From the NCBI GenBank assembly GCA_023382575.1, contig JAHDWC010000013.1:1-39012 (forward strand): a stretch of 39,012 nt of DNA. Reading direction: 5' to 3'. A model generated the notes under the pieces. The model saw only the letters and a list, made by a program, of their open reading frames with translations. It did no database searches and was not told where the DNA came from. This document shows positions 1 through 39,012 of the stretch, piece after piece. The number at the start of each line of letters is the position of its first letter. Position 1 is the stretch's first letter. This DNA comes from Anaerolineales bacterium (lineage in GTDB: Bacteria > Chloroflexota > Anaerolineae > Anaerolineales > Villigracilaceae). The translations under genes were made by a program, and so were the position numbers.

Positions 1-1809
1 GGCTTGCTGTGAGAGTTCAAACGAACGTGCATTGTCGATGGCAACTGCGATCTGGTCTGCCAAGGTTTGCAGAACCGAGATTTCATCGTCGGTAAATACG
101 TTTGCAATTTTTGACTGAATGTCGATGGCGCCGATGACGCGCGAACCAATGCGCAGGGGAATGGCAGCTTCCGCGCGGGTTTCAGGCAGCAGCGGGTTGA
201 CCTTATGCAGGCTGTCTTTTTCAGTGTCGTTCACCACTACGGGCAATCCCTCTGAAGCGACTTTACCCACGATGGATTTGGCATTCAGCGGAAGCGAATG
301 TTCGCGCCTCTTCATCTCCAGCCCGGCTGCGCCTGTCGCCTCTTTGAGGACGGCATTGAAACCGGTTTCTTCCACGATGAAGATAGCCGCATGATAAAAG
401 CCAAACTGCTCGTTGATGAGATTAACGGTTCGGGCGAAGATGGTATTCAGGTCCAGGGTGGAGGTGACCAACCTGCCGATTTCAGCCGAAGCCGCGAGGT
501 ATTCGTTGCGGCGGCGGATGGCTTCCTCTGCCTTTTTGCGTTCGGTAATATCTCGCGCCACCCAGAAGACGCGGTCTTCGTCCAGTTTGGTGAGGTTGGC
601 GAGAAACCAGAAAAGATGCTCGCCGATCTGTAAGTCATACTCGAACTGGATTTTCTCATTCCCAGCCAATGCCTTGTGAATATTGGACAGAAAGTGATCT
701 GCTATTTCCTTGGGCAGCACATCGTGGAAGGTTTTTCCGAGCAGTTCGGCTGGCGTACGCACCAACAGAGACGGGTTGGTTGGCGCGATCTGATCATAAC
801 GACCTTCGCGCGTGATGACCAATACCACATCTTCCATCGCGGAGAACAATGCGCGCAGGTTGACTTCGGATTGTTCGATACGTTCGAAGAGTTGATTCTT
901 TTGGATGGCGGTCGCTGCCTGAACGACGATGGTTTCCAGCAAGCGCAAATCATCCTGTGTGATGATGCGATCTGCTTCAACGAAATCCAGTGCAATGGCG
1001 CCAATGACCTCATCCTCCACGATCATTGGGGTGATGAGCATGTTGGTCGTGCCGCGTTTCTCCAGCATATCCCGCAGCGAACCACTAAGCGGATTGTTAG
1101 GTGCATCGCGGAGGTAAAGCGGACGGCGGGTGCGCAGGATTTCCTGCGTCGCCGGGCTTTCTGTGATGTTGATCGGCGTACCGATAAAATCCGACTTCTC
1201 GAAAGTGTTGGACGCATCCGCAGAAAGGACCAGTCCGTTTTTCTGTTCGTTCATCAACGCAATGCCAACCCGGCTTGCGGAGAACAGGTTGACGAGACTC
1301 TCTGCAATGATCTGTAGATTGGGTGCCAATTCGAGCGAGCCCGAAATGGACGTCACCACCTGGTTGACCGCTTCCAATTCGCGCGCGCGTTTCTGCGTTT
1401 CCTGGAACAGTCGCGCATTTTCAAGCGCCAGCGAAAGCTGGTCGGTAACTTGTTTGATAAGCAGTTGCTCATCGGTGGTGAACACGCGTCCCGGCTTTTC
1501 ATCGACCAGGCGCATTACCGCCCAATCGCTATCGCCTACCTGAAAATTGGAAGCGAAAATCGAGCCGGCATTTCCACCCGGCATAGGTGCGGCAATATCC
1601 GGCATCACCAGCGTGGAGGTTTGACGCTTGGCAGCTGAGACCGTCGGCGTGGGAGCGCTTGAAGGGATTGGAGCAGGCTTGGGCGTGGAAGGAGGCGGCG
1701 CCTCTTTCTTTGCCGCAGGCTTGACCTTCGGTTCCCGGGCATTCTCTTCAGGTTTGATGTCCTTGAAGAGATTATCAAGCCGCTTGTTTGTTTTCGGTTT
1801 CCTTGGCAT
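1..1809 (-). CDS. GAF-PAS-GAF sensor protein, C-terminus beyond the window
   Basis: The frame is open from the left edge to an ATG at 1809-1807 (603 codons visible). Residues 1-75 are a Lys/Pro-rich, probably disordered leader. Residues 80-138 are the second half of a GAF fold ending in the helix ALENARLFQETQ. A complete GAF domain follows at about 150-305, a PAS domain at 314-425 ending in the typical WVARDITERKKAEEAI, and another GAF at 445-597 with the LPETRAEAAIP and GAIDIQS motifs of this cluster. There is no membrane segment, so it is probably cytoplasmic. The start lies inside parA (35-nt overlap), which implies translational coupling at the distal end of the GAF operon. The missing C-terminus could carry a histidine kinase; that cannot be seen here, but GAF-PAS-GAF chains commonly precede HisKA/HATPase. 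I checked frame continuity at several points and found no stop. Confidence 0.9.
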   Translation of the reverse strand, partial: MPRKPKTNKRLDNLFKDIKPEENAREPKVKPAAKKEAPPPSTPKPAPIPSSAPTPTVSAAKRQTSTLVMPDIAAPMPGGNAGSIFASNFQVGDSDWAVMRLVDEKPGRVFTTDEQLLIKQVTDQLSLALENARLFQETQKRARELEAVNQVVTSISGSLELAPNLQIIAESLVNLFSASRVGIALMNEQKNGLVLSADASNTFEKSDFIGTPINITESPATQEILRTRRPLYLRDAPNNPLSGSLRDMLEKRGTTNMLITPMIVEDEVIGAIALDFVEADRIITQDDLRLLETIVVQAATAIQKNQLFERIEQSEVNLRALFSAMEDVVLVITREGRYDQIAPTNPSLLVRTPAELLGKTFHDVLPKEIADHFLSNIHKALAGNEKIQFEYDLQIGEHLFWFLANLTKLDEDRVFWVARDITERKKAEEAIRRRNEYLAASAEIGRLVTSTLDLNTIFARTVNLINEQFGFYHAAIFIVEETGFNAVLKEATGAAGLEMKRREHSLPLNAKSIVGKVASEGLPVVVNDTEKDSLHKVNPLLPETRAEAAIPLRIGSRVIGAIDIQSKIANVFTDDEISVLQTLADQIAVAIDNARSFELSQQA

Positions 1810-2563
1810 ATTCCATTAGCTCCTGTGCTAGGATGCGATATTGAGTCGATCCACGCGCAGCGGATTTGTAGTGGGTGATGGGCAGCCCGGCGATGGGGCT
1901 TTCGCGCAGTTTGGTGTCGAGTTCGATAACAGTATTAAAGACGCCTGCTCCAAAAGTGGAGCGCAGTTGTTCGTGAATGTTGCGATGCGTGCGATTGCGG
2001 CGATCCAGCATGGTGACGAGGATGCGGTAGGCGAGATTGGGATTGTCCACTTCACGCGTCCGGCGGATGAGTCCCATCATGTTTCGCAACGCATAAGCGG
2101 AGAAATATTCCGCCTGAGTGGGGATGATGAGCAGGTCGGCGGCGGCGAGAGCGTTGCGGGTGATGGCTCCAAGTGCGGGTGGACAGTCGAGGACGATATA
2201 GTCGTACGGCATGTTGGGCGTACTGCGGATGGCACGCTGCAGAATGGTAGTGTAATTTGTGCGCACCGGCAGGAATTGTTCTGAAGTTTCAATGCGTGAG
2301 CTGGAGGCGATGAGGTCGAGGTTTTCGATCTCGGTCTTGCGGCGCACGGTCAGCAGGGGTAGGTTGTCGAGCATGACATCGCTCGAGGTCTTGTCCGCTT
2401 CGCCGGGTTCAAAGCCGACGGCGAGGGTGAGATTGGCTTGCGCATCCAGGTCAATCATGAGGACGCGATTCCCCAATTCCGCCAGCGCTGCGCCTAATGA
2501 CAGGGCAGTGGTGGTTTTGGCGACTCCGCCTTTTTCGTTCGATACTGCTATGGTTTTGATCAT
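1775..2563 (-). CDS. ParA/Soj-family ATPase
   Basis: This is a 262-residue member of the ParA/MinD deviant Walker family. The P-loop KGGVAKTTT is at residues 11-19 with the signature lysine 11. The MIDLDAQANLT segment (switch I/A') is at 36-46, and the Walker B-like YIVLDCPPALG near 121-131 is followed by the usual NALAAADLLIIPTQAEYFS region. Length is normal for a Soj-type ParA without an N-terminal HTH. Known family members form ATP-dependent dimers on DNA or surfaces and position plasmids, chromosomes, carboxysomes or chemoreceptor arrays. No parB or parS-like partner is visible next to it. It lies 11 nt after a Cache/HAMP/GAF sensor gene and overlaps the next GAF/PAS gene. A cargo-positioning role for the sensory proteins is an inference from context; a chromosome-segregation role is less likely without parB. 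Confidence 0.92.
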   Translation of the reverse strand: MIKTIAVSNEKGGVAKTTTALSLGAALAELGNRVLMIDLDAQANLTLAVGFEPGEADKTSSDVMLDNLPLLTVRRKTEIENLDLIASSSRIETSEQFLPVRTNYTTILQRAIRSTPNMPYDYIVLDCPPALGAITRNALAAADLLIIPTQAEYFSAYALRNMMGLIRRTREVDNPNLAYRILVTMLDRRNRTHRNIHEQLRSTFGAGVFNTVIELDTKLRESPIAGLPITHYKSAARGSTQYRILAQELMEYAKETENKQAA

Positions 2564-2574
2564 GATTGCCTCAT

Positions 2575-5049
2575 TTATCTATCCGGTGATGTAACTTTCT
2601 GCGGAACGATCTCGATACGGGATACGTTCAAGACCTCGCGCAGTTCCTTGATTGCGGTTTCTATCATTTCTTTCGGGTCGTTCGTGCTGCGGATTCTGGT
2701 GGAGATGTCCGAGACCAGGCGTTCGCGTTCCGCGCGGCGTGAGGTTTGGTCGAACAGTCTGGCGTTTTCTGCGAAAATGCCGACACGATCTGCCACAGCG
2801 TGGATCAGGTTCATTTGATCATTACGGATCTGTTCCTGTTTAGGCACGAGAACGGATAACTCGCCGATGGTCTGTCCGCGGATGATGATAGGAACGGTCA
2901 CCTGCTTTTTATCCGATGTATCATCTGGATTCGATTCTTTTGCCTCAAGCGGGATGACGCCCGTGGCAGTGTAACGATAGCCGGCCGCTTTTTGTTCCTG
3001 CGCGGTCTGGCTCCAGGTCTCGTTGAAATATCGGCGGGAGACGGCTTCCGCTTCAGCCAGCGATTTTTGAATCTGCTCATAGAAGCGGGAATTTTGGATC
3101 GCGATGCTGACCTGGTCGGCCAATGTGGTCAATACTTCCACATCCTCGCCGGAAAAGGCATTCGCTTCGGTGCTTTGCACATCCAACGCGCCGATGACTT
3201 CACCAGCGATGGTGAGCGGCAATGCCATTTCGGAACGCGTCTCTGGCAGGTCGGGGTTGTTGAAGAAAACCGCATCCTCTCCAACGTCGAGGGCGATGCG
3301 CGCTTTTCCGCTGCCAGTTACGTAGCCGACGATACCTTGCTGTCCGATCTTAAGTTGATGTCCGCGTTTAAGCATGCGTCTGCCGCCTTCGCTGTTGGCT
3401 GCGCCAAGGACGGCGTACTGATTGCTGGGGTCGTTCAAGAAGATGCCGACGTGATAGAAGCCAAATTGTTGACTGATTCCTTCAGCGATCTGCGGGAGGA
3501 GTTCCTGCAGGTTTTGCGTGGTGGTGATGGTTTGCGCCACCTTGGCAATGACCTCGTATTGCTTTGCGCGGCGTTCTCCTTTTTCCAGTTCGTGCTGCAA
3601 GGCGGCTGTACGTTCTGCGACGCGCTCTTCAAGCGATTGGATCGATTCTCGCAAACTGGATGTCATCGTGTTGAGAGTATTTGCCAATGTGCCGATTTCA
3701 TCCTGCGAGCGGACGTCTGCCTTGGCGTTGAAATTCCCAGAGATGATTTCGTTCGCGACTTGAATCAATCCTTCGAGCGGCTGTGTGAAGCGATTTCCAA
3801 TCGCGAGCGAAGCGACCGTGGCTACGATCAACGTCAGGGTGATCAGCAAGAGACTGATGTTAATGGTGTTGCGAGTTTCAGCGTCGATCTGCGCGCGCAC
3901 CAGTTGCGACTCGGTCAACAATTCTTCGGCGGGGACAATAAGAATGAGTTTATATCCGACTTCGGGGATTTGCTGGAAGGACACAAAACGTTCGCTCTCA
4001 TTGATGACGATGCTGAAGACACCTTCCGTCGCTGCATTGACGTTTTTGAAAACCTCAAAGAACTGCGGCGATGCGTCCTGCAGAACGGTTGGGTCCATAA
4101 TATCGCCGAGCTGGGCGGTTTCATCGGTGATATTAAAATCGGTGAAACCAGCATCTGGCAGCGCGATCAGACGATTGCTATCGTCCATCAAAAAGGCGTA
4201 GCCTGTCTCTCCGATGCGAATGTTCGACACAATGTTTGTGATCTGGGTGAGTTGCACATCCATCGCAGCGACACCTTGGAAACGATCCTGTTGATCGAAT
4301 ACCGGGACGCTGGCAGTGATGACGAGCCCGTTCAGCGCCGCATCTTGATACGGCGTAGACCAAACCACTTTTCTAGTGGGGTTGTTTGTCGGGGAAGCGT
4401 TGACATACCAGAGACGCCCGGTCACATCGAAATCCGGCGGGACGATGCCTGCGAGGTTGATATTCGGAAAGTAGATGGTCTCCCTTGTCGTTCCGCCAAA
4501 GTAAATTGCGATGATGTCAGGGTTGTCATCCAAGATGGAGGGGAAGACCAGTTCAGTATGTTTGAGAATATTCAGCTTGATAGCCAGCGGACTACTGATG
4601 GTAACATCTGCTGGCATGAAGACGGAGGCGGGATCGTCGTCGGAATTATCCCAACTGCCTGTTGAAAGGCGCGAGAGAGAACGGTTCGCATCCCAGAAGG
4701 CACCATTGGCAAGAGCGTTGCGCTGCGACAGCATATCCTCAATGGTCGAACCGATGGTGGAGGTGTTTCGACTCATCGAGTCGAAGAAGACGCCCAGCAA
4801 ATCGGTTTGCTGCTCATTGATGGTTTTCAGGCTCTCCTGCACGCGATTTCGGATGGTATCTTCAAGTTGTGTTGTTAACTGTCCGCTGAAGAATTGGATT
4901 CTCAGATAGATAAAGATCCCGATGGCGATCAGGACGAGGAAAGTGATCAGCATGTTACCCAGGGTCAATTTTTCCCTGAGTTTGAGGCGACCAATGGCGG
5001 TCTTATCGAGCAGATCAAAAATGAAAGAGAAGAATCGATTTCTACGCAT
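2575..5049 (-). CDS. dCache-HAMP-GAF membrane sensor without output domain
   Basis: An 824-residue protein. TM1 is at about 29-49. An extracytoplasmic dCache-like domain spans about 55-390, with the WYVNASP and TPYQDAALNGLVITASVPVF-type strands typical of dCache_1. TM2 is at 394-416, HAMP at 417-470 (DEIGTLANTLNTM), and a coiled coil follows to about 495. A full GAF is at 497-660 (FYHVGIF, ANSEGGRRML, NNPDLPETRSE, GALDVQS). A 55-residue spacer containing a conserved Trp (ETW) leads to a half-GAF at 716-770 (IIIRGQTIGELSV, ENARLF). The last 45 residues are the first helix and strand of another GAF, then stop. There is no kinase, cyclase, PP2C or methyl-accepting module. It lies 5 nt after the 945-residue paralogue and 11 nt before parA. 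It presumably binds a small external ligand and passes a signal through HAMP to the cytoplasmic GAFs; ligand and partner are unknown. Confidence 0.9.
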   Translation of the reverse strand: MRRNRFFSFIFDLLDKTAIGRLKLREKLTLGNMLITFLVLIAIGIFIYLRIQFFSGQLTTQLEDTIRNRVQESLKTINEQQTDLLGVFFDSMSRNTSTIGSTIEDMLSQRNALANGAFWDANRSLSRLSTGSWDNSDDDPASVFMPADVTISSPLAIKLNILKHTELVFPSILDDNPDIIAIYFGGTTRETIYFPNINLAGIVPPDFDVTGRLWYVNASPTNNPTRKVVWSTPYQDAALNGLVITASVPVFDQQDRFQGVAAMDVQLTQITNIVSNIRIGETGYAFLMDDSNRLIALPDAGFTDFNITDETAQLGDIMDPTVLQDASPQFFEVFKNVNAATEGVFSIVINESERFVSFQQIPEVGYKLILIVPAEELLTESQLVRAQIDAETRNTINISLLLITLTLIVATVASLAIGNRFTQPLEGLIQVANEIISGNFNAKADVRSQDEIGTLANTLNTMTSSLRESIQSLEERVAERTAALQHELEKGERRAKQYEVIAKVAQTITTTQNLQELLPQIAEGISQQFGFYHVGIFLNDPSNQYAVLGAANSEGGRRMLKRGHQLKIGQQGIVGYVTGSGKARIALDVGEDAVFFNNPDLPETRSEMALPLTIAGEVIGALDVQSTEANAFSGEDVEVLTTLADQVSIAIQNSRFYEQIQKSLAEAEAVSRRYFNETWSQTAQEQKAAGYRYTATGVIPLEAKESNPDDTSDKKQVTVPIIIRGQTIGELSVLVPKQEQIRNDQMNLIHAVADRVGIFAENARLFDQTSRRAERERLVSDISTRIRSTNDPKEMIETAIKELREVLNVSRIEIVPQKVTSPDR

Positions 5050-5054
5050 AAGGC

Positions 5055-7892
5055 TTATTCCCTGTTGTCATCCTTGATCTTGATGATTACTTCAGAGCCG
5101 GGGATCGTCCTGCCCAACTCTTCCACGGCAGTTTGCAGAACGTTCTCAAGGTTGATGGAGGAACCGATCTTGCCCGTAATATCGCTGATGGTTTGTTCCA
5201 TGATGGCTTGTCGCTGCGAATCTTGCAGGAGGCGGGCATTTTCAAGCGCGAGCGAGAGACGCTCAGAGACAGCTTCAGAGAGGTTGATCTCATTTGCGGT
5301 CCACATACGATCACGGGATGGTGCTTTGATGTGAATGACGCCAATGATTTGTCCGCGCAGTTTGATGGGCACCACCAGAGCTGGTTGATCGGTCTTACCG
5401 TCAGCATGGAAGACAGTTGTCTCGCCGCGATTGACGGTCTGCTGGATCTCAGGCGTGTCCACAGTTTCGACGACCTTCTTGCCGCCTGTCAGGCTTTGGT
5501 AGTAACCGACCAGACCTTCTTCGCGGTTGAAGGCTTTCCAGCCTTCCTGAAGATTGCGGCGATAAAGGGTTTGAAGTTCGCCAAGTGTCTGCTGGGTCTG
5601 CTCGAACAATCTGGTATTTTCAATGGCAATGGCGATCTGGTCCGCCAGAATTCGCAGCGTGTTTGTGTCATCATTCGTGAATGCGCCTGGTTTTTCGCTT
5701 TGCACATCCAGCACACCGATGGTTTCATCGAGGAAGTTAAGCGGCAGCGCCATTTCGGAACGAGTATTCGGCAGATCTGGATTGTTGAAGTACACCGCAT
5801 CCTGCCCGACATCGAGAGCGATGCGTGGTATCCCAAACTTTGCCACATAGCCGACGATGCCTTCACCGACTTTCAGCTTGTGACCACGGTTGAGCATATT
5901 CCTTCCGCCTTCGCTGTTCGCGGATTGCAAGACGGCATACTGCTTTGTTTCGTCAATGAGGAAGATGCCGGTGTGATAGTAGCCAAAGCGTTCGCTCACC
6001 AGCCGCGAGACCAATATAAGCAGGGTTTCAAGATTCTGCTCGCTGTTGATGATCTTCGAAATTTCGCCGGTGGCAAGTAATTGATTGGCGCGTTTTTCAC
6101 TTTGTTGACGCGCGAGCTCAAGGTCAGTGGTGCGTTCAGCCACGCGTTTCTCAAGGTTGGTGAGACTGTCACGCAGCTGACTGGTCATGCGATTGAAAGA
6201 ATCGGCAAGGGTACCGATTTCGTCCTCGGTTTCGACGGCGGCTGCGACATTCAAGTTGCCGGAAGAGACCGCTTCGGCTGCCTGAGTGAGGCGGGTGATC
6301 GGTGTTGCCAGATATTGTGCCATGAAGATCGCCAGCAGCGCCGCAGCAAGGATGGCACCCAAGCCTACGATTTGCGCATTGCGGGTCGCTTCTGTGACGA
6401 CGAGCAAGGCTTCCTCTCGTTCTTGCATGCTTACCACACGCCAATTCAAGGCTTGCAGGGCCGCTACATCTTCTGTGTCATCAAACTCGCGGAGAAGGGG
6501 CGAAACCGCTGCCAGCACCGGAGTCCCATTGTGGGTGGTATCGTGAAACTGTCGGTTTTGTTGAAGCGCGGCGACGAAATCTGCCGGGGCATCTTCGATC
6601 TCAATTTCAGTTTCTCCACTTTCTTCGAAATGCATTTCCAGTTCTGTACCATCTGGCAAATAGATCTCTGTCCGTCCGGTTTCGCCAAACCGGCCAGTTT
6701 CGAAGGCTTCGTTGAAGATGGAGAGGCTGATCGTGCTTCGCAGGATTCCGGCGATTTCGTTCGTGCCAGCCTGGAAGATGGGCACAGCGATTTGAACAGC
6801 GAGTGACTGCGCGCTTTCATCGAAATATGGCTGGCTGATGTAAGCGCCGCCCGCTCCGTTGTTGTAGGCAACCTGCCACCATTCTTCATCCGCTTGATAG
6901 TAATCGGAGGTTCGGTCTGTGGCTGCGACATTCGTGCCGTAGCGATTGGTGATGAAGACTTCACGGTGTTCTGGGAAGGCGGTTTTGAAGCGCCTCAATT
7001 CAGGCGATACGCCGCTTTCAATAACCGAGCGAATAAGCGGGTCCATGGTGTTTGTCTCAGGAATAGACATCCATTGCTGGTCCAATTCCTTGAGGACATT
7101 GATGTCATTTTCAGCGGTCAGATTGACCTTGACCAGCTCCGCGATCAATGAACGGTTGTTTGCCAATGTGCGCAGCAGATCCACTTGCTTGTCCAACTCT
7201 GCGGCGAAGGAGGAGGAGGTCAAGTCAGAAATACTTGTCAACTGCTGCTGCACTCTTTCGTTCATTTGCGAGAGAGTCGTAGTACTGATGGCAAGTGTTG
7301 CCGCTGCTACAGAAATAATACTTAAGAAGATAAATGCGATTGCCAGTTTTGTGCGCAGAGAATACAGGCGGAACTGATAGAGAACAAGACTGAGATAGAT
7401 AAGCCCAAGCCCGGCTGTAATTCCAATGGATGCAGTAGTCAGCCCTGTTGATGTCATACCTGGCAGGAAGAGGTCTGCGAGGACGATCAGGATGGCAAGG
7501 ACGAACGCCACGCCGCTGATTCGGCGTGCTCTGACTTCGCTCAATGTGAGATTGGCAACAGTAGCGACGACCACCAGCATTCGAATCGCAGCCTGCCAGC
7601 CGATGTTATCGACTACGATGGCATAGACCATGGACGTTGTAATGATGGTCCCCAGCAGGACGAAAACCCCGCGGACATATCGGTCGCGTTGTGTGAGATA
7701 GAAAGCAACTCCAGCCGCAAGTGCAATCAGCGGACGCATGTAGTTGTCAAGCATTGTCTTATCTTCCGGAGCGATAAAGAACAATGTGACAATCGATAAG
7801 ATCGTCATCAGGATGGTCGCACCCAATGTGATGAGGATTGCCAGTTGTTTTTGTCTGGCAACGGGTTTGGTAAGGTTTACGTTTCGCTTCAT
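5055..7892 (-). CDS. Multi-TM dCache-HAMP-GAF membrane sensor without output domain
   Basis: A 945-residue paralogue with an extra membrane module. About six TM segments lie between 17 and 173 and a seventh at 182-204. An extracytoplasmic Cache-type region follows at about 215-500, containing DEEWW at 335-339 as in dCache domains. TM8 is at 506-527, HAMP at 528-580 (DEIGTLADSFNRM) and a coiled coil to 603. The full GAF is at 605-765 (YYHTGIF, NSEGGRNML, NNPDLPNTRSE, GVLDVQS). A Trp-containing spacer, a half-GAF at 838-890 (KLRGQIIGVIHI, ALENARLL) and the GAF-start tail at 897-940 complete it. No catalytic output is present. The 11-nt and 5-nt gaps to its neighbours place it inside the operon. 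It combines the membrane module seen in the 528-576-residue paralogues with the Cache/HAMP module of the 824-residue one, so it looks like the fusion form of both. Confidence 0.9.
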   Translation of the reverse strand: MKRNVNLTKPVARQKQLAILITLGATILMTILSIVTLFFIAPEDKTMLDNYMRPLIALAAGVAFYLTQRDRYVRGVFVLLGTIITTSMVYAIVVDNIGWQAAIRMLVVVATVANLTLSEVRARRISGVAFVLAILIVLADLFLPGMTSTGLTTASIGITAGLGLIYLSLVLYQFRLYSLRTKLAIAFIFLSIISVAAATLAISTTTLSQMNERVQQQLTSISDLTSSSFAAELDKQVDLLRTLANNRSLIAELVKVNLTAENDINVLKELDQQWMSIPETNTMDPLIRSVIESGVSPELRRFKTAFPEHREVFITNRYGTNVAATDRTSDYYQADEEWWQVAYNNGAGGAYISQPYFDESAQSLAVQIAVPIFQAGTNEIAGILRSTISLSIFNEAFETGRFGETGRTEIYLPDGTELEMHFEESGETEIEIEDAPADFVAALQQNRQFHDTTHNGTPVLAAVSPLLREFDDTEDVAALQALNWRVVSMQEREEALLVVTEATRNAQIVGLGAILAAALLAIFMAQYLATPITRLTQAAEAVSSGNLNVAAAVETEDEIGTLADSFNRMTSQLRDSLTNLEKRVAERTTDLELARQQSEKRANQLLATGEISKIINSEQNLETLLILVSRLVSERFGYYHTGIFLIDETKQYAVLQSANSEGGRNMLNRGHKLKVGEGIVGYVAKFGIPRIALDVGQDAVYFNNPDLPNTRSEMALPLNFLDETIGVLDVQSEKPGAFTNDDTNTLRILADQIAIAIENTRLFEQTQQTLGELQTLYRRNLQEGWKAFNREEGLVGYYQSLTGGKKVVETVDTPEIQQTVNRGETTVFHADGKTDQPALVVPIKLRGQIIGVIHIKAPSRDRMWTANEINLSEAVSERLSLALENARLLQDSQRQAIMEQTISDITGKIGSSINLENVLQTAVEELGRTIPGSEVIIKIKDDNRE

Positions 7893-7903
7893 TTCATCTG
7901 CGC

Positions 7904-9634
7904 CTATTGATTCTCAACGCTTAATTCAAGCGCAACGGGTTCGATCTGAACGAGGACATCCGAACCGCCCAACGCACGACTTAGTTCCTGAGCGGCGGTT
8001 TGCAAGATCGTCTCAAAGCGAGTGGATGTACTGATACGGCTGGTGATCATCGAGGTGATGCGCTCAATGTCTGCGCGCTGCTGGGTGGCTTGAAGCAGCG
8101 TGGCGGATTCGATTGCAAGCGAAAGGCGCTGCGCCACCGCTTCTGCGATCTCGGTATCGTCTTCCGACAAGATCACACTTTCACGCGCGGTGATTTGCAT
8201 CACACCGATGACTTGTCCGCGTAAGCGGACAGGGATGGCAATAACCGAACGGTTTTGGCTGGTTGCCAACATCGTCCGCCCATATTTGATCGCATCTTGA
8301 ATGTGATTGCCTTCCAAGGGCTGTTCCAACGGCTTGACGTTCGCCTCACTTAATTGCAAACCCAAACCAAATGTCTGCGGACGCATCACCTGCCAGGCTT
8401 CACGGGTTGTTACACCCAATGCGCTTTGCGCTTCTGCCAGAGATTGCTGCGCTTTTTCGATGGTCAGCGCATTGTTGATGGCGACCGATACCTGATCTGC
8501 CAACGTGCTGAGCACTTCAACATCGTCTTCGCTGAATGCATTCGACTGAGTACTTTGCACATCCAAAGCACCGATGATGTGACCGGCAAATTGCAGAGGA
8601 AGTGCGATCTCGGAACGAGTCTCTGGGAGGTCGGGATTGTCAAAGAAAACCGCATCCATTCCAACGTCGAGAGCGATGCGTGGTTGCCCGGTAGCGGTCA
8701 CAAACCCGACGATGCCTTTTTGTCCGACTTGTAATTTATGCCCGCGGACGAGCATCCTTTGTCCGCCTTCGCTGTTGGCGGCACGCAACACAGCAAATTC
8801 ATGTTGACTATCGATCAGGAAGATACCAGTGTGGTAGGTTCCAAATTGTTCGCTGATCAATTGTGTGATGCGTGGCAGAAGTGTGTCGAGGTCTTGAAGA
8901 TCCGAGATGGCTTTCATTACCTCGGCAACCGCTTTGAACTGACGGGCGCGTCTTTCATTGGTGCGGTTGGCTTCCTCCAATTCGACGGTGCGCTGGCGGA
9001 CACGCTCCTCAAGTGAACTGCGCAGTTGACTAAGCTCAATGTTCGCCGCGCGCTGGATATTTTCACTTTCCCTTGAACTGGCAAGGCTTTCGTTCAAACG
9101 GCGGATCAGCAAATTGGTGATACCTGCTGTGGCAAGGATGAGGACTGGGAGGATGATGGCATCATCGATGCCTGCTGGCGTGCGTCGAACATTATCGGAG
9201 AAATCTTGAATGGCAATGAAGACCAACGCGATGATCGCCAATGGTGTGATTAGCACAAAGGCGCGCCGTCCCAGCAGGATTGCCGCGATCATCAGGATGA
9301 TGGGGAAACCTGCAATGGCGGTATTTTTCAAGCCATTGGTGTTAAGCGCAATGACGGTGGCGGCCATGAGCAAGCCAATCGGTACGACCAACTTGGCCAT
9401 GCCCAATCTGCCGCGTTGCACGAGCAGAAGCGCGATCAATTCCAGAACAAGTGTGATGGATAGAGCCGCTAGCGCGGTAGGATTCCATGAATATTCACCA
9501 GCCAGCCCAGATACCAGCGGTAGGAGCGCCACATTGGTAAAGATCACGAACAGGACGATATTCCGCGTCAATCGGATGAATGACGGTTGTTTATCTTCTT
9601 CGTCTCTAAGGTATTCGATAATCGGTGAAAACAT
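7904..9634 (-). CDS. Six-TM GAF membrane protein without output domain
   Basis: A 576-residue protein. The first 170 residues hold about six hydrophobic segments with no Cache domain. A long coiled coil (about 175-235, rich in Glu/Arg/Leu, with RTVELEEANRTNERRA) leads to a full GAF at about 235-395 (TYHTGIF, ANSEGGQRML, NNPDLPETRSE preceded by VFFD rather than VFFN, and GALDVQS). The conserved Trp spacer (TREAW), a half-GAF around 450-510 (RLRGQVIGVMQI, AIESATLL) and the short GAF-start tail follow. There is no kinase or other enzyme motif. It is separated from its upstream and downstream genes by 17 and 11 nt. The membrane part resembles multi-TM signalling modules (MASE-like in general character), but I cannot assign it to a named family. 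It is probably a signal-receiving scaffold that works with its paralogues. Confidence 0.88.
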   Translation of the reverse strand: MFSPIIEYLRDEEDKQPSFIRLTRNIVLFVIFTNVALLPLVSGLAGEYSWNPTALAALSITLVLELIALLLVQRGRLGMAKLVVPIGLLMAATVIALNTNGLKNTAIAGFPIILMIAAILLGRRAFVLITPLAIIALVFIAIQDFSDNVRRTPAGIDDAIILPVLILATAGITNLLIRRLNESLASSRESENIQRAANIELSQLRSSLEERVRQRTVELEEANRTNERRARQFKAVAEVMKAISDLQDLDTLLPRITQLISEQFGTYHTGIFLIDSQHEFAVLRAANSEGGQRMLVRGHKLQVGQKGIVGFVTATGQPRIALDVGMDAVFFDNPDLPETRSEIALPLQFAGHIIGALDVQSTQSNAFSEDDVEVLSTLADQVSVAINNALTIEKAQQSLAEAQSALGVTTREAWQVMRPQTFGLGLQLSEANVKPLEQPLEGNHIQDAIKYGRTMLATSQNRSVIAIPVRLRGQVIGVMQITARESVILSEDDTEIAEAVAQRLSLAIESATLLQATQQRADIERITSMITSRISTSTRFETILQTAAQELSRALGGSDVLVQIEPVALELSVENQ

Positions 9635-9651
9635 GAATATCTCCTGAGCGG

Positions 9652-12609
9652 TTACTTCTGCTCGGAACTCCCGGACATGAATTGAATGGCGATATCTGTT
9701 CCTGGCAGTGTATCTCCAAGTTCCTGAACAGTCGCTTTGAGGATGTTATCAAGGTTGACGAGGCGTCCGATTTTTTCGGAGATCTGACCGATGGTGCGTT
9801 CCTTCGAGGCACGCTTCTGCGCTTCCTGCAAGAGGCGCGCATTTTCGATTGCTAATGCCATGCGTTCGGCGGTGGCTTGCGCCAGTGCGATCTCGTCCTC
9901 ATCCCATTCGCGATTGGTATCGGGGGCGCTCAGTTTGAGCGTTCCGATCTGTGTCCCACGCAGGATGAGCGGGATGGCGATTCCCTGTGGCGGTTTTTGG
10001 GCGTCTGTTCCCAAGCGGACAGCTTCCACGCCGTCAAAGTGATAGCCGTGAACGTCCTGCTTCGAAAGGAACTGTGCCCATTGCTGTTCGCTTAACTGCG
10101 CAGCGGCAAGTTCCGCCTGCTCAAGGGTTTCGCGGCTTTGTTGATATGAACGCGCATTTTGAATCGCGATGCTCACCTGATTTGCCAATGTGGTCAGGAT
10201 GTTGATATCTTCTTGTGAGAAGGCATCCGTCTCCATACTTTGAACGTCCAGCGCGCCAATGACCTCAGAGCCAGCGATCAGTGGCAGTGCGATCTCGGAG
10301 TGCGTATCTGGCAGGTCGGGATTATTGAAGAAAACAGAGTCATTCCCAACGTCTAGTGCGACGCGCGGCTGCCCTGACCGGGTGACATAGCCTACCAGTC
10401 CGACCTCGCCCACGCGCAGACGGTGATTCCGCTCGAGCATTCTTCGTCCACCTTCACTGTTTGCCGCTGCCAATACCGCATATTCCTTGTGGACATCCAA
10501 CAGGAAAATGCCGACATGATAAAAGCCTAATTGGCGTGAGATGGTATCCGTGATCTGTGGCAGGAGCCGCTCCAGCGTTTGTGTGGAACTGATGGTGTTC
10601 GAGATGCGGGAGATCGCTTCGAACTGCGCCGCACGATAAGCGTTGCTGGCGTTGATCTTTTCGAGTTCGGCGGTGCGTTCAGCGATCTTGTCTTCAAGCC
10701 CATGCATGGTTGCGTTCAACCTATCAGCCATGGTATTGAAGGCGCGTGCGAGCAAACCGGTCTCATCATCCGATTCGATCTTGACACGGGCGGCGAGATT
10801 TCCACTTGCAATCTCTTCTACGGTATTGGTCAGGCGTTTCATTGGGCGAGTGATGATCTGCCCAACGAGCAGACTGAGGACGAATGAGCCGACAAACAAT
10901 GCGATCAAAATCAGGCTCGAATTGGCGAAGAAGTTATTAACTTCCGCTTCCACCTCGGACCGTGAAGTGGTGATCTCTTGATTTAGTTCATTTGTGGGTG
11001 CGAGAACGACCAGTTTGTATTCCGTCGTGTTGAGGCTGGCGACACCGAGATAAGTCTCCACACTGTTGATGGGAAATGTCAGCAGATTGGTTCGGCTGGT
11101 GACGATACGCTGGGCAGTGAAAAGCATAATCTCCGAATCGGTGGAGAGAATGGATTGCTGCGGGCTTTGGTTGACTTCCACTACTTCGGGTTCAAGCCCG
11201 AACAATCGATACCCAGACTCCGACATGGCAAGGATGATGCCATTTTTATCCACAAGGAAAGCCAGGCTGGATGGGCTGATATTCACATTGGCGATTCGTT
11301 CTGCTACTGTGGCAAGTTTAATATCCGCGCCAATGACACCCTTGAACACCCCATCGCTTGAATAGACCGGGATGGATAAGGTCACAATCATGCCAAGCCC
11401 GGCTGGGTCTTGATAGGGTTTGGTCCAACGCGGCTCGCGCGCAGGATTTTGCTCCGGCGTGACGATGGTATAGAAAGGCTGAGTAGTCGGGTCGAAATCA
11501 GGCGGGACGTTCTGCGCCAAAGCGATATTGGGATAGTAGACCGTATATCCCATCGAACTGATGTAATAGATCGCGGTCACATCAGGATGTGACTGGAGAT
11601 AATTGGACGCCAGAAAATCGAGATAAATGCTGGTATTGATATCTGACAACATTTCCTCAGTCACCGCATATGTGCTCGGGATGTAGACCGAAGCGGGATC
11701 GGAACTGGAATTTCCATACTGTCCGCCCGGAAGTTGAGAGATGCGTTCCGCAGCATTCCAATAATTTCCGCCTGCAAGGTTTTCGTGTTGAGACTCCAAC
11801 TCGCCGCGATAGGATGCGATGGTAGTCAGGTCGTTGATGGCTTCCGAGAATACGGTATCTGCATTATCCGCTTCTGCTTGGATGGTGCTAAAGATCTCCG
11901 ATTCGATTTGGTCAGTGAAGCTTGTCTCAAAGCGTTCTGTGAGCGAATCCAGAATGGCATTGGCACTGTTCAAGCCGAAAAGGACCAACGTCGCCACAAT
12001 TGCGCCGCCAGATAGAAGAACCCCAAATGTGATCTTGACCTGGAAACTAAAATTCTTGAACTCACGGAACAGCATAACGTGGATCGGGATCGCAAGTCCG
12101 ATCAAAATAATCGGCATGACCACAACCAATTGCGGAACCAGGATACGATCTGTACCGAGATAAAAATCCAGAAAGATCACCACGATCCCGAAGAAAAGGG
12201 ATGTGGCAGCACCGATAAGGGAGTAATTCGATGTCATCGCTATCCCGGTCGTGGATAGGATGATGAGAATAGCTGCCCCGGCGATGATCGGTCCCAAGCC
12301 CTGTACCAGCGACAGAACCGTCAGCACGTCGACCATGAAGACAGTGATAACGATCATCATGGCAAGGTTGACGCGTCCCTGTTTGATCAATGAAAGCGGC
12401 AGGGAAAATAAAATTATGGTTGCAAACCACAACACTGCAGGGATATAAAGAAGCGGCTGGTTGCTTGTATATCCAAAATATGCAAAGAAGGTCGTTGCCA
12501 GAGAAGCAGCCAACATCAAAGCAATGACGATAAAACGTCCATTGCGGCGATAGCGTTCTGTAACCTCGAGCGGATTTCGAATGGGGGAGGATGACGTTTG
12601 CATGGTCAA
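9652..12609 (-). CDS. Multi-TM dCache-HAMP-GAF membrane sensor without output domain
   Basis: A 985-residue protein with the same order as the 945-residue paralogue. Six TM segments lie between 25 and 178 and a seventh at 191-212. A dCache-like region covers 220-560, with PPDFDPTTQPFY and KPYQDPAGLGMIVTLSIPVY matching the Cache domain of the 824-residue protein. TM8 is at 564-585, HAMP at 586-640 (DETGLLARAFNTM), and the full GAF at 660-825 (FYHVGIF, ANSEGGRRML, NNPDLPDTHSE, GALDVQS). The Trp spacer (EQQW), a half-GAF near 880-935 (ILRGTQIGTLKL, AIENARLL) and the GAF-start tail follow. No catalytic output is seen. Gaps to neighbours are 8 nt upstream and 17 nt downstream. The ectodomain is closer to that of the 824-residue protein than to the 945-residue one, so ligand classes may differ between paralogues. 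Extracytoplasmic sensing is inferred from topology. Confidence 0.9.
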   Translation of the reverse strand: MTMQTSSSPIRNPLEVTERYRRNGRFIVIALMLAASLATTFFAYFGYTSNQPLLYIPAVLWFATIILFSLPLSLIKQGRVNLAMMIVITVFMVDVLTVLSLVQGLGPIIAGAAILIILSTTGIAMTSNYSLIGAATSLFFGIVVIFLDFYLGTDRILVPQLVVVMPIILIGLAIPIHVMLFREFKNFSFQVKITFGVLLSGGAIVATLVLFGLNSANAILDSLTERFETSFTDQIESEIFSTIQAEADNADTVFSEAINDLTTIASYRGELESQHENLAGGNYWNAAERISQLPGGQYGNSSSDPASVYIPSTYAVTEEMLSDINTSIYLDFLASNYLQSHPDVTAIYYISSMGYTVYYPNIALAQNVPPDFDPTTQPFYTIVTPEQNPAREPRWTKPYQDPAGLGMIVTLSIPVYSSDGVFKGVIGADIKLATVAERIANVNISPSSLAFLVDKNGIILAMSESGYRLFGLEPEVVEVNQSPQQSILSTDSEIMLFTAQRIVTSRTNLLTFPINSVETYLGVASLNTTEYKLVVLAPTNELNQEITTSRSEVEAEVNNFFANSSLILIALFVGSFVLSLLVGQIITRPMKRLTNTVEEIASGNLAARVKIESDDETGLLARAFNTMADRLNATMHGLEDKIAERTAELEKINASNAYRAAQFEAISRISNTISSTQTLERLLPQITDTISRQLGFYHVGIFLLDVHKEYAVLAAANSEGGRRMLERNHRLRVGEVGLVGYVTRSGQPRVALDVGNDSVFFNNPDLPDTHSEIALPLIAGSEVIGALDVQSMETDAFSQEDINILTTLANQVSIAIQNARSYQQSRETLEQAELAAAQLSEQQWAQFLSKQDVHGYHFDGVEAVRLGTDAQKPPQGIAIPLILRGTQIGTLKLSAPDTNREWDEDEIALAQATAERMALAIENARLLQEAQKRASKERTIGQISEKIGRLVNLDNILKATVQELGDTLPGTDIAIQFMSGSSEQK

Positions 12610-12617
12610 TTCAACGG

Positions 12618-14312
12618 CTACTTGCCGCCGCCTCCAATTTCGACTGTGACCTGTGCGCCGTGAATTTGGGCACCCAGCTCGCGGACAGCGGTTCTGAGAA
12701 TGGCTTCAATATCCGTTCCTGCGCCAATGCGCTGTGAGATCTCACCGATGACATGTTCTTTCGTTGCGCGTCTCTGGCTCTCTTCGAGCAGACGGGCATT
12801 ATCCAATGCCAAAGCAGCCCGGTCTGAAACTGCCTGCACCAGTGAGACCTCATCCTCGGTCCAGGTGCGGCTGAGTTGCGCCGCTTCAATATGAATCACG
12901 CCGATGACCTGATCTCGGAGTTTGACTGGAACTGCAAGAGTCGGCGCACCACCCCCTGAAGGCTGACTTTGCACCACAGTCTCGCCATATGTGAGCGCGC
13001 GCTTCAAAACCGAGTTGGACTCGGGTAATCCGCTGGAGGCGGAAATACTTCCATCTGGCTGGAAGGAGTAGCCGCCATGACGTCCCTTTTGTATGAGACG
13101 CAGGTTTCTGGATTCCGCGAAGCGATTTTCTTCGAGGAATTTCATGTTCTGGATCAAGATGGCAATCTGGTTTGCCAATGCGCTTAATGTATCGATGTCG
13201 TCATTGCTGAACGCGGAGGGATTCAAACTTTGCACGTCGAGCACGCCGACAACGCTGCTGCCATATTTCAACGGAAGCGAAATCTCTGAGCGGGTTTCGG
13301 GAAGGTCGGGGTTGTTGAAGAACACCACATCGGCGCTTGTATCGAGCGCAATGCGCGGACGACCCGTCAGCGCAACATAGCCCACAATGCCTGTGCCACC
13401 CACTTTCAGTTGATGACGACGCGCAAGCATTTGCTGTCCGCCTTTGCTGTTTGTGGCGCGCAGCACGGCGAACTCACGCCGATCATCCATTAAAAAGATA
13501 CCGACATGATAAAAATCGAGTTTGCTGCTGATAAGCTTTGCGGCGCGGGTCAGCAGGTCTTCCGATTTTTCGTCGATATTTGCCATCATCTCCTGAGAGA
13601 TTTCGGAGACTGCCAGCAATCGTGCCGCCTTGATCTTCAACTGTTCATTGGCTTTGTTCAGGTCTTTCGTGCGCGCTTCCACCTGACCTTCGAGCGTACG
13701 GTTGACCTCTTCAAGCCGCTGATTGGTAATGATCTGCTCGTTGCGGTTTTTGACCGCAATATTTAACAGAGTGCGCTGCCTTTGGAAAACCGCCAACATT
13801 GCGCTCATGATGGTGATAAAGAAAAAGGTATTTAACGCGATGTATTCGCCCGTCGTGCCGAAGCGATTCGGGAGGATGTTATTTACTTCTGCCAGCCCGG
13901 TCCCGATAAAAAGCAGGGTCATGAAAACCCCAAGGGAAATCGCGGGCATGCTATTACGCCTGCCATATACATTCGCCAGCAGGAAGAGACCCAGATTGCC
14001 CATCCACAACAGGTCGTGGACGCCATCCCCTTCGAGGATGGTAACCAGACAAAGTCCCACCGATGTGACCCACGGGAAAAGGATGAGGTAATTGAAGCGT
14101 CCGCGAATGACTTGAAGCAGACTGAAAACGGCCGTCGCATTCGTAATGACCGAGGCAATGATAACAATGGGGTTGCGATACGCCAGCAAAGCAAGCGCTG
14201 TGGAGATAAAACCAAGCCCAAGCGTGATGATCGCCTCGGCGCGTTGCCCCGTCTCTTCGCCTGGTCGGTCTTTGAATAAATACTCGCGTAGATTAAATTC
14301 GTTGTTCTGCAT
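12618..14312 (-). CDS. Multi-TM GAF membrane protein without output domain
   Basis: A 564-residue member of the short class. Several hydrophobic segments (about six) occupy residues 28-178. A coiled coil (EEVNRTLEGQVEARTKDL) precedes a full GAF at roughly 230-395 with FYHVGIF, VVFFNNPDLPETRSE and GVLDVQS. The ANSEGG motif is ATNSKGGQQML here. The spacer lacks the clear Trp seen in most paralogues and reads KGRHGGYSFQPDGS. A half-GAF at about 455-510 (KLRDQVIGVIHI, ALDNARLLEESQ) and the GAF-start tail end the protein. No output domain is present. It follows the 573-residue paralogue by 29 nt, the largest gap between two of the sensor genes, and precedes the 985-residue gene by 8 nt. Function beyond membrane-associated signal reception is not visible. 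Confidence 0.88.
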   Translation of the reverse strand: MQNNEFNLREYLFKDRPGEETGQRAEAIITLGLGFISTALALLAYRNPIVIIASVITNATAVFSLLQVIRGRFNYLILFPWVTSVGLCLVTILEGDGVHDLLWMGNLGLFLLANVYGRRNSMPAISLGVFMTLLFIGTGLAEVNNILPNRFGTTGEYIALNTFFFITIMSAMLAVFQRQRTLLNIAVKNRNEQIITNQRLEEVNRTLEGQVEARTKDLNKANEQLKIKAARLLAVSEISQEMMANIDEKSEDLLTRAAKLISSKLDFYHVGIFLMDDRREFAVLRATNSKGGQQMLARRHQLKVGGTGIVGYVALTGRPRIALDTSADVVFFNNPDLPETRSEISLPLKYGSSVVGVLDVQSLNPSAFSNDDIDTLSALANQIAILIQNMKFLEENRFAESRNLRLIQKGRHGGYSFQPDGSISASSGLPESNSVLKRALTYGETVVQSQPSGGGAPTLAVPVKLRDQVIGVIHIEAAQLSRTWTEDEVSLVQAVSDRAALALDNARLLEESQRRATKEHVIGEISQRIGAGTDIEAILRTAVRELGAQIHGAQVTVEIGGGGK

Positions 14313-14341
14313 GGAATCTTTTCACTGCCTGGCTGCTGGCG

Positions 14342-16063
14342 CTAGGCGCCTCCTTCCAGACTATCAAACCGCTTCCGTCCATCGGCATGATCCAACATCT
14401 GGAAGGTGATGGAGGCATTGCCGATGGCTTCGCCAAGCTCCTGCACCGTTTCACGCAAGATGGCTTCCATTTGAGTTGTGGCACTCAGCCGTGCAGAAAT
14501 ATCCGAAACCAAAGACTCTCTTGCTGCACGCTGTTGAGACTCGCGGTACAGACGTGCACTTTCCAACGCACCGCTCAATTGATCGGAGAGGGTGATGGCG
14601 AGGTTCGTCTCATCCTGTGTCCACGTCTCGGAGATTTCAGGTTTCTTCAAACGCATCGCGCCGATGACCTGTCCGCGGATTTTGATAGGGACGCTGATCG
14701 TCAAGCCATCGCCGCTCAGGATAAGGTCGCCTGAATCGATGGCTTTGGCGAGGCTGGGTTCAAGGGTCTCGCCTTCGAGGCGGATGGTGGCGGGCGGTGT
14801 GGCGAGGAATCCAACACGCGGCTGGCTGCGCAGGATTTTGCTCCACGCTTCACGGGTCAATTCGCCATAGGCTACACGAGCCGCTTCCAATGCTTTTTCA
14901 GTTTCACTGAACAGATTCGTATTTTGAATCGCCACGGCAAGCTGTTCAGCAAGGATTTGGAGAGTAGCAACATCGTCTTCGGTGAATGCCTGCGGCTCTG
15001 TACTTTGCACATCCAATACGCCAAGAATCTGACCCGTGGCTACCAGCGGAAGCGCCATTTCAGAGCGCGTCTCTGGAAGGTCAGGATTGTTAAAGTAAAC
15101 CGCATCATCTCCAACGTCGAGAGCGATGCGCGCCTGTAAATGCTCGGCAACATAACCGACAATACCCGTCTCGCCAACTTTGAGTTGATGTCTTTTTTCC
15201 AACATGCGGCGGCCGCCTTCGCTGTTGGCGGCTGCGAGGATGGCATATTCCTTGTGATGATCGAGCAGGAAGATGCCGACATGATAATAACCAAAGTTAT
15301 CGTGGATCAGGTAAGTTGCCTGTTGCAGAAGTTCGTCGAGGGTGCGGAAGGATGTGATGGATTTTCCGACATCGGCCACGGCTTGTAGCTGGGCTGTGCG
15401 TTTATCGAGCGACTTGGTGCGCTCCTCCACGCGTGCTTCCAAATTGGCGCGTTCACTGCGTAGTTCTTCCAGCAGAGATTGGGAGCGTTCCTCGGTGCGT
15501 GTGAACTCGGTTTGTGTGAGCCGAATTCCGTTGACAATCAAAATGGCGAGCAGTAAGACGGCCGTGCCAGCGGAAAGCCAATCTTCCAGTGGCAGCGGCG
15601 CGATGTTTTCGTTGGTGATTGACATCGTTCCACTCAGCATCAGCCAGCCAACAGTGGCATATGTCAACACGGCAATGCCCGTCATGACTGCGCCGGAACG
15701 CCAGGAGAAGAACAGCGAAGCCATGGTGATGGCTCCCAGCATGAAGACACGTGCATCTCCGGCGATGCCGGTTTCCGTCAAGCCGGCGACTGCTAAACCA
15801 TATAACAAACCGATCAAGGTGAAGGCTCTGATCTGATAACTGACAGGCAATACTGTGACAAGCAAAACCAACAAATAGATGGCAATATAGGCAATGGCAT
15901 ATAACGGGGAGGTGGTGAGAACGGCTGGAATTAATGCGCCAATACCGAACACACACGCGATGATCAACGTGGTGCGCAGAAAACTTTCACGCCACGAGAG
16001 ATTGGTTGCTTTGCCCTTTGTATCCACGGGTTGACTCATTGATCCGTTACCTGCACTTCTCAT
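14342..16063 (-). CDS. Multi-TM GAF membrane protein without output domain
   Basis: A 573-residue member of the short class. Hydrophobic segments lie between about 30 and 185, then a coiled coil (ANLEARVEERTKSLDKRTAQL), a full GAF at roughly 235-395 (YYHVGIF, ANSEGGRRML, NNPDLPETRSE, GVLDVQS), the Trp spacer (TREAW), a half-GAF (KIRGQVIGAMRL, ALESARLY) and the GAF-start tail. The listed start overlaps the stop of the upstream 550-residue gene by 4 nt (ATGA), which favours it. A second ATG eight codons later (16039) is possible, as neither has a strong Shine-Dalgarno sequence. There is no enzymatic output. Within the short class its GAF core is among the closest to the cluster consensus. Confidence 0.88.
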   Translation of the reverse strand: MRSAGNGSMSQPVDTKGKATNLSWRESFLRTTLIIACVFGIGALIPAVLTTSPLYAIAYIAIYLLVLLVTVLPVSYQIRAFTLIGLLYGLAVAGLTETGIAGDARVFMLGAITMASLFFSWRSGAVMTGIAVLTYATVGWLMLSGTMSITNENIAPLPLEDWLSAGTAVLLLAILIVNGIRLTQTEFTRTEERSQSLLEELRSERANLEARVEERTKSLDKRTAQLQAVADVGKSITSFRTLDELLQQATYLIHDNFGYYHVGIFLLDHHKEYAILAAANSEGGRRMLEKRHQLKVGETGIVGYVAEHLQARIALDVGDDAVYFNNPDLPETRSEMALPLVATGQILGVLDVQSTEPQAFTEDDVATLQILAEQLAVAIQNTNLFSETEKALEAARVAYGELTREAWSKILRSQPRVGFLATPPATIRLEGETLEPSLAKAIDSGDLILSGDGLTISVPIKIRGQVIGAMRLKKPEISETWTQDETNLAITLSDQLSGALESARLYRESQQRAARESLVSDISARLSATTQMEAILRETVQELGEAIGNASITFQMLDHADGRKRFDSLEGGA

Positions 16064-17712
16064 CTTTTGCCTAACGACGAAGTATTGCGCTTGAACGAAA
16101 TATCCGACTGCGGTGGCCCGACCACGATCTCCGCTTCTTTCAGATCGAAGACGCGACGTAGCTCCGTTGAAGCAGTACGGATAACTGCTTCAATATCAAG
16201 CGTCTCGCGGATCTGGGTCGAGATATTGGCGATCATTTGATCTTGCAAAGCGTTTCGTTGGGCTTCTTCCACGAGGCGGCTATTTTCCAGCGCCAACGCC
16301 ACCTGATCGGCAATCTTTTCGACCAGCACTTGTTCCCGTTCTGACCAATGGCTGGCATTGCCTTTTCGCTTCAGCTTGATAGTGCCGATCTTCTGTCCTT
16401 GCAGCATGAGGGGGACGAGCAGATCACCTGCTTCCACGCGTTTATCCGGCGAGAAGACAGGTCTCACGCCGGCAGGAGTATATTGATAAGCCGGTTTCTG
16501 CTTGCTGGTGAGTTTCGTCCAGGTGCGTTTGGTCTGGATAGCAGTATTAATTTCCAGTTGACCGATCAAACTCTTCGTCTCAGTGGTGAGGCGGATATTT
16601 TCAAACGAAATGGCGGTCAGGTCTGCGAGTGTCTGCATGATTTCGGCGTCGTGCGCGCCGATAGCTTGCGACTGATCGGAATGAATGTCTAATAACCCGA
16701 TCACATCATTGCGGATTGCCAGAGGCAGAATCATCCGCGAGCGGGTGAGTGGGAAATTTGCATCGCGGAAAAAGGATTTTGGTTCCGCATCAGACATAAC
16801 GGTGGGCTGGTTCGCAGCCACGACAGAGGACAACGGGTCGGTTTTATCGGGCGAGAGACGGAAAGCCCTGCCAAGCAACTCCGCACCTGTCGCAGAGGAC
16901 GAAGCCTGAGCAAAGGCATTTCTCTTCTGCTCATCAAGGATGAACACGCCAACATGGTAATAACCGAATTTTTCTGAGATGAGCCTTGCGATGGTATCCA
17001 ATAACTCGATCACGTTTTCGGCGTTTGCCACCGAGCGAATGGCATTGGAAGACATGCGGACTTGTTCCATGCGCGTTTCGAGTTCAACCTGATGTTTTCT
17101 GGCCGCATTTTCAAGTTGCTTCTTTTCAGAAACAGACTCGTCCACCGTGCTCTGCATGGACTCGATTGTGTGCAAAAGTGTCTTCTTGAATTGACTGGCG
17201 GCGGTGAGCAAAATAGCACCGACCACAACAAAATCAATGATGTAAACAGCCCAATCGGACAGCGCAATCGCAGGGACATTGGCTGTGGTTTGGACGATGT
17301 CAAATTCGTGCAACAGGGCAATGGCAATGATCGTCAACGTGCTGACGACAAGGAAAAGAATATCTCTGTGCCGATCCAAAAAAATGGTGGATAGAATGAC
17401 TACTGTCAGCAGGAACAAACTTCCATCTGCCCAGGGTCCCCAACTGAGCAAGGCATTGGCGCCAATGATAAAGATCGTTAAAAGCAATGTGTTTACACGT
17501 GCAGCATATTTGACCTTTAGCAAGGTCGCTGCCAACAAGGCTAAATAGGTACCGATGAATATGATGCGGGCAAAAATCGTCGAGGTGGGGAAAGAGACGA
17601 CGATGGCAAATATCCCTACCAGTGAGACGAGCCGCAAAATGATGAAGATGAAGCGCTCGCGCCAGCCATTCAGGTCGAAAGCGGGCATTGTAGAACCGAG
17701 GTTATTGGACAT
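16060..17712 (-). CDS. Six-TM GAF membrane protein, divergent GAF core
   Basis: A 550-residue protein. TM segments are at about 21-41, 46-66, 72-90, 97-112, 117-135 and 153-172. A coiled coil to about 225 precedes a GAF at roughly 225-385. This GAF keeps FGYYHVGVF and GLLDIHS but has lost the NNPDLPETRSE motif, which reads DANFPLTRSRMILP; the ANSEGG segment reads ASSSATGAELL. A Trp spacer (KRTW), half-GAF (MLQGQKIGTIKL, ALENSRLVEEAQ) and GAF-start tail follow. It overlaps its upstream neighbour by 11 nt and its downstream neighbour by 4 nt, which suggests translational coupling. The divergence at the presumed ligand pocket suggests a different ligand or a purely structural GAF; this is an inference. 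Confidence 0.87.
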   Translation of the reverse strand: MSNNLGSTMPAFDLNGWRERFIFIILRLVSLVGIFAIVVSFPTSTIFARIIFIGTYLALLAATLLKVKYAARVNTLLLTIFIIGANALLSWGPWADGSLFLLTVVILSTIFLDRHRDILFLVVSTLTIIAIALLHEFDIVQTTANVPAIALSDWAVYIIDFVVVGAILLTAASQFKKTLLHTIESMQSTVDESVSEKKQLENAARKHQVELETRMEQVRMSSNAIRSVANAENVIELLDTIARLISEKFGYYHVGVFILDEQKRNAFAQASSSATGAELLGRAFRLSPDKTDPLSSVVAANQPTVMSDAEPKSFFRDANFPLTRSRMILPLAIRNDVIGLLDIHSDQSQAIGAHDAEIMQTLADLTAISFENIRLTTETKSLIGQLEINTAIQTKRTWTKLTSKQKPAYQYTPAGVRPVFSPDKRVEAGDLLVPLMLQGQKIGTIKLKRKGNASHWSEREQVLVEKIADQVALALENSRLVEEAQRNALQDQMIANISTQIRETLDIEAVIRTASTELRRVFDLKEAEIVVGPPQSDISFKRNTSSLGKR

Positions 17713-19288
17713 TGTCGTCCTCCATCGATACCTCGATCTCCACTTCAGTCGCTTCGAGAGAACGTCCCAATTCGCGGACGGTGGTTTGCAGAATGCTGTC
17801 CATATTCGATGATGCCCAAACCTTGGCGATGATCTCGTTGGTCAGGCGTTCCTGCATGGCAGTGGATTGACTTTCTTCGACAAGACGTGCATTTTCAAGC
17901 GCAAGTGTTGCTTGTGCGGCAATCGCTTCAACCAGATTCCTTTGCTCGGGAGTCCATTCATATGAATTTGCCATTTGGATTTGACCGATGATCTGGTCTC
18001 TTAGCACGAGAGGAATCTCGATATTGTTGCTGTAGGATGTTTCGCTATCACCAGTTTCATAATCGAGATCGACTTCATCGGTAAGCGATTGCCATGCGCC
18101 TTTGAGGTACTGTCGCTGTGCGGAGCGCATCTCAAGCAGACTTTGACGCGCCTCTTGAAACAAACGGGTGTTTTCCATCACGACAACGATTCCATTGGCC
18201 ATGTTTTGGTACACATCCACCATCTGTGGTTGGAAGGCATTTTCCTTTGATGAATGCATATCCAGTATGCCAACGAAAGTCTCACCGATGAAAAGTGGCA
18301 GGACCAATTGTGAGCGCGTATACGGCAGAAGGGGAGTATCCATTCGGATCTGATGACTGCCTTCTGCGATCTGACCTGTTTTGGTGCGGACCGCCAACGC
18401 GACAGTACTTTTTCCATCCACATCGATGCGATGTTTGTTTTCCTTCAAGACCTTACCGGCATCGCCGCTGGCATACCTTAATTCGGCCCATTTGCCGGTC
18501 GAGTCAAGGAAGTAAAAGGCAGTGTAATAACACTGGAAGTTGTCTTCGATGAGTTGCGAAGCGCGCGGGAACAATTCCTCCGGGTTGAGGATGGTTGTGA
18601 GCGCGCGCCCGATTTCATTGATCTTGGCGAGTTGGTCGGTACGTTCGCGTACTTTTTCTTCAAGGGTGTTACGTTCATCTTTGAGAGCCTGCACCGAGTT
18701 ATCGATCTGCTTTTGGGCATCGACAAATTCGCTTTCGAGGCGTTGAAATCCGAGGATGAATGCCGCGCCAAACATGGATAAGGCTGCGCTGGCGCTGATC
18801 CAATCTTCGACCTTGGCGGGTGATGCATCAGGGTTGATCAATCTCATCTGTCCGCTTTGAATCAGCCAGCCGAACAAGGCGAATGTCCCAAGGTTAATGG
18901 CGATGGTGACAATGGCCGCGCGTGGTGAGAGCATCATCGCAGCAAAGACGATCAATGCCAGAAAGAAGAAGAGACCATCGCCCAGAATTCCATGGGTGGC
19001 TAACTCTGACAAACCGATCACGTAGACGCCGGTCAGGAGGACGGTCATCCTCACCGTGTACGAGAACTTGATAACCGTGACAATGACCGTGATCAGATAG
19101 ATGGTGATGAAAATGGAACTGATGAACAGACTGTTCGTGGCACGGACGGCCGAAACCAATGCGACTGTTCCAAAGATCACGACACCGATCAATAACGGAT
19201 AAACCAAACCTTCCCGCCAGCTCTGATAGAACTGACGGGCGGCATCTTCCGGTTTCACTGCCTGGTTATTGGAAAAAAAGCGGTCCAT
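17702..19288 (-). CDS. Six-TM GAF membrane protein, most divergent paralogue
   Basis: A 528-residue protein. TM segments are at about 30-48, 53-73, 78-95, 104-120, 124-143 and 166-181. A coiled coil at 182-222 precedes a GAF at 222-378. The conserved FYHVGIF is replaced by CYYTAFYF, so the near-invariant His is gone, and the NNPDLPETRSE motif is reduced to PLLPYTRSQLVLP. A Trp spacer (KGAW), half-GAF at 422-470 (VLRDQIIGQIQM, ALENARLVEESQ) and GAF-start tail at 478-520 follow. Its ATG directly abuts the stop of the 1277-residue gene (TAAATG) and its end overlaps the 550-residue gene by 11 nt. No output domain. The half-GAF and tail are better conserved than the full GAF, which suggests that the C-terminal module is the shared working part. 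Confidence 0.87.
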   Translation of the reverse strand: MDRFFSNNQAVKPEDAARQFYQSWREGLVYPLLIGVVIFGTVALVSAVRATNSLFISSIFITIYLITVIVTVIKFSYTVRMTVLLTGVYVIGLSELATHGILGDGLFFFLALIVFAAMMLSPRAAIVTIAINLGTFALFGWLIQSGQMRLINPDASPAKVEDWISASAALSMFGAAFILGFQRLESEFVDAQKQIDNSVQALKDERNTLEEKVRERTDQLAKINEIGRALTTILNPEELFPRASQLIEDNFQCYYTAFYFLDSTGKWAELRYASGDAGKVLKENKHRIDVDGKSTVALAVRTKTGQIAEGSHQIRMDTPLLPYTRSQLVLPLFIGETFVGILDMHSSKENAFQPQMVDVYQNMANGIVVVMENTRLFQEARQSLLEMRSAQRQYLKGAWQSLTDEVDLDYETGDSETSYSNNIEIPLVLRDQIIGQIQMANSYEWTPEQRNLVEAIAAQATLALENARLVEESQSTAMQERLTNEIIAKVWASSNMDSILQTTVRELGRSLEATEVEIEVSMEDDNVQ

Positions 19289-22200
19289 TTAGGGTTCATC
19301 TTTCGGTTCTGGATCGGACTCAGGACGCAATTTGATTTTGGTGTAACGCGCTCCGGTGATCTTGGTAATCTCACTGGCTGTGGTCATCAGGATCGATTGA
19401 ATGTCGGTCGATCTGCGGATCTTGCTGGTCGCATCGTAGACCACGCGCTCTCGCTCAGATTGGGTGCGGATTTGTTCCAGCAGGCGGGCATTGGCGATGA
19501 TCGCCGCGAGACTGCCACCCAGTGTTCCAAGCATTTCTTCGTCATTATCTGAATAGGCGTCCACTTGTTCGCTTTCCACATTCAAGACACCCAAAAGCTC
19601 GTTTCGATATACCAATGGGACTGCCAGCTCGGAGCGTGTATTGGTGCTGATCGGGATGTAGCGAGAATCTTGGCTGACGTCCCGCACCCGCAGCGGACGT
19701 CGATGCGCCGCCACCCAGCCGGTAATTCCTTTTCCAATTTCGACTTGAACCGAAGAGACATCCTCTGCGAAGCCGACTGAAGCTTTCGCTTGCAGGAATT
19801 TTTTCTCGCGATCTGCCAGCAAGATGGTGACTCGGTCGCCGCCAAGCGTAACCTGCAAGCCATTGACGGCACTTTCCAGCGCCTCTTCCAATGTGGTTCC
19901 AGAAGCAGCCGTAGACGTGATGTGGTGGAGCAGACGATGCTGTGAAAGATGTTCCTGGGTTTCAGCGAACAGTTCAGTATTGGCTACCGCTACAGCCAAC
20001 TGGTCTGCGAGGATTTGCAGACTGCGAAGATTATCTTCAAAGAAGGCGAATGGTTTTGTGCTTTGCACGTCCAACACGCCCAAAATGCGATCTCCCACGC
20101 GCAGCGGAATCGCCGCTTCCGAACGCGTATCCGGGAGCAGCGGATTGGCATAGTAAGTCGCATCTTTGCTCGTGTCGTTGACCACCAACACTTCGCCACG
20201 TCCACTCACAAAGCCGACGATGGCTTTCGAGCCGACACCGATCTTGTGACCGGCGCGCTTCATCTGTGCGCCCGCTTCACCCGTCGCTTCGCGGATGACA
20301 GCGAACTCGCCCGGCAGGTCAAGCAAGAAGACCGCCGCATGATAGAAATTGAAGCGCTCACGGATCAAACTGACCGACTTGATAAGCAGTTCATCAAGGT
20401 TGAGCGAACCGCTGATGTCTTTTGCGATTTCTGCTGCCGTTTCAAGTTGAAGTGCGCGGCGCTGACTTTCATCCAACAGACGGATATTGTTGATTACACC
20501 AGCCACCTGCGAAGTGATGGTCGTAAAGAATTTCAGATCGTCTTCGTCGAAGGTGTGTTCATTTTCCACATCTTGAATGATCAATGCACCAATGGGCTCG
20601 TTTTGCACCAGCATGGGCGCGCCCATCCACGACTTGGCCGGCTGACCGGTGATCTTTGCGCCAAGTTCCCGCGCGCGTCGTTCCGGATCTTCCACCAGCA
20701 TCAACGGCTGACGGGAGCGAATCAAGATCGAAGTGAGTCCTTCACCCAGCGGGAACGGCTCGATGGAAACTGACCGTCCATTTTCGTAGTTGAACGGGAT
20801 GCTGATCGAATTGCTTTTTTCATCGTACAGCGCGACCAATAAATTGTAGTCGCCGATGATCTGCCGGATCTTCCCGAACAACGCCTGGAAGAAGCTTTGA
20901 ATATCTGCCGTCGAAGAGATCAGATCATTGACAGAAGCCAGCGCCTCCACCTCACTGAGATGTTTCTCCGTCTGTTCGATGGCGGCAGCCCGCTCAAGCG
21001 AGATTGACATTAAATCTGCAAGGCTGGCATACGGCTGGATCGATGTTGTCGGCAAGCTGCGCTGTCGCATCCCAAGGATAACGATTGCAGACAAAGCGCC
21101 GCGTACCCGAACTGGAAGACAAACCAAACCGGCAAGATCAATATCTCTCATGATCTCGACGAACACCCTTGGAATGTTGGTGTCTGATGGGGTAATGGTT
21201 ACAGTTTCCCTTAAGAGGAAGCGATCCAATTCCTCAGGGTTGAATTTTATTTGATGAGGCAGGTTTTCCATGATGGCACTGCCGCGCGTTGAGTCGGCGG
21301 CAACCACCACATGAAGCTGATTATTCTTCACCTGGAACAGGATGATGGGGTAGGGGGCATTTCTGAGAATCTGCCCGCCCATGCGAAGGATTTCCGCTTC
21401 GCCTCTTGCCTCGGCGATGAGGCGACTTGACCGATATAGTCGTTCCAACTCCTTGAAGTCGATCTGACTCGTCTCAAGCAGACCCGCCGTCTGAATAGCG
21501 GCTGCGATCTGACTCGCCAGCGTTTGCAGCATGATGGTCGAGTCCGCGCTGAACTCACCAGCAGATGTACTTTGCACATCCAACACGCCCAAAACCAGAT
21601 TGCCAAGCGAGATGGGCACACTTGCTTCGGAACGAGTTTCAGGGAGGAGTTCATTCTTTAGGTGGAGCGGATCCTCTGAAACGTTGGAGACGATGCGGAT
21701 TTGATTCTTCGCCGCCACCCAACCGATGATCGAGGCGGAGCCAACTTCCAGTCTATATTTCCGTTCTTTTAGTTCCGCCGTGGCAGGACCATATCCCGCT
21801 TTGAAGTCGGCGAATTTGCCGCTGCGGTCGATCATGAAGATGCTGGCTTGATAATAGCCGAATTGCTGGGTTAGCAATTCGACGGTTTTATCGAGCATTT
21901 CATCGAGGTCTGGGATGGTAGTGATGCTTTGCGCCACTTCGGCAGCGGTCCGCAATTGACGGGCGCGCTCGTCAACTTTTCGTTCAAGCGATTGATACAT
22001 CTCGCCAAGTTGATCTGCCATCTGATTGAAGGAATGCGCCAACAATCCGACTTCGTCGTTGCTGGAAACCTCAGCGCGCTGACTCCAATCACCGCTTGCG
22101 AATTTGTTCGTAATACCAGACAGTGATTGCAGCGGCTTGACAACGCGCCTGGCTCCCACGGTCATGACCAATCCCGTGACGGCTAATGTTCCAAGGGCGA

Positions 22201-23122
22201 GAAGCGCCATGAAGGGAGCAAGGTTATCGACATGACTGTAAATATCCCGCGCTTTTATTTCAAGCGCCACACCGCTTTGCATGGCAGGGAAGTATTGAAT
22301 TTGAGCAAGCGCAGGGTCGCCGCTTGGCGCGGTCACATCCAAAGCCATGGGCGACGTATCTCCGCTGCTCATCATGCTTTCGAGGCTTGCGATCAACGGT
22401 TCTTGAGAAGCCGCAGAGGCGCTGATGAGGTTAAACTCCGCGGCGAGCGGATACGTGGCAACAAATCGGTTATCCGGCAAAATGAAGATGGTGTTTGCAT
22501 ATGGCGCGAGTCCATTCAACGGTTGGACAAGCTGCCACAAACTCGGCTCTTCGATAATGCCGATCACGGTTCCAAGTTTGGAATCACTGGAGGGATAGTC
22601 AATGGCGCTGATGAGGATGAACGCGCTTTTGTAAAGCGGTGATAATCCATAAGAGGCGAGGGAATGTCCACTATCAAATTGGGACAAATCAAGTTCGAGC
22701 ATTTGTCCCTGCCATGCTTCCACACTCGCTTCTTTTATGACCCCATTGGCATCAAGCAAAAGGAATTGGTCAAACCCTTCAGCATTTTCGTGCAGACTTG
22801 CCATGAGCTGCCCGCGGTCACTGCCTTGCAAGGCGGCTTCGACCAGATCCGCAGATTCATCCGTGACTTGCTCTTCCAGTTGCTGTTCACGGTTCTTGAT
22901 CTCCTGATCGATCATCTTCAACTGATTGACGAGCAGGCTTTCAGTTTGGTTGATGGCTTGCTCGCGAAGCAGGGTGCGGGTACGCAAATATGCAGCGCCA
23001 GCCATCAAGACAAGAGGAATAAGTGTAAAGATCAGGAGCGTTCTGACGAGCGTCCCTGTCAGACTACCTCTAAATCTTGATTGCATTGACTCACTGGTGG
23101 GATGCGCCGGATTAGTAGTCAT
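19289..23122 (-). CDS. Cache-HAMP protein with five GAF domains
   Basis: A 1277-residue protein, the largest sensor of the cluster. TM1 is at about 27-46, an extracytoplasmic Cache-like region at 55-300, TM2 at 304-326 and HAMP at 325-380 (NDEVGLLAHSFNQM). Five GAF domains follow at about 390-550, 560-718, 722-885, 890-1055 and 1060-1215. GAF1, GAF4 and GAF5 carry the LP(E/D)TRSE or TNTRSE motif and GVLDVQS or GVLNVES; GAF2 and GAF3 are more divergent. The C-terminus (1222-1265) is the same GAF-start tail as in the other paralogues, then a short acidic end. There is no HisKA, HATPase, GGDEF or PP2C. It begins 22 nt after the second receiver gene and its stop abuts the ATG of the 528-residue gene. 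As the first sensor after the two receivers it may be the hub of the system, which is an inference from gene order and domain number. Confidence 0.9.
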   Translation of the reverse strand: MTTNPAHPTSESMQSRFRGSLTGTLVRTLLIFTLIPLVLMAGAAYLRTRTLLREQAINQTESLLVNQLKMIDQEIKNREQQLEEQVTDESADLVEAALQGSDRGQLMASLHENAEGFDQFLLLDANGVIKEASVEAWQGQMLELDLSQFDSGHSLASYGLSPLYKSAFILISAIDYPSSDSKLGTVIGIIEEPSLWQLVQPLNGLAPYANTIFILPDNRFVATYPLAAEFNLISASAASQEPLIASLESMMSSGDTSPMALDVTAPSGDPALAQIQYFPAMQSGVALEIKARDIYSHVDNLAPFMALLALGTLAVTGLVMTVGARRVVKPLQSLSGITNKFASGDWSQRAEVSSNDEVGLLAHSFNQMADQLGEMYQSLERKVDERARQLRTAAEVAQSITTIPDLDEMLDKTVELLTQQFGYYQASIFMIDRSGKFADFKAGYGPATAELKERKYRLEVGSASIIGWVAAKNQIRIVSNVSEDPLHLKNELLPETRSEASVPISLGNLVLGVLDVQSTSAGEFSADSTIMLQTLASQIAAAIQTAGLLETSQIDFKELERLYRSSRLIAEARGEAEILRMGGQILRNAPYPIILFQVKNNQLHVVVAADSTRGSAIMENLPHQIKFNPEELDRFLLRETVTITPSDTNIPRVFVEIMRDIDLAGLVCLPVRVRGALSAIVILGMRQRSLPTTSIQPYASLADLMSISLERAAAIEQTEKHLSEVEALASVNDLISSTADIQSFFQALFGKIRQIIGDYNLLVALYDEKSNSISIPFNYENGRSVSIEPFPLGEGLTSILIRSRQPLMLVEDPERRARELGAKITGQPAKSWMGAPMLVQNEPIGALIIQDVENEHTFDEDDLKFFTTITSQVAGVINNIRLLDESQRRALQLETAAEIAKDISGSLNLDELLIKSVSLIRERFNFYHAAVFLLDLPGEFAVIREATGEAGAQMKRAGHKIGVGSKAIVGFVSGRGEVLVVNDTSKDATYYANPLLPDTRSEAAIPLRVGDRILGVLDVQSTKPFAFFEDNLRSLQILADQLAVAVANTELFAETQEHLSQHRLLHHITSTAASGTTLEEALESAVNGLQVTLGGDRVTILLADREKKFLQAKASVGFAEDVSSVQVEIGKGITGWVAAHRRPLRVRDVSQDSRYIPISTNTRSELAVPLVYRNELLGVLNVESEQVDAYSDNDEEMLGTLGGSLAAIIANARLLEQIRTQSERERVVYDATSKIRRSTDIQSILMTTASEITKITGARYTKIKLRPESDPEPKDEP

Positions 23123-23144
23123 TTGAGGAGGTTATGGAGAATGG

Positions 23145-23603
23145 TTAACTAAATTCCCAAACCGGTTCTCCATTCAGAATGCGACGGATTTGGTCGGGAA
23201 AACGATCCGGGTCGAGCGGTTTTCCGAGAAAACCATCGAAGCCCGAGTCTTGCGCTTTTCTCATCTGCTCCTGGCTGGCTTCGGCGGTGACCGCCACAAT
23301 CGGCACAGCCTTGAAACGCTCTGAAGCGCGGATCTTCTTCAACGCGCCATACCCATCTTCATAAGGCAGGCGGATATCCATCAAGATCAAATCCAAACGG
23401 GGGAGGGTATCTGCGTATTCAACAACTTCGTAGCCCGAGGTCTTCCACTCGCAGTGAATGCCAAGGTAGCCTAGCATTCGCGCGATCAGCACGAAGTTGG
23501 ATACATTATCCTCAACCACAAGCACGGCTGCGTCCTTGGGGATGTTGGGCTTGCGGATGGGCTGCGTATCAGATACAGCAGGGGTTTGATTCTGGTCAGA
23601 CAT
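23145..23603 (-). CDS. Stand-alone CheY-like response regulator receiver (152 aa)
   Basis: I chose the ATG at 23603 because AAGGAG lies 5 nt upstream and because the longer open frame would begin inside the preceding receiver gene. Residues 1-25 are a polar extension (Gln/Thr/Pro rich). The receiver domain follows with the acidic pair ED at 31-32, phospho-acceptor Asp76 in DLILMD, Thr107 in VAVTAE and Lys128 in GKPLD, so all receiver residues are intact. There is no DNA-binding or enzymatic output. It overlaps the upstream receiver gene by 8 nt. It is the second gene of the operon, so a kinase phosphorylating it should exist; none is visible in the window. Single-domain receivers usually act by protein contact, and the GAF proteins are plausible partners. 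Confidence 0.9.
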   Translation of the reverse strand: MSDQNQTPAVSDTQPIRKPNIPKDAAVLVVEDNVSNFVLIARMLGYLGIHCEWKTSGYEVVEYADTLPRLDLILMDIRLPYEDGYGALKKIRASERFKAVPIVAVTAEASQEQMRKAQDSGFDGFLGKPLDPDRFPDQIRRILNGEPVWEFS

Positions 23604-23988
23604 TTGTGCTCCTTGGCATGAAGCGCTCGATCTGCTGCGCAAGAGTATCGATATCGATCGGTTTCTGGATGTAGCCATCACACCCGGCTTCCAGCGATTT
23701 TTCTCTGTCGCCACGCATCACATTTGCGGTAACGGCAATGATCGGAATGCGTGAGAACTCGGTCATATGTTTGATTGTGGAGGTCAGGGTATAACCGTCC
23801 ACGTCCGGCATGTTGATGTCCATCAAGATCAAATCGACCTTCTCGCTTGCAAGTTTTTCGATGGCCTGCTTTGCATTTGCGGCTTCAACAAACGAATACC
23901 CTTCCGCGCTTAACACCCTGCGGATCAGGTTTCTGTTATCGGGATTGTCCTCTACGTAGAGAATTGTGCCTTTGTCGTTTCCATTCAT
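23596..23988 (-). CDS. Stand-alone CheY-like response regulator receiver (130 aa)
   Basis: A single receiver domain filling the whole protein. It has the acidic pair ED at 13-14, phospho-acceptor Asp57 in VDLILMD, Thr87 in IAVTAN and Lys109 in QKPID. Family members of this type, including DivK-like and hybrid-kinase-partner receivers, carry the same DNPDNRNLIRRVL helix 1. This is the first gene of the GAF operon. About 115 nt separate it from the terminator of the upstream tRNA-Gly gene, and that gap contains the probable operon promoter. No output domain is attached. Confidence 0.92.
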   Translation of the reverse strand: MNGNDKGTILYVEDNPDNRNLIRRVLSAEGYSFVEAANAKQAIEKLASEKVDLILMDINMPDVDGYTLTSTIKHMTEFSRIPIIAVTANVMRGDREKSLEAGCDGYIQKPIDIDTLAQQIERFMPRSTNV

Positions 23989-24057
23989 TTTTCCACGAAC
24001 TCCAGGCTGAATTTTACTTTATGGAAGAGGCGTATACATAACAGCTACCTTACAAAT

Positions 24058-24066
24058 AGTATAGCA
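24058..24066 (-). promoter_or_regulatory. Possible extended -10 promoter of the receiver/GAF operon
   Basis: On the minus strand TGCTATACT reads as an extended -10 (TGN plus TATACT). It is the only convincing -10 between the tRNA terminator and the first receiver gene, whose ATG is about 70 nt downstream. No -35 is seen, because that position falls in the terminator hairpin. The same TGCTATACT occurs in front of the SET gene. This assignment is tentative. Confidence 0.35.
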
Positions 24067-24069
24067 TAA

Positions 24070-24100
24070 CGAAAAGCCGAGGCAGGTGGTTCCTCGGCTT
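24070..24100 (-). terminator. Intrinsic terminator of tRNA-Gly
   Basis: A perfect 9-bp stem (AAGCCGAGG with CCTCGGCTT, 24074-24082 and 24092-24100) with a 9-nt loop is followed on the minus strand by TTTTCGTT. It starts 3 nt after the tRNA 3' end. Confidence 0.85.
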
Positions 24101-24103
24101 CTG

Positions 24104-24175
24104 AGCGGGTGATGGGACTCGAACCCACGATATCTTGCTTGGGAAGCAAGCGTTCTACCACTGAACTACACCCGC
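24104..24175 (-). tRNA. tRNA-Gly(CCC)
   Basis: A full cloverleaf can be folded. The acceptor stem is GCGGGTG/CACCCGC, the D stem GTTC/GAAC, and the anticodon stem CTTGC/GCAAG with loop TTCCCAA, giving anticodon CCC. The T stem is GTGGG/CCCAT with loop TTCGAGT. The discriminator base is T. The 3' CCA is not encoded, since the discriminator is followed by CAG. It has its own consensus promoter and terminator on the minus strand. Confidence 0.96.
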
Positions 24176-24191
24176 ATAACGAACGGGTCGG

Positions 24192-24220
24192 ATTATAGCC
24201 ATCCGCAAAAAGCATGTCAA
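24192..24220 (-). promoter_or_regulatory. Consensus sigma-70-type promoter of tRNA-Gly
   Basis: On the minus strand TTGACA (24220-24215), a 17-nt spacer and TATAAT (24197-24192) are both perfect hexamers. The expected start is about 10 nt upstream of the mature tRNA 5' end. The promoter lies downstream of the polyprenyl synthase stop. Confidence 0.9.
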
Positions 24221-24259
24221 GCAAAAGCCTGGATGAAAACCCGCTTCGCGCCGACCCGC

Positions 24260-25303
24260 TCACTGCTTGCGTTTCAGAAGCATATTCGTCAACTCGAGGA
24301 TGATGCGCCCTGCCTCGCCGCGCGGATTCGCAGCCTGCAAATAACTCAAAGCTTTTTGCGTCTCCTGTGCAGACATTTCCTCTGCAAACGCCTTGCCGCC
24401 TTCAGCTTCCAGCAGTTCAGCAACTTCATTGACTTCTGAAACTGTGATCGGACCTTTGCGCCAGCGATCTGCGAACCCGCCATTTTGTTCCAAGCCATAC
24501 AAAACCGGGAGGGAATTTTTTCCTTCCACCAAATCGCTGGCTGCCGACTTACCGGTCAGGTTTTCATCGCCCCAAATCCCAAGGATGTCATCCTGCACCT
24601 GAAATGCCAGACCTAGATGATATCCAAAAAGGCGAAAAGATTCAATTTGCGCGTCCTGCGCGTAGCCAAGAAGGGCGCCCACTTGGGTACAAGTGGACAG
24701 CAGGGAAGAGGTTTTACCACCAATCATTGGCCAATAATCTTCCATCGTCAGGTCAGTGCGCTCTTCATATGACATATCAAGATACTGACCCTGAGTCAAC
24801 TCAAGACAGCTATTATTCAAGATGGTGGCAGCTCGCACGACCACCTCTGGCGGATAGTGTTTCTGCAAGTCGAGCATGGCTTGGTTGGCAATGACGAACA
24901 AAGCATCACCGGCATTGATCGCCATCGGCGAACCCCACTGAACCCAAAGAGTTTTCCGTCCGCGCCGCAGTTCGGAGTTATCTTGAATATCGTCATGTGC
25001 GAGTGAGAAATTATGAATCAGTTCAATAGAAGCTGCCGCTGAAACTGCGTGTAGCCAATTTATACTGCTGCTATTTTCCTTTTTACTTTCACCATCAAAA
25101 CAAGAAGACACAACCAGCAAAACCAGTAAAGGACGGATACGCTTCCCTGTTGCATTAGGACCTGCCCCTTCACCCGTCCAGCCCATATGATAGGTAAGCA
25201 TATCGTGGAATGGTTTCATGTGAGGCTGATCCAGCCGAGCCACCTGCCGCTTCAATTCATCTTCAATTGCAACTAGCATAGTCTGTTGGAGAGTTGGATT
25301 CAT
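24260..25303 (-). CDS. Polyprenyl (geranylgeranyl-type) diphosphate synthase
   Basis: A 347-residue trans-isoprenyl diphosphate synthase that condenses isopentenyl diphosphate with allylic diphosphates to make isoprenoid precursors in the cytosol. It shows GKRIRP at 53-58 (IPP binding), the first Asp-rich motif DDIQD at 104-108 followed by RRGRKT, GGKTSSLL near 195-202, and the second Asp-rich region QVQDDILGIWGD at 235-246. The last is the DDxxxxWGD form seen in geranylgeranyl/farnesyl synthases of several bacterial phyla instead of DDxxD. Length is normal. Product chain length cannot be read from sequence with certainty. The start lies 3 nt after the stop of the HAD gene, so both form an operon. 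It has no clear terminator and probably ends before or reads into the tRNA-Gly region. Confidence 0.92.
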   Translation of the reverse strand: MNPTLQQTMLVAIEDELKRQVARLDQPHMKPFHDMLTYHMGWTGEGAGPNATGKRIRPLLVLLVVSSCFDGESKKENSSSINWLHAVSAAASIELIHNFSLAHDDIQDNSELRRGRKTLWVQWGSPMAINAGDALFVIANQAMLDLQKHYPPEVVVRAATILNNSCLELTQGQYLDMSYEERTDLTMEDYWPMIGGKTSSLLSTCTQVGALLGYAQDAQIESFRLFGYHLGLAFQVQDDILGIWGDENLTGKSAASDLVEGKNSLPVLYGLEQNGGFADRWRKGPITVSEVNEVAELLEAEGGKAFAEEMSAQETQKALSYLQAANPRGEAGRIILELTNMLLKRKQ

Positions 25304-25306
25304 AGG

Positions 25307-25924
25307 TTAGATTCCATGGATGGATAATTTTTTCAGATCTTGTGTCAACTGAGTGGGGGATTGGTAATGGATGGTTTTAAAGCCAAGTAATTTTGCTGTT
25401 TCGATATTTGGCAATGAATCATCGATGAAAAGGCACTCTTTTGCCGCGCGGTTGATACGCCGCAGGGTGAGATTGAAAATTTCCGGGTTTGGCTTGACCA
25501 TATTGTGCTCGCCGGAAATGATCAGGTCATCGAAGATTTCAAGAAAGGAATGACGTGGACGGATCAACTCGAATTTCTCCACCGAGAAATTGCTCAAGAG
25601 ATACAGCGTCCAACCGGCTTGTTTTAACTTGCGAGCAATAGCAATCGTCTCATCATTGGTGCCAGTCAGGCTTTCTTCCCAGTGAGTATCGTATGCTTGA
25701 ATTAGATCAGCATAATGCGGGAATTCCTGGCTTAGTTCTTGAACACCTTTGTAGAATGGACGTCCAGCGTCTTGATGGGCATTCCACTCAGCGAAGCGAA
25801 TCTCTGCCAGAAAACGGTCAATCGCTGCCGGGTCGGGGAAGAAGCGCTTGTATAAATTATGGGCATCCCAATTGATGAAGACATTCCCAAGGTCAAAGAT
25901 GATGGCGGTGATCGGGGTGGTCAT
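25307..25924 (-). CDS. HAD-superfamily hydrolase (YihX-like phosphatase)
   Basis: A 205-residue subfamily IA HAD protein. Motif I is FDLGNVFINWD with nucleophile Asp11. The usual second Asp (position +2) is Gly13, as in the YihX/epoxide-hydrolase N-terminal-like group. Motif II is LLSNFS with Ser111, motif III Lys144 in MVKPNPEIF, and motif IV IDDS with Asp168/Asp169. Members dephosphorylate small sugar phosphates or similar metabolites. Here it could act on a prenyl or sugar phosphate because it is the first gene of an operon with polyprenyl diphosphate synthase (3-nt gap); that is an inference. No strong Shine-Dalgarno sequence precedes the ATG. The 73-nt region shared with the divergent gene at 25998 holds AT-rich -10-like boxes, among them TATAAT at 25954-25959 on the plus strand. 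Confidence 0.88.
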   Translation of the reverse strand: MTTPITAIIFDLGNVFINWDAHNLYKRFFPDPAAIDRFLAEIRFAEWNAHQDAGRPFYKGVQELSQEFPHYADLIQAYDTHWEESLTGTNDETIAIARKLKQAGWTLYLLSNFSVEKFELIRPRHSFLEIFDDLIISGEHNMVKPNPEIFNLTLRRINRAAKECLFIDDSLPNIETAKLLGFKTIHYQSPTQLTQDLKKLSIHGI

Positions 25925-25997
25925 AGTGAGGGATATTTTATCGCATCTGGCGGTATAATCGCGCGTCTATACTTTACACCTTCATTGGAGATTTTTT

Positions 25998-26420
25998 GTG
26001 AGCCGTTTGATCAATCCCGATTCTGTTGGAAAAGAAAGAACCCGTTTGTCAAAGTCCATTGTTTTGTGTATTCGTGAACTGGCGAAGCAGTCCAATGTGA
26101 CGTCAGAGACCAAAGACCAGGCGGCGTTCATTGCGTTGGCGCTGCAAACCATCGCGGAGGGGATCGATGCTTCGGTGCAGGCGTGGGAAAAACGCGATTA
26201 TTGGGTGAAGGCGGATAAATTCCGCATGGAGTGGATGTGGGCGGGACAGACTGCCGCAAAGTTGAAAGATGCGGTGTTGAGCGATGATTGGGCGTCGATT
26301 GCGATGTTGATGCCGCAGATCGCGCAGCGCTTCAACAAGGTGGTCGTGTCGGATAATCACCGCCTCGGCAAACCGTGGACGGGCGCTTACAAGCTACTGG
26401 CATTGCACCAGAAACTTTAA
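25998..26420 (+). CDS. Conserved-looking small protein of unknown function (140 aa)
   Basis: GTG start with GGAG 7 nt upstream. The protein is predicted mainly alpha-helical and soluble, without signal peptide or membrane segment. It begins with a basic stretch followed by helices containing KDQAAFIALALQTIAEG, AWEKRDYWVKADKFRMEW and WAGQTAAKLKDAV. I do not recognise a family. A TATAAT at 25954-25959 and a TATACT at 25968-25973 are candidate -10 boxes, but no -35 fits well. It ends at a long bidirectional terminator shared with the SET gene. A role cannot be given from sequence. Confidence 0.8.
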   Translation: MSRLINPDSVGKERTRLSKSIVLCIRELAKQSNVTSETKDQAAFIALALQTIAEGIDASVQAWEKRDYWVKADKFRMEWMWAGQTAAKLKDAVLSDDWASIAMLMPQIAQRFNKVVVSDNHRLGKPWTGAYKLLALHQKL

Positions 26421-26458
26421 AGAAAAACTTCCGAAGCCATGGCTTCGGAAGTTTTTCT
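26421..26458. terminator. Bidirectional intrinsic terminator
   Basis: An almost perfect palindrome (about 17-bp stem, 4-nt loop CATG) has an A-run on the left and a T-run on the right, so it works as a terminator in both directions. It sits between the converging stops of the 140-residue gene (26420) and the SET gene (26463). Confidence 0.92.
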
Positions 26459-26462
26459 TATC

Positions 26463-26957
26463 TTATTCGGTGACGAGCTTGGTAAGGTTTTTCTTGGTGG
26501 CGTTGAGCAGGTCGATCATCTCTTCGCGGATGTGCGGATTGAGGTAGTGATGTTCCAGCGTAGACAATGGCAGGAAACGCGCACCTGCAACGACGTGGAT
26601 GCAGTTCGATGCGCCGCACAAGCAAATGAAAGGCGCATCCATCTGCCATTCGGTGGAGGGGTAGAAGAAGAAAAGTTCTTCGCCTTTGGCAATGTCTTTG
26701 CAGGCGATCATCTGCATGTTCTCGGTGTCGAGAATTACGTTGGGGTCACACGAGTGATTCAACGCAGCAAGTTTGCCGACGTGCGTGTGCTTATCGCGTG
26801 AGATCTGCACCGTGAAGCGATTGGGCTTGTCCATGATGTTCTCGCTTGGGATGGGACAGATCACTTCGCCTTTGACATAAGCACGCTTGGTGACCAATGT
26901 TCTGAATTTGTTTTCAGTTTTGATGGATAACGTTTCCATCGTTGTTGTTGATGTCAT
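26463..26957 (-). CDS. Small SET-domain protein (putative lysine methyltransferase)
   Basis: I chose the ATG at 26957 because AGGAG lies 8 nt upstream; the ATG two codons earlier is only 2 nt from that site. The 164-residue protein carries the SET hallmarks LNHSCDPN at 66-73 (AdoMet-binding NHSCxPN) and GEELFFFY at 92-99 (active-site Tyr99). A post-SET-like Cys cluster follows (Cys112, Cys114, Cys119 in CLCGASNC), which with Cys70 can bind Zn. SET enzymes transfer methyl groups from AdoMet to protein lysines; the bacterial substrates are mostly unknown. It is a stand-alone protein with its own promoter and terminator, and no histone-like gene is adjacent. Its flanks are more AT-rich than the surroundings, which may hint at later acquisition. 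Domain assignment is firm; substrate is unknown. Confidence 0.9.
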   Translation of the reverse strand: MTSTTTMETLSIKTENKFRTLVTKRAYVKGEVICPIPSENIMDKPNRFTVQISRDKHTHVGKLAALNHSCDPNVILDTENMQMIACKDIAKGEELFFFYPSTEWQMDAPFICLCGASNCIHVVAGARFLPLSTLEHHYLNPHIREEMIDLLNATKKNLTKLVTE

Positions 26958-26996
26958 TATCATCTCTCCTTTTTTTATTGATAATTATTATTCATT

Positions 26997-27024
26997 AGTA
27001 TAGCAAGTATGAAAATAATTACAA
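26997..27024 (-). promoter_or_regulatory. Promoter of the SET-domain gene
   Basis: On the minus strand TTGTAA (27024-27019), a 16-nt spacer and TATACT (27002-26997), extended by TGC. The predicted start is about 35 nt upstream of the SET start codon. Confidence 0.7.
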
Positions 27025-27074
27025 GAGATAGATGGGTGATATTGAAATATTTTAAGATTGTTGTGATTAAAACA

Positions 27075-27108
27075 TTTATGCATCATCAATACATTGATGA
27101 TGCATAAA
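27075..27108. repeat. 15-bp perfect inverted repeat, terminator or operator
   Basis: The arms TTTATGCATCATCAA and TTGATGATGCATAAA are separated by TACA. It lies 30 nt downstream of the radical SAM stop on the minus strand and about 50 nt upstream of the SET promoter. On the minus strand the sequence after it is TGTTTTAATC, a poor T-tract, so it may be a weak terminator for the radical SAM gene or a binding site acting on the SET promoter. Confidence 0.75.
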
Positions 27109-27137
27109 TTACAAATGAAAGCCTGTATTTTGTGTTC

Positions 27138-28295
27138 TTAAAACATGTTCATTTGAATGGCAGACTTGTGTCCATCTAAAAGTACAAAAGGCGCAGCACG
27201 CTCTGCGATGACGCCAAGCTTCTTCAACATGGACAGGTCACGCAGTCGGCTATGTTTACGGGCGGATAGAATCGCTTCAGCACCGCGGATGCCGACACCC
27301 GGGATTTTCATCAATTCGCGTTTATCCGCTTTGTTGACTTCAATTGGGGTGTGCATCAAATTCAGCTGTGCCCATGCCAATTTCGGGTCCGTGTGAAGCG
27401 GGAGGTTCTCATCCGAAGCAAAGGGCAGGTCTTCCAATTCAAACCCATAATCGCGCAGCAAAAACGAGGCTTGATACAGTCGATGCTCGCGCATGGGATT
27501 GACCGCTGGCTTGTTCTCGAGGGGCGTATCCAGAATGGGATGGAAGGCAGAAAAATAAGCGCGTTTGAGGCGCACGTTCTTCATCAGCCATTGCGTGGTG
27601 TTGAGCAGTTCCAGGTCGCTTTCATCCGCGCCACCAGCTACAAATTGCGTCACTGTCGATGGATATTTGCCATTCCAAAATTTATAGGCGGGGATGCTGC
27701 GGCGAATCTCTTCGACCCATCGCAAGGGACGAAGCAACTCCTCCATGAAGATCTTATGCGGTGCAAGTTTGGCGAGGCGTTCGGTGTTGGGTGCTTCGAG
27801 GTTGACCGAGACGCGGTCGGCGAGTTGCATGGCGCGATAGACTTGATCCTTATCTGAACCGGGCATGATCTTGAGATGCAGATACCCCTTGAAGCCATGC
27901 CTCTTGCGGAGGATGTCGGCAGTATCGAGCAATTTATCCATCGTGCGGACGCCTCCAGCAGTGATGCCGGAACTGAGAAAAACACCCTGAGCGAATCCAC
28001 TCTGATTCATTTTGCTGAACAACCCCGCAAACTCATCTGGTTTGAAGGTGGCGCGACGGAAATCCCTCCCAGCACGAAACGGACAGTAGAAACAATCCCG
28101 CTCACAGGCAGACGAGAGCAGAGTCTTCAACAACATGATCGACTTTCCATTTGGGAGCTGCGCCGGATGAATAAAGGCAGCATTCTGCTCCTTGGGCGTG
28201 AAGCAACCGGGTTTGGCCGGCTGTTGGCGTGCTTCTTCGGCATGCTCCAAAGTCATCTGACTGGAAAGTTCAACAAGGGTGTCTAGGGCATTCAT
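27138..28295 (-). CDS. Radical SAM protein with C-terminal HhH (putative DNA modification/repair)
   Basis: A 385-residue protein. The radical SAM cluster motif is C-x3-C-x2-C at Cys64, Cys68 and Cys71 (ACERDCFYCPF). The middle holds the SAM barrel with FLSSGI, LHLKIMPG and VNLEAPN strands. A helix-hairpin-helix motif (ELMKIPGVGIRGAEAILSAR, about 325-345) near the C-terminus suggests nucleic-acid binding. This combination matches the family described as putative DNA modification/repair radical SAM protein (TIGR03916 type), often encoded beside a small uracil-DNA-glycosylase-like partner. That partner is not seen next to it here. It is transcribed from a good promoter at 28330-28358 that faces the promoter of the 73-residue gene. 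No clear Shine-Dalgarno sequence precedes the ATG. The family assignment is strong; the reaction is not established. Confidence 0.92.
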   Translation of the reverse strand: MNALDTLVELSSQMTLEHAEEARQQPAKPGCFTPKEQNAAFIHPAQLPNGKSIMLLKTLLSSACERDCFYCPFRAGRDFRRATFKPDEFAGLFSKMNQSGFAQGVFLSSGITAGGVRTMDKLLDTADILRKRHGFKGYLHLKIMPGSDKDQVYRAMQLADRVSVNLEAPNTERLAKLAPHKIFMEELLRPLRWVEEIRRSIPAYKFWNGKYPSTVTQFVAGGADESDLELLNTTQWLMKNVRLKRAYFSAFHPILDTPLENKPAVNPMREHRLYQASFLLRDYGFELEDLPFASDENLPLHTDPKLAWAQLNLMHTPIEVNKADKRELMKIPGVGIRGAEAILSARKHSRLRDLSMLKKLGVIAERAAPFVLLDGHKSAIQMNMF

Positions 28296-28329
28296 AGGAT
28301 TTATATGTCGCTCATGGGCTTGTATTTTG

Positions 28330-28358
28330 ATTATAGAACAAAAATTCTATTTTTACAA
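28330..28358 (-). promoter_or_regulatory. Promoter of the radical SAM gene
   Basis: On the minus strand TTGTAA (28358-28353), 17-nt spacer, TATAAT (28335-28330). The predicted start leaves a leader of about 28 nt. The -35 is 1 bp from the -35 of the divergent promoter. Confidence 0.8.
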
Positions 28359-28359
28359 G

Positions 28360-28388
28360 TTGGAATTCCATTCGGATCGCCGTATAAT
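28360..28388 (+). promoter_or_regulatory. Promoter of the 73-residue helical protein
   Basis: TTGGAA (28360-28365), 17-nt spacer, TATAAT (28383-28388). The predicted start is about 30 nt upstream of the ATG at 28426, leaving room for the AAGGAG site. Confidence 0.82.
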
Positions 28389-28425
28389 GGATCTGTCGAT
28401 CCGTGCCTTAACCAAGGAGAAAAAA

Positions 28426-28647
28426 ATGGCATACACATTGGAAACCACCGTCGGTGAGATCTTGAAAGATACAAACGCCCTTGAAGTCCTGGAGAAATAT
28501 GCGCCTGGAGTTTCGAAGAATCCGATGATCGGTCTGGCAAAAGGCATGACCCTTGAAAACCTGTTAGCCATGCCGCAAGCCAAAGATGCTGGTATCACCA
28601 AGGAAATGGTCCTGAAGGTGTTGGCGGAGATCAACGCTCGCAAGTAA
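28426..28647 (+). CDS. Small helical protein of unknown function (73 aa)
   Basis: The ATG at 28426 follows AAGGAG by 6 nt and sits downstream of a good promoter; the longer open frame starting at 28279 would cross both promoters and is rejected. The protein is compact, charged and probably all-alpha: TVGEILKDTNALEVLEKY, then a Gly/Met-rich turn with NPMIGLAKGMTLENLLAM, then KEMVLKVLAEINARK. The TVGEIL...VLEKY pattern recalls small helical domains of the DUF1858 kind, which is only a resemblance. It is a monocistronic gene ending in a strong terminator. Own promoter, good ribosome site and terminator argue for a real, possibly well expressed gene. Confidence 0.85.
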   Translation: MAYTLETTVGEILKDTNALEVLEKYAPGVSKNPMIGLAKGMTLENLLAMPQAKDAGITKEMVLKVLAEINARK

Positions 28648-28668
28648 GACCATTCCGTTTCAGAATTC

Positions 28669-28704
28669 AAAAGACATCTGCCATCTGGGCAGATGTCTTT
28701 TGTT
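28669..28704 (+). terminator. Intrinsic terminator after the 73-residue gene
   Basis: A perfect 14-bp stem (core AAGACATCTGCC with GGCAGATGTCTT) with the 5-nt loop ATCTG, followed by TTTTGTTT. It begins 21 nt after the stop. Confidence 0.93.
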
Positions 28705-28796
28705 TGGGGTAGGGGGAATCACAGAGCAATGTCACTAGGAGAGATACAGAGGCATGGATATACTGACTTCAGGTATTTGAGAAACAGGAGGCAGGT

Positions 28797-29603
28797 ATGT
28801 GTGAATTTTGCACGCAACATGGCGAAGGGAAGAAGTGGTATCTCACCATGGAGAATTACTCTCAAGATTTGTTGAATCAGAACCGTCGGCGCGAATATGC
28901 GGCGGACTTCCTGAATGGATTTCACACCCGCGTGCCGAAAAATGTCAGGCAGTTGGACCGCATCCGCCGGACGCCGCTGATGAAACTTGCCAAACCAGTT
29001 TTGACCCACCTCCAGAAGGAAGACCATTATGGACAGGTCGTGCCGATGGAAGATGTGGAAAAGATCTTCGAGATGGTGCAAGGCGCAATCAGGTTGCCGT
29101 GTGTCTGTCGGCGTGTGACGACCGGGAATATGAATGCACGTTACTGCTATGGCTTGACGTTGGACAAGCAGCTCATGGACGCTCTCGACGACTCGTTCAG
29201 TCTTGAAACCTTGACGAAGGAAGAGGCGCTTGAATCCATTCGCAAATTGGACAAGGAAGGGCTTGTCCATTCAGTGTGGACGTTCAAAACACCCTTCATC
29301 GGCGGTTTGTGCAATTGCGACCAGGATTGTATGGCGTATCGCATCACACACGCTCGTAAAGATTACCCAGTGATGTTCCGCGCAGAGTGGGTGGCGGAAG
29401 TCTCACCAGATGCCTGCAATGGCTGCCGACTGTGTATGCGTCAATGCCAGTATGGAGCGATCCGCTATTCATCGAATAACAAAAAAGTGACCATCGACCC
29501 AACCGCTTGTTACGGTTGCGGAGTGTGTCGGGCAGTTTGTAATAAGAAGGCGATCCAACTGTTGCCAAGGGAGTCGGTACCAGCTACTGCTGGTGTGTGG
29601 TGA
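28797..29603 (+). CDS. Two-cluster 4Fe-4S ferredoxin-type protein with extra cysteine motifs (268 aa)
   Basis: The ATG is preceded by AGGAGG 5 nt upstream. The C-terminal part (about 205-252) is a bacterial-type 2[4Fe-4S] ferredoxin domain with Cys207, 210, 213, 217 (CNGCRLCMRQC) and Cys238, 241, 244, 248 (CYGCGVCRAVC). The N-terminal 200 residues are not ferredoxin-like and hold further clustered cysteines: CEFC at 2-5, CVC at 102-104 plus Cys117, and CNCDQDC at 172-178. These could bind another metal or cluster. There is no signal peptide, so it is probably cytoplasmic and acts in electron transfer or as an oxidoreductase subunit. No catalytic partner is adjacent. A weak -10-like TATACT at 28759-28764 is the only promoter hint. 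Function beyond Fe-S electron transfer is unknown. Confidence 0.88.
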   Translation: MCEFCTQHGEGKKWYLTMENYSQDLLNQNRRREYAADFLNGFHTRVPKNVRQLDRIRRTPLMKLAKPVLTHLQKEDHYGQVVPMEDVEKIFEMVQGAIRLPCVCRRVTTGNMNARYCYGLTLDKQLMDALDDSFSLETLTKEEALESIRKLDKEGLVHSVWTFKTPFIGGLCNCDQDCMAYRITHARKDYPVMFRAEWVAEVSPDACNGCRLCMRQCQYGAIRYSSNNKKVTIDPTACYGCGVCRAVCNKKAIQLLPRESVPATAGVW

Positions 29604-29787
29604 ATGGGGTAGGGGAGGAAAGGACTGATTTGTGAACGCGAGCGGGAAATCCCATCTTGCCTGTGTTGTGTGACACTTTCCCGCCTTTCTCAGTGTACTT
29701 TCAAGCTTGTTTTCTGTAACAGATTCTCAGAGGTGGGGGAGAAGCGACAAAGTCGCTTTCACCTCAAAATACTAATATCTGCTTTTT

Positions 29788-29815
29788 GTTTTCGATAAGT
29801 AATATTATCGAAAAC
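29788..29815. other. dif-like 28-bp palindrome upstream of the Xer-type recombinase
   Basis: Two perfectly complementary 11-bp arms (GTTTTCGATAA and TTATCGAAAAC) are separated by the 6-bp centre GTAATA. This is exactly the 11-6-11 layout of Xer recombination sites (dif), including the inner ATAA...TTAT boundary found in bacterial dif. It ends 1 bp before the -35 of the tyrosine recombinase promoter. Perfect arm symmetry would fit a single recombinase binding both arms. The alternative is a repressor operator. Confidence 0.6.
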
Positions 29816-29816
29816 A

Positions 29817-29844
29817 TTGACAAGCTAGAGGAAATTCGTATAAT
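29817..29844 (+). promoter_or_regulatory. Promoter of the tyrosine recombinase, leaderless start
   Basis: TTGACA (29817-29822), 16-nt spacer, TATAAT (29839-29844), both perfect hexamers. The ATG chosen for the recombinase starts 7 nt after the -10, so transcription would begin at or next to the start codon. Confidence 0.85.
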
Positions 29845-29851
29845 GAAGCCC

Positions 29852-30889
29852 ATGAGCGACACTACGCTGTCTTCTGAGAAAAAACCTCTGACCATTTCCG
29901 AGGCGATGAGCAAGTATCTGGATATGGTGAGACTTTCTCGCAGCAAGCATACAATGCTTGCGTATAAGAATGCACTCAATATCTTCCGCGAAATTCTGCG
30001 AGAGAATTCACTGGAACCCGCCTCCGCCCCAATTGGAGCCCTCACAGAAGATTTGGTTTCCCCCATGGCAGAACATCTCAAAATCTTCGCCTCTGCTACC
30101 GAGCAGTTGTATTTGCAGGCTGTAAAAGGTTTCTACGAATATGTGGATGCGGAACGCTTGACCGAGATCAATCAATCGCGCGTGCGTGTGCTTATACGAC
30201 AACGTTCACGCCGCCCTGGTATTCGCTTCCCACAGTTCCCCGCAGATGATATTGAGACGCTTTTAGACAAGGTTCAGGCGGTTGAAAATCTCCTCGTTCC
30301 GCTCAGTGAAGACGAAGATGCCGTCAATGTTAAACTACGCGCATACCGAGACCGGGCATTTTTGCTGACCCTCGCCGACACTGGCTTTCGCGTCCACGAA
30401 GCGTGTGGATTGCGGCGCGGCGACATCGACTGGAACGAACAACGCGCCATTATCATCGGCAAGGGCGATAAACAAGCCGTAGTCCGTTTTACCTCGCGTG
30501 CCCTGCAAGCCATCAAGGATTATCTCGCCCAACGCGCCGCACTCGATGGTAACTCAGGTCGGCAACTGAGTTCACTGCCACTCTTCGCGCGCCACGACAA
30601 AGGTGCAGGAAAAAAGGTCAAGCCGATGACGCCTACCACAGGACGCAACATCGTCAAAGAACGTGTGGCGCAATTTCTCGGCAAGGAAATGGTCGGCAAG
30701 ATCACGCCGCATTCGTTCCGTCATTATTTTGTCACCACTGTTTTGCGCGGCTCGGGCAATCTCAAACTCGCACAGGAACTTGCGCGTCATTCAAATATTC
30801 AGGTTACGCAGCGCTATGCTCATCTCTCCAATGATGAATTGGATAAGGCCTATTACGAGATTTTTGAACACAAAAAGGAATCGTCTTAA
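29852..30889 (+). CDS. Xer-like tyrosine recombinase
   Basis: A 345-residue site-specific recombinase. The N-terminal SAM-like core-binding domain (TISEAMSKYLDMVRLSRSKHTMLAYKN without its neighbours, about 13-40) is followed by the catalytic domain. The conserved residues are all present: Arg180 (TGFRVHEACGL), Lys204 (GKGDKQ), His287 and Arg290 (TPHSFRH), His313 (LARHSN) and nucleophile Tyr322 (TQRYAHL). It is slightly longer than XerC/XerD (about 300 residues) because of a linker insert around residues 145-165. I chose the ATG at 29852 because the -10 ends 7 nt before it; upstream in-frame starts lie within the promoter. It carries no phage or transposon neighbours, and a dif-like site lies directly upstream. 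It probably resolves chromosome dimers, with autoregulation through the adjacent site; both are inferences. The stop codon overlaps the converging aminotransferase stop (TTAA). Confidence 0.93.
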   Translation: MSDTTLSSEKKPLTISEAMSKYLDMVRLSRSKHTMLAYKNALNIFREILRENSLEPASAPIGALTEDLVSPMAEHLKIFASATEQLYLQAVKGFYEYVDAERLTEINQSRVRVLIRQRSRRPGIRFPQFPADDIETLLDKVQAVENLLVPLSEDEDAVNVKLRAYRDRAFLLTLADTGFRVHEACGLRRGDIDWNEQRAIIIGKGDKQAVVRFTSRALQAIKDYLAQRAALDGNSGRQLSSLPLFARHDKGAGKKVKPMTPTTGRNIVKERVAQFLGKEMVGKITPHSFRHYFVTTVLRGSGNLKLAQELARHSNIQVTQRYAHLSNDELDKAYYEIFEHKKESS

Positions 30890-31719
30890 ACGATCCTCTC
30901 GCTTCTTTCTTCGACGTAGGCTTGATACAGTTTTCTGAGAGTTTTTGCCCACTCCCCTACCTTCCCCTGCCCCACTGGCTTTCCATCAATTGAAACGATC
31001 GGCACCACACCGCGTGAACTGGATGTGAGAAAAGCCTCATCAAGGTTTTCATCCACACGCGGAGAACGATACATAATCGACATCCCCTGCCCTCTCGCGA
31101 GGCGCAGCACAACCCGCCGGGTAACGCCAAGCAAAATCCCTTTTTGTGCAGTGACCAGGTTATCTTGCGGTTTGGAATATTTGACGCCATAAAAATTGGA
31201 CGTCATGCCCTCCAAAATTTTTCCCTTGCAAACCAGCAATATCTCGTAAATATCGCCTTTCACTAATTTTCTTTGCTCGGCGCTTTGGGTGATGAAATCT
31301 GTCCCTTTGATCCGCGGATCATGTCGCGCCATGTCGGCAGTGACCGCATGGACTCCGTCACGATAGACGGCTTCAGGTACGGGAATAAATGGCTGATAGC
31401 CGACATAAACATCGCCAGTATCCTTTGCAAGGATCAAGCGTATGCGCGTCTCTTGCGGCAAGTTCTCGCGAGTCAGTTCCCCCATTCGCTGGCGAAGCGT
31501 CTTTTCATCGACTGATGGGCGCAAGCCCATTTCCGCTGCGGGGACATATAGCCTATGTAGATGCGCCTGTAGTCCAAGCACACGTGTCCCGCCTGAGAGT
31601 GTGCTAAAGGTGGTGTAAAAACCGTCTGAAAGTTGACTCGTTAACTCGTCCAGCGTGGAAGCGGAGAGATTAAGTGGAATATTCTCGTGGATTGTGAGTC
31701 GGAATGCTTTGATCGTCAT
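30886..31719 (-). CDS. Class IV PLP aminotransferase (branched-chain aminotransferase / ADC lyase family)
   Basis: A 277-residue fold-type IV PLP enzyme. The Schiff-base lysine is Lys138 in DPRIKGTDF, and the cofactor-phosphate motif is ILEGMTSNF at 168-176. N-terminal DGFYTTFSTLSGG and HLHRL match the family. Family members are branched-chain amino acid aminotransferases, D-amino acid aminotransferases and 4-amino-4-deoxychorismate lyases; the length fits all of them, and the substrate cannot be decided from this sequence alone. It converges on the recombinase gene with a 4-nt overlap of the two stops and no terminator between. The start is preceded by TATAAT ending 7 nt upstream and no Shine-Dalgarno sequence, so the mRNA is probably leaderless. 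Confidence 0.9.
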   Translation of the reverse strand: MTIKAFRLTIHENIPLNLSASTLDELTSQLSDGFYTTFSTLSGGTRVLGLQAHLHRLYVPAAEMGLRPSVDEKTLRQRMGELTRENLPQETRIRLILAKDTGDVYVGYQPFIPVPEAVYRDGVHAVTADMARHDPRIKGTDFITQSAEQRKLVKGDIYEILLVCKGKILEGMTSNFYGVKYSKPQDNLVTAQKGILLGVTRRVVLRLARGQGMSIMYRSPRVDENLDEAFLTSSSRGVVPIVSIDGKPVGQGKVGEWAKTLRKLYQAYVEERSERIV

Positions 31720-31726
31720 ATCCAGA

Positions 31727-31732
31727 ATTATA
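31727..31732 (-). promoter_or_regulatory. -10 box of the aminotransferase gene (leaderless)
   Basis: On the minus strand TATAAT is followed by 7 nt (TCTGGAT) and the ATG at 31719. No good -35 is seen. The spacing equals that of the recombinase gene and of the 815-residue gene. Confidence 0.65.
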
Positions 31733-31775
31733 GTGCTGACCGGGAAAACAAAGCACGGATTGCAGGTTTATCCGT

Positions 31776-31818
31776 GAATTCTCGCCACCTTGCAGATTTG
31801 CAAGGTGGCTTGGAATTC
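31776..31818. repeat. Compound inverted repeat between divergent genes
   Basis: The inner arms GCCACCTTGCA and TGCAAGGTGGC (11 bp, loop GATT) are flanked by outer GAATTC sites on both sides, giving a 43-bp near-palindrome. It lies between the divergent starts of the aminotransferase and the 815-residue gene, upstream of both -10 boxes. It could be a shared operator or a small palindromic repeat. It lacks a T-tract, so it is not a typical terminator. Confidence 0.75.
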
Positions 31819-31836
31819 GGTTAATAAAACGTGACA

Positions 31837-31842
31837 TATAAT
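31837..31842 (+). promoter_or_regulatory. -10 box of the 815-residue gene (leaderless)
   Basis: TATAAT with exactly 7 nt (TCAGCCG) before the ATG at 31850 and no Shine-Dalgarno sequence. A TTGGAA lies at 31810-31815, but the 21-nt spacing is too long for a normal -35. Confidence 0.65.
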
Positions 31843-31849
31843 TCAGCCG

Positions 31850-34297
31850 ATGAGCGGAAAACAGCCCAGCCTTGAACGCGCTTCACAATTGACGGCAAGT
31901 AACTTGCGGAATGTGGTTAAGACCATTTCCGCGCATCAGCTTTCGCGCCTTTCCCTGCCAGAGGTGGAAGCCGTGGTGCAATTGGTCTCGAAGATCATGC
32001 CGGCTGGCAATGTGCCTGGCATGATCCTAAATGGATTGGCGCGCCTGCCAGGTCGGCGCATCCCTGCGCAGAAACTCAAGCAAGATGTCAACGCCTTATT
32101 CAGCGGCGTGGAACAAATCCTTGACCAGGCAGTGTATGGCGCATTTTTTGCCGGTCCAGCCGCTGTACTGTGGGGATATCAAAACCTGCTTAAGTTGGCA
32201 GGCAAAGACCCTGAAACTGCTTTTCCAGAGGGTCCGTGGCAGTTTTATGTCGATTATGCCTTGCGGGAAGATACTGCCCGTCACACCAATGAGACACATG
32301 GCTTTGATACCATCCTCAAACAACATAACATCCGCCTCGATAAAACCGATCGCTTGACCGCTTGGTTCATGGCGGCAGTGACCTGTTTGCATCAATACCC
32401 GGCTTTGCTGGAGAATGAATGGCGCGAGCGCGTTTCCATTTCGATCCTTGAGGATGTGCTGCGCGACTCATCCGGCAAAGCGATTCAATCCAAACGCGTC
32501 CATCGGGAGTGGGAGCTGATCCGTCCATTTCGCCGCGACGAAGATGGGGCATTTTACGACTATCCTACATATCGTCGCAGAAAGTTCGATCAATTCCTCC
32601 AAAGTAAACTTCAAGAGTTGTCAGATTCCGCCCGAGACGAGTGGGAGGCGCGGCTTCAGTCCGCGCTTCAACAAGACCTGTCCGCCTATCAACGTCAGAT
32701 GTCGATTGTGGCGTATTTGGAGCCTGGTCCGTACGGCGAGACGCGTGTGCCCATCAACTTAAGCGACGCCAAGATCGGCATCATCCACAATGACGGTTAT
32801 TATCTGCTGCCAGTCTGTGAAGATGGTACCGCCAAGCCGCTGAGTGTGTTGACCGCACGTGCGCAGATCGAATCCCTGTTGACTTCGAGTCCAGCAGCCC
32901 CTGCGCAGATTTCAGCGTTGGCAAGAATTCATCGCTCGGCATTGGCGAATTTGCGCTCCAAACTCAACCCAATGCTGGTGACCGATCTCGATAATTTGAA
33001 ATTCGCACCCATCATTATCTCCACAGATGTCCGCTCGCGAGTGCTGCCGCTCTCCGAGTTACGTCAGACCGAACGCGGTGTCGGCTCACATGCGTTGACA
33101 CTCTTCGATACCGGTGAAACGATTGTCTTTGACCAATCTCATATTTTCTTTGATGGCGCCTGGGGCACCGCACTTTCTGAAATGATGACCAATGAGGCGC
33201 TTTCATGGGCAAACTATCTAAGTATGTTGCCCGCCTCCCCCACCCCATCACAGACACGACTCTACACATCGTTGACTTTGCAGTTGACGCCAGATGACTT
33301 GGAATTGGTCAAGCACGCGCCGCAAGTCATGCAGGAAGCAGGCGCTGAAACCGACAAAGTGGACTTGCGCACCTGTCTCTCTTTACGAAAGAGCTTCAAA
33401 CAGCGCAACGATCTGATCGAGATCACCATCAACGACCTGCTAGTGTTATATCGCGCCATCCATGCTGCGACGTACATCCCTTCGCCTGATCTAGTGAAGG
33501 AGATCCAGAAGTTTGCTGCGACCAACCCAGATGCCGCCGCCAAGCTTCGACAAGTGGTGGAAGAGGGCAGTCGTACCAACCCTGCCATTCTTATTCCAAT
33601 GGATGCGAGCCTCAAATCGCCGCGTGACCGGGTCTATCCGCTCAATGTGGAAGTGCCGCTTCATGACTTGGATCTACTCACCTTGCACGCTCGCACATTG
33701 AAACTATTGGACGCATACGAAACTGCCTCCGGCGCCGACCGGACGGATCTGTTCACCAGCTTCAACCAGTTCCAAAAGTTGTACCTTGCCACGCTGGCCG
33801 GTTTTGGCGCTTATTTGAGTCGTGCCAAAGAAATGGCGGCGCAGGGAGAGAGCCCCTCCGCGGGCGTGCTTAAGTTGATGGCGCATCTGCCTGTACCCGT
33901 CCAACGCCTGCTGGATAAGATTCCCGAACGCTTTGAAGTATTGAACAATCTCATCAAAGGACGGGAAGTCTTCTCGAATGTTGGTGCTGTCGTCCCATCC
34001 AGCACATTGACGCGCTTCATGACCGCGAAGGATGACAATACGCAGAAACAGCTTGCCTGGGGTGTCATCACTGATTCGAAATCCGTCATGCGTATTCATC
34101 TGCGGGATTTCCGTCCGCATGTGGCGAATTTGCTCTCACTCGGACGCAAAGACCTCGCCAATTTGATCACACAGGATTATCTCGACGCCTATGCCAATGG
34201 TTTCAATCGCTATGTGCGCGACCTTTCCCGTATTACAATTGCACGTAGAGAAACCATGACTAACAAACCCAAGACCGGCAAAAGGCCCCTGAAATAA
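31850..34297 (+). CDS. Large protein of unknown function coupled to a Ser/Thr kinase (815 aa)
   Basis: Soluble, without signal peptide or clear membrane segment. The N-terminal 120 residues are helical, with a hydrophobic stretch GAFFAGPAAVLWGYQNLL at about 98-115. The middle is alpha/beta, and the C-terminus (about 640-800) is helical and ends in a basic tail. It contains HIFFDG at 431-436 followed by AWGTALSEMM. This HxxxDG pattern is the catalytic signature of CoA-dependent acyltransferases (carnitine acyltransferase, condensation and chloramphenicol acetyltransferase superfamily), and VFDQSHIFFDGAWG recalls the carnitine/choline acyltransferase active-site strand. The match is a motif only, so acyltransferase activity is a hypothesis. 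Its stop overlaps the kinase start (TAATG), indicating translational coupling, so it may be a substrate or partner of the kinase. I do not recognise the family as a whole. Confidence 0.88.
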   Translation: MSGKQPSLERASQLTASNLRNVVKTISAHQLSRLSLPEVEAVVQLVSKIMPAGNVPGMILNGLARLPGRRIPAQKLKQDVNALFSGVEQILDQAVYGAFFAGPAAVLWGYQNLLKLAGKDPETAFPEGPWQFYVDYALREDTARHTNETHGFDTILKQHNIRLDKTDRLTAWFMAAVTCLHQYPALLENEWRERVSISILEDVLRDSSGKAIQSKRVHREWELIRPFRRDEDGAFYDYPTYRRRKFDQFLQSKLQELSDSARDEWEARLQSALQQDLSAYQRQMSIVAYLEPGPYGETRVPINLSDAKIGIIHNDGYYLLPVCEDGTAKPLSVLTARAQIESLLTSSPAAPAQISALARIHRSALANLRSKLNPMLVTDLDNLKFAPIIISTDVRSRVLPLSELRQTERGVGSHALTLFDTGETIVFDQSHIFFDGAWGTALSEMMTNEALSWANYLSMLPASPTPSQTRLYTSLTLQLTPDDLELVKHAPQVMQEAGAETDKVDLRTCLSLRKSFKQRNDLIEITINDLLVLYRAIHAATYIPSPDLVKEIQKFAATNPDAAAKLRQVVEEGSRTNPAILIPMDASLKSPRDRVYPLNVEVPLHDLDLLTLHARTLKLLDAYETASGADRTDLFTSFNQFQKLYLATLAGFGAYLSRAKEMAAQGESPSAGVLKLMAHLPVPVQRLLDKIPERFEVLNNLIKGREVFSNVGAVVPSSTLTRFMTAKDDNTQKQLAWGVITDSKSVMRIHLRDFRPHVANLLSLGRKDLANLITQDYLDAYANGFNRYVRDLSRITIARRETMTNKPKTGKRPLK

Positions 34298-36030
34298 TGA
34301 GAGATCCAATCGTTGGAATGCAGCTTGCAAATTTTCGTGTGGAGCACTTGCTTGGTCAAGGCGGCATGGCGTCTGTTTACTTTGGACAGGATGTCAAACT
34401 ACATCGTCCCGTAGCGATCAAAGTGCTGGATAAGCGCTACAAGAATCATCCTGCCTACGCGGCACGCTTCGTCAACGAAGCGCGGATGATGGCGAAGTGG
34501 CATCACGAAAATATCATCCAGATCTATTATTCCGATGACGATCAGGGTTTTCCTTATTACGTCATGGAATATGTCAACGGGCAAGACCTGGCGGAAATCC
34601 TTAATCTGTATCAGGAAGAGGGAAAGTTGATGCCGATCACGGAAGTATTGCGCATCGGCAATGCAGTGGCGAATGCTCTCGACTACGCCCATCGACATGG
34701 CGTGGTCCATCGCGATGTGAAGCCGCCGAACATTCTCATCTCGAATGATGGACGTGTATTGCTCGGTGACTTTGGCATGGCGCTCGAAGTGCGGGATGGC
34801 TCGCAGGGCAATATCTTTGGGTCGCCTCACTATATTTCGCCGGAACAAGCCCGCAGGTCGGCAGATGCGAGCGCGCAATCGGACATTTACTCATTGGGTG
34901 TCATCCTGTATGAAGTGCTAACCGGTTCCCTGCCTTTCAATGGCGACGACCCAACTGAGATCGCGCTTCAACACATCTCACAGCTTCCGCCGCCGCCGCG
35001 CAGTATCAACCCAGACATTAGCCCTACGGTCGAAGCGGTCATCCTCAAGGCGCTGCAAAAAGATCCGCGTGAACGTTATCAGAGTGGCGCGAAATTAATT
35101 TCGGCGCTCGAAGATGCATTCAAAGCATCTGGCTCGACCAAAAAGACCACACTTCCGCCTCTGCCAGTGGGCGTGCCAACCATTCGGCGCAGTGATCTTT
35201 CCATCGAGCAAATTTCAAAACGCCCCGCCCCCAAGAAGGCTGAGGCGCAGCCCAAGGCAAATGTACGCTTGCCTGCCACAGTCCACGCCAAACCTGCCCG
35301 TCGGCGCAGTGGATGGTTCATCCTTTTGTTGTTGCTGCTTTTATTGGGAGCAGGCGGATATTATTTTTACAGCACCGGGATCAACCCACTGAGCCTGTTG
35401 CCCATCCCCACTTTGACGATTTCGCTTCCCTCTTCGCCGGAAGCTGTTCAAGCGACTGAAACTTCAACCAACCTTCCGGTTGTCGCAGAAGAAGCGTCGC
35501 CCTCTCCCACTGTACTGCCGACGGAGACATCCATCCCACAAACGCCTACAGTTGAGGCGACACCGACCGTCGAGCCATCGCCCACAGTCCAGGCTGAGCC
35601 GACGGTGAAATATCCTGACGGCAATCATTACACCCTCTTCTACAATGAGACCAGTTTCTTTATCCTCAACCGTTCTTACGCACGCAGAAGCATTTCCGGG
35701 TTTGTATTCGAGCGCCTGAGCAGCGAAGATGGCACTCCAATGGAGGATGTCTTCCAAGCCTATCAATGGGAAACGCGTTCGGTCGATTACCTGCCGCGTA
35801 ATTTCTGTGCGAACATCACTATCTTTGGTGACCAGGACCCACCTTATCTCAATCCGTCTGGCTGTTCGGCAGGCATCACAAGCACCATCCAGCCGCGGTT
35901 TGACCGTCCTGGCAATATCCTGTTCTGGACTCCCAAAGAAGGCTCGAGTCAATTTCGCGTGCTATGGCTGGGCGAGGAAGTTGCCCGCTGTGATATTGAT
36001 CAGACTTTCTGTGATATCTTCATCCCATAG
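34297..36030 (+). CDS. PknB-like membrane Ser/Thr protein kinase with extracytoplasmic domain
   Basis: A 577-residue kinase. The cytoplasmic kinase domain is at about 13-275: glycine loop GQGGMASVY at 20-28, ATP Lys42 (AIK), Glu61 in helix C, catalytic Asp140 (HRDVKPPN), DFG at 158-160 and SPEQA at 181-185. All catalytic residues are intact. A basic Pro/Ala juxtamembrane linker (280-337) leads to a single TM at 339-356, a Thr/Pro-rich stalk (375-438, repeated PTVE and SPTV) and a C-terminal extracytoplasmic domain of about 135 residues with four cysteines (504, 523, 565, 572) that could form two disulfides. There are no PASTA repeats, so the ligand is not peptidoglycan by that criterion. The start overlaps the upstream stop by 1 nt (TAATG), so it is co-expressed with the 815-residue protein. 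Confidence 0.93.
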   Translation: MRDPIVGMQLANFRVEHLLGQGGMASVYFGQDVKLHRPVAIKVLDKRYKNHPAYAARFVNEARMMAKWHHENIIQIYYSDDDQGFPYYVMEYVNGQDLAEILNLYQEEGKLMPITEVLRIGNAVANALDYAHRHGVVHRDVKPPNILISNDGRVLLGDFGMALEVRDGSQGNIFGSPHYISPEQARRSADASAQSDIYSLGVILYEVLTGSLPFNGDDPTEIALQHISQLPPPPRSINPDISPTVEAVILKALQKDPRERYQSGAKLISALEDAFKASGSTKKTTLPPLPVGVPTIRRSDLSIEQISKRPAPKKAEAQPKANVRLPATVHAKPARRRSGWFILLLLLLLLGAGGYYFYSTGINPLSLLPIPTLTISLPSSPEAVQATETSTNLPVVAEEASPSPTVLPTETSIPQTPTVEATPTVEPSPTVQAEPTVKYPDGNHYTLFYNETSFFILNRSYARRSISGFVFERLSSEDGTPMEDVFQAYQWETRSVDYLPRNFCANITIFGDQDPPYLNPSGCSAGITSTIQPRFDRPGNILFWTPKEGSSQFRVLWLGEEVARCDIDQTFCDIFIP

Positions 36031-36051
36031 AATTTAATCTTAAACCTATAC

Positions 36052-36081
36052 TTGACACAGTCGCATTTGCGGGTGTAAACT
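36052..36081 (+). promoter_or_regulatory. Promoter of the ABC-exporter leader
   Basis: TTGACA (36052-36057), 18-nt spacer, TAAACT (36076-36081). The predicted transcription start is about 36088, a few nt before the outer stem of the leader RNA. Confidence 0.75.
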
Positions 36082-36091
36082 CGGCACGTTG

Positions 36092-36213
36092 AAAGACCTA
36101 TCCCTAACGAAAGGAGCGCACTCTTGATGTACATCTCAATCTTCTACATTCTCCCCGATGCAGTTGGCAAATTGCCTTCTTGGAGTGCGCCTATTGACCG
36201 AAACTAGGTCTTT
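36092..36213 (+). promoter_or_regulatory. Structured attenuator leader of the ABC exporter operon
   Basis: Two nested perfect stems are visible. The outer is AAAGACCTA (36092-36100) with TAGGTCTTT (36205-36213), followed by a short T-run. The inner is GCGCACTC (36116-36123) with GAGTGCGC (36183-36190). A 26-codon ORF starts just after the 5' inner arm and its stop is the first triplet of the outer 3' arm. The inner 3' arm (GTGCGCC, 36185-36191) is also perfectly complementary to GGCGCAC (36241-36247) inside the downstream terminator. The two pairings exclude each other, so the arm can act as an anti-terminator. Confidence 0.7.
36127..36207 (+). CDS. Putative 26-residue leader peptide
   Basis: ATG at 36127 with AAGGAG 10 nt upstream; an in-frame TTG one codon earlier has a 7-nt spacing and is an alternative. 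The peptide starts MYISIFYILPDAVG and ends in APIDRN; it is hydrophobic and aromatic at its N-terminus. Its coding region spans the whole inner hairpin, and its TAG coincides with the start of the outer 3' arm. It sits between a promoter and an intrinsic terminator upstream of a heterodimeric ABC exporter. This is the arrangement known for ribosome-mediated attenuation (Bacillus subtilis bmrB before bmrCD). Translation is not proven. Confidence 0.6.
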   Translation: MYISIFYILPDAVGKLPSWSAPIDRN

Positions 36214-36233
36214 TTCTGTCCCTTGTTGACTTT

Positions 36234-36268
36234 GGGCTGTGGCGCACGCGCTACAGCCCTTTTGTTTT
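36234..36268 (+). terminator. Intrinsic terminator between leader and ABC exporter
   Basis: The stem GGGCTGT with ACAGCCC is extended by G-T, G-C and C-G pairs to about 10 bp, followed by TTTTGTTTT. It is located 23 nt before the exporter start codon and upstream of its GGAG site, so it must be read through for expression. Its upper 5' arm can be captured by the leader (see the attenuator). Confidence 0.9.
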
Positions 36269-36291
36269 AATAATTTGTTCGGAGAACCACC

Positions 36292-38124
36292 ATGTCAGAT
36301 ACAACCTCCCCTACTTTTGACTTCCGTGATGCCTTGCACACGAACCGTCTCGCTGGTCTGTGGCGCATGATGACGGACTTCCGCGTGTCCTACCTCGCGG
36401 CGACCCTCGCGCTGGCTGTCTCAGCGTTGGCGAAAACCTCTGTTTACCTGCTGTTACGCTTCTTTGCAGACGATGTGCTGGCGCATGGAAAAATGATCGG
36501 CACGACCATGACCCAAACCTTCCTTTTTATCGGATTGGGCTTCATTGGCTTGGCGTTCATCGAAGGCGGCGGCGCGTTCCTTTCGGGACGACTGGCTGCT
36601 TACACTGCCGAAGGCATCACCCGCCGATTGCGTGACTTCCTCTTTGACCACATCCAGCGGCTGAGCTTTTCGTATCACAGTGCCACGCCGACGGGTGATC
36701 TGATCGAACGCGTCACCTCGGATGTGGATGCGCTGCGCCGCTTTTTCTCGGAGCAAGCCATTGGTGTGGGACGCATCATCCTGTTGTTCTTCATCAACTG
36801 GGCGGCGATCCTCTACATCAACGTGTAATTGGGTCTGCTGTCTGTGGTGGTCATTCCGCCGATTCTGTGGATCTCGCTTTGGTTCTTCAAAAAAGTGACG
36901 AAGGCCTACGAAGATTATCAGGCACAGGAAGCGGTACTTTCCACAACCCTGCAGGAAAACCTGACCGGCGTGCGGGTGGTCAAGGCCTTCGCACGGCAGG
37001 ATTACGAGAAGGAAAAATTCGACAAGGATAACTGGCTCAAGTACATCAAGGGCAAGTTCCTGTTGTTGATGCATTCGCTCTTCTGGCCGCTTTCGGACAT
37101 TGTGCTTGGCGCGCAGATGCTCTTTGGATTCATCTACGCCGCCTTCATGGCTATTGACGGCAGGATCTCGGTCGGTGACTATGTGGCATATGTTGGCTTG
37201 GTCGTGTGGCTGATCTTCCCGATCCGCAATCTAGGACGTGTCATCGTGCAGACTTCGACGGGTATGGTCTCATATCAACGCCTGATGGACATCACCAAGC
37301 AGGCGCGCGAAGACCTCGATGGCGGGGCTGTCCAGCCGACAGGTCCGGTGCGAGGCGAGATCGAATTCCGCAATGTCTCGTTCATGTATTCCGATGGGAC
37401 GCATGATGTCATCAAGGATATTTCGTTCCACATCAAGCCGGGACAATCCATTGCGCTGCTTGGCTCGACCGGTTCCGGTAAGACCTCGTTGGTCAACTTG
37501 TTGCCGCGTTTCCATGAGTACACTGGCGGGCAGATCCTGCTCGATGGTGTAGAACTGCGCGATTATTCGCGCAAGTATCTGCGTGAGCAGATCGGCATTG
37601 TGCAGCAGGAGCCCTTCTTGTTCAGTCGTTCGATCCGCGAGAACATTTTGTATGGCGTGGGTCGACGCGTGACTCAAGAAGAGATCGAAGCCGCCGCCAA
37701 AGCCGCCGCTGTACACGATGTGATCGCCTCCTTCCCAGACGGCTACAACACTGTCGTCGGCGAGAAGGGCGTGACCCTTTCCGGTGGGCAGAAGCAGCGC
37801 GTGACCATTGCGCGGACGATCCTGAAGAATCCAAAGATCCTGATCCTCGACGACTCCACCTCAGCCGTGGACACCGAGACCGAAGCCTCGATCCGTAAGG
37901 CGTTGGATGACTTGATGGAGCACCGTACCACTTTCATCATCGCACACCGCATCCAATCTGTGATGCGAGCCGACTTGATCCTGGTGCTCGATAAAGGCAG
38001 GGTCATCCAAAAAGGCAGCCATGAAGAACTGCTCGCGCAATTTAGCGGCATGTACCGCAAGATCTACGACATCCAGACAAGGATCGATGAAGAGCTGGAA
38101 ATGGAAATTGCAAGAGCGAATTGA
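36292..38124 (+). pseudogene. ABC exporter half-transporter (TM287/BmrC type) interrupted by an in-frame TAA
   Basis: One frame of 610 sense codons is split by a single TAA at 36826-36828 (178 codons before, 431 after). The first part encodes TM1, TM2 and TM3. The second, which continues in the same frame without a gap, encodes TM4-TM6 and the nucleotide-binding domain: Walker A GSTGSGKT (391-398), signature LSGGQ (496-500), Walker B followed by Asp instead of catalytic Glu (LILDDSTSAVD), and H-loop IAHRI. The Asp is the degenerate-site form known from TM287 and BmrC in heterodimeric multidrug exporters. Start ATG 36292 has GGAG upstream. Alignment to the partner (INWRLAL versus INV-stop-LGL) places the stop at a usual Lys/Arg position, so AAA to TAA is the simplest explanation. 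Sequencing error, a real nonsense mutation or read-through are possible. Confidence 0.85.
36826..36828 (+). other. In-frame TAA inside the ABC exporter gene
   Basis: The stop lies between TM3 and TM4. Both flanks are fully conserved ABC-exporter sequence in the same frame, without any frameshift. The triplet after it is TTG with no Shine-Dalgarno sequence, so independent re-initiation is unlikely. Confidence 0.9.
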
Positions 38125-38127
38125 TAT

Positions 38128-38154
38128 GTAGGGGCGAGGTGCCCTCGTCCCTAC
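38128..38154 (+). repeat. Palindromic intergenic element (12-bp stem)
   Basis: GTAGGGGCGAGG pairs with CCTCGTCCCTAC (one G-T pair) around the 3-nt loop TGC. It sits 3 nt after the stop of the first ABC gene and just before the ribosome site of the second. This GTAGGGGCGAGG-type hairpin has the look of a dispersed palindromic repeat. No second copy is in the window, so dispersal is not shown here. It could also tune expression between the two subunits. Confidence 0.7.
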
Positions 38155-38166
38155 GGAGAAATAGAA

Positions 38167-39012
38167 ATGTCTGAAGAATTATACGAACTCGAAGAAGAAG
38201 AACATACATCACAGATCACCTTCCCCGTTTTCAAGCGCATTTTGGGAATCATCAAACCGCACTGGAAATGGGTGCTGGGTTTTCTCATCACCATCGGTCT
38301 GGTCTCCGGGTTGGACGCGTATTTCACATTCCTGAACAAGCAGATCGTGGACCAGGGGATCAACCTCAAAGATACAGCCGTGTTGACGCGCATCGCGTGG
38401 ATCTATGGAACGTTCCTGCTGTTGCAATCGGCGTTCGTGTTCACGTTCATTTACCTCGCCGGGGTATTGGGCGAACGCGTGCAATATGATTTGCGTAAAC
38501 TGCTCTTTAACCACTTGCAGGATCTGTCACTTTCGTACTACGCCCAAAACGCGGTGGGACGCTTGATCGCACGCGTCACATCAGACACGGGGCGCGTCTC
38601 GGAACTGGTGACCTGGGGCATCGTGGACAGCGTCTGGGCGTTGATGAACATCATCACCTCGCTGACGTTCATGGCGATCATCAACTGGCGATTGGCACTG
38701 ATCGTTTCGATCATCATCCCGGTCATGGTCTTTGTAGCGACGAAATTCCAGAAATACATTCTGGTGGAGTTCCGTCAAACCCGCCGTACGAACAGCAAGA
38801 TCACCGGCGCGTACAACGAGAACATTCAAGGTGTGCGCGTGGTCAAGGCGCTCGGACGGGAAGATGCCAACCTGGTCGAATTCCAGGGGCTGACCACCCG
38901 CATGTACAAGGCATCGTATCGCGCGGCATGGCTTTCGGCGCTCTTCCTCCCCACCGTGCAGATCATCGCCGCCATCGCGCTGGGCGCCATCGTCTGGTAC
39001 GGCGGGGCGCAG
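38167..39012 (+). CDS. ABC exporter partner subunit (TM288/BmrD type), C-terminus beyond the window
   Basis: 282 codons are visible from ATG 38167, preceded by GGAG 8 nt upstream. An acidic N-terminus (ELEEEE) precedes TM1 at about 34-52, TM2 at 74-96, TM3 at 150-172, TM4 at 175-192 and TM5 at 256-280. The coupling-helix region GVRVVKALGRED at 222-233 matches GVRVVKAFARQD in the first subunit. The nucleotide-binding domain is outside the window. As the first subunit has the degenerate ATPase site, this one is expected to carry the canonical catalytic Glu; that can be checked beyond the edge. It probably exports drugs or lipids from the membrane as a heterodimer. The 42-nt gap to the first gene holds only the palindromic element and the ribosome site. 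Confidence 0.92.
   Translation, partial: MSEELYELEEEEHTSQITFPVFKRILGIIKPHWKWVLGFLITIGLVSGLDAYFTFLNKQIVDQGINLKDTAVLTRIAWIYGTFLLLQSAFVFTFIYLAGVLGERVQYDLRKLLFNHLQDLSLSYYAQNAVGRLIARVTSDTGRVSELVTWGIVDSVWALMNIITSLTFMAIINWRLALIVSIIIPVMVFVATKFQKYILVEFRQTRRTNSKITGAYNENIQGVRVVKALGREDANLVEFQGLTTRMYKASYRAAWLSALFLPTVQIIAAIALGAIVWYGGAQ

Follow-up and report, generated by a model that had tools for sequence, protein, structure and literature searches.

Organization of the leader and the exporter locus

The window, by which we mean the whole 39,012-nt stretch of DNA that was analyzed, closes with two adjacent forward-strand genes that Pfam identifies as type-IV ABC exporter subunits. The first subunit (positions 36292 to 38124) carried Asp at the catalytic Walker B position; only the start of the second (38167 to 39012) was present, the gene continuing beyond the window end, and its orthologue at locus L032 had the canonical catalytic Glu. 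The Walker B pair was thus Asp-Asp in subunit A of both the window and L032 and Asp-Glu in L032 subunit B, and one degenerate plus one canonical catalytic site in adjacent subunits is the heterodimer pattern. The first-pass annotation, made from sequence alone, had called this a heterodimeric multidrug exporter; the heterodimer held, and “multidrug” transport is inferred from the protein family only. No NCBIfam name lay above its cutoff among the 25 matches considered for the exporter, and the best solved relatives of the 431-residue part following an in-frame stop were ABCB-type exporters.

That in-frame TAA (36826 to 36828), within the first subunit, was compared across 61 loci. The best hit had Lys at this position in 34 cases, Glu in 23, Thr in 1, and Arg in 1, and the TAA was present only in two overlapping loci of the window's own genome; it is either a nonsense change or an assembly error. 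Directly upstream of the leader lay a Ser/Thr protein kinase gene (34297 to 36030), and a homologue with a very similar start occupied the same place in L032.

The leader under study spanned approximately positions 36052 to 36268 of the forward strand. It opened with a promoter (36052 to 36081) in which an 18-bp spacer separated a −35 hexamer, TTGACA (36052 to 36057), from a −10 hexamer, TAAACT (36076 to 36081). The scan for promoter-like sites was weak evidence when taken alone (2 in the leader region versus 1.1 in shuffles). A promoter of the form TTGACA-16/19-TA(A/G/C)ACT was found upstream in 47 of 48 aligned leaders (the window's included), and TTGACn-16/19-TAnnnT preceded 77 of 80 family elements and 67 of 80 order and class elements, compared with 0 of 160 shuffled upstream sequences.

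In the window (36051 to 36081) and in most exporter-A leaders of the genus, the promoter read TTGACAC...GGTGTAAACT, an imperfect inverted repeat spanning both hexamers, which was absent from the exporter-B and GNAT leaders looked at. The repeat may be an operator, or this may merely be a strong promoter.

A Shine-Dalgarno (SD) sequence, AAAGGAG (36110 to 36116), preceded a 26-codon open reading frame (ORF) on the forward strand (36127 to 36207; MYISIFYILPDAVGKLPSWSAPIDRN), with ATG at 36127 and stop codon TAG at 36205 to 36207; an in-frame TTG at 36124 is a possible alternative start. The SD columns were mostly invariant or nearly so in the alignment of 48 leaders (A1). Its last base was also the first base of arm 1, GCGCACTC (36116 to 36123), the 5′ arm of a putative anti-antiterminator, which sat between the SD and the start codon at −11 to −4 from the AUG. 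Arm 2, GAGTGCGCC (36183 to 36191), lay near the end of the ORF and could pair with either arm 1 or arm 3. The stop codon was enclosed in a hairpin, GACC-GAAACTA-GGTC (36196 to 36210), that was conserved in relatives. Ahead of the exporter gene, with 26 nt between the stop codon of the ORF and the stem, was an intrinsic terminator (36234 to 36268) consisting of an 11-bp stem with a 4-nt loop (36234 to 36259; −20.8 kcal/mol, z = −5.0) and a T tract, TTTTGTTTT (36260 to 36268). Arm 3, GGCGCAC (36241 to 36247), comprised the loop-proximal half of the terminator 5′ strand together with the loop and was the antiterminator partner of arm 2. The promoter, the 26-codon ORF with AAGGAG, and the strong terminator before the exporter had all been proposed in the first-pass annotation, and all three held. 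The whole leader folded better than 200 of 200 shuffles (z = −3.3), whereas the leader without the terminator folded more weakly (z = −1.7, with 10 of 200 shuffles equally good).

Two further pairings were considered as parts. A small GGC/GCC hairpin within the ORF (36166 to 36176) was kept mainly in type-I leaders; it was 81.9% paired in A1, with two-sided changes in 2 of 3 pairs, and was rejected as a general part because its pairing across the family alignment (A2) was only 52.4%. A long pairing of AAAGACCTA (near 36093) with TAGGTCTTT as a first terminator was rejected because the upstream partner was not conserved in relatives; the conserved part of this region was only the small GACC/GGTC hairpin at the stop codon.

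Compared with Rfam 15, the window leader had no match at the gathering score, the best being suhB (20.8 bits versus a gathering score of 41); this comparison was limited to the window leader and included no other copies. Across the whole window, a tRNA was the sole Rfam 15 match at or above gathering.

Distribution of the element in Anaerolineae

A 516-base query containing the leader and the exporter start was matched in 36 of 61 near genomes, own genome included; a few of the matches spanned the exporter alone. Forty-eight nonduplicate leaders, including that of the window, were aligned (A1); ten sequence repeats had been taken out, and L056 had been discarded as a false “repeat” (the match was too short). 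Insertions and deletions within the ORF preserved the frame. A covariance model built from these 48 leaders (R1) was widened stepwise to R2 and then R3.

Within the family, R1 matched 133 of 150 genomes at an E value of 0.01, often with two or three copies per genome. The widened models matched at least 110 of 201 genomes of the order (57 of 84 genera; E value, 0.01) and at least 91 of 298 genomes of the class (70 of 186 genera; E value, 0.001), which named relatives identify as Anaerolineae. Genome counts were taken as lower bounds because searches over 40 genomes filter more strictly and score few candidates. In a phylum-wide sample of 301 genomes, all 23 matched genomes were inside the class and none was matched outside it; at least 38 of the 301 belonged to the class, leaving up to 263 genomes outside the class without a match. 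An exact pattern of arm 2 plus the stop-codon hairpin was rejected as too strict for the class, since it was found in 18 of 396 genomes, with three matches outside the family (G086, G096, and G240). The element is an RNA family found across the whole class rather than a single leader.

Besides the window's leader on contig C13, its genome contained two further copies at an E value of 0.01, one before a second exporter pair (contig C3) and one before a GNAT acetyltransferase operon (C5). A fourth copy preceded a RIO-domain kinase gene on C136 (33.5 bits; E value, 8.8e−7 in 45,577 bases); it was missed by the genome-wide searches and found when the C136 locus itself was searched.

For closer comparison, 80 family loci were chosen from among the matches, mostly scoring below the type-I leaders and including three repeats (L179 = L053, L183 = L041, and L204 = L182), along with 40 order and 40 class loci. 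The family loci minus repeats plus the 48 leaders gave 125 distinct family elements. Alignment A2 comprised 100 of 128 loci (76 of the 80 family loci and 24 of the 48 leaders). L270, a short element, was excluded from alignments A3 and A4. The reverse-strand row L311 was among the 101 class rows (A4) used for covariation and was excluded from class-wide arm matching, counts of C in arm 2, folding, and ORF and promoter counts. All elements were chosen by similarity to the models, and the sequences are not independent events.

Conservation of the leader ORF

With an ORF required to start 8 to 25 nt after an SD motif and to run past arm 2, the frame was open past arm 2 in 125 of 125 distinct family elements, 124 of them with ATG; over this stretch, the other two frames were open in 19 and 28. 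The stop codon of 124 of the 125 followed the GTG of arm 2 by 14 to 23 nt, although the start codon lay anywhere from 45 to 79 nt ahead of arm 2. In the order and class set, the ORF was kept in 76 of 79 elements and ranged from 16 to 34 codons, with more spread stop positions; two of the three misses (L329 and L338) had an ORF ending within arm 2.

The peptide itself showed little sign of constraint. In codons 2 to 8, no clear third-position excess was found in the 48 type-I leaders (differences of 0.46, 0.58, and 0.48 at positions 1, 2, and 3), and little or none was found in type II (0.66, 0.65, and 0.69). The reading frame across arm 2 can also shift among family elements: seven exporter-B leaders (L164, L172, L173, L174, L190, L207, and L230) used another frame there, encoding EVRP or EVRL rather than RSAP. 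Because the frame differs in these leaders, the conserved C-terminal peptide follows from the RNA arm and not from selection on the peptide. The absence of a third-position excess and the shifting frame through arm 2 indicate that the act of translation, rather than the peptide, is likely what is conserved.

Covariation of two alternative helices

The structure formed by arm 1:arm 2, the ORF hairpin, the stop-codon hairpin, and the terminator had 95.8% standard pairs in A1, and 7 of 26 pairs had changed on both sides. Of the 26 modeled pairs, two-sided changes affected 22 in A2 (covariation score of 0.460 versus 0.184 in shuffles) and 24 in A4 (0.497 versus 0.175). The terminator stem had changed on both sides at all 11 pairs in A2. 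The stop-codon hairpin was paired in 98.4%, 92.5%, and 78.7% of cases in A1, A2, and A4, respectively, with two-sided changes at all four pairs in both A2 and A4. For arm 1:arm 2, the pairs with two-sided changes numbered 2 of 8 in A1, 4 of 8 in A2, and 6 of 8 in A4.

The alignments were fitted to arm 1:arm 2 and the terminator, not to the alternative helix, arm 2:arm 3. In the 48 type-I leaders, arm 2:arm 3 was 96.7% paired, with no two-sided change, so wider sampling was needed. Among the 100 family elements, it was 92.5% paired, with eight two-sided cells and a covariation score of 0.151, each of these values being reached by 0 of 500 shuffles; slid versions of the helix scored 0.007 or less. 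Two other measures of arm 2:arm 3 were not above shuffles, namely the number of pairs with a two-sided change (2; reached by 128 of 500) and the number of further pair types (8; reached by 113 of 500), and the inner part of the helix (columns 170 to 174) had no two-sided pair change.

Arm matching, computed class-wide as energies without column-wise alignment, supported both helices. Arms taken from the same element paired better than permuted arms for arm 2:arm 3 (−15.04 versus −12.50 kcal/mol) and for arm 1:arm 2 (−14.49 versus −12.05 kcal/mol), with 0 of 5,000 permutations as good in either case, whereas the control pairing of arm 1 with arm 3, which have the same sense, gained nothing from matching (4,806 of 5,000 permutations at least as good). 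A helix of 7 bp or longer joined arms 2 and 3 in 81 of 100 class elements compared with a mean of 55.7 when permuted; helices shorter than 6 bp numbered 11 of 100 for arm 2:arm 3 and 8 of 100 for arm 1:arm 2. In the family set, with permutation restricted to elements of the same gene type, the matched value was reached by 0 of 5,000 permutations for arm 1:arm 2 and by 1 of 5,000 for arm 2:arm 3. Two of the 125 family elements (L038 and L047) lacked an automatic arm 2 call, and the automatic call was off in a few rows (e.g., L185).

A single variable position illustrates the double constraint. Family-wide, 8 rows had C in arm 2. Arm 1 had G in all 7 of those that carried a letter at this position, and none of the 8 had A in arm 3 (6 had G, 1 had T, and 1 had a gap); where arm 2 had T, arm 3 had A in 72 of 92 (Fisher test, P = 1.7e−5, with sequences that are not independent). 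The class-wide pattern was looser: in 10 rows with C in arm 2, arm 1 had G in 9 and A in 1, and the aligned arm 3 had G in 6, T in 3, and C in 1. Arm 2 was mutated in L050.

Both alternative helices covary, with part of the arm 2:arm 3 measures not above shuffles, and the anti-antiterminator and antiterminator are mutually exclusive, as supported by covariation and by the matched-arm tests with their control. The proposal that GTGCGCC (36185 to 36191) pairs either with the 5′ leader arm or with GGCGCAC (36241 to 36247) therefore held: both helices were conserved and covarying, and each arm 2 specifically favored the arm 1 and arm 3 of the element it came from. Loss of the small ORF or of arm complementarity in relatives would have refuted the proposal. 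In the family the ORF was present in 125 of 125 distinct elements, and matched arms paired better than permuted ones.

Folding of the nascent and complete leader

Structures were predicted for nascent RNA cut at arm 3 and for the complete leader, with and without masking of arm 1, which was done by masking everything more than 18 nt upstream of the arm 2 region; no shuffled control was included. When arm 1 was masked in nascent RNA, at least four arm 2:arm 3 pairs were present in the MFE structure of 97 of 100 family and 99 of 100 class elements. Without masking, nascent RNA formed arm 1:arm 2 in 59 family and 49 class elements and arm 2:arm 3 in 37 and 48 (each of 100). The complete, unmasked leader formed the terminator in 100 of 100 family and 99 of 100 class elements. 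When arm 1 was masked in the complete leader, the terminator was still the MFE structure in 98 of 100 family and 82 of 100 class elements, arm 2:arm 3 forming only in 2 and 18; the window leader with arm 1 removed likewise folded into the terminator, not arm 2:arm 3. Because the terminator remains the MFE structure of the complete leader despite a masked arm 1, antitermination must be kinetic. Even with arm 2 paired to arm 3, the outer part of the terminator stem (7 bp in the window) remains available and could form. In the window, unmasked nascent RNA already preferred arm 2:arm 3, so the OFF state in the absence of translation depends on folding order.

NusG pausing was rejected as a component because its motif, TTNTTT, was not enriched among 123 spacers (31 observed versus 34.9 expected) and was absent from the window spacer.

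Genes downstream of the element

For 160 fetched elements, which include one repeat, we took the first downstream gene (same strand, within 1 kb) to which a small blastp library could give a name. In 154 of the 160, the named gene fell in a few families: type-IV exporters of the window's type (43) and of a second type or similar (52), GNAT acetyltransferases (23), ABC-2 exporters (17), RsgA (8), RIO-domain kinases (8), RtcB (2), and ABC-F (1). Of the other six elements, four could not be classified and two lacked any gene of 90 residues in the fetched DNA. An unnamed ORF intervened between the element and the named gene in some cases (e.g., L307 and L295).

Family names rest on Pfam and NCBIfam for examples only. 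Three RsgA proteins passed TIGR00157, the ABC-F protein passed ribo_prot_ABC_F (449.7 versus a cutoff of 380), and seven RIO-domain proteins and one RtcB protein passed Pfam cutoffs. A reverse search, in which genes were identified by Pfam in 60 genomes of the class, gave a same-strand copy of the element ahead of 6 of 14 RIO-domain genes and 4 of 30 RsgA genes examined; two of the RsgA copies scored weakly (22.0 and 19.6 bits). Among the six RIO loci, three (L346, L349, and L354) were already in the class sample (as L326, L320, and L343), and no matched background of other genes stands behind either fraction. An extra RsgA gene outside the 30 (G081:C615:13857) had an R3 match on the same strand at 13309 to 13446.

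Genes for the RNA ligase RtcB followed the element in two distant genomes (L212, 358 to 1779; L307, 60 to 1481, with a short unclassified ORF between in L307). This context is a possible hint of RNA repair within the same response.

A putative ribosome-sensing transcription attenuator

The element is likely a ribosome-sensing transcription attenuator and one copy of a class-wide RNA family, a reading to which we assign a probability of roughly 0.8. The parts, their conservation, the covariation of both helices, the narrow spacing from stop codon to arm 2, and the gene contexts were observed; where ribosomes sit, which way regulation runs, and that drugs inhibiting translation are the main inducers in nature are all inferred.

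In the proposed mechanism, the leader would be transcribed from its own promoter and a ribosome would load on the leader ORF. During normal translation, the ribosome at the stop codon would cover arm 2 as arm 3 emerges, and the terminator would form (OFF). A standard ribosome footprint places a ribosome at the stop codon over roughly 36187 to 36217, which would hide most of arm 2 and leave the terminator free. In the absence of a loaded ribosome, arm 2, which is transcribed well ahead of arm 3, would fold on arm 1, and the terminator would again form (OFF). A ribosome held at the start or within roughly the first dozen codons would hide or separate arm 1 and leave arm 2 free. While the 3′ strand of the terminator is still unmade, arm 2 could then pair with the loop-proximal part of its 5′ strand, blocking nucleation of the hairpin, and RNA polymerase would read into the downstream genes (ON). 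Antitermination would on this account be a race, putatively decided by arm 2 taking up the loop-closing pairs at which the terminator must nucleate. The original claim that a stalled ribosome frees arm 2 and breaks the terminator thus held in part, only as a kinetic, cotranscriptional claim.

That translation inhibitors switch the exporter on, as also claimed in the first-pass annotation, is inferred and not shown. Drug exporters, GNAT acetyltransferases, ABC-F, RsgA, and RIO-domain kinases are families that fit a sensor of impaired translation. Given the position of arm 1 (−11 to −4 relative to the AUG), the strongest induction is predicted for drugs that trap ribosomes on or close to the start codon (lincosamides and pleuromutilins). 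Overall, the structure and logic put forward in that annotation are supported, and induction by translation inhibitors remains an inference.

Alternative explanations

The alternative that survives best, and which remains possible, is that the attenuator senses a general slowing of translation, such as a shortage of amino acids or charged tRNA, with drugs being only incidental inducers. The ORF is kept while its peptide sequence is not under clear selection; the RsgA, RIO-domain, and RtcB genes serve ribosome or RNA care and not resistance; and the whiB7 uORF is reported to respond to amino acid starvation too (PMC12121999). Against this alternative, no run of one regulatory codon was seen by eye in the leader peptides, and the downstream genes are mostly exporters and acetyltransferases, not biosynthesis genes.

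It is unlikely that each leader type encodes a drug-specific arrest peptide (with Ile-Phe or basic motifs, for example) that, like ErmCL or MsrDL, halts the ribosome at one set codon. ErmCL is a drug-specific arrest peptide that stalls the ribosome at a fixed codon. By eye, many type-I peptides had Ile-Phe near codons 5 and 6 and Pro near codon 9, and many type-II peptides were basic, features that resemble MYLIFM of MsrDL and the +x+ motif (PMC10314930). However, an arrest peptide was rejected as the general mechanism because codons 2 to 8 of neither type showed a clear third-position excess. The sequences also differ widely across the class, and a stall at codons 8 and 9 would, given the usual ribosome footprint, leave arm 1 just upstream of the ribosome and not beneath it.

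A riboswitch or protein-binding leader that acts independently of translation, with an incidental ORF, is very unlikely. The strong conserved structure and the conservation of the arms as nucleotides even where the frame across arm 2 shifts are in its favor, but an ORF with an SD and a narrowly spaced stop was found in every one of the family elements while the other frames were seldom open, the window leader matched no Rfam riboswitch, and the target genes are metabolically unrelated. An ordinary constitutive leader with a terminator and no switching, to which the near-universal full-length MFE terminator (100 of 100 and 99 of 100 elements) might point, is likewise very improbable, since the outer stem turns over whereas the arm 3 bases in the loop stay conserved, covarying with arm 2.

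Relation to known attenuators

The preferred reading, a ribosome-sensing attenuator, has its nearest counterpart in the vmlR leader of Bacillus subtilis, in which a uORF lies within an anti-antiterminator hairpin and is followed by an antiterminator and a terminator, with a hairpin between, and in which stalling on the uORF favors read-through (PMC9226507). The two systems share an anti-antiterminator that encloses the uORF (here arm 1 precedes the start codon and arm 2 lies near the stop), an antiterminator, a terminator, and an intervening hairpin. They differ in that the vmlR uORF has three codons (MIN) compared with 26 in the window and 16 to 34 in the order and class set, in that vmlR has both a hairpin that hides the gene's own SD and a NusG pause at TTNTTT, a motif missing from the window spacer and unenriched elsewhere, and in that one architecture recurs before many genes in Anaerolineae.

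The bmrB leader of bmrCD, also of B. subtilis, shares ribosome-mediated transcription attenuation before a heterodimeric multidrug ABC exporter (PMC4191407). Its ORF has 53 codons with the terminator inside the coding region (PMC4191407), whereas in the window the stop codon (36205 to 36207) precedes a terminator that begins at 36234, outside the ORF. The suggestion that the present leader differs from that of Bacillus in sequence and phylum held for phylum (Chloroflexota), no sequence comparison having been made with bmrB, and the scope proved wider, extending to a class-wide family.

Attenuators of the trp type combine a leader ORF with alternating arms (1:2, 2:3, and terminator). The window element has the same three-arm alternation and leader ORF, but unlike the trp type it has no regulatory codon run, its arm 1 precedes the ORF, and its arm 3 is the loop-proximal part of the terminator. 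The MsrDL/mefA leaders have in common with it a leader peptide and an intrinsic terminator before an efflux pump or ABC-F gene (PMC10314930); macrolides induce read-through there, and the specific arrest peptide MYLIFM is central (PMC10314930), whereas the Anaerolineae leader peptide is variable. In the WhiB7/WblC regulon of Actinobacteria, a uORF attenuator that responds to several classes of ribosome drugs controls a multiantibiotic resistance response (PMC12121999, PMC11550727). There, one attenuator acts through a transcription factor, whereas the Anaerolineae attenuator apparently stands in cis before each operon.

No title or abstract returned by searches of the open-access literature (from which subscription papers are mostly missing) reported such an element in Chloroflexota. 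The passages of PMC2864571 that mention Chloroflexi, two in number, concern the Chloroflexi-1 motif and the pan motif; the study of Dar et al. (2016) reportedly used term-seq.

A possible translation-stress regulon

We lean, by a small margin, toward a bolder reading, in which one ancient RNA attenuator was copied in cis before each operon to form an Anaerolineae translation-stress regulon. Its targets would be efflux pumps, acetyltransferases, ABC-F protection, RsgA of the ribosome maturation type together with bacterial RIO-domain kinase, and RtcB. Each target would read the state of the ribosome through its own leader, without a master regulator of the WhiB7 type, and the antiterminator would cap the loop-proximal half of the terminator. 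If this is true, the element marks uncharacterized downstream genes as candidates for ribosome protection or repair.

Antibiotic-sensing uORF attenuators have, to our knowledge, been described only as single cases before single genes or operons. What is new is the scale: a class-wide RNA family with one architecture, common to resistance-type and ribosome maturation genes, that apparently places pumps, acetyltransferases, and ribosome-care genes under direct ribosome control. It ties RsgA and RIO-domain kinases to bacterial translation stress, and it suggests that these Chloroflexota wire their intrinsic response to antibiotics through cis-acting RNA. The covariance models allow a culture-free search for translation-stress genes in environmental genomes.

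In the RIO-kinase leaders of the window's genus (L355, 787 to 923; L356, 2509 to 2649), the SD itself appeared to be paired (GGAGGC with GCCTCC), apparently in a shifted version of the arm 1:arm 2 helix.
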